In this document: positions 1 to 64,000 of the stretch, in pieces
How positions within the stretch are numbered: position 1 is the stretch's first letter
Layout: the number at the start of each line of letters is the position of its first letter
DNA from: Isoptericola luteus
GTDB taxonomy: Bacteria > Actinomycetota > Actinomycetes > Actinomycetales > Cellulomonadaceae
NCBI RefSeq assembly: GCF_020297055.1
Contig: NZ_JAIXCQ010000001.1
Coordinates: forward strand, 62,001 to 126,000
Length of the DNA: 64,000 bases
Direction: 5' to 3'
Notes under the pieces: model-generated
The model's input: the letters and a program-made list of their open reading frames with translations, nothing else
Told to the model about the DNA's origin: nothing
Databases searched by the model: none
Program-made: the position numbers and the translations under genes

Positions 1-1809
1 CCGGACGAGTGGCCCGGCCGCCGCTCCGCGATGGCGGCCGACCAGGTGGAGCTGCGGCGCGGCTGGCAGGTCGAGCCCGGCCGGACGGTCGCCTCGCGAC
101 TGGTCGCGCTGCGGGGCCGGCCGGTCGAGGGCACGGAGCTGGTCGCGGACGTGCCGGTCTGGCTGCTCTACGACGAGCCGACACCGCCGGCGGTCGGGCC
201 GCCGGGCCCTGGGGCGGTGCGGGGGGCGCACCGGCGCGCGCGCATCGTGTCCGCGGCCCGGGTCGCGGCCCCGGCGTCCGCCACGCCTGGGGCCGCCGGC
301 AACGGCCGGGCGCCGCGCGGCGACCAGTGGGAGGTCGTGGTGCGTGAGGACCTGCGTCGCACCGACCCGGAGCACGAGGCGCTGCCCATGGGCGTGGCCG
401 TCAACGGGCACGTGCCCACGGAGCCGCAGGAGCAGGCCGTCGAGGATGCCGCTGCGACGGCGCTCGCGCAGTGGCGCGCCGACGGGCGCCTGGTCGCCGG
501 GCCCGCCGTCGACCTGCTGCTGCGTGCCGCTCCGCGGCTGTCCGGCGGCCCGCTCCCGCGTGCGGTACCCGGGCCGGACGGCGTCCCGGACCTCCTCGCG
601 GCCGTGGAGCAGGCCGTCCGGCGCCTCGACCGGTCGTTCCTCGCCGTTCAGGGCCCGCCGGGGACGGGCAAGACGCGCCTCGCGGCGGGTGTGGTCGCCG
701 CCCTCGTGGCCTCGGGCTGGCGGGTCGGCGTCGTGGCGCAGTCGCACTCCGTGGTGGAGAACCTGCTCGACGCCGCGCTCGGTGCCGGGGTGCCTCCGGA
801 CCGGGTGGCCAAGAAGCGGCGTGAACGAGCCGCGGTGGGCGGTCGGTCCTGGGCCGAGGTCGACGCCGCGGGGCTTGCGTCGTTCGCCGCCGAAGCCGCG
901 GGGTCGGGCGCCGGCTGCCTCGTGGGCGGGACGGCGTGGGACTTCGCCCACGGGCGGTGGCCGGTCGACGGGCTCGACCTGCTCGTGGTCGACGAGGCGG
1001 GCCAGTTCTCCCTCGCGAACACCGTCGCGGTCGCGCGGTCCGCACGGCGGCTGCTGCTGCTCGGCGACCCGCAGCAGCTCGGGCAGGTGAGCCGCGGGCG
1101 CCACCCCGAGCCGGCCGTCGCCGGGTCGGCGCTGGGCTGGCTCGCGGGCGGCCGCGACGTGCTGCCGGACCGGTTCGGGTACTTCCTGCCGGTGTCGTAC
1201 CGCATGCACCCGGCGCTGTGCCGGGAGGTCTCGCAGCTCGCCTACGAGGGCCGGCTGCACGCGCACCCGCGCGCCGCGGCACGTCACCTGGAGGGCGTGG
1301 AGCCCGGGGTCGAGCACGTGCTGGTGGAGCACGCCGGCAACGAGGTCGCCTCGCCCGAGGAGGCCGCCGAGGTCGTGGCGCAGGTCCAGGCCGTCGTCGG
1401 GCGGCGGTGGACGCCCCGGGCGGGGGAGTCCCGTCCGCTCGAGCCTGCCGACGTGCTCGTGGTCGCCGCCTACAACGCGCAGGTCGCGACCGTGCGCCGC
1501 GCGCTCGACGGTGCGGGGCTGGACGCCGTGCGGGTCGGCACCGTCGACCTGTTCCAGGGCCAGGAGGCGGTCGTCGTGATCCTCACCCTGGCCGCGTCGT
1601 CGGCCGAGCACGTCCCGCGCGGCGCGGGGTTCCTGCTCGACCGCCACCGCATCAACGTCGCGGTGTCGCGTGGACAGTGGTGCGCACGGGTGGTGCGCTC
1701 GCCGGGCCTGACCGACTTCCTGCCGCACGGCGTGCGGGGCGTCGAGCAGCTGGGCGCGTTCCTGCGCCTCGGCAGCTCCTCGGGAGACGGCCCGGCTGCC
1801 CGGGCCTGA
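1..1809 (+). CDS. SF1 (Dna2/Upf1-like) helicase, C-terminal part, 5' truncated by window
   Basis: The reading frame is open from base 1, so the N-terminal part lies outside the window and 602 codons are visible. Helicase motifs appear in order: Walker A GPPGTGKTR (652-678), Walker B/motif II VVDEAGQ (about 985-1005), a QQL/GD segment (GDPQQLGQV, about 1060-1090), FQGQE (about 1552-1566) and motif VI RINVAVSRG (about 1651-1677). This order is typical of superfamily 1B ATP-dependent helicases of the Dna2/Upf1 group. Several actinobacterial relatives carry a RecB-like nuclease domain N-terminal to this helicase (TM0106-type); whether this one does cannot be seen. It probably acts on DNA or RNA in the cytoplasm. 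The gene ends alone, with the convergent GrpB-family gene 67 bases away. Confidence 0.85.
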   Translation, partial: PDEWPGRRSAMAADQVELRRGWQVEPGRTVASRLVALRGRPVEGTELVADVPVWLLYDEPTPPAVGPPGPGAVRGAHRRARIVSAARVAAPASATPGAAGNGRAPRGDQWEVVVREDLRRTDPEHEALPMGVAVNGHVPTEPQEQAVEDAAATALAQWRADGRLVAGPAVDLLLRAAPRLSGGPLPRAVPGPDGVPDLLAAVEQAVRRLDRSFLAVQGPPGTGKTRLAAGVVAALVASGWRVGVVAQSHSVVENLLDAALGAGVPPDRVAKKRRERAAVGGRSWAEVDAAGLASFAAEAAGSGAGCLVGGTAWDFAHGRWPVDGLDLLVVDEAGQFSLANTVAVARSARRLLLLGDPQQLGQVSRGRHPEPAVAGSALGWLAGGRDVLPDRFGYFLPVSYRMHPALCREVSQLAYEGRLHAHPRAAARHLEGVEPGVEHVLVEHAGNEVASPEEAAEVVAQVQAVVGRRWTPRAGESRPLEPADVLVVAAYNAQVATVRRALDGAGLDAVRVGTVDLFQGQEAVVVILTLAASSAEHVPRGAGFLLDRHRINVAVSRGQWCARVVRSPGLTDFLPHGVRGVEQLGAFLRLGSSSGDGPAARA

Positions 1810-1876
1810 CCCCCCGGGGCGGCCGGCCCGCGGTCCCGCCCGGCGAGCCGCCGCGGGCACGGGGAGCGCCCCGGGT

Positions 1877-2443
1877 TCACCGTCCGCGGGCCTCCCTCGC
1901 ACGTGCCTTGATCGCGAGGATGACGTCGGTCTTGGCGTCGGCGTAGGCGTTCATGTCGTCCCACCGCCGGCTGAGCAGGGACCTCTTGGTGCTCTCGTAG
2001 AGGGCGCGGTCGTCGGCGTCCGCGCGGAGGTGGTCACGGAGCAGGAGGTACTCGCCCACCGCCGGGTCGTCCCGCTCGTACAGGTGCACGTGGACGTCCC
2101 GTGCCGGCGTGCGCACGAGGCGATGCCCCGGCTCACGGACCCGCAGCTCGTACCCCGCGGCCAGGAGCGCATCGAGGTAGTCCTCCTCGGCGGTGATGTC
2201 GTCCACCGTGACCACGATGTCGACGATGGGCTTCGCCGCCAGGCCGGGAACGGACGTGGAACCGATGTGCTCGACCCCGGCGTCCACCGCCGCGAGTGCG
2301 GCCCGGATCCTGGCCCGGTGCTCCAGGTAGACATCGGCCCACCGGCCGTCGGGGTCGTGCAGCTCGAGGTGCAGCGCCTCGACGCCTCCGACGAGCTCGA
2401 CGGTGGTGACGTCCGGTCGGCGCCGATCGCTCCTGTGGGTCAC
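1877..2443 (-). CDS. GrpB family (UPF0157) nucleotidyltransferase-like protein
   Basis: This 188-aa protein has the family signature EHIGSTSVPGLAAKPIVDI at about residues 56-74, which resembles a nucleotidyltransferase-fold GS...D core, followed by a conserved C-terminal helical part (HLYERDDP, LLLRDHLR). GrpB/UPF0157 proteins are about 170-200 aa and are predicted nucleotidyltransferases; the substrate is not known. The start is the GTG at 2443. No strong ribosome binding site is visible and a later in-frame start is possible. The gene stands alone, between the convergent helicase and the glycine-rich membrane protein. Confidence 0.8.
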   Translation of the reverse strand: MTHRSDRRRPDVTTVELVGGVEALHLELHDPDGRWADVYLEHRARIRAALAAVDAGVEHIGSTSVPGLAAKPIVDIVVTVDDITAEEDYLDALLAAGYELRVREPGHRLVRTPARDVHVHLYERDDPAVGEYLLLRDHLRADADDRALYESTKRSLLSRRWDDMNAYADAKTDVILAIKARAREARGR

Positions 2444-2475
2444 ACGGACATCTTCGCAAGGATGCGCGCGTGGGC

Positions 2476-3237
2476 TCAGAAGCCGCCGACGTCTCCGCCG
2501 AACCCGCCCCCGAACCCGGTATCACCGCCGAACCCGCCGCCCGAGGCGTCGCCGAACCCGCCGCCCGCGTCCGTGCCCGGGCCGGGATCGGCTGCGCTCA
2601 CCTCGCCGGCGCCGGCCTCGGGGCCCGGGGAGTCCGCGACCTCCTGCGAGGGGTCGCCGAACGCCGCACCGAAGATCGTCGTCGCGACGGCCGAGCCGAT
2701 CACCACGCTCGCGACGGTGGCCAGCAGGCTCGCCCCGACCACCGACCCGGCGCTGGGCACGGGGGCCGAGGCACCGGCGGCCTGACGGCCTCGGAACGTC
2801 TGCTCCAGGAGGCCGGGCCTGCGCATCTCGGCGCGGGTCGCCATGCGGGCGAGGTCGTGCGGCTCGTCGGACGGCGCACGCTCCGCCGGCGGGACGGCCG
2901 CGGAGAGCTCGTCGAGCACCTGTCGCCGCTGCGCCGGGCTCAGCCGGTCGAACGCCTCGGCGTGCGCCTGCTCGACGGCGTCCGGCGGCGCCGTGCGCAG
3001 GAGGTAGCGATAGCGCTCGATCGCGACGTCGTCCGGGTCGCGACGACCGGCACCGCTCGGGGCGCCGTAGCCCGGGGCGCCGACCCGCCCGCCGGGGTGC
3101 TGGTCGGGCTCGGGCGCATAGCCGTGCTTGTCGGGCGCCTGACCCGCATGCGGCGGCGGCTCGCCGGGCCGGCCGGGAACGCCGTGGTACGAGCGCTCAT
3201 CGGGGGTTCTGCCGAGCAACCGATCGAGGAATCCCAT
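2476..3237 (-). CDS. Single-pass membrane protein with Pro-rich N-terminus and Gly/Phe-rich tail, unknown function
   Basis: This 253-aa protein is not assignable to a characterised family. Visible layers are: residues 1-65 rich in Pro/Gly/His (low complexity); residues about 66-135 a soluble helical segment with ERYRYLLRTAPPDAVEQAHAEA and LSPAQRRQVLDEL, a stretch recurring in actinobacterial proteins of unknown function; one hydrophobic segment (about 166-193, ASLLATVASVVIGSAVATTI); and a glycine-rich tail with GGGFGGD-type repeats. The probable topology is a cytoplasmic N-terminus, one membrane span and an exposed flexible tail. The ATG at 3237 is the only plausible start; the ribosome binding site is weak. 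A cspA terminator-like hairpin lies just upstream. Function is unknown. Confidence 0.65.
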   Translation of the reverse strand: MGFLDRLLGRTPDERSYHGVPGRPGEPPPHAGQAPDKHGYAPEPDQHPGGRVGAPGYGAPSGAGRRDPDDVAIERYRYLLRTAPPDAVEQAHAEAFDRLSPAQRRQVLDELSAAVPPAERAPSDEPHDLARMATRAEMRRPGLLEQTFRGRQAAGASAPVPSAGSVVGASLLATVASVVIGSAVATTIFGAAFGDPSQEVADSPGPEAGAGEVSAADPGPGTDAGGGFGDASGGGFGGDTGFGGGFGGDVGGF

Positions 3238-3288
3238 AGGGGATCAACGTCCGGGGCCGGGAAGCCGTTCCCGGCCGGCGCGAGAACG

Positions 3289-3332
3289 ACGAACGGCCCG
3301 CACCCCGCCGGAGCGGGATGCGGGCCGTTCGT
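3289..3332 (-). terminator. Hairpin terminator after cspA
   Basis: A perfect 14-bp inverted repeat (3289-3302 with 3319-3332; arm ACGAACGGCCCGCA) lies 38 bases after the cspA stop codon on the minus strand. The inner loop can pair further (CCCGC/GCGGG). There is no clear U-tract, as is common in actinobacteria. Confidence 0.7.
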
Positions 3333-3370
3333 TCACGCGGTGGGCCGAGCAGGCTGGGCCCTGCGGTGGA

Positions 3371-3574
3371 TCAGAGCGGGCGGACGTTCTCCGCCTGCGG
3401 GCCCTTGGGGCCCTGCGTCACGTCGAACTCGACGCGCTGCTCCTCGTCCAGCGAGCGGTAGCCCTGGGACTGGATCGCGGAGAAGTGGACGAACACGTCG
3501 GCCGAGCCGTCCTCGGGGGCGATGAAGCCGTAGCCCTTCTCGCTGTTGAACCACTTCACGGTTCCGGTGGCCAT
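3371..3574 (-). CDS. cspA: Cold-shock protein, CspA family
   Basis: This 67-aa cold-shock domain protein is a five-stranded OB fold that binds single-stranded RNA/DNA and acts as an RNA chaperone in the cytoplasm. Both nucleic-acid-binding motifs are present: RNP1-like KGYGFIAPE (residues about 15-23) and RNP2-like VFVHFSAI (about 29-36). The start ATGGCCACC at 3574 is chosen because it matches the family length and begins MATGTVKWF; a GAAGGAG ribosome site sits 6-7 bases upstream. The frame continues open upstream for 55 codons, but that stretch is not conserved and is probably the long 5' leader usual for csp mRNAs. It is followed by a strong hairpin terminator. Confidence 0.95.
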
Positions 3575-3831
3575 GCTTACTCCTTCAAGAGGTGTCGACG
3601 ACCTCGACCATCGAGATCGCGCATCACGGTGAATCGTCGCCAACTCTTGAAACCAAGGTCCGCACGGCACCATGTCAATCCTGACGACACGGTCACCGTA
3701 GCGCAGGACGGGCGAACCGTCCCGGTACGAGCGAGGCACTGCAACGAGGACAACGGTACGCGAGCGCGCGACCCGGCACCAGTGTTCTGCTGCGCAGGCG
3801 CCCTGTGGGCGGCGTGGACTAGACAGAGGCC

Positions 3832-4686
3832 ATGACGCAGACCTCTGTCCCCACCGTGACCCTCAACAACGGCGTCGAGATCCCGCAGGTCGGCCTCGGC
3901 GTCTTCCAGGTGCCCGACGACGGCACCCAGGCCAACGTCGAGCAGGCGCTGGAGGTCGGCTACCGCCACGTCGACACCGCCGCGGGGTACGACAACGAGG
4001 AGGGCGTGGGCGCCGCGCTGCGCGCCTCCGGTCTGCCGCGCGAGCAGCTCTTCGTCACCACCAAGCTCCGCAACGGGGACCAGGGGTACGAGCAGGCGCT
4101 GCGCGCGTTCGAGGACTCGCGCCGCGCGCTCGGCGTCGACCAGGTCGACCTGTACCTCATCCACTGGCCCGTCCCGAGCCGCGACCTCTACGTGGAGACG
4201 TGGCGTGCCTTCGAGAAGCTGCTGGCCGAGGGCGCCGTGCGCGCGATCGGCGTCTCGAACTTCCTGCCCGACCACCTGGAGCGGCTGGTCGCCGAGACGG
4301 ACGTGGTCCCGGCGGTGAACCAGGTCGAGGTGCACCCCACGTTCCAGCAGGCGGAGGTGCAGGCGCGGTGCCGTGCGCTCGGGGTGACCGTGGAGGCGTA
4401 CTCGCCGCTCGGCCGTGGCGCCGACCTGGGCGCCGCCGCCGTCGTGGCCGCCGCCACGGAGCTCGGCGTGACGCCGGCCCAGGTCGTGCTGCGCTGGGCG
4501 GTCCAGCAGGGCCGGGTCGTGATCCCCAAGTCGATGTCGGTCGAGCGCCAGGCCACCAACATCGACGTGTTCTCGTTCGAGCTCAGCCCGGCGCAGACGG
4601 CGCAGCTCAACGCCCTCGAGTCCGGGGTGGAAGGGCGCACGGGCGCCGACCCGGCCACGGCGTCCTTCACGCAGTTCCGCCACTGA
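3832..4686 (+). CDS. Aldo/keto reductase (AKR family)
   Basis: This 284-aa NADPH-dependent reductase has the (beta/alpha)8-barrel fold. The catalytic tetrad of the AKR superfamily is complete: Asp48 (in [10 protein letters not shown]), Tyr53, Lys78 (FVTTKLR) and His111 (LIHWP). The NADP-binding C-terminal motif [13 protein letters not shown] is also present (about residues 224-236). It resembles AKR5-type 2,5-diketo-D-gluconate reductases and broad-specificity carbonyl/methylglyoxal reductases; the true substrate cannot be told from sequence. The ATG at 3832 has AGAGG just upstream. The gene stands alone, divergent from cspA, with livK next on the same strand 170 bases later. Confidence 0.92.
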
Positions 4687-4755
4687 CGCGCCCGGGCCCT
4701 GACATCTCGGGCATCAACTGTGATGCAGATAACAGGTTCGTCACGATCTGTCAGG

Positions 4756-4788
4756 TGTGACCCACGCGACACCTCGCGGACATACATT
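4756..4788 (+). promoter_or_regulatory. livK promoter with motif shared with the livHMGF promoter
   Basis: The 17-base motif TGTGACCCACGCGACAC lies at 4756-4772 and a -10-like TACATT at 4783-4788, so the motif covers the -35 region. The motif centre is 19 bases from the start of the -10 hexamer. The same arrangement recurs, with one base changed, upstream of livH. Confidence 0.55.
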
Positions 4789-4853
4789 CCCACTACGTTC
4801 AGCGCCACTACACACGGTGTTGAGCAGTGGATGCCCAGATCGAAGGGGACAGC

Positions 4854-6152
4854 ATGATCCGACGTAATACGACCGCCCGAGGCCTCGCCCTCGCCGCGGT
4901 CCTGTCCATGGGACTGACGGCTTGCGCCTCGTCCGGGGGTGGCAGCGAGGAGGGCAGCGGCGGCGGTGACGGCGAGAACGCGAGCGCCGAGCCCTTGAAG
5001 ATCGGGACGATCCTCCCGGTGACGGGAACCCTCGCGTTCCTCGGCCCGCCCGAGATCGCCGGCGTGGGCCTCGCGGTCGAGGACATCAACAAGGCCGGCG
5101 GCGTGCTCGGCAACGACGTCTCGATCGAGTGGGGCGACTCCGGCGACACCACCGACTACTCGGTCGCGAGCTCGACGGCCACCGACCTCATCGGCAAGGA
5201 CGTCTCGGCCGTGATCGGCGCGGCGTCGTCCGGCGTCTCGCTCGCCGTCGTCGACGTGTTCGAAGAGGCGCAGGTCATGCAGATCTCGCCCGCGAACACG
5301 GCGGCCGACCTGTCCGGCTACGGCGACTACTTCGCGCGGACCGCCCCGCCGGACACCGTCCAGGGTGCGGCCCTCGGGTCCCTCATCCTCGACTCCGGCG
5401 CCCAGAAGGTGGGCTTCCTCGTCCAGAACGAGGCCTACGGCAACGGTCTGCGCGACTACACGCAGGAGGCCATCGAGGCCGGCGGCGGGGAGGTCGTCTA
5501 CGGCGGCAACGGCGCAGGCCACGAGTTCGCCCCCGGCGAGACCAACTTCGGTGCGCAGGTGACCGACCTGCTCGCGCAGAAGCCTGACGCCATCGTGATC
5601 ATCTCGTTCGAGGAGACCGTCACCATCGTCAGCGAGCTCGTCTCGCAGGGCTGGGACTTCGACGGCACCACGTTCTTCTGCGACGGCAACCTGTCGAACT
5701 ACGGTGACCAGTTCGACCCGGGCACGCTCCAGGGCGTCCAGGGCACGCTGCCGGGGGCCCAGGCCGACGACAGCTTCAAGGAGCGCCTGTCGACCTGGTA
5801 CTCGGAGAACGAGGGTGGCGAGCTCGAGGACTTCTCGTACTCCGCCGAGTCGTACGACGCGACGATGCTGGCCGCGCTGGCGGCCGTGCGTGGCGGCGAC
5901 ACCGACGGCCCCACCATCGCCGAGAACATCGCGGCGGTCTCCGGTGCCGAGGGTGGCACCGAGGTCATGACGTTCGAGGACGGCGTCAAGGCGCTCGAGG
6001 CGGGCGACGAGATCCACTACGTCGGTCCGTCCGGCACGGGGCCGCTGAACGACCAGAACGACCCGTCGTCGGCGTTCATCGGCATCTACAAGTACGGCGA
6101 GGACAACACGTACACGTACGAGCGCCAGATCGAGGGCTCGACGAGCCGCTGA
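4854..6152 (+). CDS. livK: Branched-chain amino-acid-type ABC transporter substrate-binding lipoprotein
   Basis: This 432-aa solute-binding protein belongs to the LivK/LivJ (type I periplasmic-binding fold, Peripla_BP_6) family. It starts with a lipoprotein signal peptide: basic MIRRNTTARG, a hydrophobic stretch and the lipobox LTAC with the acylated cysteine at residue 24, then a Ser/Gly/Glu-rich tether. The binding domain opens with KIGTILPVTGTLAFLGP, typical of the family. The start ATG at 4854 is preferred over the upstream ATG at 4827 because GAAGGGG lies 5-12 bases before it and it gives a normal signal peptide. It is anchored outside the membrane and delivers the ligand to LivHM. Ligand identity (Leu/Ile/Val, other amino acids or an amide) is not determined. 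Confidence 0.93.
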   Translation: MIRRNTTARGLALAAVLSMGLTACASSGGGSEEGSGGGDGENASAEPLKIGTILPVTGTLAFLGPPEIAGVGLAVEDINKAGGVLGNDVSIEWGDSGDTTDYSVASSTATDLIGKDVSAVIGAASSGVSLAVVDVFEEAQVMQISPANTAADLSGYGDYFARTAPPDTVQGAALGSLILDSGAQKVGFLVQNEAYGNGLRDYTQEAIEAGGGEVVYGGNGAGHEFAPGETNFGAQVTDLLAQKPDAIVIISFEETVTIVSELVSQGWDFDGTTFFCDGNLSNYGDQFDPGTLQGVQGTLPGAQADDSFKERLSTWYSENEGGELEDFSYSAESYDATMLAALAAVRGGDTDGPTIAENIAAVSGAEGGTEVMTFEDGVKALEAGDEIHYVGPSGTGPLNDQNDPSSAFIGIYKYGEDNTYTYERQIEGSTSR

Positions 6153-6165
6153 GGCTCTGAGACGA

Positions 6166-6207
6166 CGAGAGGCCCGGTTGCCCCCGCGGGGGCAACCGGG
6201 CCTCTCG
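6166..6207. terminator. Bidirectional terminator between livK and livF
   Basis: A perfect 20-bp inverted repeat (6166-6185 with 6188-6207; core GAGGCCCGGTTGCCCCC) lies between the convergent ends of livK and livF and can serve both strands. Confidence 0.88.
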
Positions 6208-6223
6208 CTGTGCCCGTCCAGGA

Positions 6224-7150
6224 CTACGTGGCGTCCGGCGTCTGCGTGTCCGGCGTCTGCGTGTCCGGTGCGGCCGCGTCCGTGACCGTGGCGGGGCCCG
6301 CCGCGGCAGGAGTCACCGCCGGCGGGGCGTCGGCCTTGGGTGCGTCGGCCTTGGGTGCGTCCGCCCCCGCGTCGACGTCCTCGGCGAGGGTGCCGAGGTA
6401 CAGGGAGATGACCTTGGGGTCGGCCTGGAGCTCGCGGCCCGTGCCCGTGTAGGCGTCCGTGCCCTGGTCGAGCACGTAGCCCCGGTCGCAGACCTGCAGG
6501 CAGCGCCGCGCGTTCTGCTCCACCATGATCACCGACACGCCGGCCTTGTTGATCATGCGGGTGCGCAGGAACGACTCGTCCTGACGCACCGGGGACAGGC
6601 CCGCCGACGGCTCGTCGAGCAGCAGCACCGACGGGTTCATCATCAGGGCGCGGGCCATGGCCACCATCTGGCGCTCGCCGCCCGACATCGCGCCCGCCCG
6701 CTGCGCGCGCCGATCGTGCAGCACCGGGAAAAGGTCCCCGATGAACTCCCAGCGCTCGGCGAACGTCTTCGGCTTGAGGTACACGCCCATGCGCATGTTC
6801 TCCTCGACAGAGAGCGAGGGGAACACGTTGTTGTTCTGCGGCACGTACCCGACGCCGCGCGCGACGAGGGCGTTGGCCTTCATGCCGGTGATGTCCTGGC
6901 CCAGCATGGTGACGGTGCCGGAGTGGATCTTCACCAACCCGAAGAGCGCCTTGAGCAGGGTCGACTTGCCGGCCCCGTTGGGGCCGATGATGCCGACGAG
7001 CTCGCCCTTGCCGACCTCGATCGAGCAGTCGTTGAGGATGTTCACGCCGGGGATGTACCCCGCCACGAGGTTGTCGACCCGCAGCAGGACGTCGTCGGAG
7101 TCGTTCTTGCCCGCCGGCGCGGGTCCGGGCAGCGTTGCGGTGTCGCTCAT
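6224..7150 (-). CDS. livF: ABC transporter ATPase, LivF-type, with long Ala/Pro/Thr tail
   Basis: This 308-aa ATP-binding protein powers the branched-chain amino-acid-type importer. Walker A GPNGAGKST is at residues 56-64, the ABC signature MSGGERQ near 155, Walker B VLLLDEPSAG near 175 and the switch-region VEQNARR near 210. LivF proteins are usually about 235-240 aa; here about 20 residues are added at the N-terminus and about 50 at the C-terminus, the latter with ADAPK and PDTQT repeats. The tail is low complexity and probably disordered. It is the last gene of livHMGF and its ATG overlaps the livG stop (ATGA, 7147-7150), so translation is probably coupled. Confidence 0.92.
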   Translation of the reverse strand: MSDTATLPGPAPAGKNDSDDVLLRVDNLVAGYIPGVNILNDCSIEVGKGELVGIIGPNGAGKSTLLKALFGLVKIHSGTVTMLGQDITGMKANALVARGVGYVPQNNNVFPSLSVEENMRMGVYLKPKTFAERWEFIGDLFPVLHDRRAQRAGAMSGGERQMVAMARALMMNPSVLLLDEPSAGLSPVRQDESFLRTRMINKAGVSVIMVEQNARRCLQVCDRGYVLDQGTDAYTGTGRELQADPKVISLYLGTLAEDVDAGADAPKADAPKADAPPAVTPAAAGPATVTDAAAPDTQTPDTQTPDAT

Positions 7151-8127
7151 CGCTTCTCCTCCTCGGCCTCGAGCCGGGCCAGGATCTTGGGGTCCAGCAG
7201 GGAGTCGTCCCCGAGGTCGGTGTCGTGGTGGGCCCCCAGGTAGGCGTCGACGACGGCCTGGTCCCGCATGACCGACGCGGGCGGTCCCTCGGCGACGATC
7301 CGGCCCTCGGCCATGACCACCACCCAGTCCGAGATGTGCCGCACGGCGTGCATGTCGTGCTCGACGAACAGCACTGTCATGCCCTCGTCGCGCAGGGCCT
7401 GGATGTGACCCAGGAGCGACTGCACGAGCGCCGGGTTCACGCCCGCCATGGGCTCGTCCAGCATGATCACGGTGGGGTCGGTCATGAGGGCGCGCGCCAT
7501 CTCGAGCAGCTTGCGCTGCCCGCCGGAGAGCGACCCGGCGAAGTCCGACGCCTTGGTGTCGAGCTTGAACCGGGCGAGGATCTCCATCGCCTTCTCGGTC
7601 GCGGCCTTCTCGTGCTTCTGCCAGGTGAAGGGCAGCCAGGACAGCCAGAGGTTCTCGCCCGGGTTGTGCGTCGAGGCGAGCAGCATGTTCTGCAGCACGG
7701 TGAGGCGGGAGAGCGCCTTGGTGAGCTGGAACGTGCGCACCACGCCGATCTTGGCCACGGCCGCGGCGCTCTTGCCGGACAGCGACCTGCCCTGGAACGT
7801 CCAGCTGCCCTGGTTGGGCCGGTCGAAGCCGGTGAGCAGGTTGAAGAACGTCGTCTTGCCTGCGCCGTTCGGTCCGATGAGGGCGGTGATGGCGCCCTCC
7901 TGGACCTCGAGGTGGTCGACGTCGACCGCTGTCATGCCGCCGAACCGCCGGGTGACGTGGTCCGCCGTGATGATGGCGTCCGGCTTGGCTGCGCCGGGGA
8001 CGTGGTCCACGGTGGCCAGCTTGGCGAGCACCTGCTGGTGGTGGGTGGTCACGGGCGCCACGGCGGCTGCCGCCGCGGTGTCGGCGACGCTCTCGGGGGT
8101 GGTCGTGATGCTCTCGTCAGTGGGCAT
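7147..8127 (-). CDS. livG: ABC transporter ATPase, LivG-type
   Basis: This 326-aa ATP-binding subunit is the partner of LivF. It has Walker A GPNGAGKTT, Q-loop VVRTFQL, signature LSGGQRK, Walker B VIMLDEPMAGVNP and the LivG-typical EHDMHAVRHISD switch segment. The first about 50 residues (Thr/Ala-rich, TTTPESVADTAAAAAVAP) extend beyond the usual LivG start; the ABC domain begins at ITADHVTRRFGG. The gene overlaps livM by 11 bases upstream and livF by 4 bases downstream, which fixes the operon order H-M-G-F. It acts at the cytoplasmic face of the membrane. Confidence 0.93.
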   Translation of the reverse strand: MPTDESITTTPESVADTAAAAAVAPVTTHHQQVLAKLATVDHVPGAAKPDAIITADHVTRRFGGMTAVDVDHLEVQEGAITALIGPNGAGKTTFFNLLTGFDRPNQGSWTFQGRSLSGKSAAAVAKIGVVRTFQLTKALSRLTVLQNMLLASTHNPGENLWLSWLPFTWQKHEKAATEKAMEILARFKLDTKASDFAGSLSGGQRKLLEMARALMTDPTVIMLDEPMAGVNPALVQSLLGHIQALRDEGMTVLFVEHDMHAVRHISDWVVVMAEGRIVAEGPPASVMRDQAVVDAYLGAHHDTDLGDDSLLDPKILARLEAEEEKR

Positions 8128-9118
8128 TGAAGGCGAGCTCCCTCTTGTTCCCGAGGATTCCCTGTGGGCGGAAGATGACCAGAAGCATCAGGGTCACGCC
8201 GACGAGCATGCCGCCGATCTGCTCCACGTTGCTGGTGGTGATGACGTCTCCGATGCCCGTGTTGTCGGCCACGGCACGCATGCCGGTGCGCATCAGCATG
8301 TACGCGGCGAAGAAGACCATCGAGCCCAGCACCGGGCCGAACACCGTGGCCGCTCCACCGAGCAGCATCACGGTCCAGACGAAGAACGTCATGGTGCGGC
8401 TCATGGCGTCCGGCGCGATGGCGAGCGGGAGGGCGTAGAGCACGCCGCCGAGCGCACCGATGGCGCCGCCGAGCACGAGGGCCTGCATCTTGTAGGCGTA
8501 GACGTTCTTGCCCAGGGCCCGCACGGCGTCCTCGTCCTCGCGGATGCCTTTGAGCACGCGCCCCCACGGGCTGCGGGTGATGAGCCACACGAACAGCAGC
8601 ACGAGGGCCACCAGGCCCCACGCGAAGATGCGGGTCCACCACGAGTCGGAGCCCGTGTTGATGTACTCGAGCGGTCCTAGCGCCATCCTCCCGTCGCCGA
8701 GCGGCGACGTCGCATGGAAGCTGTCCTTGTAGTCACGGCCCTGGAGGCCCGACGCGCCGCCGGTCCACTCCTGGAGCCAGGTGGAGCGCCCGATCCAGCG
8801 GATGATCTCCGCCGCGGAGATGGTCACGATCGCGAGGTAGTCACCCCGGAGCTGGAGCGTGGGCATGCCGAGGATCAGGGCGAAGACGGTCCCTGCGGCC
8901 AGCGCCACGAGGATGGCCACCGGAAACGGGAGACCGGCCATCGTGGCGATGCCGAACCCGTAGGCGCCGAGCAGCATGAAGCCGGCCTGGCCCATGTTGA
9001 GCAGCCCGGTGTACCCGAAGTGCAGGTTGAGACCGATGGCGGCCATGGCGTAGGCGGCAGTCGTGGGAGCGATGAACTCGGCCAGCGTCTGTTCGAGGAT
9101 GCGGTTGAACTCGTCCAT
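8117..9118 (-). CDS. livM: ABC transporter permease, LivM-type
   Basis: This 333-aa integral membrane subunit has the LivM/LivH (BPD_transp_2) fold with about 9-10 hydrophobic segments. Family hallmarks include YAMAAIGLNLHFGYTGLLNMGQAGFMLLGAYG near the N-terminus and RGDYLAIVTISAAEIIR in the middle, followed by a periplasmic loop and GIREDEDAVRALGKNVYAYK, the coupling-helix region facing the ATPases. The C-terminus ends with IFRPQGILGNKRE, the usual family end. ATG at 9118 is preceded by GAAAGGAGT. It sits 13 bases after livH and overlaps livG. Confidence 0.93.
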   Translation of the reverse strand: MDEFNRILEQTLAEFIAPTTAAYAMAAIGLNLHFGYTGLLNMGQAGFMLLGAYGFGIATMAGLPFPVAILVALAAGTVFALILGMPTLQLRGDYLAIVTISAAEIIRWIGRSTWLQEWTGGASGLQGRDYKDSFHATSPLGDGRMALGPLEYINTGSDSWWTRIFAWGLVALVLLFVWLITRSPWGRVLKGIREDEDAVRALGKNVYAYKMQALVLGGAIGALGGVLYALPLAIAPDAMSRTMTFFVWTVMLLGGAATVFGPVLGSMVFFAAYMLMRTGMRAVADNTGIGDVITTSNVEQIGGMLVGVTLMLLVIFRPQGILGNKRELAFNAH

Positions 9119-9131
9119 GGTGGTACTCCTT

Positions 9132-10625
9132 TCAGCCGATCCGCTCGCGGCGGCCCAGAATGCCCTGCGGGCGGAACAGGAGCACGAGGATGAGGATCAC
9201 GAGAGCCGACGCGTAACGCAGGTCGGACTGGATGAACAGGTTCGAGAGCTCGACGACGAGGCCGATGAGGATCGAGCCCACGAGAGCGCCGAACGCCGTG
9301 CCGAGCCCGCCGAGCGTGACCGCGGCGAACATCAGCAGCAGGAGCTGGACGCCGAGCTGCCAGTTCACCGCTCCGAACGAGATGCCCCACATCAGGCCGG
9401 CCAGCGCGGCGAACCCGGTGGCGACCACCCAGACGATGCGGACGATCTTGTCCGGGTCGATGCCGGTCGCCGCGGCGAGCGCCGGGTTGTCCGACACGGC
9501 GCGGGTGGCACGGCCGATCCGGGTGCGGGTGAGGAACCACGCGACGGCCACCATGCACACGACGGCGACGCCCATGGAGATCCACGACGCCGCGCTGAGG
9601 GTGATCCCCAGCAGCGTCCACGGCCTCGGGTTGCTGGTGAGGATGCGTTCCGTGCCGCCGCCGATGAGGAACTGGATGAAGAACTGCAGGGCGATCGACA
9701 GGCCGATCGACACGATCATCATCTGCATGATCGGGGTGCCGCGGCGCCGCAGCGGCCGCCAGATCCCGGCGTCCTGCGCGAGCCCGGTGAGGGCGCAGAC
9801 CGCGATGGTCAGCAGGCCGCCGAGCCAGATCGACATGCCCATCGTGTTGATCGTGAGGTACCCGAGCGCGCCACCGAGCGCGAACTGCTCGCCGTGCGCG
9901 AAGTTCGACAGGCCGGTGGTCCCGAAGATCAGGTTGAGCCCGATGGACGCCAGCGCGAGGAGCAGGCCGAAGCGGAGGCCGGAGCCGATCTGCTGCCACA
10001 CCTGACCCCACGAGAAGGACCGTTCCGACGCGTCGCCCTCGGGGGCCGCGCCGACGCCGTCCCCGGCGTCCGTCGCCGCCTCCTGGCCGTCGTCGGCCGG
10101 GGCGGAGCTGGTCTCGCTCTGGGCGGGGGGCGCGGCCGCGTCGGCGCCGACGCGGAACGCCGCGCGGGCGACGCCGCCCGTCTGCGCGGTCACCTCGAGC
10201 TCGGCCGGCGCTCCCTCGGGGAGGGGCTGGTCGGCGGGCAGCGTCGTCGGGTCGATCGTCGCGGTGTACTGACCGCTCGTCGGGACGGCGACCGCCTGCA
10301 CCTCCGAGGAGGTGGTGAAGGCCGCGCTGAACCCGTCCGGGCCCGTGATCGTGACCGCCACGTCGGGGATGCGCTCGTTCTCGTCGGTGAGGACGAACGC
10401 GGCGACGCACGCGGTGGTGTCGTCGGGCTTGCAGTCGGTCGCGACGTCCGAGGTCGTGGTGGTCGGCACGCCGGTCGCTGTGGTGGTGGCGACGCCGGTA
10501 CTGGTGCCGGTGCCGGTGGCTGCTGTCGCCAAGGGTGTGGCGACGGCCAGTGGTGCGAGCGCGATCGCGAGTGCCGCTGCAGTGCGGCGCAGCACGGTCG
10601 CGCGGGTGGGTCGGTCCGCTGTCAT
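9132..10625 (-). CDS. livH: ABC transporter permease, LivH-type, with signal peptide and exported N-terminal domain
   Basis: This 497-aa protein is far longer than ordinary LivH (about 290-310 aa). Residues 1-36 are a signal peptide (RRTAAALAIALAPLAVATPLATA). A Thr-rich linker follows, then a beta-rich domain at about 64-160 containing VAVTITGPDGF and SGQYTATIDP, reminiscent of Ig-like/carboxypeptidase-regulatory-like folds, with a possible disulphide Cys65-Cys73. An acidic Ala-rich linker (165-203) leads into the permease, which begins at WGQVWQQIGSGLRFGLLLALASIGLNLIFG and ends FRPQGILGRRE. The start at 10625 is chosen over the longer frame from 10721 because GGAGG lies 10 bases upstream and it gives a proper signal peptide. 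It is the first gene of livHMGF. Confidence 0.9.
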   Translation of the reverse strand: MTADRPTRATVLRRTAAALAIALAPLAVATPLATAATGTGTSTGVATTTATGVPTTTTSDVATDCKPDDTTACVAAFVLTDENERIPDVAVTITGPDGFSAAFTTSSEVQAVAVPTSGQYTATIDPTTLPADQPLPEGAPAELEVTAQTGGVARAAFRVGADAAAPPAQSETSSAPADDGQEAATDAGDGVGAAPEGDASERSFSWGQVWQQIGSGLRFGLLLALASIGLNLIFGTTGLSNFAHGEQFALGGALGYLTINTMGMSIWLGGLLTIAVCALTGLAQDAGIWRPLRRRGTPIMQMMIVSIGLSIALQFFIQFLIGGGTERILTSNPRPWTLLGITLSAASWISMGVAVVCMVAVAWFLTRTRIGRATRAVSDNPALAAATGIDPDKIVRIVWVVATGFAALAGLMWGISFGAVNWQLGVQLLLLMFAAVTLGGLGTAFGALVGSILIGLVVELSNLFIQSDLRYASALVILILVLLFRPQGILGRRERIG

Positions 10626-10975
10626 TCGACCGGGTCCTCCGTCGGGTCGGGGTATGGCGCCCGAGGCAGCTCGGGGTCCTACCCGCTCGCCCCGGAGATG
10701 CAGAGACACTAAAAGGGCCATGTATCACCAGGGTTTCGCGAGCGTGCCGGAAGTGTAGCGAGCAAAATGTGACCCACGTGACACGCGCGGATCACAGTCT
10801 GGCATCGGCCCCGGCTCTCGCCGTGCTGCGGCCCAGGTCGGCAGCGGGAGGTCGTTCCGCGGTCGCGGGAATGCTCGCCGCAAACCGTTGCCGAGCCGTG
10901 ATCTGCCGAGCGGCGCCGTGCGGAGCCGAGATGTCGCGCCTGAAGCGGCGTGGTGCCGCCGCGTACCCTGGCCGC
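10626..10975. other. 350-base divergent intergenic region between livH and oligopeptidase B
   Basis: No gene is supported here, although reading frames stay open because of the base composition. The region holds the livH promoter with the shared 17-base motif (10768-10784), a roughly 120-base livH leader, and the TACCCT hexamer (10964-10969) that serves the downstream oligopeptidase. An ATG at 10931 is in frame with the oligopeptidase but lacks a ribosome binding site. Confidence 0.6.
10752..10784 (-). promoter_or_regulatory. livH promoter with motif shared with livK promoter
   Basis: The motif TGTGACCCACGTGACAC (plus-strand sense, 10768-10784) covers the -35 region of a -10-like TACACT (minus strand, 10757-10752). 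The distance from motif centre to -10 start is 19 bases, identical to livK. The motif orientation relative to transcription is opposite in the two promoters. Confidence 0.55.
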
Positions 10976-10978
10976 GTG
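10964..10978 (+). promoter_or_regulatory. Leaderless -10 (TACCCT) for oligopeptidase B
   Basis: TACCCT (10964-10969) is followed after 6 bases by GTG (10976). Transcription would start at the start codon, which decides the start over the in-frame ATG at 10931. Confidence 0.6.
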
Positions 10979-13300
10979 TCCGACGTCGCGCAGCCCACCG
11001 AACCGCAGAGCACCGAACCGCAGAGCACCGAACCGCAGAGCACCGAACCGCAGAGCACCGAACCGCAGACCGCTGAAGCGCAGAGCAGCGAACCCGACCA
11101 GGCTCCCGTCGCCCCGCGACGCCCGGTGCGGCGCACCCACCACGGGGACACCGCCGTCGACGACTACGAGTGGCTGCGCGCCAAGGAGGACCCGGAGGTC
11201 CTCGCCCACCTGGAGGCGGAGAACTCCTGGACGGCGCAGCAGCTCGCCGGGCTGGCGCCGCTGCGCACGGCGCTGTTCACCGAGATCAAGGACCGCACGC
11301 AGGAGACCGACCTGTCGGTGCCGACACGGCTGGACGCCGCCTGGTACTACACGCGCACGCAGGAGGGCCGGCAGTACCCGGTCCACGCCCGCGTCGCGGC
11401 GTCCGACGTCGCCACCGCGGACGGGTGGACGCCGCCCGCCGTCGAGCCCGGCGTGGTGCCCGACGGCGAGCAGGTGCTGCTCGACCAGAACGCCGAGGCC
11501 GAGGGCCACGACTTCTTCTCGCTCGGCTCGTTCGACGTCTCGGGCGACGGCACGCGGCTGGCGTACGCCGTCGACACCACGGGCGACGAGCGGTACACGC
11601 TGCGGGTGCGTGACCTGACCACGGGCGCCGACCTGCCCGACGTCGTCGAGGACACGGCCCCCGGAGCCGTGCTTGCGCCCGACGGGGAGCACGTCTTCTA
11701 CCTCACCGTGGACGAGGCCTGGCGGCCGTACCGGGTGTGGCGCCACCGGATCGGCACCCCGGCGAGCGAGGACGTCCTGGTGCTCGAGGAGCCGGACGAG
11801 CGGTTCTGGCTGGGCGTGGGCCTGTCGCGCTCGCGGCGCTACCTCGTCGTGGAGCTGGGGTCCAAGACCACGAGCGAGGCGTGGGTGCTCGAGGCCGACG
11901 ACCCGACGGGTGCCTTCCGGCGGGTGTGGGAGCGCCGCGACGGCGTGGAGTACTCCGTCGAGCACGTGGAGCTGCCCGCCGCCCCGGGTGCCGGCGTCGC
12001 GCCGCGGGACGCGCTGCTCGTGCTGCACAACGACGGCGCGCGGAACTTCGAGCTCGTGCTGACGGACGTGCCCGCGCGTCCCGCGCCGGGCGCCGCGGCG
12101 GTGCCCCTCGACCCGGCGGCCGCGCGCGTCGTCGTGCCGCACTCGGCGGACGTCCGGCTCGACGGCGTGGAGGCGTTCGCGCGCCACGTGGCGCTGGCCT
12201 ACCGGGCGGACGCGCTGCCGCGCGTGGGCGTGGTCGACCTGGGGGCCGTGGAGCAGGGGTCGCCGTGGCCGGTCACCGAGATCGACGTCGACGAGCCGCT
12301 GTTCTCCGTGGGCCTGGACGCCAACCCGGACTGGCGCCAGCCCCTGCTGCGGGTGCAGCACACGTCGTTCGTCACGCCGGCGACGGTCGTCGACGTCGAC
12401 CTGTCGACCGGTGAGCGGCACGTGCGCAAGCGGCAGCCGGTGCTGGGCGGCTACGACCCGGACGACTACGTGCAGCGCCGGGAGTGGGCCGTCGCCGAGG
12501 ACGGCGCGCGGGTGCCGATCAGCCTGGTGTGGCGTCGCGACGCGGTGACGTTGGACGGGCAGGGCACCCGCGCGGAGCCGGCGCCTCTGGTGCTGTACGG
12601 GTACGGCGCGTACGAGACGAGCATCGACCCCTACTTCTCCGTGCCGCGACTGAGCCTGCTGGACCGGGGCGTCGTGTTCGCCGTCGCGCACGTGCGCGGC
12701 GGCGGCGAGCTGGGCCGCCGCTGGTACGACGACGGCAAGCTGGCCGCCAAGCCGCACACCTTCACGGACTTCGTGGCGTGCGGCCGGCACCTGGTCTCCA
12801 CCGGCTGGACGGAGCCCGGGCGGATGGTCGCCGAGGGCGGCAGCGCGGGCGGCCTGCTGGTGGGGGCGGTGACCAACCTGGCGCCCGAGCTGTTCGCCGG
12901 GGTGCTCGCGGTGGTGCCGTTCGTCGACGCGCTGACGTCGATGCTGGACCCCTCGCTGCCGCTGACCGTCGTCGAGTGGGACGAGTGGGGCGACCCGCTG
13001 CACGATCCGGACGCGTACGCGCTGATGCGCTCGTACACCCCGTACGAGAACGTGCCGGACGACGCCGCGCACTACCCGCGCGTCCTCGCCACGACCTCGC
13101 TGCACGACACCCGCGTGCTCTACGTGGAGCCCGCCAAGTGGGTGGCGCGGCTGCGCGCCGCGGGGGCGCCGGCGCTGCTCAAGATCGAGATGTCGGCCGG
13201 GCACGGGGGCGTCTCCGGGCGCTACGCGCGCTGGGAGGAGATCGCGTTCGAGAACGCGTGGGTGCTCGACGTCCTGGGACGGGCGGACGTCAGGGCCTGA
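10976..13300 (+). CDS. ptrB: Oligopeptidase B / prolyl oligopeptidase family serine peptidase (S9A)
   Basis: This 774-aa cytoplasmic peptidase cleaves short peptides, probably after basic residues. The N-terminal half is a beta-propeller region (about residues 60-480) and the C-terminal half an alpha/beta-hydrolase. The triad is complete: Ser in EGGSAGGLLVGA, Asp in SLHDTRVLYVEPAKW and His in MSAGHGGVSGRY; these contexts match oligopeptidase B. The family is about 680-720 aa; the excess is an N-terminal extension encoded by a 15-base tandem repeat (TEPQS x5). GTG at 10976 is taken as start because TACCCT lies 6 bases upstream (leaderless pattern). The gene is monocistronic and convergent with the NAD-kinase-like gene, overlapping its end by 11 bases. 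Confidence 0.93.
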   Translation: MSDVAQPTEPQSTEPQSTEPQSTEPQSTEPQTAEAQSSEPDQAPVAPRRPVRRTHHGDTAVDDYEWLRAKEDPEVLAHLEAENSWTAQQLAGLAPLRTALFTEIKDRTQETDLSVPTRLDAAWYYTRTQEGRQYPVHARVAASDVATADGWTPPAVEPGVVPDGEQVLLDQNAEAEGHDFFSLGSFDVSGDGTRLAYAVDTTGDERYTLRVRDLTTGADLPDVVEDTAPGAVLAPDGEHVFYLTVDEAWRPYRVWRHRIGTPASEDVLVLEEPDERFWLGVGLSRSRRYLVVELGSKTTSEAWVLEADDPTGAFRRVWERRDGVEYSVEHVELPAAPGAGVAPRDALLVLHNDGARNFELVLTDVPARPAPGAAAVPLDPAAARVVVPHSADVRLDGVEAFARHVALAYRADALPRVGVVDLGAVEQGSPWPVTEIDVDEPLFSVGLDANPDWRQPLLRVQHTSFVTPATVVDVDLSTGERHVRKRQPVLGGYDPDDYVQRREWAVAEDGARVPISLVWRRDAVTLDGQGTRAEPAPLVLYGYGAYETSIDPYFSVPRLSLLDRGVVFAVAHVRGGGELGRRWYDDGKLAAKPHTFTDFVACGRHLVSTGWTEPGRMVAEGGSAGGLLVGAVTNLAPELFAGVLAVVPFVDALTSMLDPSLPLTVVEWDEWGDPLHDPDAYALMRSYTPYENVPDDAAHYPRVLATTSLHDTRVLYVEPAKWVARLRAAGAPALLKIEMSAGHGGVSGRYARWEEIAFENAWVLDVLGRADVRA
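10997..11071 (+). repeat. 15-base coding tandem repeat (TEPQS)x5
   Basis: Five copies of ACCGAACCGCAGAGC (the last with one or two changes) lie in frame near the start of the oligopeptidase gene and encode a Thr-Glu-Pro-Gln-Ser repeat, followed by degenerate TAEAQSSEPDQ. Copy number is likely to vary between strains. Confidence 0.9.
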
Positions 13301-14243
13301 CGAGCCGCAGCGGCTCCTCCGCGGTCCGCACGGTGACGGTCTGGCCCCAGGACGCGACCAGCCGGTCGTCCTCCATCCCGTCGCCGAAGACGACGAGCCG
13401 GTCGGACGCCACGGTGAGGGCGACGACGTCCCCCGGCTCGATCGTGCCCTCCGTGAACCGCGTGCCGGTGCCCGGGGACGGCCACGCCTCGCGGACGAAC
13501 CAGCCCAGCCGGTCCTCGGTCGGGCTGGGGGCGGTGCGCCCGCCGCGGTCGTGCGCCAGGGAGGCCCACCAGCCGGACGCGCCCGTCCCCGTCGCCACCA
13601 GCAGCCCGGACGACGACTGACGCTCGCCCCCGGCGCCGCACCGCAGCGCGTACCGAGCGCTCTGGTGCGACGGGTGCCCGACGAACACCTCGTTGAGCGC
13701 CGTGAGGTGCTGCCCGTCGTCGAGGTCGGCGCGGACGGTGGTGAGCTCGTCGACGGGCAGCAGGGCGGCTCGATCTGCGCCGGCGCCGCCCGTCGCGCCG
13801 GCCGACGCTCCACCTGGTGCGCCACCCGGGGCGTCGCCGAGCGAGCGCAGCAGGCGCGTCGCCGCACGCACGGAGTGCCGCACCAGCACTCCCGCGTTGA
13901 CGCCGGGCTCGGGGTCGACGCCCAGCACCGGCTGCCCGTGCACGTACTTCGCGACGTTCGCCACGAGCCCGTCCTGGCCCACCACCACGACGACGTCCTG
14001 GGGCGCGACGAGGAACCGCGACAGGTCCGCGCGCTCGACGTCGGCCCGGGCCCAGCCCGCGGGCAGGGCGCCCACGACGGCGGCGCGGGCGTCGGTCAGG
14101 GCGTCGTGCCGCTCCTGGACCTCGGCGAGGGTGCGCCCGCGGGCGCGCAGGAAGAACTCGGCCTGCCCGCGGGTGCCGTGCCGGTCCAGCAGCTCGTCCA
14201 GCTCGGTGCGGCGGTGCACGACGACGGCCCGGCGGCGCAGCAC
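13290..14243 (-). CDS. NAD kinase-like protein (ATP-NAD kinase family)
   Basis: This 317-aa protein resembles the ATP-NAD kinase fold. A variant of the catalytic GGDG motif is present as VVVVGQDGLVANVA (about residues 86-99), the NE motif as TALNEVFVGHPSHQ, and the TPTGST-like loop as LLVATGTGASGWW. The first Gly of GGD is replaced by Gln while the Asp is kept, so activity is plausible but not certain. The start GTG at 14243 lies one base after the SPFH stop codon with GGAAGG 9 bases upstream; an upstream GTG at 14276 would overlap that gene. It is co-transcribed with the SPFH gene, and the divergent regulator is of the NrtR (NAD-metabolism) type, which supports a role in NAD(P) balance. Confidence 0.75.
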   Translation of the reverse strand: MLRRRAVVVHRRTELDELLDRHGTRGQAEFFLRARGRTLAEVQERHDALTDARAAVVGALPAGWARADVERADLSRFLVAPQDVVVVVGQDGLVANVAKYVHGQPVLGVDPEPGVNAGVLVRHSVRAATRLLRSLGDAPGGAPGGASAGATGGAGADRAALLPVDELTTVRADLDDGQHLTALNEVFVGHPSHQSARYALRCGAGGERQSSSGLLVATGTGASGWWASLAHDRGGRTAPSPTEDRLGWFVREAWPSPGTGTRFTEGTIEPGDVVALTVASDRLVVFGDGMEDDRLVASWGQTVTVRTAEEPLRLVRP

Positions 14244-14244
14244 G

Positions 14245-15291
14245 TCAGGCCGCCTTCCGCGCCGGAGTGCCGTCACCGTCCGGGGTGCCGCCGAGCGCGC
14301 CCTGGACCAGCGAGCCGACCAGCCCGGTGAGGAGGTCGGGCGTCACGGTGAGGTGCTGGACGGCGGGCAGCGACGAGGCGGCGTCGCGCAGGGCGAGCGC
14401 GACGAGCGTGCCCTGCCCGGCCTCGGTGTACACGTCCATCCGGGCGCGCTCGGCGTCCGCCTCGGCCTGGCCGACCGCTCGGACCTGGTCGGCGCGGGAC
14501 TCGGTCTCGAGCCGCCCCCGCTCGGCCCGCGCGCGGGCGTCGACGAGGGCGGCAGCGGCCTTCTCCTCGGCCTCCCGGCGGGCGTTCGCGCCCTCGTGCG
14601 CGACGAGGCGCTCGCGGCGGGTGGCGAGCTCGATCTTGCTGGCGAGCTCGTTCTCGGCGATGGCGCGCTCCCGCTCGACGGCGAGCGCCCGGCGCTCGTA
14701 GGTGGCGCGGTCGGCCTCGGCCTGCACGTGCTCGCGGGCGGGGGTCTGCAGGGCTCGTTCGACGTCCTTCTCGGGCCGCACGGCGAGCACCTGGACGCCG
14801 ACGACGGCGATGCCGGTCGCGGCCAGCCGGGGGTCGGCGGGCAGCACCTCGCCGAGCAGCGCGCGGACCCGGGGCACGCCGGCCGTCATGGCCTGTGCGA
14901 GCGACATCGAGGCGAGCACGTCGGTGGCGTGGCTCTGGGCGAGCTGTCCGACGATGCTCGTCACCTGGTCGCGGCCGTCGGTGCTGGTGGCCCCGCTGTG
15001 CGGGTCGACGGCGAAGTCCAGGCGCTGCGAGGCGGTCACCGGGTCGGTGAACCGGTAGGTGACGCCTGCCTGCACGGTGACGTCCTGGTGGTCGGTCGTG
15101 ACGGCGTGGAAGAAGACGGGCAGCTCCTGGTCGTCGACCGGTACCTCGCTGAGCACGGAGGTGGTGGGGCGGAACCAGAACGCCTGCCCCACGCCCTCGT
15201 GCGCCACGCGGCCGTGCCGCAGGTGTACGACGTGCCCGGTGGGGCTGCCGAGGAAGTGGCGGATCCAGGGGTAGCTGCGGATGGTGGCCAT
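14245..15291 (-). CDS. SPFH/Band 7 domain protein
   Basis: This 348-aa protein has the SPFH (stomatin/prohibitin/flotillin/HflK) domain at about residues 15-190, with FFHAVTTDHQDVTVQAGVTYRF and the helix VLASMSLAQAM typical of the fold, followed by a long coiled coil (about 190-300; ERERAIAENELASKIELATRRERL, rich in Ala/Glu/Arg). There is no obvious N-terminal membrane helix, so it may be soluble or peripheral. The ATG at 15291 is chosen: AGAGGG lies 8 bases upstream, better than the GTG at 15300. SPFH proteins form oligomeric rings and membrane scaffolds. It is the first gene of a two-gene operon with the NAD-kinase-like protein, under palindromes shared with the divergent regulator. Confidence 0.88.
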   Translation of the reverse strand: MATIRSYPWIRHFLGSPTGHVVHLRHGRVAHEGVGQAFWFRPTTSVLSEVPVDDQELPVFFHAVTTDHQDVTVQAGVTYRFTDPVTASQRLDFAVDPHSGATSTDGRDQVTSIVGQLAQSHATDVLASMSLAQAMTAGVPRVRALLGEVLPADPRLAATGIAVVGVQVLAVRPEKDVERALQTPAREHVQAEADRATYERRALAVERERAIAENELASKIELATRRERLVAHEGANARREAEEKAAAALVDARARAERGRLETESRADQVRAVGQAEADAERARMDVYTEAGQGTLVALALRDAASSLPAVQHLTVTPDLLTGLVGSLVQGALGGTPDGDGTPARKAA

Positions 15292-15309
15292 GAGGGGCAC
15301 CCTCTTTCC

Positions 15310-15322
15310 TGTCAGAGTGACG
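15310..15322. promoter_or_regulatory. Palindrome 1, TGTCA-GAG-TGACG (putative NrtR-type operator)
   Basis: One of three 13-base palindromes in the 108-base divergent gap. It lies just before the SPFH ribosome binding site and has one mismatch in the right arm. Confidence 0.6.
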
Positions 15323-15331
15323 ATTAATTGA

Positions 15332-15344
15332 TGTCAGGATGACA
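15332..15344. promoter_or_regulatory. Palindrome 2, TGTCA-GGA-TGACA (putative NrtR-type operator)
   Basis: This perfect copy has its centre 22 bases from palindrome 1 (two helical turns). It overlaps the -10 hexamer TAGTGT (minus strand, 15347-15342) proposed for the SPFH operon. Confidence 0.65.
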
Positions 15345-15370
15345 CTAAGGGTGGTCGGGGTTCTCGTCAA
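15342..15370 (-). promoter_or_regulatory. Promoter of the SPFH/NAD-kinase-like operon
   Basis: On the minus strand TTGACG (15370-15365), a 17-base spacer and TAGTGT (15347-15342) make a good sigma-70-type promoter. Palindrome 3 overlaps the -35 and palindrome 2 the -10, which suggests repression. Confidence 0.6.
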
Positions 15371-15377
15371 GCTGACA
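15365..15377. promoter_or_regulatory. Palindrome 3, CGTCA-AGC-TGACA (putative NrtR-type operator)
   Basis: Its centre is 33 bases (three turns) from palindrome 2. It covers the -35 regions of both divergent promoters, so one bound protein could control both directions. Confidence 0.6.
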
Positions 15378-15387
15378 TCAAAGCCGG

Positions 15388-15402
15388 TAGGGTGGCGGGA
15401 TG
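15388..15402 (+). promoter_or_regulatory. Leaderless -10 (TAGGGT) for the NUDIX regulator
   Basis: TAGGGT (15388-15393) stands 6 bases before the ATG at 15400, so the mRNA is probably leaderless. Confidence 0.6.
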
Positions 15403-16200
15403 GACGCCATGCCTCCGCCCTCCCGACCGGTCGCCGGCGCCGAGGTGCCGCCGGGGGCCGCGCTCCTGCCGGTGACCGTCGACGTCGTCGCGCTCACGGT
15501 GCGCGACGACGCGCTGCACGTGCTGCTCGTCGAGCGCGGCGTCGAGCCGTTCCGCGGGGCGCTCGCCCTGCCCGGCGGTTTCGTGCTGCCGGGGGAAGGG
15601 CTCGCCGCCGCCGCGACCCGTGAGCTCGCCGAGGAGGCGGGCATCGCCCCGCCGGGGTACCTGGAGCAGCTCGGCACGTACGGGCCGCTCGGACGCGACC
15701 CCCGCGGGCCGGTGCTGTCCGTGGCCTACCTGCTCCTCGCGCCGGACTTCGGGCTGGTGCGGGCGGGCTCCGACGCCGCGGGCGCGGCCTGGCACCCAGT
15801 GGCGGACGTGCTCGACCCCGGCGCGCTGGGGTTCGACCACGGGCGGATCCTGGCCGACGGCGTCGAGCGTGCGCGGTCCAAGCTCGAGTACTCGCCGCTC
15901 GCCACGGCCTTCTGCGGGCCGGAGTTCACGGTGGCCGAGCTCCGGCGGGTGTACGAGGCCGTCTGGGGCGTGCGACTGGACCCGCGCAACTTCTCGCGCA
16001 AGGCCACGGGGACGCCGGGGCTGCTCGTCGAGACCGGCCGGTTCACCTCGGGTGGTGCGGGGCGCCCGGCCGCGCTCTACCGGGCCGCGGTCCGAGCCCC
16101 CGGAATCCAGGGCGTGGGCGGCTCCGCCGCGACCGGCGACGACGGCCCGGCGAGCGTCCCGGTGGTGCTCGACCCCCCGCTGCTGCGGCCCCGGAGCTGA
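15400..16200 (+). CDS. nrtR: NUDIX domain plus winged-helix regulator, NrtR type
   Basis: This 266-aa protein combines an N-terminal NUDIX domain (about residues 25-150) with a C-terminal winged-helix region (about 165-230). The NUDIX box is GEGLAAAATRELAEEAGI, close to the GX5EX7REUXEEXGU consensus. The C-terminal part (FTVAELRRVYEAVWGVRLDPRNF, then RKATGTPGLLVETG) matches NrtR regulators, in which the NUDIX domain senses ADP-ribose/NAD metabolites and the winged helix binds DNA at palindromes upstream of NAD genes. Three palindromes lie between it and the SPFH/NAD-kinase-like operon, one over its own -35 region, suggesting autoregulation. It may instead be an ADP-ribose pyrophosphatase without regulatory role, but the operators argue against that. 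Confidence 0.82.
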   Translation: MDAMPPPSRPVAGAEVPPGAALLPVTVDVVALTVRDDALHVLLVERGVEPFRGALALPGGFVLPGEGLAAAATRELAEEAGIAPPGYLEQLGTYGPLGRDPRGPVLSVAYLLLAPDFGLVRAGSDAAGAAWHPVADVLDPGALGFDHGRILADGVERARSKLEYSPLATAFCGPEFTVAELRRVYEAVWGVRLDPRNFSRKATGTPGLLVETGRFTSGGAGRPAALYRAAVRAPGIQGVGGSAATGDDGPASVPVVLDPPLLRPRS

Positions 16201-16221
16201 CGCGCCGGGCGACACACCGGG

Positions 16222-16266
16222 CCAAGATGAACAACAGGTGAACTCTCCTCGAACAGTTCACCCGGT
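16222..16266. promoter_or_regulatory. PHO-box-like element upstream of pit
   Basis: On the minus strand GTTCACCTGTT (16243-16233) and GTTCATCTTGG (16232-16222) form two contiguous 11-base direct repeats like the PhoP boxes of Streptomyces. A further GTTCACCCGGT lies on the plus strand at 16256-16266, making GGTGAAC-N12-GTTCACC overall. The position, 42-86 bases before a phosphate transporter, supports PhoP control. Confidence 0.6.
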
Positions 16267-16307
16267 GGTCCTCTCGTGGTCGAAAACCCCCGGGTCCACC
16301 CCCCACC

Positions 16308-17597
16308 ATGGAAGGCGTGACCGAGACGCTTCTGCTCGCGCTCGTCGTCGTGACTGCACTGGCCTTCGACTTCACGAACGGCTTCCACGACACGGGCAAC
16401 GCCATGGCAACCTCCATCGCCACGCGAGCCCTCAAGCCCAAGACCGCCGTGACCCTGTCCGCCGTCCTCAACCTGGTCGGCGCGTTCATGTCTCTCGCGG
16501 TCGCCGCGACCATCGCCAAGGGCATCGTCGACGCCGGAGTCATCACGCTCCCCGTCGTGCTCGCGGGTCTGGTCGGCGGCATCGTCTGGAACCTGGTGAC
16601 CTGGCTGTTCGGCATCCCGTCGAGCTCGTCGCACGCTCTCGTCGGTGGCATGGTCGGCGCCGTGCTCGCGGCCGTGGGCACCTCCGGCGTGCTGTGGAGC
16701 GGCGTGATCTCCAAGGTGCTGGTGCCCGCGCTGCTCGCGCCCGTCATCGCGATCGCCGTCGCCGGGCTGGGCACGTGGTTCGTGGCCCGCCTGACGCGCG
16801 GCGTGCCGCAGGAGGTCAGCAACCGCGGCTTCCGCTGGGGGCAGATCGGCTCCGCGTCCCTCGTCTCCCTCGCGCACGGCACCAACGACGCGCAGAAGTC
16901 GATGGGCATCATCCTGCTCGCGCTCATCGCGGGTGGCGCCGTGCCGGCCGACTCCAGCGTGCCGTTCTGGGTGATCCTCAGCTGCGCCGTGGCGATGGCG
17001 CTCGGCACCTACCTGGGCGGCTGGCGGGTCATCCGCACCCTCGGCAAGGGCCTCGTCGAGATCGACTCGCGGCAGGGCATGGCGGCGGAGACGTCGTCGG
17101 CCGCCGTCATCCTGCTCTCGAGCCACTTCGGCTTCTCGCTGTCCACCACGCACGTCGCGACCGGATCGGTGCTCGGCTCCGGTGTCGGCATGCCCGGCGC
17201 GAAGGTCCGCTGGAACGTCGCGGGGCGCATGTTCGTGGCGTGGCTGGTCACCCTCCCCGCGGCCGGGCTCGTCGGCGCGGTGTGCCACTGGCTGGAGTCC
17301 GCGATCGGCGGCACGGCCGGCACGCTGGCGGTCTTCGGTCTGCTGATCGTCACCTCGGCCGCCATCTGGATCGCCTCCCGTCGCAAGCCCGTGGACCACA
17401 ACAACGTCAACGAGGCGTGGGACGAGGAGAAGGGCGCGGACCTCGAGTCCGTCGCCGCCACCACCGGTGAGGTCGGCCCCGAGCGTGTGGGTCCGCTGCC
17501 CGCCGTGCCCACCGCGGTCGGCCCGATCCTCGGGTCGGTCGAGTCCGTCGAGTCGTTGGCGCCCGTCGGCGCCGCGCAGGGGAAGGTTCAGGCATGA
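16308..17597 (+). CDS. pit: Inorganic phosphate transporter, PiT family
   Basis: This 429-aa membrane protein couples low-affinity phosphate (metal-phosphate) uptake to the proton gradient. Both halves carry the PiT signature: FDFTNGFHDTGNAMATSIATRAL near residue 20 and VSLAHGTNDAQKSMGI near 185. About ten membrane segments are visible, with GIPSSSSHALVGGMVGA and LSTTHVATGSVLG as the paired re-entrant motifs. The C-terminal about 55 residues are hydrophilic. ATG at 16308 has no clear ribosome site; a GTG at 16317 follows GGAAGG too closely. It overlaps the next small membrane-protein gene by ATGA, and a PHO-box-like element lies upstream. Confidence 0.93.
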   Translation: MEGVTETLLLALVVVTALAFDFTNGFHDTGNAMATSIATRALKPKTAVTLSAVLNLVGAFMSLAVAATIAKGIVDAGVITLPVVLAGLVGGIVWNLVTWLFGIPSSSSHALVGGMVGAVLAAVGTSGVLWSGVISKVLVPALLAPVIAIAVAGLGTWFVARLTRGVPQEVSNRGFRWGQIGSASLVSLAHGTNDAQKSMGIILLALIAGGAVPADSSVPFWVILSCAVAMALGTYLGGWRVIRTLGKGLVEIDSRQGMAAETSSAAVILLSSHFGFSLSTTHVATGSVLGSGVGMPGAKVRWNVAGRMFVAWLVTLPAAGLVGAVCHWLESAIGGTAGTLAVFGLLIVTSAAIWIASRRKPVDHNNVNEAWDEEKGADLESVAATTGEVGPERVGPLPAVPTAVGPILGSVESVESLAPVGAAQGKVQA

Positions 17598-17884
17598 GCT
17601 TCATCGACTGGGGCGCGCTGATGCAGGTCCTCGTGGCCGGGCTGATCCTCGGCGCCGGCGCCCCCGCGCTGTTCGCGCTCGGCCTGCGGCTGCTGGCGGG
17701 GACCGCACCCGTCGCGCCCGAGGGCGCTGCCGCGGCGTCGTCCGACGGCGAGGCCACCGCGAGCGCGACCGTGACCATCGCCCGCCCGACGCCGGTCCGC
17801 CTCGTCGGGGCCATCGCCTGCCTCGGTGTCGTGGTCGGCGCCGTCGCCTTCGGCCTGGTCTTCGTCGTCTCCGGCGGGCACTGA
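17594..17884 (+). CDS. Small two-span membrane protein coupled to pit
   Basis: This 96-aa protein has two hydrophobic segments (about residues 8-34 and 69-92) separated by an Ala/Ser-rich loop. The ATG overlaps the pit stop codon (ATGA, 17594-17597), which implies coupled translation and a role with the transporter. A gene of this kind follows pit in other actinobacteria as far as I recall, but I know of no assigned function. Its stop codon is the first TGA of a 10-base tandem repeat. Confidence 0.7.
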   Translation: MSFIDWGALMQVLVAGLILGAGAPALFALGLRLLAGTAPVAPEGAAAASSDGEATASATVTIARPTPVRLVGAIACLGVVVGAVAFGLVFVVSGGH

Positions 17885-17920
17885 CCGGCACTGACCGGCA
17901 CTGACCGGCACTGACCGGCG
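17881..17920 (+). repeat. 10-base tandem repeat (CTGACCGGCA)x4 containing the stop codon
   Basis: Four copies, the last with one change, start at the stop codon of the small membrane gene. Each copy carries TGA, and because the unit is 10 bases the TGAs (17882, 17892, 17902, 17912) fall in all three frames. Confidence 0.9.
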
Positions 17921-17939
17921 CCCGTGCTCGTGGCTCGCG

Positions 17940-19175
17940 TCAGTCGCCGAGGGCCGCCTTGGCCGCGAGGATCCGGCGGGCGGACTCGTCGACCCTTTCC
18001 GCGAACTCCGGGTCCCGGCGGGCCTCCGCCACCAGGGCGTCCGCCATCGCCGGCACGACCGTCGGGTCCGCCGAGGCGAGCACGAGGTCGACTCCCGCGT
18101 CCACCGCGCGCACGGCCCGCTCGCCGGGCGTCCACGGCTGCACCTGTGCCGTCGCCGACACGTCGTCGGTCATGACGACGCCGTCGAAGCCCAGGTGGTC
18201 GCGCAGGAGGCCCGTGACGACGTCGCGCGAGAACGCGGCGGGATCGTCGGGGTCGATCCGGGTGTAGACGGCGGTCGCGACCATGACGTAGGGCGCCCCG
18301 TCGTCGATCGCGTCGGCGAAGAGGCGCACCGACGGCGCGCCGGGCCCCGTGACGTCGTCGGTGACACCCGCTTCGCCGTCCGTGTTCTGCGTGACCCGCC
18401 CCAGGCCGGGGAAGTGCTTGATCACCGGGGCCACGCGGGCCGACTCCATCCCCGCCGAGAACGCCTGTGCGGACCGGGACACGGAGGCGGCGGTGAAGCC
18501 GTAGCTGCGGTCGAACGCGCCGACGGGCGCGTTGTCCGCGGCTGACTCGCGTGGCACGAGGTCCATCACCGGTGCGAGGTTGAGGTTGACGCCGGCGTCG
18601 GCGAGCTCGGTGCCCCACCGTTCGGCGCGATTTTCCAGCGTGGTCACGGGCCAGGTGGCCTGCTCCGTCGCGGCGGGGATGTCGGAGAAGCCCGGCCCGG
18701 TCAGCACCTGGACCTTGCCGCCCTCCTGGTCGGTGGCCACGAGCATCGGCGTGCCGCGGGTGGTGCGCGGCGAGACGAGGCCCGTGTATCTCTCGACGAG
18801 GTCGCGCGTGGCGGCCACCCCGGCGTCGCTGCGGCCGTGCAGGAAGATGTTGCCGACGTGGTGCTGGCGCACGGCGCGGGCGCTCACGGGCTCCGGGTCG
18901 CTCACCGAGACGCCCACGACGAGAAGCTGGCCCACCTTCTGCGCCAGCGACCAGCCCGCCAGCTCGTCGTCGGGCGCGGAGCTGGTCGAGGGGGTCGCGC
19001 TGGGCGAGGGGGACTCGGGCGAGGGCGTCACCGACGGGGCCGTCGTCGTCGGCGACGCGGAACGGGACGTGGCTGCCGGCGCCGGGCTCGGCTCGCCCAC
19101 CGGGCCGCCGCAGGCCGCGAGCAGCAGCCCGGCCGTGGCGACGCCGACGGTGCGACCGACCGCGAGACGCGTCAG
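17940..19175 (-). CDS. GH3 family beta-N-acetylhexosaminidase-like lipoprotein
   Basis: This 411-aa predicted lipoprotein has a basic start (LTRLAVGRTV), hydrophobic core and lipobox LAAC, then a Ser/Thr/Pro-rich tether to about residue 75, followed by a GH3 N-terminal (beta/alpha)8 domain. GH3 landmarks are KVGQLLVVG, ATDQEGGKVQVL, VNLNLAPVMDL, VIKHFPGLGRVTQNTD and the nucleophile Asp in GVVMTDDV. NagZ enzymes use a D-x-D-x-H loop after KHFPGHG; here that histidine loop is not evident, as in many actinobacterial homologues, so the substrate may differ. No ATG/GTG/TTG fits the signal peptide; a CTG at 19175 overlapping the upstream stop (CTGA) is the best candidate start. Confidence 0.8.
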   Translation of the reverse strand: MTRLAVGRTVGVATAGLLLAACGGPVGEPSPAPAATSRSASPTTTAPSVTPSPESPSPSATPSTSSAPDDELAGWSLAQKVGQLLVVGVSVSDPEPVSARAVRQHHVGNIFLHGRSDAGVAATRDLVERYTGLVSPRTTRGTPMLVATDQEGGKVQVLTGPGFSDIPAATEQATWPVTTLENRAERWGTELADAGVNLNLAPVMDLVPRESAADNAPVGAFDRSYGFTAASVSRSAQAFSAGMESARVAPVIKHFPGLGRVTQNTDGEAGVTDDVTGPGAPSVRLFADAIDDGAPYVMVATAVYTRIDPDDPAAFSRDVVTGLLRDHLGFDGVVMTDDVSATAQVQPWTPGERAVRAVDAGVDLVLASADPTVVPAMADALVAEARRDPEFAERVDESARRILAAKAALGD

Positions 19176-19645
19176 CGTGCTGGTGCCCCGTCCCGGTGCG
19201 CGAGCGTCGCGAGCGCGTCCTTCCAGTGCCCCTCGGAGCGTGCGGCGTGCTCGGCCGTGTCGACGTTGCGCTGCTCGACGGTGACGACGGTGCCGGTGGC
19301 GTCGGGCTCCAGGGTGATCCGGATGTCGTGGTAGTTCTCGGGGGAGTCCTCGAGCTCGCCCAGCGGCGAGAAGTGCGTGAAGTGCAGCAGGCGCGGTCGC
19401 TCGACGGCGACCACCTCGCCCTTGTCCGCGAACACGCGGCCGAAGAAGTGCCCCTCGAACGTGATGGGGCTGCCCGGCCGGTAGTCCGTCTCGACGTTGG
19501 CGCCCAGCATCCACCGTGCGCCCGGGTGCATGAGCTCCGCCCATACCCGGTCCGGCGGCTGCTGGACGTGCACGGACGCGTGGGCGACGTGCTCGGTCCA
19601 GTGGCCGGCGGCGTCGGTGGCCTCAGGGTTGATCGGAGAGGTCAT
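19172..19645 (-). CDS. SRPBCC/START-like (AHSA1-type) domain protein
   Basis: This 157-aa protein has the polyketide-cyclase/START-like fold: HVAHASVHVQQPPDRVWAEL at the first strand and helix, a central GSPITFEGHFFGRVFADKGEV, and the C-terminal amphipathic helix HAARSEGHWKDALATL. Such proteins bind hydrophobic ligands or, in the AHSA1 group, contact chaperones; nothing here fixes the ligand. The start ATG at 19645 (MTSPINPEATD) has GGAAGGA upstream; the frame extends further but without conservation. It overlaps the GH3 gene by 4 bases and runs in the same direction. Confidence 0.82.
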   Translation of the reverse strand: MTSPINPEATDAAGHWTEHVAHASVHVQQPPDRVWAELMHPGARWMLGANVETDYRPGSPITFEGHFFGRVFADKGEVVAVERPRLLHFTHFSPLGELEDSPENYHDIRITLEPDATGTVVTVEQRNVDTAEHAARSEGHWKDALATLAHRDGAPAR

Positions 19646-19729
19646 GGGGGTTCCTTCCGGCGGCGTCGGTGCTCCCCACGACCCTAGCGCCGGACCCGGT
19701 CGCGGTCGCACCGAGCGACGACGCAGGGC

Positions 19730-20617
19730 TCAGGTGGTGGTGGCGAGGCGGCGCACGACGTCGAGGGCGTCGTCCACAGACTGTGCGGGGTCGGTCACGG
19801 GCGCCTGGAGGTGCCGGACGACGCCCTCCGGGTCGACGAGCAGCGTGACGCGCTTGAGCCGGTCCGAGCCGCCCGCGCGGAACACGGGCAGCCGTAGGGC
19901 GGACGACGCGAGCCCGTCCTGGTCGGACGCCAGACGGTACGGCAGCTCCGCGTGCGCGGCGAACGCGGCGAGCTGCTCCGGGTGCTGGGTGCTCACGCCG
20001 AGCACGCGCGCCCCGGCACCGACGAGCGCGGCGTGCCGGCGTCCGTAGGTGACGCACTCGAGGGTGCAGCCGCCGGTCCCGGGCACCTCGCCCCAGCGCG
20101 GTGGATATCCGGCCGACCCGGGAGCGTACGCGCCGGGGAAGAAGAACAGGACGGTCCACGCCTCGGGGTCCACGAGCCGCACCTCGGTCCCGTCGTGGGC
20201 CTCCAGCCCGACGTCGGGCACCCGCGTGCCAGCGAGCCCGCGCACGCGGTGCAGCTCGGCCTCGCCGAGACCGCCCGTCAGCGACCCGTCGCCCAGCACG
20301 TGCCGCGTGCCCCACTCTTGCAGCGCGAGCAGCACGGGAAGGAGCCCCTCACCGCGCGCGGTGAGGCGGTAGTCGTAGCGCGGCGGGCGGTCCGAGTACG
20401 GCACCTTGACGAGCACCCCGTGCTCGACGAGCCCGCCGAGGCGCTCGGCGAGCGCGCGCCGGGACAGCCCGAGCTCACGCGTGAAGGCCTCGAAGCGGGT
20501 GACGCCCGCCGCCGCCTCGCGCACGATCAGCAGGGTCTGCCAGTCCCCGACGACGCCGAGCGCCTGGGCGATGCCGCAGTCGGTGTCGACGAGCTCCTCA
20601 CGACGCATGGCGCTCAT
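19730..20617 (-). CDS. HxlR/MarR-type HTH fused to peroxiredoxin-like domain
   Basis: This 295-aa fusion has, at residues 1-115, an HxlR-type winged helix (DTDCGIAQALGVVGDWQTLLIVREA, then FTRELGLSRRALAERLGGLVEHGVLVK), a DNA-binding module that in HxlR regulators responds to redox or aldehyde stress. Residues about 128-295 are a thioredoxin-fold AhpC/TSA-Redoxin domain: WTVLFFFPGAYAPG, then TGGCTLECVTYG, with two cysteines spaced C-x3-C, the first probably peroxidatic. The fusion suggests a peroxide-sensing transcription regulator. ATG at 20617 is given; ATG at 20608 has better spacing to AGGAGAGG and may be the true start. It is divergent from the MFS transporter at 20752. Confidence 0.85.
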   Translation of the reverse strand: MSAMRREELVDTDCGIAQALGVVGDWQTLLIVREAAAGVTRFEAFTRELGLSRRALAERLGGLVEHGVLVKVPYSDRPPRYDYRLTARGEGLLPVLLALQEWGTRHVLGDGSLTGGLGEAELHRVRGLAGTRVPDVGLEAHDGTEVRLVDPEAWTVLFFFPGAYAPGSAGYPPRWGEVPGTGGCTLECVTYGRRHAALVGAGARVLGVSTQHPEQLAAFAAHAELPYRLASDQDGLASSALRLPVFRAGGSDRLKRVTLLVDPEGVVRHLQAPVTDPAQSVDDALDVVRRLATTT

Positions 20618-20751
20618 CCTCTCCTCGGTGACGGGCGTGCGTCCATCCGGGCCTGTCAGGTAAGTTCCAATCTGGAACTTGCCAAGGACGACGGTACCGC
20701 GCCTGTTCCCGGCCCGCCGTCAGGACCGAACCCTGATCGAGGAGGTGGCCG

Positions 20752-22125
20752 GTGGCCCCCAGCGCACGGCCGTTCTGGACCTATTGGGCAGCGAGCACCG
20801 CGAGCGGCGTCGGGACCGCCGTCACGACGGTCGCGCTGCCCCTGACGGCGGTGACCGTGCTCGACGCCGGTCCGGTCGAGACGGGTCTGCTGGCCGCGTC
20901 GTCGTACCTCGCCTGGGTGGTGCTCGGCCTCCCCGCCGGTGCGATCGTGCACCGGCTGCCCCTGCGCGCCACCCAGGTGGTGGCCGACCTGGTGCGGGCG
21001 GTGGTGATGCTCGCCGTCCCGCTGGTCTGGTGGCTGGGGGAGCTGCACCTGGTGCACCTGGTGCTGGCCGCCCTCGCGGTCAACGTGGCCGAGGTGTTCT
21101 TCTTCACCGCCAACACGACGTTCCTGCCCACGGTGGTACCGCAGCACGAGCTGACCGGCCGCAACAGCCTCGTCTCGGGTACTCATGCGGCCACCCAGCT
21201 CGGCGGCCCGTCCGCAGCGGGACTGCTCGTCCAGGTGGTGGGCGCGGTGCCGGCGCTGCTGGTCGACGCCGCCTCCTACCTCGCGTCCGCGCTGCTGCTG
21301 CGCCGACTGCCGGAGCGGCGCGAGCCGGCCCCCGCCGACGGCGAGGCGCGCCCACCGATGGGCGCGATGATCGCCGAGGGCTGGCGGTTCGTGGTGCGCC
21401 ACCCGGTGATGGCACCCGCCACCTGGTGGGCGTGCACCGTCAACCTCGTGTGCGGGGTGCAGGCCGGACTGTTCGCCGTGTACCTGGTGCGCGACCTCGA
21501 CGCGCCGCCCGCCATGGTGGGCGTGCTGCTGGCCGCCGACGGCGTGGGCTCGCTGCTCGCGGCGGCCGCCACGCCGTGGCTCGTGCGCCGGTTCGGGTCC
21601 GCACGGGTGCTCCTGTTCGACGGGCTGGTCGGGTTCGCCGGCGCGCTGCTCATCCCGCTCGGTGCAGGAGGCGTCGGCTGGCTCTGCTTCGCCGTCGGCA
21701 CGCTCGTGTTCGGCGCGTCCGTGGTGCCGGGGAGCGTCGTGACCCGCACGTACCGGCAGGTGGCGAGCCCGCCGCAGCTGCTCTCCCGCGTCATGGCCAC
21801 CGTGCGGTTCGTGTCGTGGAGCATGATCCCGCTGGGCTCGCTGGTGGCAGGGGTGCTGGCAGCGCGGTTCGGCAGCCGGGAGGTGCTGCTGGGGTCGGCG
21901 TTCGTGCTGCTGGCCGGGCCCGCGATCGTGGGGCTGAGCGAGATCCGGCGCCTGCGCGACCTCGAGGACTATCCGCCGCCGAGATCCGGCGTCGGGCCCG
22001 ACCCTCAGGCGAGGGCGTCAGCCGCGGCCGCGACGAACGCGTCGACGTCGTCGGGCGTGGTGCTCCACGCGCACATGAGCCGCACCTCGACCCGGCCGGA
22101 GTCCTCGCCACCGGCCCAGTCGTAG
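20752..22125 (+). CDS. MFS transporter (Tsr-type drug exporter-like)
   Basis: This 457-aa membrane protein has about 11-12 hydrophobic segments and the pattern of MFS_3/enterobactin-exporter-like proteins: FWTYWAASTASGVGTAVTTVALPL at the first span, GLPAGAIVHRLPLR in the loop after span 2, and a middle loop PERREPAPADGEARP. GTG at 20752 has GAGGAGG 6 bases upstream. The last about 45 codons (after RLRDLEDYPPPRSG) overlap the convergent threonine aldolase gene by 121 bases and look like read-through tail rather than fold. It is divergent from the HTH-peroxiredoxin fusion, which could be its regulator. Confidence 0.85.
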   Translation: MAPSARPFWTYWAASTASGVGTAVTTVALPLTAVTVLDAGPVETGLLAASSYLAWVVLGLPAGAIVHRLPLRATQVVADLVRAVVMLAVPLVWWLGELHLVHLVLAALAVNVAEVFFFTANTTFLPTVVPQHELTGRNSLVSGTHAATQLGGPSAAGLLVQVVGAVPALLVDAASYLASALLLRRLPERREPAPADGEARPPMGAMIAEGWRFVVRHPVMAPATWWACTVNLVCGVQAGLFAVYLVRDLDAPPAMVGVLLAADGVGSLLAAAATPWLVRRFGSARVLLFDGLVGFAGALLIPLGAGGVGWLCFAVGTLVFGASVVPGSVVTRTYRQVASPPQLLSRVMATVRFVSWSMIPLGSLVAGVLAARFGSREVLLGSAFVLLAGPAIVGLSEIRRLRDLEDYPPPRSGVGPDPQARASAAAATNASTSSGVVLHAHMSRTSTRPESSPPAQS

Positions 22126-23174
22126 AAGCGCGAGCGCTCGCGCAGCCGGTCGGCGACGACGCGCGGCATGGTCGCGAAGACGGCGTTCGCCTCCGTCGGG
22201 CGGGTCACGCGGACGCCCGACGGCGCGCCGTCCGGGTCGTCGGCCCCGCCCAGCCGCGCCAGGCCGGCACCCAGCCGGGCGGCCATGGCGTTCGCGTGCG
22301 CGGCATTGCGCCACCACAGGGGAGCGTCGCTCTCCGGTCCGCGGCCGGGTGCGGCCGCCGTCGGGGCGCCCGGCTCGCCGAGCAGCGCCAGGAGCTGCGC
22401 GGACACGAACCTCATCTTCGACGCGAGCTGCATCTGGGCCTTGCGCAGGAACGGCACGGCCGCCGCGGCCGACTCCCGCGCCCGCGCGGACGCGTCGTGC
22501 GGGGCGTCGTCCGGCCCCAGCACCAGGACCGCCTCGCCCAGCATGCCGCCGTTCTTCGCGGCACCCAGGGAGACGACGTCCACCCCGAGGTCCGTGGTCA
22601 GCGCACGCAGCGAGCAGCCGAGCGCCGCGGCGGCGTTCGCCAGCCGCGACCCGTCGACGTGCACCGCCATGCCCAGGTCGTGCGCCACGTGCACCAGCGC
22701 GCGCAGGTCCTCGACGGTGTACACGGTGCCGAGCTCCGTGGACTGCGTCAGGGACAGCACGGCCGGGTGGGCGCGGTGCACGTCGTCGCGCTGCGGTGCC
22801 CACCGGGCGACGTCGTCGGGCGTGATCCGGCCGTCCACCGACGGGCAGGCGAGCAGCTTGAGGCCGCCCACCCGCTCGGGCGCGCCGTTCTCGTCGGTGT
22901 TCGCGTGCGCGACGTCGGACGCCACGACACCGCCCCAGCGCGGAGCGAGCGCCGTGAGCGACACGACGTTCGCCCCCGTGCCGTTGAGCAGCGGGAACGC
23001 GAGCGCCCCCGCGCCGAACACCTCGCGGACGCGGGCGTCCAGCCGCGCCGTGACAGGGTCGTCCCCGTAGGCGACGGCGTACCCGTCGTTCGCCGCGGCG
23101 ACCGCCGCGAGCACGTCCGGGTGGGCGGGCGCGTAGTTGTCGGAGGCGAACGGCGGGAGCTCAGGCACGGTCAC
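22005..23174 (-). CDS. ltaE: Low-specificity L-threonine aldolase family, PLP enzyme
   Basis: This 389-aa PLP-dependent fold-type I enzyme cleaves L-threonine/allo-threonine to glycine and acetaldehyde. Family features are FASDNYAPAHPDVLAAV at the start, ALAFPLLNGTGANVVSL, the HVDGSRLANAAAAL segment that binds PLP and the Schiff-base lysine in VVSLGAAKNGGML. The family is usually 330-360 aa; an insertion AAAPGRGPESDAP lies near residue 300. GTG at 23174 is chosen because TACGCT stands 7 bases upstream (leaderless). The long open frame above it has no coding character. Its 3' end overlaps that of the MFS gene. Confidence 0.9.
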   Translation of the reverse strand: MTVPELPPFASDNYAPAHPDVLAAVAAANDGYAVAYGDDPVTARLDARVREVFGAGALAFPLLNGTGANVVSLTALAPRWGGVVASDVAHANTDENGAPERVGGLKLLACPSVDGRITPDDVARWAPQRDDVHRAHPAVLSLTQSTELGTVYTVEDLRALVHVAHDLGMAVHVDGSRLANAAAALGCSLRALTTDLGVDVVSLGAAKNGGMLGEAVLVLGPDDAPHDASARARESAAAAVPFLRKAQMQLASKMRFVSAQLLALLGEPGAPTAAAPGRGPESDAPLWWRNAAHANAMAARLGAGLARLGGADDPDGAPSGVRVTRPTEANAVFATMPRVVADRLRERSRFYDWAGGEDSGRVEVRLMCAWSTTPDDVDAFVAAAADALA

Positions 23175-23187
23175 GGCGCCCAGCGTA
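23172..23187 (-). promoter_or_regulatory. Leaderless -10 (TACGCT) for threonine aldolase
   Basis: On the minus strand TACGCT (23187-23182) is followed after 7 bases by the GTG start at 23174. Confidence 0.55.
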
Positions 23188-23204
23188 GGCCCGCCCGGCG
23201 CCTT

Positions 23205-23248
23205 GCCCACGCCGCGCCCACGCCGCGCCCACGCCGCGCCCACGCCGC
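23205..23248. repeat. 11-base tandem repeat (GCCCACGCCGC)x4
   Basis: Four perfect copies lie between the dodecin stop and the threonine aldolase start, immediately upstream of the aldolase -10 region. Confidence 0.85.
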
Positions 23249-23254
23249 GCCCGT

Positions 23255-23277
23255 GCCCCGCGCTCGTAGGGCGGGGC
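23255..23277 (-). terminator. Hairpin after dodecin gene
   Basis: GCCCCGC (23255-23261) pairs with GCGGGGC (23271-23277) across a 9-base loop, 11 bases after the dodecin stop on the minus strand. No U-tract is visible. Confidence 0.5.
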
Positions 23278-23287
23278 GCCCCCGGTC

Positions 23288-23497
23288 TCAGTCGTCGAGG
23301 ACGAAGGTGATCTCCAGCGTCACCTGGTACGACGACGCCACGCCGTCCCGCACGTCGATCTTCTGCTCCTTGACCCACGCCCCCTGCACGTTGCGCAGCG
23401 TCGAGGCGGCGCGGGCGATGCCCGCCTGCGTCGCGTCCTCGAAGCTGCTGTCCGAGCGGGCCGTGATGGTGGTGATTCGAGCCACGGAGGTCGTCAT
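23288..23497 (-). CDS. Dodecin, flavin-binding storage protein
   Basis: This 69-aa protein matches dodecin in length and sequence: VARITTITARSDSSFEDATQAGIARAASTLRNVQGAWVKEQKIDV, with the single Trp that stacks on the isoalloxazine ring and the Gln/Glu-rich strand after it, ending YQVTLEITFVLDD. Dodecins form hollow 12-mers that sequester riboflavin, FMN or FAD (or CoA in some). The ATG at 23497 has GAGGAG upstream; the longer frame from 23545 is not conserved. Confidence 0.93.
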   Translation of the reverse strand: MTTSVARITTITARSDSSFEDATQAGIARAASTLRNVQGAWVKEQKIDVRDGVASSYQVTLEITFVLDD

Positions 23498-23771
23498 CTC
23501 TGCTCCTCGTCGGTCGGACGGCGCCGCTCGAGCGGTGCCGTCCATCCATCGTGACCCGGTCCGGCGATGGTCGCCGCCCGGGGGTCATCCCCCGAATCCG
23601 GGCGTGGCCGAGCCCACAGGGCGGCGTGGAACCGCGCCGTCGCGCCGCGCGTCTTACCCTCGGAGGTGCGGATTGGCGGCGTGCTCGTCACCCGTGCGGG
23701 GCCCGAGACCGTGGCCCCGGCCATGTCGTCGTCGCCGCCGGGTGCCCTCCGCCCGGCCGTCTGGAGCTCGA

Positions 23772-24794
23772 GTGACCGGGAACGCCACCACCAGGTTCAG
23801 CAATGTCGCATTGCTGTCGGTCACGCGCCGGCTGCCCTCAGGGGTCCGGACGTCGGCCGACGTCCAGGCGCGCCTCGCCCCGTCGCTGCGCCGGCTCAAG
23901 CTGCCCCGGACGCTGCTGGAACGCGTGGCGGGCGTGTCCGAGCGCCGCGCCTGGGGTCCCGGCGAGGACTCCGACACGGCGACCGTCGCCGCCGGCCACG
24001 ACGCGTTGCGCGAGGCAGGGGTCGACCCGAGCGACGTGGGCCTGCTCATCAACACCTCGGTGACGCGCAAGCACCTGGAGCCGTCGGTCGCCGTGCGCCT
24101 GCACCACGGGCTCGGGCTGCCGTCGTCGGCGGTGAACTTCGACGTCGCGAACGCCTGCCTCGGCTTCATCAACGGCATGAGCCTGGCCGCCACGATGATC
24201 GAGTCCGGGCAGATCCGCTACGCGGTCGTCGTCGACGGCGAGGACGCCGACGACATCCAGGACCGCACCGTCGAGCGCCTGCTGCGCGACGGCGTGGGCC
24301 GCGAGGACTTCATGCAGGAGTTCGCCACGCTGACCCTCGGCTCCGGGTCCGCCGCCGCCGTGCTCGGCCGCGCGGACGAGCACCCGCAGGGGCACCGCGT
24401 GCTCGGCGGCGTCACGCGTGCCGCCACCCGGTTCCACGACCTGTGCGTGGGCAGCGCCGACGGCATGTTCACCGACGCGAAGGCGCTGCTCGACGGCGGC
24501 CTCGAGCTCGTCGTCGACGCCTGGAAGGACGCCACCGCGGACTGGAGCTGGGACTCGATGGACCGGTACGTCACCCACCAGGTGTCGCGCGTGCACACGA
24601 ACGCCATCGTCGAGGCGGTCGGCCTCGACCGCTCCAAGGTGCCCACCACGTACCCGCGCCTGGGCAACGTCGGACCGGCGTCCGTGCCGATCACCCTCGT
24701 CGAGGAGCAGGACTCCCTGGCCGCGGGTGACCGGGTGCTGCTCATGGGCGTCGGCTCGGGCATCAACACGGCGATGCTGGAGCTCGCCTGGTGA
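23772..24794 (+). CDS. oleA: OleA, thiolase-fold fatty acyl-CoA condensing enzyme
   Basis: This 340-aa condensing enzyme joins two fatty acyl-CoAs head to head to a beta-ketoacid, the first step of long-chain olefin synthesis. It has the KAS III fold with the catalytic cysteine in FDVANACLGFINGM (about residue 123), a histidine in VTHQVSRVHTNAI and the asparagine in RLGNVGPASVP. The N-terminal TGNATTRFSNVALLSVTRRLP and the RRAWGPGEDS loop match OleA rather than FabH. GTG at 23772 is the only fitting start (GGAG 6-9 bases upstream). It overlaps oleBC by GTGA. A TACCCT at 23655-23660 may be its -10. Confidence 0.92.
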   Translation: MTGNATTRFSNVALLSVTRRLPSGVRTSADVQARLAPSLRRLKLPRTLLERVAGVSERRAWGPGEDSDTATVAAGHDALREAGVDPSDVGLLINTSVTRKHLEPSVAVRLHHGLGLPSSAVNFDVANACLGFINGMSLAATMIESGQIRYAVVVDGEDADDIQDRTVERLLRDGVGREDFMQEFATLTLGSGSAAAVLGRADEHPQGHRVLGGVTRAATRFHDLCVGSADGMFTDAKALLDGGLELVVDAWKDATADWSWDSMDRYVTHQVSRVHTNAIVEAVGLDRSKVPTTYPRLGNVGPASVPITLVEEQDSLAAGDRVLLMGVGSGINTAMLELAW

Positions 24795-27427
24795 CTGCGC
24801 GAGCAGGTGCGCGGGCCGCCGACACCGTCCCGCCGGGTCTGCCCGGCCTCGAGGTCCGGTACAGCCGTGTGCTGACCGACGCGTGCGGCGCGCAGTGGCA
24901 CTACCTGGACAACCTGCCCGACCTCGCCGACGCCGCCGACGAGGCCCTGGAGGGCACCGTCCTGGCGGTGCACGGCAACCCGACGTGGTCGTACCTGTGG
25001 CGCCGGCTCGTCGCCGCGGGCGCCGAGGCCGGCTGGCGCGTCGTCGCCGTCGACCAGCTCGAGATGGGCCTGTCCCAGCGCGCGGCCGACCCGGCGGACC
25101 GGTACCGCACGCTGCCGGAACGCGTCGCGGACCTCGCCGCGTTCACCGACGCGCTGGGCCTGACCGGCCCGGTCGTGACGCTCGGGCACGACTGGGGCGG
25201 CGTCGTCTCGCTGGGCTGGGCGGTGGACCACCCCGACCGGCTCGCCGGGGTCGCGCTGCTCAACACGGCGGTCCACCAGCCCGACGACGTGCCGCTGCCC
25301 GCACCGCTGCGGCTCGCGCTCGCGGGTCCGGTGCTGCCGCTCGGTACCCGCAGCACGCGCGCGTTCCTCGAGACGACGCTGGCGCTGGCCCGCCCGGCGC
25401 TGCCGGCGCACGTGGCCGACGCCTACCGGCTGCCGTACCGCCGCGCGGACGAGCGGGCCGGGATCGAGGGGTTCGTCGCCGACATCCCCGCCGGCCGCGA
25501 GCACCCGAGCCGGCCCGAGCTGGACCGCATCGCGGCCGGCGTCGCCGCCCTGAAGGTGCCCGCGCTGATGCTCTGGGGTCCGCACGACCCGATCTTCTCC
25601 GACCGGTACCTCGACGACCTCGTGCACCGCCTGCCGCACGCGCACGTGCACCGGTTCGCCGACGCCGGGCACCTCGTCGCGGAGGACGCCGACTGGGTGG
25701 GGCCCGTCACCGGGTGGTTGCGCACGACCGTCGAGCCGTCCGGTCCAGCCGGGCCGTCGGCCGGGCCGTCCGCCGGGCCGCAGCCCCCGTTCGTGCCGCT
25801 CTGGGCGGCGCTGGACGCGAGGGCCGCGGACGCGGCTCCCGCCGTCCTGGACCTCTCGGCGGCCGAGGGCAGCGTCGCGCGCTCGGTGACGTGGCGGGCG
25901 CTGCACCGCCAGGTGCTGCGCGTCGCCGCGGGGCTGCACGCCATCGGCGTGCGGCGCGGCGACCGCGTGTCGTTGCTGGTGGAGCCGGGCCCCACCCTCA
26001 CCGCGCTCGTGTACGCGTGCCTGCGGATCGGCGCCGTCGTCGTCGTGGCCGACGCCGGGCTCGGCGTGCGCGGGATGACGCGCGCGCAGCGGGGCGCGTG
26101 GCCGCAGTTCGTCGTCGCGCAGCGCAAGGGCCTCGCGGCCGCGCGGACGCTCGGCTGGCCGGGCGTGCGGATCTCCGCCGACGCGTTGTCCCCGGCCGTG
26201 CGACGGGCGCTCGGCGTCGAGCACGAGCTGGTCGACGTCGCCCGCGCGGGCCAGGGCACGGACCTGCCGCCGGAGCCCGGCCCGCTCGACGAGGCCGCCG
26301 TGCTGTTCACGTCGGGGTCGACCGGCCCTGCGAAGGGCGTCGTGTACACCCACGCCCAGCTCTCCGCGCTGCGCGACGTGCTCGCCGCGCACCTCGACGT
26401 CGGTGCCGGCACGGGCCTGGTCACGGGGTTCGCGCCGTTCGCGCTGCTCGGCCCGGCGCTGGGCACCCGCTCCGTGACCCCCGTCATGGACGTGTCCCGG
26501 CCGCGCACGCTCACGGCCCGGGCCGTGGCGGACGCCGTGCGCGCCGCCGACGGCGACATGGTCTTCCTCTCGCCCGCGGCGATCCTCAACGTCGTGGACA
26601 CGGCGGGCGAGCTCGACGCCGCCGACCGTGACGCACTCGCCCGGGTGCGGACGTTCCTGTCCACGGGCGCCCCCATCGGTGCGGACCTGCTCGCCGCCGC
26701 CGCCCGCCTCATGCCCCGAGCCACCGCGCACACCCCGTACGGGATGACGGAGTGCCTGCTCGTCACCGACATCACCGGTGACGGGGTCCGCGACGCCGCC
26801 GCGGAGCCGGACGACGGCGTGTGCGTGGGCGTCCCCCTTCCCGGCGTCGAGGTGCTGGTGAGCGCGCTCGACGCCGGCGGCGCCGCGACGGGGGAGCCCG
26901 GGCGCGCACCCGGCGTGCTCGGCGAGGTGCTGGTGCGCGCCCCGCACCTCAAGCAGCGCTACGACCGGCTCTGGCTCACCGACCGCGCCGCCGAGCGCGA
27001 CACCCCGCCCGGCCGCTGGCACCGCACGGGCGACGTCGGGCACCTCGACGACGCCGGTCGCCTGTGGATCGAGGGCCGGCTCGCGCACGTGCTCACGACG
27101 GCGGACGGCCCGCTCGCGCCCGTCGGGCCGGAGCAGCACGCCGAACGGGTGGCGCAGGTGCGGCGCGCGGCCGTCGTCGGCGTCGGGCCGGCCGGGGTGC
27201 AGCACGCCGTCGCCGTCGTGGAGACGCTGCCCGCCACGCGCCGACCGGGCCTCGCCCCCGCCCGGCTCGCCGCGGCGGTCCGCGGGGCGTGCCCGGTGCC
27301 CCTCGTGGCGGTCCTCGTGGCGCCGCGGATGCCCACCGACGTGCGGCACAACTCCAAGATCGACCGCGCGCGGCTGGCCGCCTGGGCGGACGGCATCCTC
27401 ACCGGAGGCCGGGTGGGAGCGCCGTGA
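24791..27427 (+). CDS. oleBC: OleBC fusion: beta-lactone decarboxylase plus beta-lactone synthetase
   Basis: This 878-aa fusion of two olefin enzymes has, at residues about 1-315, an alpha/beta-hydrolase of the haloalkane-dehalogenase-like OleB type: HGNPTWSYLW, nucleophile Asp134 in LGHDWGGVVS, and histidine in DAGHLVAED. OleB removes CO2 from a beta-lactone to give the cis-olefin. After a Pro/Ala/Gly linker (PAGPSAGPSAGPQ), residues about 335-878 are an AMP-ligase-fold OleC with the P-loop LFTSGSTGPAKGVVYTH and HTPYGMTE; OleC closes the beta-lactone with ATP. Fused OleBC is known from actinobacteria such as Micrococcus luteus. Start GTG overlaps the oleA stop, and its stop overlaps oleD (GTGA both times). 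Confidence 0.92.
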   Translation: MTARAGARAADTVPPGLPGLEVRYSRVLTDACGAQWHYLDNLPDLADAADEALEGTVLAVHGNPTWSYLWRRLVAAGAEAGWRVVAVDQLEMGLSQRAADPADRYRTLPERVADLAAFTDALGLTGPVVTLGHDWGGVVSLGWAVDHPDRLAGVALLNTAVHQPDDVPLPAPLRLALAGPVLPLGTRSTRAFLETTLALARPALPAHVADAYRLPYRRADERAGIEGFVADIPAGREHPSRPELDRIAAGVAALKVPALMLWGPHDPIFSDRYLDDLVHRLPHAHVHRFADAGHLVAEDADWVGPVTGWLRTTVEPSGPAGPSAGPSAGPQPPFVPLWAALDARAADAAPAVLDLSAAEGSVARSVTWRALHRQVLRVAAGLHAIGVRRGDRVSLLVEPGPTLTALVYACLRIGAVVVVADAGLGVRGMTRAQRGAWPQFVVAQRKGLAAARTLGWPGVRISADALSPAVRRALGVEHELVDVARAGQGTDLPPEPGPLDEAAVLFTSGSTGPAKGVVYTHAQLSALRDVLAAHLDVGAGTGLVTGFAPFALLGPALGTRSVTPVMDVSRPRTLTARAVADAVRAADGDMVFLSPAAILNVVDTAGELDAADRDALARVRTFLSTGAPIGADLLAAAARLMPRATAHTPYGMTECLLVTDITGDGVRDAAAEPDDGVCVGVPLPGVEVLVSALDAGGAATGEPGRAPGVLGEVLVRAPHLKQRYDRLWLTDRAAERDTPPGRWHRTGDVGHLDDAGRLWIEGRLAHVLTTADGPLAPVGPEQHAERVAQVRRAAVVGVGPAGVQHAVAVVETLPATRRPGLAPARLAAAVRGACPVPLVAVLVAPRMPTDVRHNSKIDRARLAAWADGILTGGRVGAP

Positions 27428-28419
27428 CGGTGCTGGTCACCGGCGCGTCGGGGCTGCTCGGCAGCGTCGTCGCCCGCGTGCTCGTGGACCGCGGCGAGCA
27501 GGTGCGCACCCTCCAGCGCAGGCCGTCGGGCGTCGCGGGGGCGGTCGACGTCGCGGGGTCGGTCACCGACCCGGACGTGGTCGCGCGCGCCGTCGAGGGC
27601 GTGGACGGCGTGGTGCACCTCGCCGCCAAGGTGTCGCTGGCGGGTGACCCGGCCGACTTCGACGCGGTGAACGTGGGCGGCACCTCGACGGTGCTCGACG
27701 CCGCGCGGCACGCGGGGGTGCCGCGGTTCGTGCAGGTGTCCTCGCCGTCGGTCGCGCACGCCGGGTCGTCGCTGGTGGGCGTGGGCGCCGAGCCCGCGGA
27801 CCCGACCCGCGCGCACGGCGACTACGCGCGCACCAAGGGGCTCGCCGAGCTGCTCGCCCTCGCCGCCGACGACGGGTCCGCGGGGACGGACGTCGTCGCC
27901 GTCCGGCCGCATCTCGTGTGGGGACCGGGGGACACGCAGCTCGTCGAGCGGGTGGTCGACCGCGCCGCCCGCGGGCGCCTCCCGTTGCTGGGGCACGGTG
28001 CCGCGCTCGTCGACTCCACGTATGTGGACAACGCCGCCGACGGCATCGTCGCCGCGCTCGACCGCCTGCGCGACGCCCCCGACGTCGTGCGGGGGCGTGC
28101 GTACGTGCTGACGAACGGCGAGCCGCGCACGGTGGCCGACCTGATGGCCGGCATCTGCGGCGCGGCCGGGGTGCCGGCGCCGGCGTGGCGGGTCCCCGCG
28201 GGGCTCGCGCGCGCGGCCGGGAGCGTCGTCGAGGCCGTGTGGCGCGTGCGCCCGGGCACCGACGAGCCGCCGATGACGCGGTTCCTCGCCGAGCAGCTCT
28301 CCACCGCGCACTGGTTCGACCAGCGCGCGACCCGGGCCGACCTGGGCTGGACGCCCGCGGTGAGCATCGACGAGGGCATGGAGCGGCTGGCGGCGTACTA
28401 CGCCGACCGCACCCGCTGA
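27424..28419 (+). CDS. oleD: OleD, 2-alkyl-3-ketoacid reductase (extended SDR)
   Basis: This 331-aa NADPH-dependent short-chain dehydrogenase has the extended SDR/epimerase fold. The N-terminal cofactor motif is TVLVTGASGLLGSVVARVL (TGxxGxxG) and the active-site pair is in DYARTKG (YxxxK). In the pathway it reduces the beta-ketoacid made by OleA before OleC acts. The start GTG at 27424 overlaps the oleBC stop; the longer upstream frame is a shadow. The gene ends 22 bases inside the convergent LacI-type regulator. Confidence 0.9.
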   Translation: MTVLVTGASGLLGSVVARVLVDRGEQVRTLQRRPSGVAGAVDVAGSVTDPDVVARAVEGVDGVVHLAAKVSLAGDPADFDAVNVGGTSTVLDAARHAGVPRFVQVSSPSVAHAGSSLVGVGAEPADPTRAHGDYARTKGLAELLALAADDGSAGTDVVAVRPHLVWGPGDTQLVERVVDRAARGRLPLLGHGAALVDSTYVDNAADGIVAALDRLRDAPDVVRGRAYVLTNGEPRTVADLMAGICGAAGVPAPAWRVPAGLARAAGSVVEAVWRVRPGTDEPPMTRFLAEQLSTAHWFDQRATRADLGWTPAVSIDEGMERLAAYYADRTR

Positions 28420-29441
28420 CCCGCGTCCCGCCCGCCTCCGGTGGACTCCCGCCAGACGACGCGGTGGATCGGCCCGTCCGTCGTGGGGCGCGGTTCGCCG
28501 CGGAGCACGGCCAGCAGCCGGTGCATCGCCCGGCGTCCGGCCTCGGTGAAGTCCACGGCGACGGTGGTGAGCGACGGCGTGAGGTGGGCGCCGATCTCGA
28601 CGTCGTCCCAGCCCGTGACGGCGACGTCGCCGGGCGCGGTCCAGCCCCGCTCGCCCACCCCGCGCAGCACGCCCGCGGCGACGGTGTCGTTGGCCGCGAT
28701 CACCGCGACCGGTGGGGCGTCGTCGGGCAGGGCGTGGGCGGCGAGCCGGCCGGACTCCGCCGACCACTCGCCGCCGAGCACGCCGAGCGACGTGACGCCC
28801 GCCCCGGCGAGCCGCTCCACCGACGCGAGGTAGACGTCGCGGCGGGCGCGCGCGGAGGCGTACTGCGCGGGGCCCGCGACGTGGGCGAACCGTCGGAACC
28901 CGGCGGCGGCCAGGGCATCCACGAGCTCTCGGACGGCGGTCGCGTCGGCGAGGTCGCCGAGGCTGCGCATCTGCTCGTCGAACGTCGCCTCGGCGACGAC
29001 GGGTGTCCCGCCGTCGCGCTCGCCTGTCGCCGCTCGGTCGGTCAGCGCGTCGGCCCCCACGGGGACCAGCGTGAGGATCCCCTCGTACTGGCGGCTCGCG
29101 GCGAGCTCGCGGACGCGGTCGGTGCGGTGCTCGACGGTGCCGTCGATGCTGTGCGTCCGCACGGCGTAGCCGGCGGCCTCGGCCACCTCGCCCGCTCCGG
29201 TGAGCACGCGGAGCTGGTGGTCGAGCACCGTGCCGGTGACGACGGCGAGCTGGCCGGTGCGGCGGGTGCGCATCGAGCGGGCGGCGAGGTTGGGGCGGTA
29301 GCCGATCGACGCGGCGACCTGCAGCACCCGCTCGCGCGTCGTGGCGGAGATGGTGCCGCGCCCGGTGAGCGCGTACGAGACCGTCGCCTGCGACACCCCG
29401 GCGAGGCGCGCGACGTCGCGGCTGGTGGGTGGGTTCGGCAC
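28398..29441 (-). CDS. LacI family transcriptional regulator
   Basis: This 347-aa regulator has an N-terminal LacI helix-turn-helix (residues about 6-25, SRDVARLAGVSQATVSYALTG), the hinge helix region RPNLAARSMRT and a periplasmic-binding-like effector domain ending GWDDVEIGAHLTPSLTTVAVD. It probably represses the divergent oxidoreductase genes: a perfect 14-base palindrome lies in the gap. GTG at 29441 is taken as the start because CATACT (minus strand, 29453-29448) stands 6 bases upstream; the in-frame GTG at 29447 is the alternative. The inducer is unknown, presumably a sugar or cyclitol derivative handled by the neighbours. Confidence 0.93.
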   Translation of the reverse strand: MPNPPTSRDVARLAGVSQATVSYALTGRGTISATTRERVLQVAASIGYRPNLAARSMRTRRTGQLAVVTGTVLDHQLRVLTGAGEVAEAAGYAVRTHSIDGTVEHRTDRVRELAASRQYEGILTLVPVGADALTDRAATGERDGGTPVVAEATFDEQMRSLGDLADATAVRELVDALAAAGFRRFAHVAGPAQYASARARRDVYLASVERLAGAGVTSLGVLGGEWSAESGRLAAHALPDDAPPVAVIAANDTVAAGVLRGVGERGWTAPGDVAVTGWDDVEIGAHLTPSLTTVAVDFTEAGRRAMHRLLAVLRGEPRPTTDGPIHRVVWRESTGGGRDAGQRVRSA

Positions 29442-29472
29442 GGCCACAGTATGGGCTCCCTGCGGACTGGGA

Positions 29473-29501
29473 TTGACACGGTCCCGGCTCCCCGCCAGGC
29501 T
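29473..29501 (+). promoter_or_regulatory. Promoter of the oxidoreductase pair
   Basis: TTGACA (29473-29478), a 17-base spacer and CAGGCT (29496-29501) give a -35/-10 pair. The predicted start of transcription is near 29508. Confidence 0.55.
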
Positions 29502-29513
29502 GATGGTCCTCAC

Positions 29514-29527
29514 ATGATACGTATCAT
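29514..29527. promoter_or_regulatory. LacI-type operator ATGATACGTATCAT
   Basis: A perfect 14-base palindrome centred on CG, the usual centre of LacI-family operators, lies just after the predicted transcription start and before the ribosome site (GGAGG) of the first oxidoreductase. The divergent gene encodes a LacI-family protein. Confidence 0.75.
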
Positions 29528-29552
29528 TCGGGTTCCAGCGGAGGAACACACC

Positions 29553-30707
29553 ATGCTCAGCATCGGGATCGTCGGCACCGGCGGGATCGCCCGCGCGCAC
29601 GTCGACGCCTACCAGCGGTTCGCCGAGGAGTGCGAGGTGCTTGCGCTCTGCGACCCCGCACCGGGGAAGGCCGAGGCGCTGCGCGCCGAGCTCGGCCTCG
29701 ACGGGGCCCGCGTCTATACCGACGTCGCGCAGATGCTCGCCGCCGAGCGCCTCGACCTCGTCAGCGTCGCCACGCCGCCGTCCACCCACGCGGCGCTGTC
29801 CGTCGCGGTGCTGCGGGCCGGCGTCGACGTGCTGGTCGAGAAGCCGATGGCGCCCTCCCTCGAGGAGTGCGACGCGATGATCGAGGCGGCGCGAGCGACC
29901 GGGCGGCTGCTGTCCGTCGTCGCGCAGAACCGCTTCCGCGACGACATGGCCACCCTCAAGGCCGTCCTCGACTCCGGGCTCTTGGGCCCCGTGTCGCACA
30001 CGCAGGTCAGCTCGTCGTGGTGGCGCGGCACCGAGTACTACGACCTGTGGTGGCGCGGCACCTGGGAGCGCGAGGGGGGTGGGTGCACCCTCAACCACGC
30101 CATCCACCACCTGGACCTCACCCTGTGGATGCTCGGTGCCCCCCGTGCCGTGACGTCGGTGCTCACCAACGCCGCGCACGAGAACGCCGAGGTGGAGGAC
30201 CTGTCCGTCGCCGTGCTGCAGTACGACCGGGGGCTCGCGGAGGTCACCAGCTCCGTGGTGCACCACGGCGAGGAGCAGGCGATCGTCGTGCAGGGGCGGC
30301 ATGCGCGGGTGTCCCAGCCGTGGCGGGTCGTGGCGGAGGTCGCGGGCCCGAACGGGTTCCCGGAGCCGGACGGTGACGCCGACCGGGTCACCGCGATCGA
30401 GGCCGTGGCGGCGGCGCACCGCCCGCTCGAGCACACGGGGCACGCCGGGCAGGTGGCCGACATGCTCGCCGCCGTGCGAGACCGCCGGCGGCCCGCCGTG
30501 GACGGCGCGGACGGGCGCCGGGCGGTCGAGCTCGTCACCGCGATCTACGAGGCCGGGATCGAGCGCCGCACCGTCGACCTGCCGCTCGCGCCCGACGACC
30601 CGTACTACCGCGCCGGCACCCTGGAGGAGCGGGCGCCGCGGTACTTCGCCAAGACGGCGTCCGTCGACGCGCTGCCGGGCGAGATCATGGTGGGGGCGAA
30701 GGCATGA
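29553..30707 (+). CDS. Gfo/Idh/MocA family oxidoreductase 1
   Basis: This 384-aa NAD(P)-dependent oxidoreductase acts on a sugar, inositol or related polyol. The Rossmann motif is IGIVGTGGIARAHVDAY; the catalytic lysine lies in LVEKPMAPS; the downstream histidine-rich motif NHAIHHLDLTLWMLG supplies the second catalytic residues. ATG at 29553 has GGAGG 8 bases upstream. It overlaps the next oxidoreductase gene by ATGA. The LacI-type operator and promoter lie directly upstream, so it is likely induced by its substrate. Confidence 0.92.
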   Translation: MLSIGIVGTGGIARAHVDAYQRFAEECEVLALCDPAPGKAEALRAELGLDGARVYTDVAQMLAAERLDLVSVATPPSTHAALSVAVLRAGVDVLVEKPMAPSLEECDAMIEAARATGRLLSVVAQNRFRDDMATLKAVLDSGLLGPVSHTQVSSSWWRGTEYYDLWWRGTWEREGGGCTLNHAIHHLDLTLWMLGAPRAVTSVLTNAAHENAEVEDLSVAVLQYDRGLAEVTSSVVHHGEEQAIVVQGRHARVSQPWRVVAEVAGPNGFPEPDGDADRVTAIEAVAAAHRPLEHTGHAGQVADMLAAVRDRRRPAVDGADGRRAVELVTAIYEAGIERRTVDLPLAPDDPYYRAGTLEERAPRYFAKTASVDALPGEIMVGAKA

Positions 30708-31777
30708 GCGGCGCGAGCGGGGACCTGTACGCGCCGGAACCGGTGCCCGCGCCGGTGGTCGAGCCGGGGGAGTTCGCCTTCGCGGCCGCGCGCCTGGACC
30801 ACGGGCACGTCTACGGCATGTGCGAAGGGCTGGCCGCCGCGGGCGGCACGCTGACGTGGGTGTACGACCCCGACCCGGCCAAGGTGGACGCGATGCGGGC
30901 CAGGTTCCCCGACGTCCGGGTCGCGCGCAGCGAGGACGAGCTGCTCGACGACGACGAGGTCCGCCTGGTCGCGAGCGCCGCCGTGACGTCCGAGCGGTGC
31001 GCGCTCGGGCTGCGCGTCATGGACGCGGGCAAGGACTACTTCACGGACAAGGCGCCGCTGACGACGCTCGAGCAGCTCGCCGCGGCCCGCGAGGCGACCG
31101 CCCGCACGGGGCGCAAGTACGCCGTCTACTACTCCGAGCGCATCCACGTCGAGGCGGCCGTGCTGGCGGGCCAGCTCATCGACCGGGGCGCGATCGGCCG
31201 GGTGCTGCAGGTGATGGGCCTCGGCCCGCACCGCCTGGGCACCGGACGCCCCGACTGGTTCTTCGACAAGGAGCGGTACGGCGGCATCCTCTGCGACATC
31301 GGCAGCCACAACTTCGAGCAGATGCTGCACTACGCGGGAGCGAAGGACGCCGAGGTCAGCCACGCCGCCGTCGCGAACTACCACCACCCGGAGCACCCCG
31401 GGCTGGACGACTTCGGCGAGGCCGGCATCGTCATGGACAACGGCGCCACCGGGTACTGCCGCGTCGACTGGTTCACGCCCGACGGCCTGAGCACCTGGGG
31501 GGACGGGCGCACGTTCGTCCTCGGCACGGACGGCTACCTCGAGCTGCGCAAGTACGCGAACATCGCCACCGGTGACGGCGGCGGGCACGTGTTCCTCGTC
31601 GACGGCTCCGGTGAGCACCACCTGCGGGCCGACGGCGAGGTCGGCTTCCCGTACTTCGGCGCGCTCCTGCTCGACTGCCTGGAGCGCACCGAGAACGCGA
31701 TGACGCAGGAGCACGCGTTCAAGGCGGCCGAGCTGAGCGTCAGGGCGCAGCTCGCCGCGCGGGTGCTGACGCCCTGA
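30704..31777 (+). CDS. Gfo/Idh/MocA family oxidoreductase 2 (divergent)
   Basis: This 357-aa protein has the Gfo/Idh/MocA fold: a Rossmann-like N-terminal half with VYDPDPAKVDAMRARFPDVRV and the family loop FTDKAPLTT in place of the usual EKP, then a C-terminal half with YSERIHVEAAVLAGQL and CDIGSHNFEQMLHYAG. The glycine-rich GxGxxG is absent at the expected place (FAFAAARLDHGHVYGM), so cofactor binding may be altered. Its ATG overlaps the first oxidoreductase stop (ATGA). The pair probably performs successive or paired oxidations of one substrate. No transporter or kinase is adjacent. Confidence 0.85.
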   Translation: MSGASGDLYAPEPVPAPVVEPGEFAFAAARLDHGHVYGMCEGLAAAGGTLTWVYDPDPAKVDAMRARFPDVRVARSEDELLDDDEVRLVASAAVTSERCALGLRVMDAGKDYFTDKAPLTTLEQLAAAREATARTGRKYAVYYSERIHVEAAVLAGQLIDRGAIGRVLQVMGLGPHRLGTGRPDWFFDKERYGGILCDIGSHNFEQMLHYAGAKDAEVSHAAVANYHHPEHPGLDDFGEAGIVMDNGATGYCRVDWFTPDGLSTWGDGRTFVLGTDGYLELRKYANIATGDGGGHVFLVDGSGEHHLRADGEVGFPYFGALLLDCLERTENAMTQEHAFKAAELSVRAQLAARVLTP

Positions 31778-31811
31778 GCCAGCCGGCGGCGGGTCGGCAG
31801 GGAGCTGACCC

Positions 31812-32114
31812 TCAGGCCCGCAGAGGTGATCCGACCACGGTGAACCGGTCGCCGCCGAACTCCCCGGAGAGAAGCGGCCGCGCGTCGGAGATCGATGCCT
31901 GCACGCTGGGCAGCTCGAGCGACGCGCGGTGCGCCTCGGCGGAGGTCCACAGCTCGACGACGAACACCCGGTCCGGGTGCTCGTCGCTGGTGCCGACCTC
32001 GTAGAGCAGGCAGCCGGCGCCCACCAGCTCGTCGCTCGGCCGGGTGAGGAACGCGACGAGGTCGTCGCGCCTGCCGGGCGCAGCGCCCAACCAGCCCACG
32101 TTGGCGTACGTCAT
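31812..32114 (-). CDS. Antibiotic biosynthesis monooxygenase (ABM)-like protein
   Basis: This 100-aa protein has the dimeric ferredoxin-like ABM fold: VGWLGAAPGRRDDLVAFL, GCLLYEVGTSDEHPDRVFVVELWTSAEAH and a final strand FTVVG. Members act as quinone or other cofactor-free monooxygenases, or have no known activity. ATG at 32114 is preceded by TACGGT at 6 bases (minus strand, 32126-32121), a leaderless signal. The gene stands alone, convergent with the second oxidoreductase. Confidence 0.8.
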   Translation of the reverse strand: MTYANVGWLGAAPGRRDDLVAFLTRPSDELVGAGCLLYEVGTSDEHPDRVFVVELWTSAEAHRASLELPSVQASISDARPLLSGEFGGDRFTVVGSPLRA

Positions 32115-32126
32115 GGCCGTACCGTA
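32112..32126 (-). promoter_or_regulatory. Leaderless -10 (TACGGT) for ABM gene
   Basis: TACGGT (32126-32121, minus strand) then 6 bases to the ATG at 32114. Confidence 0.5.
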
Positions 32127-32174
32127 AGCAGGGCGTTCGACGGCGCCCGGGACGGCGCGCGGATCGCGCCGGAT

Positions 32175-32981
32175 TCAGGGGCGTCGCGCCTGGACCCACA
32201 TCGCCGGCGTGTCCATGAAGGTCGCACGGGCCACCTCGTGGGCGTCGACCAGCCCGGCCGCCGTGAGGAGCCGCTGGATCCCCGCCTCGGCGTTGTCCGC
32301 GCGGTACTGGTTCTGGCCGATCTCGTGCTTGTGCTCGTGCTCGTGCTCGTGCCGGTGGTGGTGCTGCTGCGTTGCGTGCTTTCCGTCGTGCTGGTGCGCG
32401 CCGTCCTGCCCGTGGTCACCGTGCGCGTCGAGGTCGACGATGGTGACCACCCCGCCGGGGCGCAGCGTGCGGACGAGCTCGGCCGCGAACCGCTCCTTCT
32501 CGGCCATCGGCACGTGGTGCAGCGCGAGCGACGACACCACGTGGTCGAGGCTCGCGTCCGCGGCGGGCAACCGGTCGGCGTAGCCCCGCACCAGGGTCAC
32601 CTGGCCGGGGTGGCGACGGCGCCGGACGCGCCGTCGAGCCTTGCGCGCCGCGTGCAGCAGCGCGTCGCCGTCGGGGTCGAGGCCGGTGACGACGGCGTCC
32701 GGCACCGCGTCGAGGACGGTCAGCAACAGGTTGCCGGTGCCGCAGCCCACGTCGAGCACGTGCTGGCCGGCGCTGATGCCGGCAAGCTCCACGGTCCGCC
32801 GGTGCAGGCGGCCGGCGCGGTGCCACCAGCCGAGCACGTCGTACCAGGGCATCTTCCACGCGCTGCTCATACCGGGGAGGTAGGGCTTGTCCGCCTCGTC
32901 CGCGCGCACATCGTCGTACAGCCGGACGGCGTCGTCCGGCCGGCCGGCGTGCTGGTGCCCCTGGGGTCCGCTCTCCACCAT
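32175..32981 (-). CDS. Class I SAM-dependent methyltransferase with His-rich insert
   Basis: This 268-aa methyltransferase has SAM-binding motif I VLDVGCGTGNLLLTVL (about residues 75-90), acidic motif GLDPDGDAL, and post-motif VVSSLALHHVPMAEK and RTLRPGGVVTIVDLDAHG. Between VDLDAHG and the last helices lies an insertion of about 40 residues with more than a dozen histidines (HQHDGKHATQQ, then HHHRHEHEHEHKHE), which could bind Zn, Ni, Cu or Co. The order of motifs resembles UbiE/ArsM-type enzymes, but no ArsM cysteines are seen. ATG at 32981 follows TAACGT by 7 bases (leaderless). The substrate is unknown. Confidence 0.88.
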   Translation of the reverse strand: MVESGPQGHQHAGRPDDAVRLYDDVRADEADKPYLPGMSSAWKMPWYDVLGWWHRAGRLHRRTVELAGISAGQHVLDVGCGTGNLLLTVLDAVPDAVVTGLDPDGDALLHAARKARRRVRRRRHPGQVTLVRGYADRLPAADASLDHVVSSLALHHVPMAEKERFAAELVRTLRPGGVVTIVDLDAHGDHGQDGAHQHDGKHATQQHHHRHEHEHEHKHEIGQNQYRADNAEAGIQRLLTAAGLVDAHEVARATFMDTPAMWVQARRP

Positions 32982-32994
32982 TCTCGGAACGTTA
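32979..32994 (-). promoter_or_regulatory. Leaderless -10 (TAACGT) for methyltransferase
   Basis: TAACGT (32994-32989, minus strand) then 7 bases to the ATG at 32981. Confidence 0.5.
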
Positions 32995-33222
32995 CCCGGC
33001 GTCGGGACGCCGGTCCCACGTTGTCGTTTCGGCACCTGTCCGTTCTGCCGGACGGACGACGTCTCAGCGGTCGCGAGTCCGCCGGCGCGGTCTTCTACGG
33101 CACAGCCGGATCCGTGACACGCGAGCCGTCGCGAATCCTGCCCGTCCGACACCCGTCAGGACGACAACATCGGACCGGCGCCCTCATCGGCGGTCACGAG
33201 ACCGGCAACGGAGAATGGCGGC

Positions 33223-33417
33223 ATGACCACCGTCGAGCCACCCGACGACCGGGGCGACCTGCCCTCCGCCATCGGTCGTCCCGCCACCCGCGCCCTCGAG
33301 AGCGCCGGGATCACGACGCTCGCGGCCGTCGCACAGCGGTCCGACGCCGAGCTGCTCGCGCTGCACGGCGTCGGACCGAGGGCGGTGCGGATCCTCCGGG
33401 AGGCTCTCGCCGATTGA
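33223..33417 (+). CDS. Small helix-hairpin-helix protein
   Basis: This 64-aa protein consists almost entirely of one (HhH)2-like unit: IGRPATRALESAGITTLAAVAQRSDAELLALHGVGPRAVRILREAL, with the hairpin glycines in GVGPRAV. The HhH fold usually contacts the DNA backbone or mediates protein contact. Small stand-alone HhH proteins of this length are common in actinobacteria and annotated only as DNA-binding. The start ATG at 33223 has GGAGA about 8 bases upstream. Confidence 0.78.
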   Translation: MTTVEPPDDRGDLPSAIGRPATRALESAGITTLAAVAQRSDAELLALHGVGPRAVRILREALAD

Positions 33418-33456
33418 GCGGTGGCGAGGGGCGGAACCCGGTGCGGAGACGGGGAG

Positions 33457-34671
33457 TCAGGCCACCGGCACCGCGTCGGACGTCGCCGCGACCTCGCGCT
33501 CGCGAAGGGCCGCGCGGCGGCGGGGGTCGCCGACGAAGGCCGGGATGCGGAACCGCCCGGGCCAGCGGGCCTCCCAGCCCAGCTGTTTGACGGTGCTCCA
33601 GCAGACGAGCTCCTTGAGCCCGGCGCCGAGCCACGCGGCGCCCCGGCCGCCGAGGTGGACGCCGATCGGCGCGTCGTCCCGCCGGGAGAACTCGAACATC
33701 CCCGCGCCGCGGCCGAGGCTGAGGCACTGGCCGAGGAACGCGACGGCGACGTCGGCGGGCTCGGTGCCCGCGATCCGGCTCAGCACGGTGTCGCCGGCCA
33801 TGCCGCCCAGCTGACCGGCGGCCTGGCAGCTCATCCGGAAGGGACGGTCCGACGGCGCGGCCGAGTCACCGGCGGCGACGATGCGGTCGTCGTCGACGCT
33901 CGTCAGCGTCTCGTCCGTGCGGAGGCGCCCGACGGCGTCGGTCGACAGGCCGCTGCGGGTGGCAAGGTCCGGCACGCCGAACCCGGCGCTCCAGATCGTC
34001 ACCGCGCTGGGGATCTCCCTCCCGTCGGCGAGCTGCACAACGTGGGGAGTCACCGCCGTCACGACGGCGCCCGGCCCGCTGGCCACCGTGACACCGAGCC
34101 GGGCCAGCGTGGACGCGACGACCCGGCGGCCGCGCTGGTGCAGGTACGGTCCGAGCTCGTCGCAGACCAGCGTCACCGCCCGGCCCTGCTCCGCCAGCTC
34201 CGTGGCGGTCTCGATACCGGTCGGCCCGGCCCCGACGACGGTCACCGCGGCTCCGGCGCCCGCGGCGTCGAGCGCGGGCTCGAGCCGCTGCGCCTCTTCC
34301 AGCGTGGCGATCGGGTAGGCGTGCTCCGCCGCGCCGGGGACGTCCGGGACGGCGCTGCCGCTGCCGACCGCATAGATCAGGTAGTCGTACCCGGTCGTGC
34401 TGCCGTCGGACAGGATCACGTGGCGTCCTGGGGCGTCGATCTGCTCCACGGCGTCGACGACCAGCGTGACCGTGGGTGCCAGCACGTCGCGGTAGTCCAC
34501 GACGGCGTCGTGCGTGCCGGCGACGCGCTGGTGCAGGCGGATCCGCTCGACGAAGCTCGGGCGCGGGTTGATGAGGGTCACGCTCACGTCGTCGCGCCTG
34601 GTCAGGCGGTTGGCCGCCGTCACGCCGGCGTACCCGCCGCCGACCACGACGACCTCGGTCTTGGTGTGCAT
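33457..34671 (-). CDS. Type II NADH dehydrogenase-like FAD oxidoreductase
   Basis: This 404-aa pyridine nucleotide-disulphide family flavoprotein has an FAD-binding GGGYAGVTAANRL motif near residue 11 and an NAD(P)-binding GAGPTGIETATELA motif near 155. The second FAD motif is RIVAAGDSAA. It lacks the Cys-x4-Cys redox pair. The layout fits NDH-2 (non-proton-pumping NADH:quinone reductase) and related proteins; no long C-terminal membrane helix is obvious. ATG at 34671 has AAGGAG upstream. The neighbouring hsp20 gene on the same strand ends in its own hairpin, so it is probably a separate unit. Confidence 0.88.
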   Translation of the reverse strand: MHTKTEVVVVGGGYAGVTAANRLTRRDDVSVTLINPRPSFVERIRLHQRVAGTHDAVVDYRDVLAPTVTLVVDAVEQIDAPGRHVILSDGSTTGYDYLIYAVGSGSAVPDVPGAAEHAYPIATLEEAQRLEPALDAAGAGAAVTVVGAGPTGIETATELAEQGRAVTLVCDELGPYLHQRGRRVVASTLARLGVTVASGPGAVVTAVTPHVVQLADGREIPSAVTIWSAGFGVPDLATRSGLSTDAVGRLRTDETLTSVDDDRIVAAGDSAAPSDRPFRMSCQAAGQLGGMAGDTVLSRIAGTEPADVAVAFLGQCLSLGRGAGMFEFSRRDDAPIGVHLGGRGAAWLGAGLKELVCWSTVKQLGWEARWPGRFRIPAFVGDPRRRAALREREVAATSDAVPVA

Positions 34672-34750
34672 CGTCTTCTCCTTCGTCTTCGGTGGCTCTG
34701 GAACCCCGACGGGACGACGGACGCAGACGTGACAGACCTCGCCGCGCGCG

Positions 34751-34786
34751 ACGGCGCCCGGCCATCGTGCGATGACCGGGCGCCGT
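34751..34786 (-). terminator. Hairpin terminator after hsp20
   Basis: An 11-bp perfect inverted repeat (34751-34761 with 34776-34786, arm ACGGCGCCCGG) lies 20 bases after the hsp20 stop; the loop can pair further (CATCG/CGATG). Confidence 0.75.
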
Positions 34787-34805
34787 CGGGCAGGCGTGAG
34801 CGGGC

Positions 34806-35237
34806 TCAGGCCGCGGTGGTGACCTCGATGCGCTGCGGCGTGGTGCCGGCGAAGACGCCGGCCACGGTGACCGTCAGGACGCCCGCGTCGTAGGACGCGG
34901 TGACGGCGTCGCCGTCCACGGCCTTCGGCAGGGCGACCACACGACGGAAGGAGCCGAAACGGACCTCCGAGATGCGGCGGCCCTCCGACTCCTCGGAACG
35001 CTGGTCCTTGCGCTCGCCGCGCACGACGAGCTTGCGGCCCTCGACCTCGACGGTGACGTCCGTCGCCGGGTCGACACCCGGCAGGTCGAGGCGGGCGACG
35101 AGGTCCTCGCCGTCGCGGTACACGTCCGCGGCGGGCGCCGCGCTCGTGGTGTGAGCGGCCTCGGCCGCGAAGCGCGGGCTCCACAGGTCGCGGAGCCAGG
35201 CGTCGGCGAACGGGGTGCGGGTCAGGGTGGTGGTCAT
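34806..35237 (-). CDS. hsp20: Hsp20/alpha-crystallin small heat-shock protein
   Basis: This 143-aa small heat-shock protein has the alpha-crystallin domain at about residues 35-128: ADVYRDGEDLVARLDLPGVDPATDVTVEVEGRKLVVRGER, then FRRVVALPKAVDGDAVTASYDAGVLTVTV, which is the family signature including the A/GxLxV-type motif. It forms large oligomers that hold unfolding proteins. ATG at 35237 has GAGGAGG upstream. An HspR/HAIR-like inverted repeat lies about 40-60 bases before the start codon, so heat-induced derepression through HspR is likely. Confidence 0.93.
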   Translation of the reverse strand: MTTTLTRTPFADAWLRDLWSPRFAAEAAHTTSAAPAADVYRDGEDLVARLDLPGVDPATDVTVEVEGRKLVVRGERKDQRSEESEGRRISEVRFGSFRRVVALPKAVDGDAVTASYDAGVLTVTVAGVFAGTTPQRIEVTTAA

Positions 35238-35274
35238 GCTGTCCTCCTCGGGTGGGTGGTGCTGAGGGGTACAA

Positions 35275-35295
35275 CTTGAGCCACCCCGGCTCAAT
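35275..35295. promoter_or_regulatory. HAIR-like HspR operator upstream of hsp20
   Basis: CTTGAGC-N7-GCTCAAT (35275-35281, 35289-35295) matches the actinobacterial HAIR consensus CTTGAGT-N7-ACTCAAG in 11 of 14 positions, with the exact spacing. Confidence 0.75.
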
Positions 35296-35377
35296 TTCCG
35301 GGTTCGCCGACGGCGATCACCGCGCGGCGTCGTCCCCGGCGCTCCGGCGCCGAACGCTCGCCCCGGCGGCACGGTGC

Positions 35378-37093
35378 TCAGCTCTCGTCGGGCCTCGCGT
35401 CGTCCGTGGTCGCCGGCGCCGGCACCCCGGTGGAGTCGCGGCTGCGCCCCTGCCCGGCGACCTTGGGCCGGCCTCGTCCCGCGTCGCGCCGGGTGAGCAC
35501 GTCGGCGAACTGCGCCTCGACGGCCGCCCCTCGTGCGGCGTGCAAGCCCTTCATCAGGCTGAACATCATGATGACGGCCAGGACGAAGATGGGGAGCCCG
35601 ATCACGGTGATCACCTGCTGGAGGGCGGCGAGCCCGTCTCGTCCCGTGAGCCCGCCCAGGATGATGAGCGACGCCGCCAGCGCCCCCTCGCTCACGCCCC
35701 AGAAGACGCGCTGGCGCACGGGTCCCGGGTCCGAGTCCCCGGTACAGAGCATGTCGACCACCAGCGACGCCGAGTCGGACGACGTGGCGAAGAACAGGGC
35801 GACGACGACCACGGCGACGCCGGAGATTAGCGTGGCGGCCGGGAAGTTGTCGAAGAACGCGAACATGGCGAGCGCCACGTCGTCGGCCACGGCCTCGGAC
35901 AGGGGGCCTCCGGAGCCGCCGATCCCGTCGAGCTCCATCGCGGACCACCCGAAGACCACGAACCACACGGCGGTGAACAACGACGGTGCGAGCAGCACCC
36001 CGACCACGAACTGCCGGATCGTCCGGCCGTGCGAGATCCTGGCGAGGAACACCCCCATGAACGGCGCCCAGGTGACCGTCCACGCCCAGTAGAAGACCGT
36101 CCACCCGCCCTGCCAGCCCCAGCCGCCCTCCTTGGTGAACTGCGCCATCGCGTCGTTCCACAACGCGAGGCCGGCGAAGTCCTGGAGGTAGACCCCGATC
36201 GACTGGGGGATCTGCCGCAGCAGGAACAGCGTGTCCCCGGAGACGAGGATGAACACCAGGAGGCCGACGGCCATGAGGATGTTGAGGTTCGACAGCCGCT
36301 TCACCCCCTTGTCGAGGCCCGCGACGATGGACGACACGGCGACGGCGGTGAGCACGGTGATGATGCCGACCTGGAGCCACATGCCGTTGTCGACCGAGGG
36401 GATCAGCGCGTTGATGCCTGCCCCGATCTGCGACGTCCCGAGACCGAGCGAGACCGCCAGCCCGAACAGCGTCCCCAGGACGGCGAAGATGTCGATCGTC
36501 TTGCCGATCGGCCCGTAGATCCGCTCCTTGAGGAACGGGTAGAACACCGAGCTGACCCGCAGCGGCAGCTTGTACCGGTAGACGAAGAACCCGAACGCCA
36601 GCCCGGGCAGCGTGAAGATCGCCCACGTGTGCAGGCTCAGGTGGTAGAGCGAGACCGACATGGCGTCCGACGCTGCCTCGGCCGAGAACGGTGCCACCCC
36701 GCTGATCGGCGGGGTGGCGAAGTGCGACATCGGCTCGGCGACGCCGTAGAACATCAGCACGGTGCCGATGCCGCCCGCGAACAGCATCGCGAACCAGGAC
36801 ACGTTCCCGTAGGCGGGGCGCGAGTCGTCGTCGCCCAGGCGCAGGTGCCCGAACTTGCTGAGCGCGACATACGCGAGGAACAGCAGCCAGAGCGTGACGC
36901 CCAGGATGAAGAACCAGCCCAGGTTGGTGACGATCCACTCCCTGCTGCTGCCGAACGCGTCACCGATCTGCGCGGGATAGACCAGCAGCAGGATCAGGAA
37001 CGCGACCATCAGCGCGGCGGAGACGAAGAAGATCGTCGGATCCGTGCGCAGCCCCAGCCGCCGTGCCAGCCCGTCGAGACGCTTCTCGGCCAT
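35378..37093 (-). CDS. BCCT family glycine betaine/choline/carnitine transporter
   Basis: This 571-aa membrane protein has twelve predicted spans and the BCCT hallmark WTVFYWAWTVTWAPFMGVFLARISHGRTIRQF (about residues 320-350, shown in part). GIGTVLMFYGVAEPMSHF near residue 110 is the substrate-channel segment. It would take up a quaternary ammonium osmolyte with sodium or protons. The C-terminal about 60 residues are hydrophilic and charged, which in BetP-type proteins senses osmotic stress; whether this one does is inference. ATG at 37093 has a G-rich ribosome site about 6 bases upstream. It stands alone. Confidence 0.92.
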   Translation of the reverse strand: MAEKRLDGLARRLGLRTDPTIFFVSAALMVAFLILLLVYPAQIGDAFGSSREWIVTNLGWFFILGVTLWLLFLAYVALSKFGHLRLGDDDSRPAYGNVSWFAMLFAGGIGTVLMFYGVAEPMSHFATPPISGVAPFSAEAASDAMSVSLYHLSLHTWAIFTLPGLAFGFFVYRYKLPLRVSSVFYPFLKERIYGPIGKTIDIFAVLGTLFGLAVSLGLGTSQIGAGINALIPSVDNGMWLQVGIITVLTAVAVSSIVAGLDKGVKRLSNLNILMAVGLLVFILVSGDTLFLLRQIPQSIGVYLQDFAGLALWNDAMAQFTKEGGWGWQGGWTVFYWAWTVTWAPFMGVFLARISHGRTIRQFVVGVLLAPSLFTAVWFVVFGWSAMELDGIGGSGGPLSEAVADDVALAMFAFFDNFPAATLISGVAVVVVALFFATSSDSASLVVDMLCTGDSDPGPVRQRVFWGVSEGALAASLIILGGLTGRDGLAALQQVITVIGLPIFVLAVIMMFSLMKGLHAARGAAVEAQFADVLTRRDAGRGRPKVAGQGRSRDSTGVPAPATTDDARPDES

Positions 37094-37215
37094 CGCAACC
37101 CCCCTGTCACTGTCGCACCGGGTAGCCCGGCACGCCGGTCACGACCACCTTCACGAGCCTGGGCGCGGAAGTCCAGGAAGACCCGGGGCGCGCCGGAACG
37201 GGCGGTGAGGAATGA

Positions 37216-38121
37216 CTATCCGCCGGCTGCGGCGGCGGCCGTGCCGAACTGCTCGTACCGCCAGGCGAGATGGTCGCGGTCGGGACGGTCTTGCCGCCGG
37301 CGAGGCAGTGAGAGCGTGCGGCCGTGCATCTCCTGCAGCCCGTGCTTGAGCATCGGCCCGTCGATCTCCTCGAGGAGGTCCAGGGCGATGCGCACCTCGT
37401 GGTCGGGGGTGACGCCGAGCATGTTCTGGTCGTACGCCGCGTGGTGGATCTTGCACAGCGCAAGCCCGTTGGTGACGGTGGGCGCGCCGAGCTCATGACC
37501 GTCCGGGACGATGTGGGCGGCGTCCAGCAGAGCCCCGTGCTTGAGCTCGCACACCGCGCAGCGGGTCTCGTAGGCGACGATGACCCGCGTGCGGAACGCC
37601 GGCTGGTGCAGGCGCTGCTTGGCGAGCCGGAGAGCGTACTCGCGCTGCGGGGTGGTCAGCTCCCGCGGGTTGTGGATGAAGGTGAACGACTCGTCGAGAG
37701 CGATGAGGAACTGCCGGTTCTGGGGCTCGTCGTCCACGACGTAGACCGGGAACACCGGCGTGTAGATGTTCGCGGTCTCCTTGCGGAACAGAATGAGCGG
37801 CATCCCTGTCTCCATGGCGCGCCGCAGCTTCGTGTTGTCGCCCGACCACGGGTCGCCCTTGCGGTACGCGTAGTGGAGGAGCCCGTCGTCGGACTCGGTG
37901 TCGTCATACGGACCGTCGGCCGTACTGACGATCGACAGCGTGGAGCTGAAGTTGCTCGGGTTGCGGATCCCGCGTGAGTAGTCGATGACCGGCAGCTTCC
38001 GGTCCCCGAGATGAAAGCCGAGCAGCTCCTCGCGGTAGAGGAAGCCTCCGTTGGCCTCGGCCCGCTCGTGGACCCACGCCATGATCTGCTTGCGCAGCTC
38101 CGCCTCCACCGCAGACTCCAC
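37216..38121 (-). CDS. HNH endonuclease, putative restriction-type (COG3440-like)
   Basis: This 301-aa protein has an HNH nuclease domain at about residues 185-240: CAVC (188-191), LLDAAHIVP (first His 203), NGLALCKIHHAAYD with the central Asn and last His, plus a Cys/His set that probably holds a structural zinc. The N-terminal half (YSRGIRNPSNFSSTLSIVS, then YAYRKGDPWSGDNTKLRRAME and PVFPVYVVDD) resembles the N-terminal domain of COG3440 restriction-like endonucleases, some of which read modified DNA, including phosphorothioate; that assignment is tentative. GTG at 38121 is the start. It lies 98 bases upstream of the ter operon end, on the same strand. Confidence 0.8.
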   Translation of the reverse strand: MESAVEAELRKQIMAWVHERAEANGGFLYREELLGFHLGDRKLPVIDYSRGIRNPSNFSSTLSIVSTADGPYDDTESDDGLLHYAYRKGDPWSGDNTKLRRAMETGMPLILFRKETANIYTPVFPVYVVDDEPQNRQFLIALDESFTFIHNPRELTTPQREYALRLAKQRLHQPAFRTRVIVAYETRCAVCELKHGALLDAAHIVPDGHELGAPTVTNGLALCKIHHAAYDQNMLGVTPDHEVRIALDLLEEIDGPMLKHGLQEMHGRTLSLPRRRQDRPDRDHLAWRYEQFGTAAAAAGG

Positions 38122-38219
38122 GTCAGGAGCTCACCAGAACGCACCGCGTTTCGCAAGGGGCCGCCTGTGCCGCGGGGACAACGGAGGGTGTCACTAGACG
38201 AGCCGCACTCGGCGGCGGG

Positions 38220-39053
38220 TCACGCAGCCTGGCCGACCAGTTCCCGCACGACGTCTGCGCCGGCGGAGTACCGGGGGAGGTCGGCCAGCGGGTCGCACAG
38301 TGCGACCTCCAGCAGCCACGTGACCACCCAAGAGGGCAGCGCCCGCACCGCAACATCCAGCTCCGCCGCGGGCAGGCCCAGCAGCATCCGGGCGACGCGG
38401 GCGTTGGGGACGAACGTGGTGCCGCCCACAAGGGTCAGCAGGTCGTCGACGGTGTGCACGTCGTACCGATTGAGCTCGGACTCCACGTCGGGCACGTGTC
38501 GGAACGTGTGCGCGTCGACGACGTACAGGTGATGGATGACGGAGGCACCGGCGCGGCACAGCGCCTCGTCCATGGTGTGCTCGTGCAGTCCGGTCACGAC
38601 GATGTCGTCGAGCGCGACGACGGTCGCGCCGGCGAGGGCGTCAGCCGCCGACCCGGCGTCGAGGGTGCCACCGATGGCGAGCATCCGAGCCGCGGTGTCC
38701 ATCGTGGCGTAGTCCCCGTTCGACGGGCGTGTGCGCTGCACCTTCACGCTGTCGATCTGGACGGCGGACCCGAGCCGGGCCTGCAGCGCGTCGACGAACG
38801 GCGCGGTGAGCGAGTGCGACGCCGGGGGAGCGACGTCGAAGCCCGACGACGTGACGACCAGGCGGGACAGCCCTTGCAGCGGGAGGTGCCGGACGGCGTG
38901 GGTGGCCAGCAGCTCGCCGTACCGTTCGGACGCCGCGCCGTCGCCGTGCTTGAACCGGCTGTACTCCGCGGGGTCGAGGTCCCCGTACCGGCCGACCATC
39001 CGCAGCGCGCCCGACGCGTGCCGGTCCAGCCGGGACACCGCGTGCCGCTTCAT
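38220..39053 (-). CDS. Phosphoribosyltransferase-like protein of ter operon (2)
   Basis: This 277-aa protein carries the PRPP-binding signature VVALDDIVVTG (about residues 143-153) of type I phosphoribosyltransferases. The N-terminal part has DPAEYSRFKHGD, which recurs in the neighbouring gene as DLDAYSRMKHGD, so the two are paralogous in layout. In published surveys of Ter-dependent systems (Anantharaman, Iyer and Aravind) PRTases of this kind are predicted to make a nucleoside-like metabolite. It is the last gene of the ter operon and overlaps the preceding gene by ATGA (39050-39053). Confidence 0.78.
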   Translation of the reverse strand: MKRHAVSRLDRHASGALRMVGRYGDLDPAEYSRFKHGDGAASERYGELLATHAVRHLPLQGLSRLVVTSSGFDVAPPASHSLTAPFVDALQARLGSAVQIDSVKVQRTRPSNGDYATMDTAARMLAIGGTLDAGSAADALAGATVVALDDIVVTGLHEHTMDEALCRAGASVIHHLYVVDAHTFRHVPDVESELNRYDVHTVDDLLTLVGGTTFVPNARVARMLLGLPAAELDVAVRALPSWVVTWLLEVALCDPLADLPRYSAGADVVRELVGQAA

Positions 39054-39970
39054 CGCGCGCCCTCGGCGCCGGCGCCGGAGCGCAGGCCCTCAGCCACGTC
39101 GGCGAGCGGGGCGGCAAAGGTCGCGCAGAACTCCTCGCCCGTCGCCGCGGCACCGTCCAGGATCTCGTGCAGCAGCGTGGGCGGGCAGACGGCGAGGAAC
39201 GCGGCACGGTCTGCTCGGTCGGTCTGGAGCAGCCGCTTGAGGAAACGGATCGTGAGTGCGAACTCGCCGCGCTCCACGGCGCCCGCCATGTCCGCGCACG
39301 ACCGGACGGTGCCGTGGTTGAGGCGCGCCTCGACGGCGGGGTCCGTGGCCAGCGCGCCGTCGACGACGGCGAGGTAGCCGAGGACGACACGCGCGGGTCG
39401 GGACGTTGCCAGCGCCCGCAGGATCGTGGCCTCGGCGGCTCCCGTCACACGGACGTCGTCGACGACGACGAGCTGCGTGCCGTCCACGTCCTCGTCGAGC
39501 CGGAACGCGATGCGATCCAGCTCCGCGCTGCGGGCGGCAGCCGACGACGTCGCGTAGTCGGTGGTCGTCACGGAGCCCTTGGCGACCCGCACGATCCTGC
39601 CGGGCGCCAGCCCGGCGTCCGACCGCTCACGGTCGAGGACGTCCAGCACCGCCCGCGCCAGGAACCAGCACGCGGGGCGGACCGCCTTGTAGGCGATCGG
39701 CAGCACGGGTACCGGGCCGTCGGTCACCAGGGACGGCACCTGGTCGACGAGGGCGCACGCGAGCGGAGCGGCCAGTTGCCCCACGGCGCGCAGGTCGCCG
39801 TGCTTCATCCGGGAGTAGGCGTCGAGGTCCAGACCGCGCGTGGTGCGGGCGGCGCCGCCGCTTACGGGGCGCTGCCCGGTCAGGTCCTCCGCGCGGGTCA
39901 GCCGGTGGGTGGCGACGCGCGTCGTCGTCACCTGCGACGCCGCGGGGGACCGCAGTTCGGTGGCGGTCAT
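39050..39970 (-). CDS. Phosphoribosyltransferase-like protein of ter operon (1)
   Basis: This 306-aa protein has the PRPP motif LVVVDDVRVTGAA (about residues 166-178) and the shared N-terminal DLDAYSRMKHGDL. After the PRTase core comes a helical region (SCADMAGAVERGEFALTIRFLKRLL) not typical of housekeeping PRTases, consistent with the Ter-associated subfamily. The ATG overlaps the HAD gene stop (ATGA, 39967-39970). Base and acceptor are unknown. It may act in sequence with the HAD phosphatase encoded just upstream. Confidence 0.78.
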   Translation of the reverse strand: MTATELRSPAASQVTTTRVATHRLTRAEDLTGQRPVSGGAARTTRGLDLDAYSRMKHGDLRAVGQLAAPLACALVDQVPSLVTDGPVPVLPIAYKAVRPACWFLARAVLDVLDRERSDAGLAPGRIVRVAKGSVTTTDYATSSAAARSAELDRIAFRLDEDVDGTQLVVVDDVRVTGAAEATILRALATSRPARVVLGYLAVVDGALATDPAVEARLNHGTVRSCADMAGAVERGEFALTIRFLKRLLQTDRADRAAFLAVCPPTLLHEILDGAAATGEEFCATFAAPLADVAEGLRSGAGAEGAR

Positions 39971-40737
39971 CGCGCGCCCCCCGGCGCGACCAACCGGTCC
40001 GTGGTGCCGCGCACCGCATCCAGCAGGTGGACCACCGCGTCGACGGTGGTGAGGGCGTCGCCAACCAGGAGCGAGCCCATCCCGGCGGACCGGGCACCGC
40101 CGTCGTCGGCCACCGGGTTGTCTCCCACGTGCACGACACCGGCCCGCTCGAGGCCGGGCGCGTGGTCGCGCAGCCCGCGCAGCGTAGCCTCGAAGATCGC
40201 GGCGCCTGGCTTCGCGACGCCGACCTCGTCGGAGAAGACGCGGACGGCGAACGGTGCCAGCAGGCCGACCCCGTCCAGCAGCGCGCGCATGGTCGCGCCG
40301 GGGATCATCCCGGTGTTGCTGGTGATCGCCAGGGGGATGGTCGACGAGAGGTCGGTCAGGAGCTCCGGCAGGGCCGGGTCCAGCGCGACCGGGAGCAGGT
40401 CGAGGGCGAGGTCGTGCTGCCGGCGGCGCAGCTCCGCGACGGTCTCGTCGCCGAGCGCGTCGGTGGCGCGTCCGAGCTCCTGGAGCGCGAGGCGCACCCG
40501 GTCGCCCAGGTCCTGGTCCGTACCGGTCGCCTCCGCGAGCCGGTCCGCGCGGACGTCCGCCGCGCGCAGCGCGCGGGCGAACGTGTCGGCCTCGGTGTCA
40601 GGCGCGACGACGGATTGGATCAGCGTGTTGCGGGCAGCCTTGAACCCGGGGTTGCTGCGGATGAGCGTGAGCCAGATGTCGAAGCTGGCCGCCTGCGGGT
40701 GTCCGTCGGCAGGGCCGACGGACACCCCGAAGGTCAC
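39967..40737 (-). CDS. HAD superfamily phosphatase of ter operon
   Basis: This 256-aa HAD hydrolase has motif I SFDIWLTLIRS (nucleophile Asp; the usual DxD second Asp is Trp here), motif II ITSNTG, the motif III lysine in GVAKPGAAIF and motif IV VVHVGDNPVADD. Replacement of the second motif I Asp, normally the general acid/base, by Trp is seen in some HADs and may mean altered chemistry. GTG at 40737 is taken as start because it overlaps the TerD stop (GTGA); a GTG at 40743 is possible. HAD enzymes are part of the predicted Ter biosynthetic module. Confidence 0.82.
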   Translation of the reverse strand: MTFGVSVGPADGHPQAASFDIWLTLIRSNPGFKAARNTLIQSVVAPDTEADTFARALRAADVRADRLAEATGTDQDLGDRVRLALQELGRATDALGDETVAELRRRQHDLALDLLPVALDPALPELLTDLSSTIPLAITSNTGMIPGATMRALLDGVGLLAPFAVRVFSDEVGVAKPGAAIFEATLRGLRDHAPGLERAGVVHVGDNPVADDGGARSAGMGSLLVGDALTTVDAVVHLLDAVRGTTDRLVAPGGAR

Positions 40738-41324
40738 AGGCACTCGAGCGCCAGCGGGACGAGCTGCTTGGCCGTCCTGCCCTGGCCGGGGCGGCCGATC
40801 GCCGTGAACGTCCAGCCGTCGGACGTGCGCGAGACGCGCGCCATCACGAGGGCGGTGTGCGCACCGGATCCGGTCAGCGTGAACTTGCCGAGCTCGCGGT
40901 CACTCTCGGTGGAGTCGACGACGCGCACGGAGGCGTTGTCGATCTCGGCGAACGTCTGGCCGCTGTAGGAGTTGACGATGAACACGATGTGCGTGACGCC
41001 GGCCGCCACACGGGACAGGTCGACCTTGATCGATTCGTCGTCGCCGTCGCCGGCACCGGTGAGGTTGTCCCCGGTGTGGACGACGGAGCCGTCCTTGGTG
41101 CGCAGGTGACCGAAGTACACGGTCTCGACGACCTTGCCGCCGCTGACCAGCAGCGCCGACGCGTCGAGGTCGATCGACTTCTGCACGGTCTTCGTGCCGC
41201 CGAACAGCGTCTTGCGCTGCGTCGTCTTGACGTCCCAGCCGAGGCCCATGCGGACCTGGGTGAGGCCGCCGCCGGAGGGCTTGGCGAGGTTGATGGTCTG
41301 GCCCTTGGCCAGGGAGATGCTCAT
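40734..41324 (-). CDS. TerD-domain protein (paralogue 4)
   Basis: This 196-aa TerD/CABP family protein has the calcium-binding pattern of the family: DLDASALLV near residue 53 and GDNLTGAGDGDDESIKVDL near 86. The start MSISLAKGQTINL is the common TerD N-terminus. Compared with the two standard paralogues it has an insert (KTTQRKTLFGGTKTVQKS) before DLDAS. TerD proteins are cytoplasmic Ca-binding proteins tied to tellurite resistance, phage inhibition and envelope stress. Confidence 0.88.
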   Translation of the reverse strand: MSISLAKGQTINLAKPSGGGLTQVRMGLGWDVKTTQRKTLFGGTKTVQKSIDLDASALLVSGGKVVETVYFGHLRTKDGSVVHTGDNLTGAGDGDDESIKVDLSRVAAGVTHIVFIVNSYSGQTFAEIDNASVRVVDSTESDRELGKFTLTGSGAHTALVMARVSRTSDGWTFTAIGRPGQGRTAKQLVPLALECL

Positions 41325-41343
41325 GGTCGGTCAGGTCCCTTCA

Positions 41344-42018
41344 CTACTTGTAGGCGTTGATCTGGCCGGCGTCCATGACGACCCGGAGCGAGGGGTCGAT
41401 GACGGGCCGCTGCTCCGAGCCGGCGCGTGAGTACAGCTCCAGGGACTCGACGCGCACGCCGTCGGCGGCGTTGAGGATGATTCCCGGCACGCACGTGTAG
41501 ACGCGGTTGTTCGAGCTCGCGTTGGGGGCGGGGACGACGACGGTCGGGTCGCCGCCCTCGATCCGCATCGTCACCTGATAGCGGCGGAACGAGCCGGTGC
41601 CGTTCGACTGCGCGGAGTAGACGACGGGCGCGACCGCCACGATCTCCGGGTTCAGCCGGATCTCGAGGGTCTCGGTCGCCACCTGACCGCCGCCCCGCTG
41701 CACGTCGCCGAGGTGACGCACCGCGCCGTCCTGGGTCGCCGTCCGGAAGTCGGACGGCGCCTGCTTGGTGCCGAACGTGCTGACCACGACCTGCCGTCCG
41801 TCCCGGTAGTGGACGATCGCGTACACGTCGTAGTCGGTGCTGGGCGGCCAGGAGACGGTCGCCGTGATCAGCGCCGTCTTCTTCAGGCTGATCGACTGGC
41901 CCTTGGCAAGGTTGATGACCCCGCCGGCGGGTGCCGGTGCCGGCGCGGTCGGTGCCTGTGCCGGCACCGGGTCCTGGGGCGTCGTCCCGCCGGAGACGAG
42001 CTTGCTGAGGAAGCCCAT
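41344..42018 (-). CDS. TerA-like protein of the TerD superfamily
   Basis: This 224-aa protein begins MGFLSKLVSGG, followed by a Pro/Ala-rich linker and then a TerD-like fold: GGVINLAKGQSISLKKT, then YDVYAIVHYRDGRQVVVSTFG and DGAVRHLGDVQRGGGQVATETLEIRL. The acidic GDGDDE calcium motif is replaced, so Ca binding by this domain is doubtful. The C-terminal part (PGIILNAADGVRVESLELYSRAGSEQRPVIDPSLRVVMDAG) matches TerA-type proteins. ATG at 42018 lies one base after the DUF475 stop codon. Confidence 0.78.
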   Translation of the reverse strand: MGFLSKLVSGGTTPQDPVPAQAPTAPAPAPAGGVINLAKGQSISLKKTALITATVSWPPSTDYDVYAIVHYRDGRQVVVSTFGTKQAPSDFRTATQDGAVRHLGDVQRGGGQVATETLEIRLNPEIVAVAPVVYSAQSNGTGSFRRYQVTMRIEGGDPTVVVPAPNASSNNRVYTCVPGIILNAADGVRVESLELYSRAGSEQRPVIDPSLRVVMDAGQINAYK

Positions 42019-42019
42019 G

Positions 42020-43201
42020 TCAGCCGACCCGCTCGGAGTCGTCGGACGCAGCGGCCCCCGGCGTGGCGGTGTCGTCGCCGTCGTCCCCCGCGATCCCGGA
42101 CTGCAGACCTGTGAGCTCGGCGTCGATCCCCGCGGTGTCATTGCGGTTCGCCCGGACCGACGAGACGAAGGCCGCGGCGATGAACACGATGCCGATCAGG
42201 CCGATGACGATCTCCGGGATGTCGAACGCGAGCGTCAGCACCAGCAGGGTGGCGAGCGCGCCGATCGCCCAGTGAGCGCCGTGCTCGAGGTACCGGTACT
42301 CGGCGAGGGTGCCCCGCCGCACCAGGTAGATCGTCATCGAACGGACGAACAGCGCTCCGATGCCGAGGCCCAGGGCGATGATGATCGGGTCCGGCGTGAT
42401 GGCGAAGGCGCCGATGACGCCGTCGAACGAGAACGTGGCGTCCAGGACCTCGAGGAACAGGAACATCGAGAACGCGGCCTTGCCGGCGAGGAGCACCTGG
42501 GCCCCGGCTCCGCCGGCCCGCGTGGCCTCGAGGGCCTCCTCCTTGGCGGCCTCCTGGTCCTCCATGACGGAGGCGAGGCCGTTGACGGCGATGTACACGA
42601 CGATGCCGAGCAGGCCGGCGAACAGGACGGTGGCGCGCAGCTCGGGTTCGACGAGGAGCTCTGCGGCGAGCAGGAGCGCGACACCGGCGGTGACGGTGGC
42701 GAGCTGGTCGAGCTTGCCGATGCGCAGCAGCGGCTTCTCGATCCAGGACAGCCACGTGGACTCCCGCTCGGGGTCGAAGAGGAAGTTCAGGAACAGCAGC
42801 AGCAGGAACATGCCGCCGAACGCCGCGATGCTCGGGTGCGCCTGCTCGAGCAGGTAGCCGTAGGTGCCGGGCTCGTGCGGGTCGCCCTTCGCCAGCGCGA
42901 GCTGGACGGCCTCGACGGGGGTGACCCCGCCCGTCACGCAGACGATGACGAACGGGAAGACGAGCCGCATCCCGAAGACGGCGATGAGGATGCCGACGGT
43001 CAGGAACATGCGCTGCCAGAACTCGTTCATGCGTGCCAGGTACTTGGCGTTCACGGCGGCGTTGTCGAACGAGAAGACGATCTCGACGACGATGAGGATA
43101 GCGGCGAGCCAGACGGCGCCCCAGCCCTGGTAGAGGTAGGCCACGACGAGCGCCGCCACGAGGGCGAGGATGTCCCACTTGAAATGTCGAAGGGTGTCCA
43201 T
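42020..43201 (-). CDS. DUF475/TerC-like integral membrane protein
   Basis: This 393-aa membrane protein has about nine hydrophobic spans. The TerC-type motifs VVEIVFSFDNAAVNAKYL (about residues 38-55) and LFLEVLDATFSFDGVIGAF (about 255-273) each carry the Asp within the membrane and the FSFD core shared with TerC and cation exporters. The Alx/TerC group handles Mn and Ca in other bacteria. The C-terminal 50 residues are hydrophilic. ATG at 43201 has AGGAAGAG upstream. In the operon it is the likely membrane anchor or ion channel for the TerD proteins. Confidence 0.88.
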   Translation of the reverse strand: MDTLRHFKWDILALVAALVVAYLYQGWGAVWLAAILIVVEIVFSFDNAAVNAKYLARMNEFWQRMFLTVGILIAVFGMRLVFPFVIVCVTGGVTPVEAVQLALAKGDPHEPGTYGYLLEQAHPSIAAFGGMFLLLLFLNFLFDPERESTWLSWIEKPLLRIGKLDQLATVTAGVALLLAAELLVEPELRATVLFAGLLGIVVYIAVNGLASVMEDQEAAKEEALEATRAGGAGAQVLLAGKAAFSMFLFLEVLDATFSFDGVIGAFAITPDPIIIALGLGIGALFVRSMTIYLVRRGTLAEYRYLEHGAHWAIGALATLLVLTLAFDIPEIVIGLIGIVFIAAAFVSSVRANRNDTAGIDAELTGLQSGIAGDDGDDTATPGAAASDDSERVG

Positions 43202-43232
43202 GAGTCTCTTCCTGAGATGAAGGGGGCGGCCG

Positions 43233-43820
43233 TCAGCCGGCGAACAGGCCGAACTCGGTGAGCACGCCGGCGAGGCCGCTGGTGTACCCCTGGCCGATGG
43301 CGCGGAACTTCCACTCGGCTCCGTGGCGGTACAGCTCGCCGAAGACCAGCGCGGTCTCGGTCGAGGCGTCCTCGCCGAGGTCGAAGCGTGCCTGGGTGTC
43401 GACGTTCGCCGCGTCGTCGGCGTCGTAGACGCGGATGTACGCGTCGGACACCTGACCGAACGTCTGGCGGCGCGCGTCCGCCTCGTCGATGCTGGCCAGG
43501 AAGACCACGCGGTGCGCCTCGGCCGGCAGCGCGGCGAGGTCGACGGTGAGGGTCTCGTCGTCGCCGTCTCCTGCGCCCGTGCGGTTGTCACCGAGGTGGG
43601 AGACCGCACCGCTGGGGTCCTTGGTGTTGTTGTAGAAGACGAAGTGGGCGTCCGAGAGCGCCTTGCCCTGCTGGTCGACGACGACGGCGGAGGCGTCCAG
43701 GTCGAACTGCGCGCCGTCCGTCGTGCGCGGGTTCCAGCCCAGGCCGACGCCCGCGTGCTCGAGCCCCGGGGCGACCTTGGTGAGCGAGATGTTCCCGCCC
43801 TTGCTCAGGTTGATGGTCAT
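43233..43820 (-). CDS. terD: TerD-domain protein (paralogue 3)
   Basis: This 195-aa canonical TerD protein has MTINLSKGGNISLTKVAPGL at the start, GLGWNPRTTDGAQFDLDASAVV with the first calcium site, HLGDNRTGAGDGDDETLTVDL with the second, and the family C-terminus WKFRAIGQGYTSGLAGVL. It is about 65% like its neighbour at 43840 by eye, so the two arose by tandem duplication. All acidic ligands look intact. Confidence 0.93.
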   Translation of the reverse strand: MTINLSKGGNISLTKVAPGLEHAGVGLGWNPRTTDGAQFDLDASAVVVDQQGKALSDAHFVFYNNTKDPSGAVSHLGDNRTGAGDGDDETLTVDLAALPAEAHRVVFLASIDEADARRQTFGQVSDAYIRVYDADDAANVDTQARFDLGEDASTETALVFGELYRHGAEWKFRAIGQGYTSGLAGVLTEFGLFAG

Positions 43821-43839
43821 GATGCTGCTTCCCTTCTGG

Positions 43840-44427
43840 TCAGGCGGCGACGAGGCCGTAGTCGGCGATGACGCCCGCGAGGCCGCTGGTGTAGCCCTGC
43901 CCGATGGCGCGGAACTTCCACTCGCCGCCGCGGCGGTACAGCTCGCCGAAGACGAGCGCGGTCTCGGTCGAGGCGTCCTCGCCCAGGTCGAAGCGGACGA
44001 CCTTGGCGTCGTTCAGCGGGTCGTCGCCGTCGTAGACGCGGATGTAGGAGTCGGACACCTGGCCGAAGTTCTGCCGCCGGGCGTCCGCGTCGTGGATGCT
44101 CACGAGGAAGACGATCCGGTCCGCGGCCGGCTCGACGGCCGAGAGGTCGACGTTGATCGTCTCGTCGTCGCCGTCACCCACGCCCGTGAGGTTGTCGCCC
44201 TGGTGGACGACGGTGCTGGCGGGGTCCTGGAGGTTGCCGTAGAAGACGAAGTGCTGGTCCGAGATGGCCTTGCCGTTCACGTCCAGGAGGATCGCGGAGG
44301 CATCGAGGTCGAACGGGGCGCCGTCGGTGGTGCGCGGGTCCCAGCCGAGACCGACGCACGCGTGCGTCATCCCGGGTGCGACCTTCTCGAGCGAGATGTT
44401 GCCGCCCTTGGCGAGGCTGACGGTCAT
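43840..44427 (-). CDS. terD: TerD-domain protein (paralogue 2)
   Basis: This 195-aa canonical TerD protein has MTVSLAKGGNISLEKVAPGM, DPRTTDGAPFDLDASAIL, HQGDNLTGVGDGDDETINVDL and the C-terminus WKFRAIGQGYTSGLAGVI. Calcium ligands are intact. The ATG overlaps the stop of the preceding proline-rich gene (ATGA, 44424-44427), and 19 bases separate it from the next terD. Confidence 0.93.
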   Translation of the reverse strand: MTVSLAKGGNISLEKVAPGMTHACVGLGWDPRTTDGAPFDLDASAILLDVNGKAISDQHFVFYGNLQDPASTVVHQGDNLTGVGDGDDETINVDLSAVEPAADRIVFLVSIHDADARRQNFGQVSDSYIRVYDGDDPLNDAKVVRFDLGEDASTETALVFGELYRRGGEWKFRAIGQGYTSGLAGVIADYGLVAA

Positions 44428-45302
44428 CGAGGGATCCCTTCGTGGGGGTGGGTGTGGTTCGGAGGGAGCGGGACCTCTGCCGAGGCCCAGGCGATCGCGT
44501 CGTAGCCGTACGCCGACACCACGTCACGGAGCGTCCCGCGGATGCCGTGACCGCCCTCGGCACGCAGCACGAGGCAGCCGCGCGCGACGTGGCCGGTGAG
44601 TGCGACGCCCAGGCGGTCCCCGGACAGCTCGACGTCGACGCGCGCGCCGGTGGCCGTCGTCGTGACGAGAGTGCCCTCGGCGCCGCGGACGAGGACGGCG
44701 AAGCGCGTGATCTCGTCGAGGTGCCCCAGGTCCACGCTGACGTGGTCGTCCCGGCGCGAGACGCGCGGGTGGGTCGCCCCGGGTCCGTGGCGTGGGGTGC
44801 CGGTCGTGAGCACGCCCTGGATTCCGCGAACCTCGTAGGCGACGGCGAGCTCGGACGCAGCGGTCGAGACGACGCGGCACTCCAGCGCACCGAGACCGCT
44901 CGCGGCACGCGGGAGCATGGCGAGCGGGTCGTCCTCGCTCAGGCGGCGGTGCTCGCCCGCCGCGAGGGAGGGCACGCCCACCAACGGCGCCGGCAGTGGT
45001 GGCCGGGTCGGACGGCGCACCGCGGCCGGGGGCACGGCGGGGGCGGCGGCCATCAGCGGCTTCGGTGCGGGCGGGAGGTGAGGTGTCGTGAGGGCCGGGG
45101 CGGCTGCCAGGGGCTTCGGCGCGGGCGGAAGTGCGGAGGCCAGCGACGAGGTGGCGGAGACCTCCGGGGCGGGGAGCTCTGGGGCGGACAGCTCCAGGGC
45201 GGCGGGTGTCGGGGCGGCAGGTGCCGGGATGGCGGCACGCACGGGTCGCCGACGCCGGAGGAAGCCGAGGTCGGTGCGCGTCGTCGCTAAGGAGCCGGTC
45301 AC
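44424..45302 (-). CDS. Pro/Ala-rich protein of ter operon, unknown, possible degenerate TerD-like C-terminus
   Basis: This 292-aa protein starts with GTG overlapping the TerD stop (GTGA, 45299-45302). Residues about 20-135 are low-complexity Pro/Ala/Leu (PAPEVSATSS, PPAPKPL twice). Residues about 150-290 are folded-looking: GALECRVVSTAASELAVAYEVRG, DHVSVDLGHLDEITRFAVLVRGAEG and RGTLRDVVSAYGYDAIAWA. The VSVDLGHLDEITRFAVLV stretch is placed and patterned like the VDLSAVEPAADRIVFLVS strand of TerD, so a degenerate TerD fold is possible; the acidic ligands are missing. I do not recognise the family. Confidence 0.65.
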   Translation of the reverse strand: MTGSLATTRTDLGFLRRRRPVRAAIPAPAAPTPAALELSAPELPAPEVSATSSLASALPPAPKPLAAAPALTTPHLPPAPKPLMAAAPAVPPAAVRRPTRPPLPAPLVGVPSLAAGEHRRLSEDDPLAMLPRAASGLGALECRVVSTAASELAVAYEVRGIQGVLTTGTPRHGPGATHPRVSRRDDHVSVDLGHLDEITRFAVLVRGAEGTLVTTTATGARVDVELSGDRLGVALTGHVARGCLVLRAEGGHGIRGTLRDVVSAYGYDAIAWASAEVPLPPNHTHPHEGIPR

Positions 45303-45862
45303 AGCGGCAGGCCGAACTGCCGCGTGATGCCGACGACGCCGGAGGCGTGCCCCTGCCCGACGACGCGGAACTTCCAGTGCTCGCGATGCCGGTAGAGCTC
45401 GCCGAGGACGACGGCGCTCTCGGTGGTGAGCTCGTTCGCGAGGTCGACGGACTGCAGCAGCGCCGTCCCCGACCTCCCGTCGAGGACGCGGACGACGCAC
45501 GTCTTCAACTGGTTCAGGGTGCGGCGCTTGGGGCTGCCCTCGTTGAGGTGGAGCACGAAGGCGATGCGCTCGACGTCGGCGGGGACGAGCGGGAGGTCGA
45601 CCTCGATCTGCTCGAGGTCGGCGTCGCCGGGGTCTTCGCCCACGGCGACGGACCGGTCGGCCGACACCATCTGGTTGAAGTAGACGAGGTCGTCCGCAGA
45701 CCGCGCCGCGCCGCCCGCCCCGCACAGGATCGCGGCGAGACGGAGGTTGTCGGCCAGGGCCGGGTCGATCGCCGGGTCCCAGGCGATGCCGACGACCACG
45801 TGTTCGAGGCCGGGCACCTCGCGGGTCAGCGAGACGTTCGCCCCGCGTTGGAGCGCTGCCAT
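45299..45862 (-). CDS. TerD-domain protein (paralogue 1), degenerate calcium sites
   Basis: This 187-aa protein keeps the TerD frame (LQRGANVSLTREVPGLEHVVVGIAWDP, ESAVVLGELYRHREHWKFRVVGQGHASGV) but the calcium motif DLDASA is NLRLAAIL, and GDGDDE is reduced to EDPGDADLEQIEVDL. It therefore may not bind calcium and could be a structural partner of the intact paralogues. ATG at 45862 directly abuts the preceding stop codon. Confidence 0.85.
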   Translation of the reverse strand: MAALQRGANVSLTREVPGLEHVVVGIAWDPAIDPALADNLRLAAILCGAGGAARSADDLVYFNQMVSADRSVAVGEDPGDADLEQIEVDLPLVPADVERIAFVLHLNEGSPKRRTLNQLKTCVVRVLDGRSGTALLQSVDLANELTTESAVVLGELYRHREHWKFRVVGQGHASGVVGITRQFGLPL

Positions 45863-46390
45863 CTAGAGGTCTCCCTCGGTGAACTTGGTGGCCAGGAAGA
45901 TCGACTGCGCCTCGAGCGCGCGGGCGTCGTCGTCGCGCACCGCCGCCAGGCTGTGCTGGACGGACTGGCGCATCGACTCGAGCTGTTCGAGCAGCTGTCG
46001 GCGGGCGTCGTCGGCGTCGGCGCGACGGGCGCCGTCGAACCGGGCGAGCGTGGTCGGGAGGTAGTCGCGCAGCAGGCCGTTGAGGGCGACGCGGCCGTGG
46101 ATGTCGAGCCGCCCGTCGTCCGCCGTGGCCAGGATCTGCCGGGCGCCGTCGGTGATGAGCCGGGCGATCACGGTGCCCTCGGCAGGCAGTGTGCCGCCGG
46201 CGCGGTCGATCGCGCGCTCGACGACGATGACCTGCTCCGCCAAGGCGCGCGGGTCGTCGTCCGGCAGGACGGTCGCGTTCACGCGTGCTGCGACGGCCTC
46301 GGTGACGTTCTCCTGGGTACCGCGGAGCCGGGAGAACAGCCGCGCGACCCGCCCCGTCTCCGGGGCGGGTGCCTGGTGTGCCGTGCTCAT
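45863..46390 (-). CDS. Unknown helical protein between telA and terD
   Basis: This 175-aa protein is not recognised. It is predicted almost wholly helical: PRALAEQVIVVERAIDRAGG, EGTVIARLITDGARQILAT, HGRVALNGLLRDYLPTTLARF and a C-terminal coiled-coil-like segment ARRQLLEQLESMRQSVQHSL. The ATG overlaps the telA stop (ATGA, 46387-46390), so it is likely made together with TelA, itself a long helical protein; a direct complex is possible. Confidence 0.72.
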   Translation of the reverse strand: MSTAHQAPAPETGRVARLFSRLRGTQENVTEAVAARVNATVLPDDDPRALAEQVIVVERAIDRAGGTLPAEGTVIARLITDGARQILATADDGRLDIHGRVALNGLLRDYLPTTLARFDGARRADADDARRQLLEQLESMRQSVQHSLAAVRDDDARALEAQSIFLATKFTEGDL

Positions 46391-47565
46391 CCGTCGATCG
46401 AGCGCTGTGCCCGGTCGAGGTACGGCTTGGCCCGAGCGACCTGCTGCTCGAGGGTGCCGATGGTCGCAGCCATCGACTCGGTGGCCTGGGCGCGGAACGT
46501 GTCGACGGCGTCCATGGTGGCGAAGACGTTGTCGAACGCGGCCTGCAGCTTCTCGACCTCGATGGTGCTCTCGGCGGCCTGCTGCTGGATTGCGGCACCC
46601 TGCTGGCGCAGTTGGAGCGACGTCGACTCGATGAGGCTGCTCGTCGTCGAGTTGAGCGCGTTGACCTGGTCGAGCACCAGCTTCTGCTGGCCGAGCGCCT
46701 GCGACACGATGACAGCGGTGCGCAGCGCCGCGATCGTGGTGTTCTGCGCACGGTCGACGCCGCGGATGAGCTCCAGGTTGTTCTTGCGGATGAGGTCCAT
46801 CGCGAGGTAGCCCTGGACGGAGACCGCCATCTGGGTCATGACGTCCTGGTTGCGCTGGCGCACGGTGAACAGCACGTCGGAGCGCAGCGCCTCGGCGGTC
46901 TCGTTCTCCCCGGCGTACTCGAGCTGGGCGATGCGGTCGACGACGGCAGCGTCCACAGCATCCAGCTCGACCTTGAGCTCGCCGAGCTTGTTCATCGTGT
47001 CCCACATGCGGCCGCGCTCGACCTCGATCGCCGCGTTGTCCTTACGCAGCTCGTCCTGCCCGGAGGCGAGCGAACGGATGATCGCGTCGATGTGCGACTG
47101 CGCGGACTGGTACTTGGCGAAGTACTTGTCGATCTTGCTGCCGCCGGGCAGCCACTTGAGGACCTTCTTGACGCCGGTGAGGTCGGCGCGGTTCGGGTCG
47201 AGCTCGGTGACGGTGTTGCGCAGGTCGACCAACGTCTTGCCGACCTTGCCCTGGGGACTCTTGTCCGACGTCTGTGCGGCGGGCCGCTCGAGCATGCGGT
47301 TCGAGGCCTGCGCCGAGGCGCGCATGTCACGCTCGCCGAGCGTGCCGAGGGCGGACACCTTCGCCGTGAACTCCGGGGACCGGGGGTCGAGCGCGGACAG
47401 CTGTGCGACGAGACCCTGCGCCTTGGTGGTCGCCTCGGAGGCGTGCGCGACGACGGCGGGGTTCTGGGCGATCGTGGCAACGGCCTGGTCGTCGGTGACC
47501 TGCGGGGCCGCCGTCGGAGCCTCGAGCACGAGGGCGGGCGTCGTCCCGGTGGGCGCTGTCGTCAC
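46387..47565 (-). CDS. telA: TelA/KlaA family toxic-anion resistance protein
   Basis: This 392-aa TelA family protein is nearly all helical: LSALDPRSPEFTAKVSALG, GKTLVDLRNTVTELDP, the conserved center VLKWLPGGSKIDKYFAKYQSAQSHID and KNNLELIRGVDRAQNTTIAALRTAVIVSQAL, a family hallmark. TelA members are linked with tellurite, colicin and phage resistance and with antimicrobial tolerance; the mechanism is unknown. It is the first gene of the 12-gene operon. The GTG at 47565 has AAGGAG 6 bases upstream; the ATG at 47571 touches AAGGAG directly and is less likely despite being the usual choice. Confidence 0.9.
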   Translation of the reverse strand: MTTAPTGTTPALVLEAPTAAPQVTDDQAVATIAQNPAVVAHASEATTKAQGLVAQLSALDPRSPEFTAKVSALGTLGERDMRASAQASNRMLERPAAQTSDKSPQGKVGKTLVDLRNTVTELDPNRADLTGVKKVLKWLPGGSKIDKYFAKYQSAQSHIDAIIRSLASGQDELRKDNAAIEVERGRMWDTMNKLGELKVELDAVDAAVVDRIAQLEYAGENETAEALRSDVLFTVRQRNQDVMTQMAVSVQGYLAMDLIRKNNLELIRGVDRAQNTTIAALRTAVIVSQALGQQKLVLDQVNALNSTTSSLIESTSLQLRQQGAAIQQQAAESTIEVEKLQAAFDNVFATMDAVDTFRAQATESMAATIGTLEQQVARAKPYLDRAQRSIDG

Positions 47566-47601
47566 TGCCATCTCCTTGGTACGGGTGTACAAGCAGCCAG
47601 G

Positions 47602-47633
47602 AACGTAACAATGGGGCACTTGTAACACCAAGT
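47602..47633 (-). promoter_or_regulatory. Promoter and palindrome upstream of telA (ter operon)
   Basis: On the minus strand TTGGTG (47631-47626), an 18-base spacer and TACGTT (47607-47602) form a promoter. The -35 lies inside the inverted repeat ACTTG-N6-CAAGT (47618-47633). A second, imperfect CTTG...CAAG pair lies between the -10 and the start codon. Confidence 0.5.
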
Positions 47634-47731
47634 ACCTGTGGGCGTTTTCACCCGGTTCCGGCAAGCGGGGTATATCACGTCGAGATGTAGCCGATTTGTG
47701 ATGTCCGCCTGATACGTCGCGGCTGGGCGGG

Positions 47732-48478
47732 TTGGGCGGGCCGGTCACCCATCCCGCCCCGCCGCCGCAGGGTGGCCAGCCTCCGCACGGCGACCAGGCC
47801 CACGCCAACCCGCCCTACGGTCAGCCGCAGATGCAGCAGCCCCCGGCGCCGGAGAAGCGCAAGAGCTGGTTCGCCCGCCACAAGGTGCTCACGGTTCTGG
47901 GTGCGGTCGTGTTCGTGTCGGTCATCGGTGCCAACCTCGGAGGCGGGGACGAGGACGGCGCCGGCACGGCCGCCGTCGTGCAGGACGAGGCGGCGACTCA
48001 GGACGACGCCGCTGCCGCGACCGAGAAGGGCGAGACCGAGAAGGACGAGGTCGCGAAGGCCGAGGAGGCCGACGCCGAGAAGGCTGCGGCCGTCGGGGAC
48101 CCGGTCAGGGACGGCAAGTTCGAGTTCACGGTGACCGAGCTCGAGGACGGCGTGCGGGAGATCGGCGACGAGCTCCTCAGCCAGGAGGCCCAGGGCCGGT
48201 TCGTGCTCGTGCACATGACGGTGGAGAACATCGGCGACGAGGCACAGTACTTCGACGGCGACAGCCAGGAACTGATCGACACCGAGGGGCGCACCCACTC
48301 CGCGGACACGGCGGCAGCGATCTACCTCGGCGACTCCAACAGCTTCCTCAACGAGATCAACCCGGGCAACAAGGTCGAGGGCGTCGTCGTCTTCGACCTC
48401 CCGAAGGACGCGACCCCGCAGAGCCTCGAGCTGCACGACTCGATGTTCTCTGGTGGGGTGCAGGTCAACGTGAAGTGA
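47732..48478 (+). CDS. Membrane-anchored DUF4352 (telokin-like) protein
   Basis: This 248-aa protein has a Pro/Gln/Gly-rich cytoplasmic N-terminus (PPPQGGQPPHG, YGQPQMQQPPAP), one membrane span at about residues 50-69 after KRKSWFARHK, an acidic Ala/Glu/Asp linker, and an extracellular DUF4352 domain at about 125-248 (DGKFEFTVTELEDGV, GRFVLVHMTVENIGDEAQYFD, NKVEGVVVFDLPKD). DUF4352 has an Ig-like telokin fold of unknown role. The start is uncertain: TTG at 47732 is given because no ATG or GTG fits. It is divergent from the ter operon. Confidence 0.75.
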   Translation: MGGPVTHPAPPPQGGQPPHGDQAHANPPYGQPQMQQPPAPEKRKSWFARHKVLTVLGAVVFVSVIGANLGGGDEDGAGTAAVVQDEAATQDDAAAATEKGETEKDEVAKAEEADAEKAAAVGDPVRDGKFEFTVTELEDGVREIGDELLSQEAQGRFVLVHMTVENIGDEAQYFDGDSQELIDTEGRTHSADTAAAIYLGDSNSFLNEINPGNKVEGVVVFDLPKDATPQSLELHDSMFSGGVQVNVK

Positions 48479-48486
48479 CCTCGGCG

Positions 48487-48525
48487 CGGCGGCTCTGACC
48501 AGGCGGTGACCGGTCAGAGCCGCCG
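48487..48525 (+). terminator. Hairpin terminator after DUF4352 gene
   Basis: A perfect 14-bp stem (48487-48500 with 48512-48525, arm CGGCGGCTCTGACC) lies 8 bases after the stop codon, with an 11-base loop. Confidence 0.8.
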
Positions 48526-48638
48526 AGCGGGTGCGGGTGGGCTTGCCGCCGCTGAGCGTCGTGTCCGTCACCGGACTCATCAGGACGCCGTCGCCCGGAT
48601 CGTCCGCCGGCCTGGCGGGCTCTGGGTCTCCTCCCACA

Positions 48639-48678
48639 GCTGACGAAAGGCACAGCTTGGAGCTGATGATTCGTCAGC
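48639..48678. repeat. Inverted repeat GCTGACGAA...TTCGTCAGC
   Basis: Nine-base perfect arms (48639-48647, 48670-48678) are separated by 22 bases, about 45 bases upstream of the hypothetical gene at 48724. Further GCTGA-type copies lie nearby (near 48662 and 48687). It may be a regulatory site or a boundary remnant; there is no gene here. Confidence 0.4.
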
Positions 48679-48723
48679 CGGCGTGAGCTGACGCGGCCAG
48701 AACCGCAGCTCAGGATCGACATC

Positions 48724-49188
48724 ATGAACAAGAACACGACTCGACCGCCCGTCGATCTACCCGACTTCGCGACCGCTCCCGGTGGCCTGCCGTACGCCGT
48801 GCACTTCGGGGTTCCGTACCTGCACGTGATCGAAGCCCTGCGACGGCTTCGCCGAAGCCGGGAGGCCGTACGGGCGGACGGTGACGGATGGTTCGTCTGG
48901 GCAGAGGCGCTGGGGCAAGCGGGTAACGACGACACGACGTTTCACGTGGTCGCGTCGACGACGAACGTGGTGCGGACGCTGCGGATGATCGTGTCGCTCG
49001 GGGTCCCCCTGGTGGAACTCGGCCAGCGCGGCTGTGCAACCAGGCCCGGGGTGGTAGTCATCGTCACCGATCCGCTCGACAGCGAACTGGACGTTGCCGA
49101 AGTCACCGAGGACTGGCTCGCGTCGATGACGACGGACTGGCTGCGTCGTGATCAGTGGCGTCAGAGCGGCGGGATCGAGCGCCCGTAG
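48724..49188 (+). CDS. Hypothetical protein, accessory region
   Basis: This 154-aa protein is not recognised. It has a mixed alpha/beta look: LPYAVHFGVPYLHVIEALRRLRRSREAV, DGDGWFVWAEALGQAG, TFHVVASTTNVVRTLRMIVSLGVPLVELG and PGVVVIVTDPLDSELDVAEVTEDWLASM. No signal peptide or membrane span is seen. The ATG has no strong ribosome site. The gene converges on the nuclease-like gene and overlaps its end by 28 bases. Confidence 0.55.
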   Translation: MNKNTTRPPVDLPDFATAPGGLPYAVHFGVPYLHVIEALRRLRRSREAVRADGDGWFVWAEALGQAGNDDTTFHVVASTTNVVRTLRMIVSLGVPLVELGQRGCATRPGVVVIVTDPLDSELDVAEVTEDWLASMTTDWLRRDQWRQSGGIERP

Positions 49189-49748
49189 CCGAACACGTGC
49201 ACGCTCAGTACGTCGACTTCGCGACGGTCATCGCCGAAGAAGGCCCCGAGCCGCTGAGCGACGCGGATGAAGGGTTTCTCGCGAGCGTTGCCGTTGGCCT
49301 GCCAGTTCGCGATCGGAACGATGAGGAACAGGTGCTGTGCGTCGACGGCGATGTGCGCTTTCCAGAGGTCCTTGAGGTCGTGGTTGTTGTTCACGGTGCC
49401 GCCGCGTTCCACCTCCGCGAGGATTCCGCGCTCGGCGCCCAGGCTGTAGTAGAAGTCGGGCCGCGCACGGGTCACGAAACCGTCCTGCGGCGTGAGGACA
49501 ACTTCCTGTCCGAACCCGAGCGTGCCGCACAGCAGTTCGGCAACGATCGTCTGCACGTCCATGCTTTTCGCGCCGTGCACGTGGACACGGTCGATCTGGG
49601 CCGAGCGTTGGTCGAGGTGAGCGCTCAGTTGGTGCGCCAGGTCGTCGACGCGACGAAGCTCGACGGCTTCATCCGTGGAGACGGCGTGCCGGGCGTAGCG
49701 GACGTAGCGGCTCACCACAGGAACGCCGCCGATCATCGAACTATCCAT
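49161..49748 (-). CDS. Hypothetical protein with PD-(D/E)XK nuclease-like core
   Basis: This 195-aa protein is of unknown family. The central segment reads RARPDFYYSLGAERGILAEVERGGTVNNN (shown in part in the findings), i.e. an Asp in RPDF followed about 14 residues later by E-V-E on a strand, the spacing and order of a PD-(D/E)XK nuclease site, and then HDLKDLWKAHI and a hydrophobic strand HLFLIVPIANW. This is suggestive only. ATG at 49748 has AAGGAG 5-6 bases upstream and is preferred to the frame start at 49766. It lies between an unknown gene and a toxin-antitoxin pair. Confidence 0.6.
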   Translation of the reverse strand: MDSSMIGGVPVVSRYVRYARHAVSTDEAVELRRVDDLAHQLSAHLDQRSAQIDRVHVHGAKSMDVQTIVAELLCGTLGFGQEVVLTPQDGFVTRARPDFYYSLGAERGILAEVERGGTVNNNHDLKDLWKAHIAVDAQHLFLIVPIANWQANGNAREKPFIRVAQRLGAFFGDDRREVDVLSVHVFGYGRSIPPL

Positions 49749-49791
49749 CGACTCTCCTTGCGGCATCGGTATTCACCCGGTCGGTCGCGCG

Positions 49792-50130
49792 TCAGCCCAC
49801 GAGCCGAGCGACGCGGTCGGCGACCTGCGGGATGTTGGTCGACAGGATCGACCACAGCAGCTCGGCGTCGACGACGTCGGCGCCGTGCGCGATGACGTTG
49901 CGTGCGTCCTTGACGCGACGGAGCTCCAGGTCCGCATGGGCGTCGACGAACCCCGGGTCGTCGCGGTCGATGCGGCTCACGCACTCGCCGAGGCGGATGA
50001 GCAGGTCCTCGGCGGCGTAGCGGAGCATCTCGTCGGCGTCGTACGCACCCTTGCCGCGGGCGACGAGGCGGTCGACGGCGGCTGCATGCTCGACGAGGTC
50101 GCCCAGCCACCGTCGCGTGCGCGCGTTCAC
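49792..50130 (-). CDS. hepT: HepT-like HEPN-domain toxin (DUF86)
   Basis: This 112-aa helical HEPN protein of the HepT/DUF86 group is a predicted RNase toxin. It has the helix YDADEMLRYAAEDLLIRLGECVSRI and the RNase motif R-x4-H in ARNVIAHGAD (Arg77, His82). In characterised HepT the motif is Rx4HxY and MntA AMPylates the tyrosine; here that position is Ala. The GTG start overlaps the antitoxin stop codon (GTGA, 50127-50130), which is the usual layout of such pairs. Confidence 0.85.
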   Translation of the reverse strand: MNARTRRWLGDLVEHAAAVDRLVARGKGAYDADEMLRYAAEDLLIRLGECVSRIDRDDPGFVDAHADLELRRVKDARNVIAHGADVVDAELLWSILSTNIPQVADRVARLVG

Positions 50131-50564
50131 AGAGGCACAGCCGCGGCGAGGATCTCCCGGTGCTTGGCGCGCAGCCCGCGTTCGGTGACGACGTCGACGT
50201 GAACACCGAGCAGCTCGGACAGCTCCCGCGGGGTGGAGACGAAGCGCCACGCGTCTTCCGGACGCACGTCGACGACGATGTCGAGGTCGCTCGCGGGGGT
50301 GTCGTCGCCACGCGCCACGGAGCCGAAGACGCGCGGGTTGGTGCCCCCGTTGCGGGAGATGATCGTGAGGACCTCGCCACGCTTCTCGCGAAGTCGGTCG
50401 GACGGCCGGACCATGGCTCGCCGGATGCGCTCGACCATCGCCGGGGACACCGGCCGTCGGCCGGACTCGTAGGCCGACAGGTTGGACGGCGCGATCCCGG
50501 CGAGCTCGGAGAGGCGGGCCTGGGTGAGGCCCGCTCGCTTGCGTTCGGCTCGAAGATCGACCAC
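50127..50564 (-). CDS. mntA: XRE-HTH fused to MNT nucleotidyltransferase (antitoxin)
   Basis: This 145-aa protein has an XRE-type helix-turn-helix at residues about 4-58 (RKRAGLTQARLSELAGIAPSNLSAYESGRRPVSPAMVERI). Residues about 65-145 are a minimal nucleotidyltransferase: GSVARGDDTPASDLDIVVDV with GS at 81-82 and catalytic Asp93/Asp95. MntA antitoxins modify HepT by adding AMP; the fused HTH could repress the operon. GTG at 50564 is chosen because TAACCT stands 7 bases upstream (leaderless) and the palindrome TATCA-G-TGATA overlaps that promoter. Confidence 0.87.
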   Translation of the reverse strand: MVDLRAERKRAGLTQARLSELAGIAPSNLSAYESGRRPVSPAMVERIRRAMVRPSDRLREKRGEVLTIISRNGGTNPRVFGSVARGDDTPASDLDIVVDVRPEDAWRFVSTPRELSELLGVHVDVVTERGLRAKHREILAAAVPL

Positions 50565-50586
50565 GACATCGAGGTTATCAGTGATA
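50562..50586 (-). promoter_or_regulatory. Leaderless -10 and palindrome TATCA-G-TGATA for the toxin-antitoxin operon
   Basis: TAACCT (minus strand, 50577-50572) is 7 bases before GTG 50564. The 11-base perfect palindrome TATCAGTGATA (50576-50586) overlaps the upstream edge of this -10, a fitting place for autoregulation by the fused XRE domain. Confidence 0.6.
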
Positions 50587-50653
50587 TTTTCCGTGTCCTG
50601 GACGACCGAGCGGGCACGGCCGCCACGGTGTCGCCGCGTTCGCCTGACGAACG

Positions 50654-52423
<1,770 letters not shown>

Positions 52424-52471
52424 CGGCCTGGCTCGGAGCACCCTCGGATCGGCGGTCCGGGTGGATCCGGG

Positions 52472-52849
52472 TCAGGCGTCGAGGCCGGTGGCCGTCGAGA
52501 GGGATGCGACGAGCCCGGCGAGGGCGCCCGGCGCCAGAGAGAAGTAGGCCCAGCGGCCACGCTGCTCGCGCTCCAGCAGTCCGGCCTCGACCAGGACCTT
52601 GAGGTGGTGGCTGACGGTGGGCTGCGACAGTCCGACGGGCTCGGTGAGGTCGCAGACACAGGCCTCGGCGCCAGGCTGGGTGGCGACGATCGCGAGTAGC
52701 TGGACGCGTGCGGGGTCACCCAGGGCCTTGAACGACCGGGCGAGCTCCTGCGCCACGCCGGGCTCGACGGCCTGGGTGAGCGCCGGCGCGCAGCAGCCGC
52801 CGTCCGCGGGTGCGGCGAGAGGCAGTGGTGCGGGCGCGGTCGTCGTCAT
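52472..52849 (-). CDS. arsR: ArsR family arsenite-responsive repressor
   Basis: This 125-aa ArsR/SmtB winged-helix regulator has its recognition helix in VGLSQPTVSHHLKVLVEAGLLE and beta-wing in REQRGRWAYFSL. Candidate As(III) ligands are Cys64 and Cys66 in EACVCDLTEP, at the alpha-3 metal site of E. coli ArsR, and a Cys-Cys pair at 19-20 near the N-terminus. It is divergent from the flavoprotein gene, and three ATCGAT-centred sites lie in the 93-base gap. ATG at 52849 has GAGG close upstream. Arsenite release should open both genes. Confidence 0.93.
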   Translation of the reverse strand: MTTTAPAPLPLAAPADGGCCAPALTQAVEPGVAQELARSFKALGDPARVQLLAIVATQPGAEACVCDLTEPVGLSQPTVSHHLKVLVEAGLLEREQRGRWAYFSLAPGALAGLVASLSTATGLDA

Positions 52850-52874
52850 GACCTCATCCTCGCATAGATTGACA

Positions 52875-52922
52875 ACCATCGATAGGTGGTTCAGGATCGC
52901 CGTATCGATAGACATCGATGGT
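52875..52922. promoter_or_regulatory. ArsR operator region, three ATCGAT cores
   Basis: ACCATCGAT (52875-52883) and ATCGATGGT (52914-52922) are exact inverted repeats, and a third ATCGAT lies at 52904-52909. TTGACA-type sequence (ATTGACA, 52868-52874) adjoins the first arm. The sites fill the gap between the divergent arsR and flavoprotein genes. Confidence 0.65.
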
Positions 52923-52942
52923 TCTCGATACGAGGAGTGGTG

Positions 52943-54361
52943 ATGAGCGAGGTTGCTCGGAACGACCTGCCCGTGGTCGTCATCGGCGCGGGCCCGGTGG
53001 GCCTGGCTGCGGCGGCACACCTGCTGGAACGCGGTCTCGAGCCGCTGGTGCTGGAAGCCGGCGGCCGGGCCGGGGCGGCGATCGCGTCGTGGGGCCACGT
53101 CCGCCTGTTCTCCCCGTGGCGGTACGACATCGACGTCGCCGCGCGGCGGCTCCTCGAGCACACGGGCTGGACCGAGCCCGATCTCGACGCGCTGCCGACC
53201 GGCCACGAGCTCGTCGAGGGCTACCTCGCCCCCCTGGCCGCGACCGAGCAGATCGCCTCCCGGCTGCGGACGGGCACGCGCGTCCTGGCGGTGGCCCGGG
53301 ACGGCGCGGACAAGACGAGGTCGCTGGGTCGCGAGCGGCGCGGGTACCGGGTGCGCACCGTCGACGAGACCGGCCGTGTCACGGACGTGCTGGCCCGCGC
53401 GGTGATCGACGCCTCGGGCACGTACTCGACGTCGAACCCGCTGGGGGTCAGCGGCCTGCCCGCGGCCGGCGAACCGGCGGCGTCCCCCTTCGTCACCGGC
53501 CCGCTGCCCGACGTCCTCGGCAGCGCCCGCGACCGGTTCGCCGGGAAGCACACGCTCGTGGTGGGCATGGGGCACTCGGCGGCGAACACGCTGCTGAGCC
53601 TCGTCCAGCTCGCGGAGGCGGTGCCGGGCACCACGATCACCTGGGCGATCCGCGGCGGCTCCGCGAGGCGCCTGTTCGGCGGCGGCACCGACGACGAGCT
53701 GCCCGCCCGCGGCCTGCTCGGCACCCGGCTCAAGGACGCCGTCGACGCCGGTCGACTCCGGCTGCTGACCAGGGTCTCCCTGGAGCAGCTCGTCCCCGGG
53801 CCGGAGTCGGTCCAGGTGCTCGGCACGGCCAAGGACGAGCCGCTGGCGCTCGACGTGCACGCGATCGTCAACGCCACCGGGTTCCGTCCCGACGTCGACA
53901 TGCTGCGGGAGGTCCGTCTCGACCTCGACCCCGTCGTCGAGGCGCCGACCGCGCTCGCGCCCCTCATCGACCCGAACCAGCACTCGTGCGGCACCGTGCC
54001 GCCGCACGGCGAGGCGGTGCTGCGCCACCCGGACGACGGCTTCTACCTGGTGGGCATGAAGTCCTACGGTCGCGCGCCCACGTTCCTGCTGGCCACCGGC
54101 TACGAGCAGGTGCGCTCCGTGGTCGCGGCGCTCGCCGGGGACCGGGCGGCGGCAGACGCCGTCGAGCTGAGCCTGCCTGCCACCGGGGTGTGCTCCAGCG
54201 ACCTGGCGCTCGACGCGGACGGCGAGTCCGGGGCGGGGTCGTGCTGCGGCACCGCACCGGCGGAGCCGCAGCTGGTCACGCTGGGGGTCGGCGCACCCGC
54301 GGGCCTCGGGTTCGCGACCGGTGTGGCGCACGGCCGGTCGGGCGACACCGACGACGCGTGA
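52943..54361 (+). CDS. FAD-dependent oxidoreductase of ars locus (ArsO-like)
   Basis: This 472-aa flavoprotein monooxygenase-type protein has FAD motif VVVIGAGPVGLAAAAHLLERG at residue about 9 (shown in part), a GYR...ASGTYSTSNPLG segment, NADPH motif LVVGMGHSAANTLLSL near 205 and ATGFRPDVDML. The layout matches flavin-containing monooxygenases and the ArsO proteins of Streptomyces ars clusters. The C-terminal segment is cysteine-bearing (GVCSSDLALDADGESGAGSCCG), which could bind As(III). ATG at 52943 has GAGGAG 6 bases upstream. It is divergent from arsR and convergent with arsC. Confidence 0.87.
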   Translation: MSEVARNDLPVVVIGAGPVGLAAAAHLLERGLEPLVLEAGGRAGAAIASWGHVRLFSPWRYDIDVAARRLLEHTGWTEPDLDALPTGHELVEGYLAPLAATEQIASRLRTGTRVLAVARDGADKTRSLGRERRGYRVRTVDETGRVTDVLARAVIDASGTYSTSNPLGVSGLPAAGEPAASPFVTGPLPDVLGSARDRFAGKHTLVVGMGHSAANTLLSLVQLAEAVPGTTITWAIRGGSARRLFGGGTDDELPARGLLGTRLKDAVDAGRLRLLTRVSLEQLVPGPESVQVLGTAKDEPLALDVHAIVNATGFRPDVDMLREVRLDLDPVVEAPTALAPLIDPNQHSCGTVPPHGEAVLRHPDDGFYLVGMKSYGRAPTFLLATGYEQVRSVVAALAGDRAAADAVELSLPATGVCSSDLALDADGESGAGSCCGTAPAEPQLVTLGVGAPAGLGFATGVAHGRSGDTDDA

Positions 54362-54374
54362 GCCGATGACGCAC

Positions 54375-54408
54375 GACGGGCCGCACCCTCGACGGGTCGC
54401 GGCCCGTC
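54375..54408. terminator. Bidirectional terminator between ArsO-like gene and arsC
   Basis: GACGGGCCGC (54375-54384) pairs with GCGGCCCGTC (54399-54408); inside, ACCC/GGGT pairs further with one bulged base. The hairpin lies between convergent genes. Confidence 0.8.
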
Positions 54409-54435
54409 ACGCGTCGGGGCGTGGGACGGTGCGGG

Positions 54436-54855
54436 TCAGGCCACCGGCTCGACGCCGAGGGACGTGAGCAGCCCGCGCACGCGTCGCTCGATCTCGTCGC
54501 GGATGGGGCGCACGGCGTCGATGCCCTGCCCGGCGGGGTCGTCGAGCTGCCAGTCCTCGTAGCGCTTGCCGGGGAAGATCGGGCAGGCGTCGCCGCAGCC
54601 CATGGTGATGACCACGTCGGAGGCCTGCACGGCCTCGGTGGTGAGCACCTTGGGCTGCTCGGCGGTGATGTCGATCCCCGCCTCGGCCATCGCCTCGACG
54701 GCGACGGGGTTGATCTGCTCGGCGGGCATCGAGCCGGCCGAGCGGACCTCCACCGCGCCGCCGGACAGGTCGCGCAGGAACCCGGCGGCCATCTGGGACC
54801 GGCCGGCGTTGTGGACGCAGACGAACAGGGCGGACGGCGTGTCCGTGGGGGTCAT
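54436..54855 (-). CDS. arsC: Arsenate reductase, low-molecular-weight phosphatase type
   Basis: This 139-aa protein has the LMW-PTP fold with the P-loop Cys13-V-H-N-A-G-Arg19-S (CX5R), the Asp in LDDPAGQG, and two further cysteines Cys87 and Cys91 in MGCGDACPIFPG. This is the thioredoxin-coupled (or mycothiol-coupled) class, which reduces As(V) to As(III). The cysteine spacing is C-x3-C, shorter than in S. aureus ArsC. ATG at 54855 has GGAG 6 bases upstream; the frame above it is not conserved. No ArsB or Acr3 efflux pump is seen in the window. Confidence 0.92.
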   Translation of the reverse strand: MTPTDTPSALFVCVHNAGRSQMAAGFLRDLSGGAVEVRSAGSMPAEQINPVAVEAMAEAGIDITAEQPKVLTTEAVQASDVVITMGCGDACPIFPGKRYEDWQLDDPAGQGIDAVRPIRDEIERRVRGLLTSLGVEPVA

Positions 54856-54910
54856 GGGGGTCTCCGTCAGGGCAGGGGGTGGGCAGGCCGCGGTCGGCGG
54901 GCCGGTCGAG

Positions 54911-54932
54911 AGCATATTGACACATGTCGATG
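54911..54932 (-). promoter_or_regulatory. arsC promoter with ATTGACACATGTCGAT site
   Basis: The -10-like TATGCT (minus strand, 54916-54911) adjoins a quasi-palindrome ATTGACACATGTCGAT (54917-54932; inner GACA-CA-TGTC), which resembles the sequences at the arsR gap (TTGACA, ATCGAT) and may bind the same ArsR. Confidence 0.5.
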
Positions 54933-55001
54933 CGGTCGTGGCGGCCGTGTCATCACCTGCCGCCGTGCCTGGTGCCCTGCCTGCGGCGCCGCGCAGCGGG
55001 T

Positions 55002-55016
55002 CATACTGGCGGGATG
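55002..55016 (+). promoter_or_regulatory. Leaderless -10 (CATACT) for the MpaB-family gene
   Basis: CATACT (55002-55007) then GGCGGG and ATG at 55014. The same CATACT-N6-start layout is seen before the LacI-type gene. Confidence 0.5.
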
Positions 55017-55901
55017 ACGGTGGTCACCAACCCGGTGGAGCAGGTGCGCGTGCGGCTGGGCGACGCCCTGTTCCTCAAGGTTGCGGGGCCGGACGGGCAC
55101 GCGTCACGCGATCGCATCCACCTCACCCCCGGCCCGCGCTGGTTCGCCCCCGACAGCCCCATCGGGCGGGTCCACGGCGACGCGGCGATGTTCGTCGGCG
55201 GCCTGCGCGCGCTGCTGCTGCAGTCGCTGCACCCGCTGGCGATGGCGGGCGTGGCCGGGCACTCGGGATACCGCGGCGACCCGTGGGGGAGGCTGGCGCG
55301 CACCTCGACGTTCCTCGCCACCACGACGTTCGCCACCGCCGACGACGCGCAGCAGATGGTCGACCGCGTCCGCGCCGTGCACGACCGCGTGCGCGGGAAG
55401 GCGCCCGACGGCCGCCCCTACCGCGCGAGCGACCCCCACCTGCTGAGCTGGGTGCACGCCGCGGAGGCCGACTCCTTCCTCGCCGCGCACCAGCGGTACG
55501 GCGAGCGCCCGCTCAGCGCCCGCGACGCCGACGAGTACCTCGCGCAGTCGGCGCGCGTCGCCCGCGCGCTCGGTGCCGTCGTCGTGCCGGAGTCCGTGCC
55601 GGAGCTGCGGGACGTCCTCGAGGCCTACCGCCCGGAGCTCGAGGCGTCCCCCGCCGCGCTGGACACCGCGCACTTCCTGCTGCGCGAGCCCCCGCTGCCG
55701 GGACCGGCGCGCGGCCCGTACGGGTTGCTCGCCGCCGGCGCGGTGCGGCTGCTGCCGCCCTGGGCGCGCGACCAGCTCGACGTCGACACCCGGTTCTCCC
55801 GCGCGCTGGGCGGGCCCGCCGGGGGCGTGGCCGTCCGCGCCGTCCGCTGGGGCATGGGGACGTCGGAACGACGCCGCGGCCGGGCCCGACTATCGGCCTG
55901 A
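55014..55901 (+). CDS. Oxygenase MpaB family protein (DUF2236)
   Basis: This 295-aa protein belongs to the latex-clearing/MpaB-type family (DUF2236, ER-bound oxygenase mpaB-like). Landmarks are GRVHGDAAMFVGGLRALLLQSLHPLAMAGVAGHSGYRGDPWGRLARTSTF (shown in part) near residue 50 and HLLSWVHAAEADSFLAAHQRYG near 135, which together carry the His residues that bind haem in characterised members. The substrate is unknown. ATG at 55014 is preferred because CATACT lies 6 bases upstream; the longer frame from 54924 is not conserved. It is divergent from arsC. Confidence 0.87.
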   Translation: MTVVTNPVEQVRVRLGDALFLKVAGPDGHASRDRIHLTPGPRWFAPDSPIGRVHGDAAMFVGGLRALLLQSLHPLAMAGVAGHSGYRGDPWGRLARTSTFLATTTFATADDAQQMVDRVRAVHDRVRGKAPDGRPYRASDPHLLSWVHAAEADSFLAAHQRYGERPLSARDADEYLAQSARVARALGAVVVPESVPELRDVLEAYRPELEASPAALDTAHFLLREPPLPGPARGPYGLLAAGAVRLLPPWARDQLDVDTRFSRALGGPAGGVAVRAVRWGMGTSERRRGRARLSA

Positions 55902-55920
55902 CGGTCCGCGTCGCCGGGCT

Positions 55921-57957
55921 TCAGGGCTCGACGTCGTCGTGCAGCACCACGCGGGACAGCTCGACGGTGCCGTCGGGCAGCTTCCAGTAGTGCAGGCGCC
56001 GCGCCTGCGGGGAGTTGACCTGAAGCGACACCCGCCAGCACCCGGCGCCGTCGTCGCGCGTGCGCTGCGGGGTACCGCCCCCGTCGCTGGTGCGCAGCTG
56101 GTGCAGCTGCAGCCCGCCGACGTCGCGGTCGCGTCCCGTCACGACGTGCACCACCGTCTCGACGACCTTGCGCCGGCTCACGCCGTCCAGCCCGAGCGAG
56201 TCGAGGAACCGCGGCCCCAGCGTGTACCTGCCGAGCGGGAGCGCCGCCTTCTCACCCGCCACGACGGTCCGCACCCACGCGTCGTAGATCTCGTGGCGGA
56301 ACTGGTCCGCCGGGTCGGTGAACCACGGGCCGTCGACGGTGACGGCGTCGCCGTGTTCGCGCTGCGCCTGCTGCCGCCGCTTGTCGGCGAGGCGGTACTT
56401 CTTCTTCTGCTCCCGCACCTGGTTCTCCAGCCTCTCCACCTGGCCGCGCAGATGCTGGATCTCCGCGAGCAGGTGTGTGCCCTCCTTCGCGAGCTGCGTC
56501 GCACGAAGCCCGGCGTCCATCGACTCCTGCTCGGCGCGCGCCGCCCGAGCCCGCGCCTCCGCGAGCGCGAGCTGGGCGTCCTGGAGCGCCTTCTTGCTCG
56601 TCCCGGGCTGCCCGTCGCCCGAGGGCGCCGCCGGGGCGAAGGGGCCAGGGTGGGCCGCGGCGGGACGCGGCATCGTCGGGTGCGTGCCGCGGGCCCGCTG
56701 CGCCAGGTGCGCCGGGGAGGGGATGGTGGGCGGCGGGGGCGCCGTCGTCGCCGGCACGATCGGGCCCAGCCCGAGGTCGGGTGTCCCGGCCGTCCCGCCG
56801 ACGTGACCGTCCACAGGGCCCGCCTCGGCTGACAGGCTCCCGGCCGCCTCGGAGACGGCCGCCTCGGAGACGGCCGCCGTGGAGACAGCCGGCTCCGGCG
56901 CGCTCGGCGCCGGTGCCGGAACCAGCCACGGCGGCCCGCCCGCCAGCAATGCCAGCGCGGGGACGGGCACGTCGTCGGCGTCGTCGACGTCGTCGAGCCG
57001 CACCGCGAGCCCACCGGGGCTGGCGACGGTCCGCGCGAGGACCACCTCGCCGGGACTGAACAGGTCGTCGAGGTGGTCCAGGTCGTTCCCCGTGACGAGC
57101 CCGCGCGGCACGCGGCACCCGAAGCGCGGGGCGAGCTCGACGGTCACGGCGTCCCGCTCGGCCTCGCGGACCCGCACGAGGACGACGTCGCCCACCCGGT
57201 ACGCGCTCTGCACCAGACGCCGGGACGCCTCGTCGTCGGGCAGGGATGGCCGCAGGTCGAGCAGTCGCGCACCCCTGTCGACCACGCCCCGCACCCGTTG
57301 ACCGGGCGTGACGACCTGCGTCAGCGGGATCCCGGCGACGGTGAGCTCCTCCGCGACCGCGACCTGGCCGCCGTCGTCCAGGTCCACCAGTCCGCGCCCC
57401 CCGACGACGCCGCGCACCGTGCCCGTGGCGTCCGCGGCCGTCGCCTCGCCGTCGGACGTGCCGACGAGGCCGGCGCGGAGGGCGGCGGCCAGGACGTCGT
57501 GCACCAGCAGCTCACGGACCCGCTCGCCGTCGGTGGCGGTGTACGCGAAGCGCAGCCGTGAGCGGTACGGGTCGCTCGTCCAGTCGAGCTCGACGCCGTA
57601 CACGCGTGACGCCCCGCCGTACACCTGGGTACGCGGCGGCATCGTCTCCGAGAACGCCCACGACGTGTCGCCCGTGGGTACCAGCACGACCTCGGCGAGG
57701 TCACCGACCTCGGCCTTGAGCGCGTCCACGTCGACGTACGGGCCGTCGCCCTGGACGGGCGTGGAGACGACGGCCACGGGCCATCGGCGTCCGGGCGTCA
57801 GCAGTGCGGCGGCGAGCTCGTGCGCCTCGGCGCGGGTCACGACCTGCACCACACCTGCCGGCGGCCGCGACGGCGTGGTGCTCGGACGGGCCGCGACCGC
57901 GCCCGGCACCTGCGCGAGCCCGTGGCGCTGCTCGCGGGCGCGGTGGCGCTTGGGCAC
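55921..57957 (-). CDS. Large modular protein with OB/S1-like repeats and coiled coil, unknown
   Basis: This 678-aa protein is not recognised. Modules visible: residues about 35-165 an alpha/beta domain (VTRAEAHELAAALL, VVSTPVQGDGPYVDVDAL, VVLVPTGDTSWAFSETMPPRTQVYGGASRVYGVELD); about 180-340 beta-rich stretches that look like two S1/OB-like units (YRVGDVVLVRVREAERDAVTVEL, FSPGEVVLARTVASPGGLAVRLDD); about 345-455 Pro/Ala/Ser linker; about 455-545 a strong coiled coil (ARARAARAEQESMDAGLRATQL, QVERLENQVREQKKKYRLADKRRQQ); and a C-terminal domain ending RRLHYWKLPDGTVELSRVVLHDDVEP. No membrane span. GTG at 57957 has GGGAGG nearby. It stands alone. Confidence 0.75.
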   Translation of the reverse strand: MPKRHRAREQRHGLAQVPGAVAARPSTTPSRPPAGVVQVVTRAEAHELAAALLTPGRRWPVAVVSTPVQGDGPYVDVDALKAEVGDLAEVVLVPTGDTSWAFSETMPPRTQVYGGASRVYGVELDWTSDPYRSRLRFAYTATDGERVRELLVHDVLAAALRAGLVGTSDGEATAADATGTVRGVVGGRGLVDLDDGGQVAVAEELTVAGIPLTQVVTPGQRVRGVVDRGARLLDLRPSLPDDEASRRLVQSAYRVGDVVLVRVREAERDAVTVELAPRFGCRVPRGLVTGNDLDHLDDLFSPGEVVLARTVASPGGLAVRLDDVDDADDVPVPALALLAGGPPWLVPAPAPSAPEPAVSTAAVSEAAVSEAAGSLSAEAGPVDGHVGGTAGTPDLGLGPIVPATTAPPPPTIPSPAHLAQRARGTHPTMPRPAAAHPGPFAPAAPSGDGQPGTSKKALQDAQLALAEARARAARAEQESMDAGLRATQLAKEGTHLLAEIQHLRGQVERLENQVREQKKKYRLADKRRQQAQREHGDAVTVDGPWFTDPADQFRHEIYDAWVRTVVAGEKAALPLGRYTLGPRFLDSLGLDGVSRRKVVETVVHVVTGRDRDVGGLQLHQLRTSDGGGTPQRTRDDGAGCWRVSLQVNSPQARRLHYWKLPDGTVELSRVVLHDDVEP

Positions 57958-58051
57958 GTCGTCCTCCCGAGGTCGGAGAGTCGACCTTACCTACCGGGGT
58001 GCACCGAGAGCGGGGACGCGGCCGGGGCGGCACGGACGTCGAGTGCCGGGG

Positions 58052-58447
58052 TCACGGCGCGACGTCGCCGTCGACGTAGGACCAGCGCCTGTCTGAGCGG
58101 ACGAACCGGCTCACCTCGTGCAGGCGCCCCCGCTCCCGGCTGGCCGTGTCGCGGAACCGGGCGACGAACTCGACCTCGCCCGCGTCGTCGAACGGGCCGC
58201 CCGCGCGGGTGGCCAGGATGTCGAGCCCGCGCCACTCCTGGTGCGGGTCGAGCTCCAGCGACCGCGGCCTGGTGTCGGCGTGCCACGTGTCGCGCAGGTA
58301 GGCAGTGTCCCCGAAGGCGAACGCGCTGTAGCGCGAGCGCATCAGCGCCTCCGCGGTGGGCGCGGTGCGCTCCCCGCGGTGCAGCGGGCCGCAGCACGCG
58401 CCGTACGTGTCGCCGGAGGAACAGGGGCAGCGCTCGGTGTCGTCCAC
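58052..58447 (-). CDS. YchJ-like (UPF0225) SEC-C motif protein
   Basis: This 131-aa protein starts with the zinc-binding SEC-C motif CPCSSGDTYGACCGPL, followed by the YchJ core APTAEALMRSRYSAFAFGDTAYLRDTWHADTRP and EVEFVARFRD, RLHEVSRFVRSDRRWSYVDG. UPF0225/YchJ is a small NTF2-like fold of unknown role. GTG at 58447 is chosen: it lies four bases after the MFS stop and directly before the conserved motif. The frame extends to 58492 inside the MFS gene. Confidence 0.87.
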   Translation of the reverse strand: MDDTERCPCSSGDTYGACCGPLHRGERTAPTAEALMRSRYSAFAFGDTAYLRDTWHADTRPRSLELDPHQEWRGLDILATRAGGPFDDAGEVEFVARFRDTASRERGRLHEVSRFVRSDRRWSYVDGDVAP

Positions 58448-58451
58448 GCCC

Positions 58452-59702
58452 TCAGGATGACCGGTCGGCGGCGGTCGCGGGAGCGACGACACCCGTCAGC
58501 GGCGGGCTGAACCGTTCCTCGGCGAGCACGAGCAGCAGCGCCAGCAGCACCATGCCGGCGCTCACGAGCGGCACGGGTCGCACGCCGACGGCGGCGACCA
58601 GCGCCGCGCCCAGCCCGGACCCGGCGGCGATGCCGAGGTTGAACAGCGACGACGACACCGCCATCCCCATGGTCGTGGACCGGGGCGCCACGAGCATCAC
58701 CCGGTGCGACAGCACGGGCGGGACGGTCGAGAACGCGAACCCGAACAGCGCGAGCGACGCGACCGCCCCCACCGGGTTCTCGCCGACCGCCCACATCGAG
58801 GTCGGGGCGACGACCAGCAGCACCGTCGCCGCGACGAGCACGCCCACGGGACGGGAGTCGATGAACCGCCCGACGACGACGGCGCCGACCACGCCCGCCG
58901 CGCCCTGAAGGAGCAGCAGCCGGGGCATGTCCGCCTGCGCGAACCCGGCGACGTCGATGAGGTACTGCGTGACGAACGTGATGACCCCGAACGCGCCGGT
59001 GACGACGAGCACCGTCGTGACCATCTGGAAGCCGAACCGGCGGGTGCTGGGGTGCGGGGCGGTGCTCGCGCCGCCCGACGCGGGCGGGATGGTGGGGAAC
59101 AGCATCAGGACGACGACCGTCACCACGAGGGACAGGGCCGCGACGGCGAGGAACGTCCACCGCCACGACGTGTGCTCGCCCAGCCAGGTGCCCGCGGGCA
59201 CGCCGAGCACCGGCGCGAGCGAGTTGCCGATGGCGAGCCGGGCCATCACCTTGCCGCGCACGATCGGGCGGAACAGCCCGGTGGTCGCGGGCACGACGGC
59301 GACCCAGAAGAGCGCCTGCGCCGCCGCGGTCACGAGCCGTGCGGTGAGCACCTGCTCGTAGCTGGGCGCGATCGCCGCCCAGAGCGTCGAGACGGCGGCC
59401 AGCCCCGCGCACGCGGAGAGCACCCAGCGACGCGGCACGGCGCGCGTCCAGTGCGCCAGCGGCACGGACGCGACGAGCACCACCAGCGCGTACCCGGTGA
59501 CGAGCAGGCCGATCTCGGACGTGGAGCGCGCCAGGTCGGGCGCCATGAGCGTCAGCAGGCCGGACGGTAGCGACTCGACCGTGACGAACAGGAAGGTCGA
59601 GAGCGCCATCGCGACGAGGATGATCGTGGCGCGGCGCTCGTCCACCGGCGGGACGGTGACGGCGGGCAGGGAGGGCCGGCTCGGCGGCGGGGCGTCGGTC
59701 AT
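58452..59702 (-). CDS. MFS exporter of the DHA1/AraJ type
   Basis: This 416-aa membrane protein has twelve predicted spans. The first is ATIILVAMALSTFLFVTVESLPSGLLTLMAPDL, and the DHA1 motif region is LLVTGYALVVLVASVPLAHWTRAVPRR. The second half begins near FGFQMVTTVLVVTGAFGVITFVTQY. It resembles sugar and drug efflux proteins (AraJ/Cml group); the substrate is unknown. ATG at 59702 lies 13 bases after a TAGAAT -10, so the leader is very short. A GAATCGATTC palindrome overlaps that hexamer. The ychJ-like gene follows in the same direction. Confidence 0.88.
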   Translation of the reverse strand: MTDAPPPSRPSLPAVTVPPVDERRATIILVAMALSTFLFVTVESLPSGLLTLMAPDLARSTSEIGLLVTGYALVVLVASVPLAHWTRAVPRRWVLSACAGLAAVSTLWAAIAPSYEQVLTARLVTAAAQALFWVAVVPATTGLFRPIVRGKVMARLAIGNSLAPVLGVPAGTWLGEHTSWRWTFLAVAALSLVVTVVVLMLFPTIPPASGGASTAPHPSTRRFGFQMVTTVLVVTGAFGVITFVTQYLIDVAGFAQADMPRLLLLQGAAGVVGAVVVGRFIDSRPVGVLVAATVLLVVAPTSMWAVGENPVGAVASLALFGFAFSTVPPVLSHRVMLVAPRSTTMGMAVSSSLFNLGIAAGSGLGAALVAAVGVRPVPLVSAGMVLLALLLVLAEERFSPPLTGVVAPATAADRSS

Positions 59703-59709
59703 AGGGATC

Positions 59710-59721
59710 GAATCGATTCTA
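59710..59721 (-). promoter_or_regulatory. Palindrome GAATCGATTC over the MFS -10 hexamer
   Basis: The 10-base palindrome (59710-59719) overlaps TAGAAT (minus strand, 59721-59716), so a bound regulator would block transcription of the exporter. Confidence 0.4.
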
Positions 59722-59750
59722 GTCGTCGCGCCGTGAGCCGTCCCGCCCTT

Positions 59751-59765
59751 TACGCTCGGGGGGTG
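59751..59765 (+). promoter_or_regulatory. Leaderless -10 (TACGCT) for the coiled-coil gene
   Basis: TACGCT (59751-59756), 6 bases, GTG at 59763. Confidence 0.55.
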
Positions 59766-60713
59766 CCCACGCTGCTCGAGGTCGCCGCGGAGCTCTACGG
59801 ACTGGACCCGGGCGCGTTCGTGCCCGCTCGCGACGCGCGCGTGCGCGAGCTCCGTACGGCGGGCGACGGCGAGCTCGCGCTGCGCGTCCGCGGGCTGCGC
59901 AAGCCCTCGACGTCGGCATGGGTGGTGAACCTGCTCGTGCGCTCGGAGCCGGACGACGTCGCCGAGGTGACGGCGCTCGGCGCCGCGTTCCGCGAGGCGC
60001 AGGCGGGCATGGACCGCGAGCGCCTGCGCGAGCTGACGGCACGGCGCCGCCACCTGGTCGCCGTCGTCACCGCGCGGGCTCGGGACCTCGCGCACGAGCG
60101 TGGGACGAGCGTGTCCGACGCGGTCGCGACGCAGGTCGAGTCCTGCCTCACGGCCGCGATGATCGACGACGACGCCGCACGCGCCGTGCGCAGCGGCCTC
60201 CTGGTGGGGGCGATCGAGGCCACCGGGTGGGGACCGGCCGAGGTCGCGTCTGCGGTGGCCGTCCCGGACGAGCTCGGCCTCGCCGAGACGCAGGCCGGCC
60301 ACGACGTGTCGCCCGGCTCGGGACGGCACCTGCACGCGGTCCCCGACGCGCCGTCGTCCGGTGGTGCCAGCCCCGCCAGGGCGACGCGGCGCGGCCGGGA
60401 GAAGGAGGACCGCGCGGCCGCCGTCGAGCAGGCGAGGGCCGAGGCCACCGAGGCGGCCGACGACGTGCGGGCCGCGGAGGGCGAGCGCGACGCGGCGCAG
60501 GCCGAGGTGGGGCGCATCGAGGCTCTGGCGCTGCGGGTGGACGCCGAGCGCGACGTCGCCCGCCGGCGCCTGGACGAGCTGGACGCCGAGGCCGGCGCCG
60601 TCGACGCGGAGCTCAGCGGCGCCGTGCAGAGCCGCAAGCGGGCCGAGCGCACCCTCGCCGACGCCGTGCGCCGTCGCGACGAGGCCGCCGCCCGCTTCCG
60701 CGACCTCACCTGA
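59763..60713 (+). CDS. Coiled-coil protein, conserved actinobacterial unknown
   Basis: This 316-aa protein starts PTLLEVAAELYGLDPGAFVPARDARVREL, with RVRGLRKPSTSAWVVNLLVR, a head domain I recall from many actinobacterial hypothetical proteins. Residues about 75-185 are helical. After a Ser/Gly-rich linker comes a long C-terminal coiled coil (about 215-315: KEDRAAAVEQARAEATEAADDV, GERDAAQAEVGRIEAL, rich in Ala/Arg/Glu). GTG at 59763 follows TACGCT by 6 bases. The function is unknown; scaffold-like roles are possible. Confidence 0.8.
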   Translation: MPTLLEVAAELYGLDPGAFVPARDARVRELRTAGDGELALRVRGLRKPSTSAWVVNLLVRSEPDDVAEVTALGAAFREAQAGMDRERLRELTARRRHLVAVVTARARDLAHERGTSVSDAVATQVESCLTAAMIDDDAARAVRSGLLVGAIEATGWGPAEVASAVAVPDELGLAETQAGHDVSPGSGRHLHAVPDAPSSGGASPARATRRGREKEDRAAAVEQARAEATEAADDVRAAEGERDAAQAEVGRIEALALRVDAERDVARRRLDELDAEAGAVDAELSGAVQSRKRAERTLADAVRRRDEAAARFRDLT

Positions 60714-60715
60714 CC

Positions 60716-60833
60716 CCGAACCGAGTTGTCAGGACGAGGTGCACGTCTTTGTGCACGACGCCCTGACAACTACGAGCCGAACCGAGTTGTCAGGGCCAGG
60801 TTCATGTCTTTGTGCACGACGCCCTGACAACTC
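60716..60833. repeat. Two tandem 61-base palindromic units (REP-like)
   Basis: The unit starts CCGAACCGAGTTGTCAGG at 60716 and again at 60777. In unit 1 GTTGTCAGG (60725-60733) pairs with CCTGACAAC (60762-60770), with an inner GTGCAC/GTGCAC pair. In unit 2 GAGTTGTCAGGGC (60784-60796) pairs with GCCCTGACAACTC (60821-60833). Both hairpins could end the upstream gene, but their tandem form and shared loop (GTCTTTGTGCACGACGCCC) point to a repeat family. Confidence 0.85.
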
Positions 60834-60955
60834 GCGGGGGAGGGGGCCGGGTCCCACGGACGACGGAGCCGGACTCCGTCGGAAGGGGGATCCGCGCGGT
60901 GCGGAGGCGGTGCGAGGGTGGTGCGGCCGATCGTTGCCGACAGCAAGGAGAACCC

Positions 60956-62281
60956 ATGCGACGCCGCATGCGCACGACCCTGACCGTCACGACCGCAGCA
61001 GCCCTCGCGCTCCCGCTGACCCTCGGGGCCGCCCCGGCGGGAGCGGAGGCGGGCCCCGCGCCCGCCGTCGGTGCCGGGCTGCCGGCGCTGGACGAGGACT
61101 CGCAGGCCCTGTCCCGGGCGGTCGAGGCCGCCGTCGAGGAGGCCCGGCAGCAGGCGAGCGCCAGGACGTCCAGCGCCCCGGGCGAGGTACACGCGGGCGA
61201 CACCCGCGAGGTCCGCAGGGCGCTGGACCAGGCGCTCGAGGACACGGTCGCCGGCGTCCCCGTCGGCGTCGTCGCCCGCGTCGACGCACCCGGCCTGCAC
61301 TGGCGCGGGGCGGACGGGAAGCGCGAGCGGGGCAGGCGTGCGCCCGCCCGGCCGCACGACGGGTTCCGCGTGGCCAGCAACACCAAGATGATGATCTCGA
61401 CGCTCGTGATGCAGGAGGTCGAGAAGGGCACGTGGGCCCTTGACACCCCCGTGACGGACGCCGTGCCGCAGGCGGCCGCCGTGATCCCCGACGAGTACGA
61501 GGACCAGGTCACCCTCGAGGCGCTGCTGACGCACCGCTCCGGGCTGCCCGACCACCTGGGACCGTTGGTCGCGGCCCGGATGACCGACCCGGCGGACATC
61601 GACGAGTTCTTCGCGGTGCTCGGCGAGGAGTACCCGGTGGCCGACCACCTCGCCGCGATGGACGACCAGCCGTGGCTGTTCGAGCCGGGCAGCGACGTCA
61701 CCTACTCCAACGCCGGCTACGTGCTGCTCGGCCTGGCGCTGGAGGAGGCCACGGGCTCGAGCGTGGAGCGGCTCCTCGAGAAGCGGATCTTCCGGCCCGC
61801 GCGGATGTGGCGCTCCGACTACCCGGACGCGCCGGGCCTGCGCGGACCGTTCCTGCAGGAGTCCGCGTTCACCGGCGACGACGGCGCGGGCTGGTACTCG
61901 CTGAAGCACTTCGACCCGACCGGGTTCGGCGCCGCCGGCGCCGTCACGAGCACCACGGCGGACCTGGGGCGCTTCACCGAGGCGCTCGTCACGGGTGACC
62001 TGGTGGAGCCGGAGACCGTCACGGACATGCTCACGCCGCGCACCGTCGGCAGCGACGTCCTGCCCGACTACGGCCTCGGCGTCTACCGCCTGCCCGACCC
62101 GTGCCAGGAGGGTGCGTGGCTGTACGGGCACGACGGCGCGTCGTACGGGACGTTCAGCATCACCCTGACCTCCCCGGACGCCGAGCGTCAGGTGACCGTG
62201 GCGCTCACGGGCCGGGACTACACGACCCTCCCGTCGGACCTCATGACGGCTCTGGTGCCGGCGCTGCTCGCCACGTGCTGA
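60956..62281 (+). CDS. Secreted serine hydrolase, class C beta-lactamase/DD-peptidase fold
   Basis: This 441-aa protein has a signal peptide (about 1-31, MRRRMRTTLTVTTAAALALP) and a penicillin-recognising fold: SxxK in RVASNTKMM, YxN in VTYSNAGYVLLG and the HxG triad element in YGHDGASYGT. These are the three active-site motifs of the beta-lactamase (Pfam PF00144) family, which includes D-aminopeptidases, esterases and DD-carboxypeptidases. The true activity is open. ATG at 60956 has AAGGAG 6 bases upstream. The stop codon is the first TGA in an 11-base tandem repeat. Confidence 0.9.
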   Translation: MRRRMRTTLTVTTAAALALPLTLGAAPAGAEAGPAPAVGAGLPALDEDSQALSRAVEAAVEEARQQASARTSSAPGEVHAGDTREVRRALDQALEDTVAGVPVGVVARVDAPGLHWRGADGKRERGRRAPARPHDGFRVASNTKMMISTLVMQEVEKGTWALDTPVTDAVPQAAAVIPDEYEDQVTLEALLTHRSGLPDHLGPLVAARMTDPADIDEFFAVLGEEYPVADHLAAMDDQPWLFEPGSDVTYSNAGYVLLGLALEEATGSSVERLLEKRIFRPARMWRSDYPDAPGLRGPFLQESAFTGDDGAGWYSLKHFDPTGFGAAGAVTSTTADLGRFTEALVTGDLVEPETVTDMLTPRTVGSDVLPDYGLGVYRLPDPCQEGAWLYGHDGASYGTFSITLTSPDAERQVTVALTGRDYTTLPSDLMTALVPALLATC

Positions 62282-62332
62282 CGGAGCCCTGACGGAGCCC
62301 TGACAGAGCCCTGACAGAGCCCTGACAGAGCC
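62278..62332 (+). repeat. 11-base tandem repeat (CTGACRGAGCC)x5 containing the stop codon
   Basis: Five copies begin at the last codons of the serine hydrolase gene; each carries TGA (62279, 62290, 62301, 62312, 62323), covering all three frames. Confidence 0.9.
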
Positions 62333-62350
62333 GGCGGCGCGCACGGACGC

Positions 62351-62400
62351 GAGCCGTCAGGTCCACGTGCACGTCTCCGTGAACGTGGACCTGACGGCTC
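62351..62400. terminator. Long hairpin between convergent genes, related to the REP-like units
   Basis: Perfect 18-base arms (62351-62368, 62383-62400; arm GAGCCGTCAGGTCCACGT) with a 14-base loop. It shares GTCAGG and the GCACGTCTYYGTG loop with the repeats at 60716-60833, and sits between convergent genes where it can end both. Confidence 0.8.
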
Positions 62401-62406
62401 GGCGGG

Positions 62407-64000
62407 TCACGGGGCCAGAGCGGCAGCGACGGGCCCGAGCAGCCGGCCGTCATGGTCGAACACGGCCTGGTTCTCCCACGCGTTGCCGGACGTCGGGTCC
62501 TCGGGGTCCCAGCCGTTGCCCTCCACGGCCGTCCAGGCCGGCTCCCAGTAGACGGCGCCCCGCCCGCGCTTGCCGGGAGCCGCGGCCACGACGTCCTGCA
62601 CCGCCCGGAACGCGGCCGCCTGACCCTCGGGCGTCGCGGGGTATCCGGCCACGAGCTCGGACTCGAGGTCGATGACGTTCTCCCAGGCGGGCTCGTCGTC
62701 CGCCAGCGTGAACGGGTACGCCGTCTCGACCACGAGCACGTCACGGTCGTACCGCGCGGACAGGGTGCTCACCGCGGTCTGCAGGTCGGCCAGCGAGCCG
62801 TGCCAGTAGCCGTAGTAGCTCAGCCCCACGACGTCGAACGGGACCCCGCGAGCCGTCACCTCGTCGAACCACCAGGTCAGCGACCCGATCCCGTTGTTGA
62901 TGTTCGTCAGGTGCAGGATCGTCTCCGTGCCCGGGGAGATCTCCTTCACCGCGTCGTGGCCCGCCGTGAGGAACCCGGCGAGGGTGTCCCACTGCGCCCC
63001 GTCGACGCCGTCGCCCGCCGCGACGTCCCACGTCTGGCCGTACGGCCACAGCATGCCCGGGTTGATCTCGTTGCCCACCTGCGCGTACGCGACGTCGACG
63101 CCGGCATCGACGAGGGCGCTCATCACCTCGCGGGTGTGGTCGGCGAGCTGTGCCGTCATCCCCTCGACGCTCGACGCCGCCCACGCGGCCGGCACCCCCT
63201 GCGCGCCCGGGTCGGTCCAGCGGTCGGAGTAGTGGAAGTCGACCATGACGTCCATGCCCGCGGCCTGGATGCGCCGCGCCGCGGCGACGACGTGCGTCAC
63301 CTCGTTGTACCCGTCGGCCGGGTCCACCCAGACCTTGAGGCGGCCCAGGTTCATGCCGTGGTCCGCGAGGATCTCGACCGCGTCGCCCGGCGAGCCGTCG
63401 ACGTCGGCGTACGTGGCGCCGTGGTCCTCGTTCTTCGCCAGCCCCGACAGGTCGCCGCCGCGGACGTCGCGCGTCACGCGGCCTCGCTCGACCGCGACGT
63501 CGTCCACGCTCGCCCACGCCCCGCCGTCCGGGTCGGACGTCGTGACCCGGACGGCGCACGCACCCCCGGTGGAGTACGCCGACGCCGTCACCCGCACCCA
63601 CGCGTCGTCCTGCAGCGTCTGCGGCAGGGTGACCGACCCGTGCGACGCCGCCGTCCGGCCGGTCTCGCCGGGCCTGCGGGGCTGGGTGTGCCGGCCCTGG
63701 TGCCCGTGGCCTCGGGGGTGCCGCTCGCCCGCGCACTCCAGCGCCAGCATCGTCGCCCCCAGCCCGCCGGACTTCACCCAGGCGCTCGCGGTCCACCACC
63801 CGGTGCGCAGGCCGGTCACCCGCTGCGAGGTGGTGACGTCGTACGGGTCGGCCGCCCAGTGGGTGAGGCGTCCGGGTTCCGTGCGGCCGTCGGCCTCGAC
63901 CTTTGCCGCGGCGCGGTCCCCGGTCACCTCCCAGCCACGGAGGCCGTCCGTGAAACCGGCGTTGGTCAGCGTCACCGGGGGGCGCCGGTGGGCCTCGGCC
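62407..64000 (-). CDS. GH53 arabinogalactan endo-beta-1,4-galactanase, 5' truncated by window
   Basis: The frame runs open to the right edge, so the N-terminus (including any signal peptide) is missing; 530 codons are visible. Residues nearest the edge form a jelly-roll carbohydrate-binding region (NAGFTDGLRGWEVTGDR, RVTGLRTGWWTASAWVKSG, ACAVRVTTSDPDGGAWASVDDVAVERG) broken by a His/Arg-rich insert (HPRGHGHQGRHTQPRR). The catalytic GH53 domain follows: NLGRLKVWVDPADGYN, MVDFHYSDRWTDPG, acid/base Glu in YAQVGNEINPGML, and nucleophile Glu in VVETAYPF. It cleaves beta-1,4-galactan outside the cell. Its 3' end faces the serine hydrolase across a long hairpin. Confidence 0.92.
   Translation of the reverse strand, partial: AEAHRRPPVTLTNAGFTDGLRGWEVTGDRAAAKVEADGRTEPGRLTHWAADPYDVTTSQRVTGLRTGWWTASAWVKSGGLGATMLALECAGERHPRGHGHQGRHTQPRRPGETGRTAASHGSVTLPQTLQDDAWVRVTASAYSTGGACAVRVTTSDPDGGAWASVDDVAVERGRVTRDVRGGDLSGLAKNEDHGATYADVDGSPGDAVEILADHGMNLGRLKVWVDPADGYNEVTHVVAAARRIQAAGMDVMVDFHYSDRWTDPGAQGVPAAWAASSVEGMTAQLADHTREVMSALVDAGVDVAYAQVGNEINPGMLWPYGQTWDVAAGDGVDGAQWDTLAGFLTAGHDAVKEISPGTETILHLTNINNGIGSLTWWFDEVTARGVPFDVVGLSYYGYWHGSLADLQTAVSTLSARYDRDVLVVETAYPFTLADDEPAWENVIDLESELVAGYPATPEGQAAAFRAVQDVVAAAPGKRGRGAVYWEPAWTAVEGNGWDPEDPTSGNAWENQAVFDHDGRLLGPVAAALAP

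Follow-up and report, generated by a model that had tools for sequence, protein, structure and literature searches.

Regulators of the NrtR type are known controllers of NAD synthesis and salvage. According to excerpts of PMC6800001, NrtR of Mycobacterium smegmatis (MsNrtR) represses NAD genes and ADP-ribose releases the repressor, and NdnR responds to NAD, as cited in excerpts of PMC4666351. The latter also state as a rule that the Nudix box is impaired in the NrtR regulators of NAD metabolism. NadQ of Proteobacteria has a related winged helix (7q91) joined to another effector domain, is predicted to control NAD biosynthesis and uses a 21-bp operator, ttATRCTCannntGAGYATaa, of the same geometry as the sites described here (excerpts of PMC5343134). 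The ARG-centred systems, with their Nudix-HTH or WYL repressors, are a further parallel in that a Nudix-HTH repressor is proposed to sense ADP-ribose and to stand over an accessory cassette, but these cassettes are organised around ADP-ribosylglycohydrolase, phosphatases and chaperones (excerpts of PMC9503650), and a term search of PMC9503650 found neither SPFH, stomatin, band-7 nor NAD kinase. On the enzyme side, the closest solved relative of the kinase treated below, by sequence profile and by fold, is human mitochondrial NADK2.

The locus studied here lies in a 64,000-nucleotide stretch of the Isoptericola luteus genome, which we call the window. It resembles the systems of SoNrtR (from Shewanella oneidensis) and MsNrtR in the order of the Nudix and NrtR winged-helix domains, in its divergent genes, between which lies a palindromic operator, and in the arginines that make the phosphate and ribose contacts. 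It differs from them in its predicted target, an operon encoding an SPFH protein together with a NADK2-like kinase and not genes of NAD synthesis or salvage, and in a Nudix box that is intact in the actinobacterial branch of the cassette. The operator differs as well, with TTATCGTCA-N3-TGACGATAA in the cassette compared to GTTTTCGA-N7-TCGAAAAC in Mycobacterium (excerpts of PMC6800001). The literature we searched, to which the NrtR family paper of Rodionov et al. (2008) and RegPrecise do not belong, held no description of NrtR together with SPFH or prohibitin, or of SPFH together with NAD kinase or NADK2. The type of regulator is known, and the SPFH/NADK2-like target and the intact Nudix box are most likely what is new.

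An NrtR-type regulator is here tied to an SPFH protein and a NADK2-like kinase at loci in Actinomycetota and in examples from Alpha-, Beta- and Gammaproteobacteria. The cassette offers a concrete link, open to testing, between NAD-derived signals and SPFH scaffolds, and with one operon, one operator set and one sensor it provides a uniform bacterial setting in which to study the uncharacterised NADK2-like family.

Palindromes and predicted promoters in the regulator/SPFH gap

The original prediction placed three TGTCA-N3-TGACA palindromes between the divergent regulator and SPFH genes, with centres at 15316, 15338 and 15371 and spacings of 22 and 33, and re-reading the sequence returned the same centres and spacings (Table 1). 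The motif as written describes the middle palindrome fully; each of the outer two departs from it at the outermost base of one arm. With up to one mismatch allowed, the motif has three matches in the 64-kb window, all of them inside this one gap, and in 20,000 shuffles of the 112-bp stretch (15291-15402) such matches averaged 0.0023, no shuffle having more than one. At up to two mismatches the window holds 12 matches compared to 12.7 expected, which is not significant. A looser core, YGTCA-N3-TGACR, occurs at 31 places genome-wide, and because 28 of these are outside this gap a single copy is uninformative and the cluster is what counts. Unlike the three in the window, no two of the 28 are less than 100 bases apart.

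Table 1. Features of the regulator/SPFH/kinase locus, in window coordinates (promoter elements are predicted)
Feature	Position	Strand	Remark
NAD-kinase-like (NADK2-like) protein	13290-14276	-	second gene of the SPFH operon
SPFH (Band 7) protein	14245-15291	-	ATG at 15291 is the conserved start
Palindrome 1 (operator O1), TGTCAGAGTGACG	15310-15322	.	downstream of the SPFH -10, probable 5' untranslated region
Palindrome 2 (operator O2), TGTCAGGATGACA	15332-15344	.	overlaps the SPFH -10
SPFH operon -10, TAGTGT	15342-15347	-	17-bp spacer; overlaps palindrome 2
Palindrome 3 (operator O3), CGTCAAGCTGACA	15365-15377	.	holds the -35 of the SPFH operon and the -35 region of the regulator
SPFH operon -35, TTGACG	15365-15370	-	inside palindrome 3; TTGAC[GAT] there in 89/101 scored loci
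Regulator predicted -10, TAGGGT	15388-15393	+	6 nt before the ATG; sequence reading
NrtR-type regulator, 266 aa, Nudix domain and NrtR winged-helix domain	15400-16200	+	

We refer to the palindromes as operators, a designation made on sequence grounds. Their placement relative to the promoters reads as originally proposed, with palindrome 3 on the -35 of both divergent promoters and palindrome 2 on the -10 of the SPFH operon. The candidate -35 of the regulator, which like that of SPFH falls within palindrome 3, is a weak one, TCGTCA, at an 18-bp spacer from its -10. Since the predicted -10 stands so close to the regulator ATG, the regulator transcript is probably leaderless; several relatives have -10-like hexamers 6-7 nt before the regulator ATG, as seen by eye and uncounted.

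At the main spacing of 33-34 bp in the relatives, the SPFH -35 is part of one operator and the -10 overlaps the next. The operator on the regulator side has an A after GTCA in 90% of cases compared to 20% in the neighbouring operator, and this A lies in the unpaired centre of the operator, where it completes TTGAC on the SPFH strand. After removal of identical segments, 101 of 102 loci could be scored for the -35, and of the 89 that have TTGAC and enough sequence, 85 show TANNNT after a spacer of 17 or 18 bp. Every other spacer from 8 to 27 bp gave it in 0-2 of these 89 loci, with 5 at 28 bp and 10 at 29 bp. This slid spacer served as the control, as TATCGT belongs to the operator consensus and the conservation of the -10 is not independent of that of the operator. 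The commonest centre-to-centre spacings, 33 and 34 bp (59 of 91 adjacent operator pairs), fit the distance from the predicted SPFH -35 to its -10. The claim that the palindromes are set in helical phase therefore stands only in part: the 22 and 44-45 spacings do step by about one turn, but the main spacing fits the -35/-10 geometry (17-18 bp), and phasing alone was rejected as the cause of the 33-bp spacing, most of which fits promoter geometry. The Arthrobacter-type copies have their second operator at 44-45, and in one of them (L049) the -10 stands free between the operators.

Two operators are the rule in the relatives and the three of the window exceed it. O1 at the 22-bp spacing is common to the near relatives L031 and L033, and also L032, in which the arms have diverged, and to these alone. 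Against the full consensus the three sites of the window have 4, 5 and 4 mismatches.

Proteins of the cassette

The label of NrtR-type regulator given by the original prediction is supported by two Pfam domains above their cut-offs, PF00293 NUDIX (3.2e-17, 63.2 bits; cut-off 21.1) and PF21906 NrtR_WHD (1.5e-14, 54.3 bits; cut-off 27), and by the best solved relative, the Shewanella protein 3gz5/3gz6 (1e-27). AraR also matches the regulator, and NadQ (7q91) matches its winged helix. With the NCBIfam equivalog NF050029 NtrR the regulator scores 102.8 bits, below the 400-bit cut-off. Six residues of BtAraR contact DNA (excerpts of PMC4666351); four of them, R180, N181, K184 and R205, align with the invariant R196, N197, K201 and R222 of the regulator, and the other two, K179 and K204, are not kept in the regulator alignment.

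The effector side of the protein can be read in a similar manner. Arg41 and Arg98 of SoNrtR contact ADP-ribose (excerpts of PMC4666351) and align with the invariant R46 and R102 of the regulator. Asn43 and Lys76 of SoNrtR are not kept in the window regulator, where a glutamate of the Nudix box aligns with Lys76 and no counterpart of the adenine contacts Tyr10/Phe15 is evident; a YDP motif is present in 9 of 32 rows. The Nudix box, G-x5-E-x7-REU-x-EE-x-GU, is intact in all 32 actinobacterial rows, contrary to the rule cited above, whereas the 4 cassette regulators checked among the 6 from Proteobacteria have it impaired. Hydrolysis of a nucleotide may therefore persist in the actinobacterial branch, and the difference in the state of the box between the two branches bears on whether the sensor also removes its own signal.

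The identity of the divergent operon, predicted to encode an SPFH protein and a NAD-kinase-like protein, was borne out by domain, profile and fold matches. For the SPFH protein the ORF tool picks a GTG at 15300, but M4 of that frame, which corresponds to the ATG at 15291, is invariant across the relatives. The protein matches PF01145 Band_7 (4.2e-13, 50.2 bits compared to a cut-off of 23.6), and its AlphaFold model (mean pLDDT 83, pTM 0.51) shows an SPFH domain that leads into a helix about 115 residues long, and for this model Foldseek returned HflK/C (1.4e-11), stomatin, flotillin, prohibitin and vault protein. An N-terminal membrane segment is typical of SPFH membrane scaffolds such as HflK/C; a clear membrane segment is absent from this protein, in which the highest 19-residue hydropathy is 1.35, at residue 156.

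The kinase gene likely starts at the GTG at 14243, 1 nt past the SPFH stop. A profile search with the protein returned human NADK2 first (4.6e-14), and with its model (mean pLDDT 89.9) the top Foldseek match was 7r4m (2.0e-17), NADK2 structures coming first. The best 50 of the 159 matches at E<=0.001 are all NAD kinase entries, the 2an1 chains among them being titled putative kinase. Pfam NAD_kinase scores 15.3 bits, below its cut-off of 25.5, and no Pfam match to the kinase is above cut-off. The signature motif of NAD kinases is GGDG. The window kinase reads GQDG instead, in which it differs from human NADK2, and G100, D102, G103 and N195 are invariant in 31 rows. The predicted model thus points to an NAD-kinase fold of the NADK2-like kind, with NAD phosphorylation as a putative activity.

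Conservation of the operators and the cassette

The SPFH protein has a patchy distribution and was found in 39 of 297 genomes sampled from the order (E<=1e-10). In a phylum-wide sample of 396 genomes, 13 have the kinase at E<=1e-30, and so do 4 of the 18 genomes of the genus, without that threshold. The same 4 of 18 hold both the kinase and a closely similar regulator (E of about 1e-110 or below; next best 6e-25). When named genomes were scanned with the kinase alignment, 559 places were confirmed, and in the best 80 of these 559, a set biased to near relatives, an SPFH gene accompanies the kinase in 80/80 and a divergent regulator in 68/80. The protein distances of the three genes correlate with r of 0.83-0.91 (31 loci, shared ancestry uncontrolled). 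Regulator, SPFH protein and kinase are a conserved cassette.

In order to count operators we took 114 loci, consisting of 34 cassettes including the window and the best 80 of 559 named loci, dropped 4 exact duplicates, and allowed up to 6 mismatches to the full motif in intervals spanning the whole gap. The consensus had been written from the first 34 cassettes and then used on all, which makes the named loci a test of greater independence; these gave an operator in 64 of 68 in a first pass. The divergent regulator/SPFH gaps contain at least one operator in 95 of 96 cases, at least two in 84 and three in 7, some of the third sites being weak. This amounts to 186 sites compared to 0.29 by shuffling and none for the reversed pattern. 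An earlier count on both sets, at a limit of 7 mismatches and with intervals that cut into the gap, was 90 of 95. The sole miss among the 96 gaps (L093) shows two TGTCA-N3-TGACA palindromes by eye, with diverged flanks. The original prediction expected the palindromes to recur upstream of orthologous gene pairs, with their absence as the outcome that would speak against it, and they recur in nearly all.

Loci in which the genes have come apart help to judge whose sites these are. In Jonesia (L089, with L054 identical here) an insertion parts regulator and SPFH, leaving 807 bp between the matches, and operators are kept at both of the separated promoters. Two Streptomyces genomes have the regulator at another place, directly preceded by an operator, and their SPFH operon has two operators in front of it. 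Against strict coupling of regulator and operator stand the 14 SPFH loci that have no regulator next to them, since in 9 of these no operator came within the limit used. Two of the nine (L097, L129) are truncated where the contig ends, and in a third, L062, core palindromes are present but their flanks have diverged. We searched 12 of the 14 genomes for an unlinked regulator, and all 12 hold a related one (best E 4e-47 to 3e-112); the best copy has an operator nearby in 3 of 12.

Outside Actinomycetota, tblastn of plasmids found the kinase in 64 records, 42 of them from Rhizobium, and 9 were examined. For Rhizobium etli p42f, Providencia and Methylomonas the annotation shows NUDIX, SPFH and kinase genes arranged as in the window, and in Cupriavidus, Acinetobacter and Proteus regulator, SPFH and kinase were all found by tblastn. 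Treponema and Roseomonas have SPFH and kinase with no regulator in the stretch examined, and a Streptomyces plasmid has an SPFH/kinase pair with operator-like palindromes and no regulator listed nearby. In Providencia the cassette regulator aligns with the crystallised SoNrtR almost from end to end (1.7e-108).

The gammaproteobacterial sites differ, being of a TTAGTGTC-N5-GACACTAA type that is drawn from few sequences. Their spacings (33, 25 and 21 in Providencia; 35 and 25 in Acinetobacter and Proteus) are near the 33 and 22 of the window, and Methylomonas has two weak sites only, with 1 in the reversed-pattern control. The count of this 21-bp motif in the four gammaproteobacterial gaps was unmatched in 1000 shuffles, but the motif was written after viewing them and is descriptive there. 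With a generic palindrome finder none of these gaps was significant, the top value being reached by 13 of 100 shuffles in Acinetobacter, 18 in Proteus, 91 in Methylomonas and 92 in Providencia. The same finder gave significance in Rhizobium (3/100) and Cupriavidus (1/100), whose gaps hold yet other palindromes. That operator and regulator have changed together while the location stayed the same supports the regulator as owner of the sites, with the limit that these motifs come from few sequences.

Proposed regulation and its alternatives

Taken together, our data make it likely that the palindromes are the operators of the adjacent NrtR-type protein acting as an autorepressor, that its target is an SPFH plus NADK2-like module, and that an NAD-derived ligand releases it. 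A regulator dimer at O3 would cover the SPFH -35 together with the -35 region of the regulator's own gene, a second dimer at O2 would cover the SPFH -10, and O1 could act as a third site near the transcription start. Both divergent promoters would be off in the bound state, which would amount to autorepression combined with repression of the operon. A ligand would enter the Nudix pocket, the likeliest being ADP-ribose or another dinucleotide related to it and derived from NAD, and would release the regulator, whose release would switch on the SPFH scaffold and the NADK2-like kinase; the operon might then serve NAD(P) homeostasis or act under NAD-consuming stress. The NAD link is probable in view of the kinship of the regulator and the presence of the kinase, and the ligand is probably ADP-ribose or a related nucleotide.

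The identity of the ligand is where an alternative deserves the most attention. With the same operators and the same repressor, the Nudix domain could have been retuned to another nucleotide, a sugar or a product of the kinase, so that the ligand would not be an NAD metabolite. We think this unlikely, but it has a precedent in the known ligand switch of the NrtR family, in which BtAraR binds L-arabinose (excerpts of PMC4666351), and it would agree with the loss of the Asn43 and Lys76 equivalents and of an evident N-terminal adenine contact. The equivalent of Arg98, a glycine in AraR, is however invariant here, the gammaproteobacterial regulator of the cassette is very near SoNrtR, and the operon itself encodes a NADK2-like protein. 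Far less probable is an arrangement in which the palindromes belong to some other, unlinked regulator and the adjacent Nudix protein is a hydrolase only. The intact Nudix box of the actinobacterial rows, unlike that of classical NrtR, would suit such a protein, as would those regulator-less SPFH loci that have no operators though the genome has a related regulator. It is difficult to reconcile with an NrtR winged helix above the Pfam cut-off and its four invariant AraR-type DNA contacts, with operators that stay at the regulator gene when this is separated or moved (as in the 3 of 12 moved copies), or with diverged regulator lineages that carry a diverged operator at the same place. As to chance, or a structural element such as a hairpin or attenuator in place of operators, the lack of any excess at two mismatches in the window is what such an origin would give, but the recurrence of the sites in 95 of 96 relatives, far above the shuffled expectation, and their position on predicted promoter elements leave it a negligible probability, and a chance origin was rejected on the strength of that recurrence.

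Returning to the NrtR-type autorepressor with an NAD-derived ligand, a more far-reaching version of it would make the cassette an inducible, horizontally spread module of NAD defence or NAD repair, which we put forward as speculation that is rather improbable as a whole. NAD-cleaving toxins, defence enzymes, phage or the turnover of ADP-ribosylation would convert NAD to ADP-ribose; ADP-ribose would free the NrtR-type sensor, and an SPFH assembly would house or recruit a dedicated NADK2-like kinase. The actinobacterial sensor, with its complete Nudix box, could hydrolyse its own inducer and so act as a self-resetting switch. PADLOC identified no known anti-phage system: its single weak match, PDC-S07 (0.0018), covers the Nudix part of the regulator, and there was none for SPFH or kinase, and tblastn of the kinase found no match in 50,697 phage records (1e-5).

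Other sites of the regulator may exist in the genome. The full pattern at up to 3 mismatches has five matches, three of them on the cassette (two palindromes, strands counted) and two elsewhere, and both of the latter fall in long open frames, several of which overlap. The 28 other places with the loose core include two pairs with identical site letters and flank figures. The closest pair is on contig C6, at 4697 and 5078, 381 bases apart, and no other pair lies within 3 kb on one contig. Six of the 28 have 4-5 mismatches to the full consensus, level with the three sites of the window, and since they fit the consensus about as well, further targets of the regulator are possible.

Cassette copies in other bacterial groups

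In the Acinetobacter lwoffii pALWED1.1 record (L175), tetR(H)-tet(H) directly adjoins the regulator-SPFH-kinase cassette, and tet(J) lies near the cassette in the Proteus mirabilis H63 record (L177). On small plasmids of Actinobacillus, Pasteurella and Psychrobacter the kinase was matched only in part, and these partial matches, taken together with the tet(H) and tet(J) neighbours, indicate that pieces of the cassette may travel with tetracycline-resistance genes. The cassette is also present in one Bacillota record, that of Sporosarcina beigongshangi (L109), where it shares 73-81% identity with the closest of six actinobacterial reference copies; this copy reflects either a recent transfer or contamination.

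Solitary regulators and dispersed palindromes

Two Streptomyces genomes carry solitary regulator genes (L153 and L155), each with its own operator, and the SPFH operon is found at another genomic place. Judged by eye, the neighbour of these solitary regulators looks like an ABC-transporter ATPase gene. Outside the cassette of the window but in the same genome, two pairs of palindromes with the loose core YGTCA-N3-TGACR (L178/L183 and L189/L190) suggest duplicated elements, because within each pair the site letters are identical and the flanking composition figures are equal.

Other features of the window

The region of the transporter and small ORF that follows the regulator is kept in three near relatives (L031-L033); no match to it was found in L034. 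The STEPQ repeat is located near the N-terminus of its protein, which we take to resemble prolyl oligopeptidase.

Positions of these features in the window
Feature	Position	Strand	Remarks
Tandem repeat coding for STEPQ units	about 10980-11060	+	inside ORF 10535-13300
PiT-type phosphate transporter and small ORF	16308-17884	+	PF01384 for the transporter; downstream of regulator
ACTGACCGGC, four copies head-to-tail	17880-17919		end of small ORF
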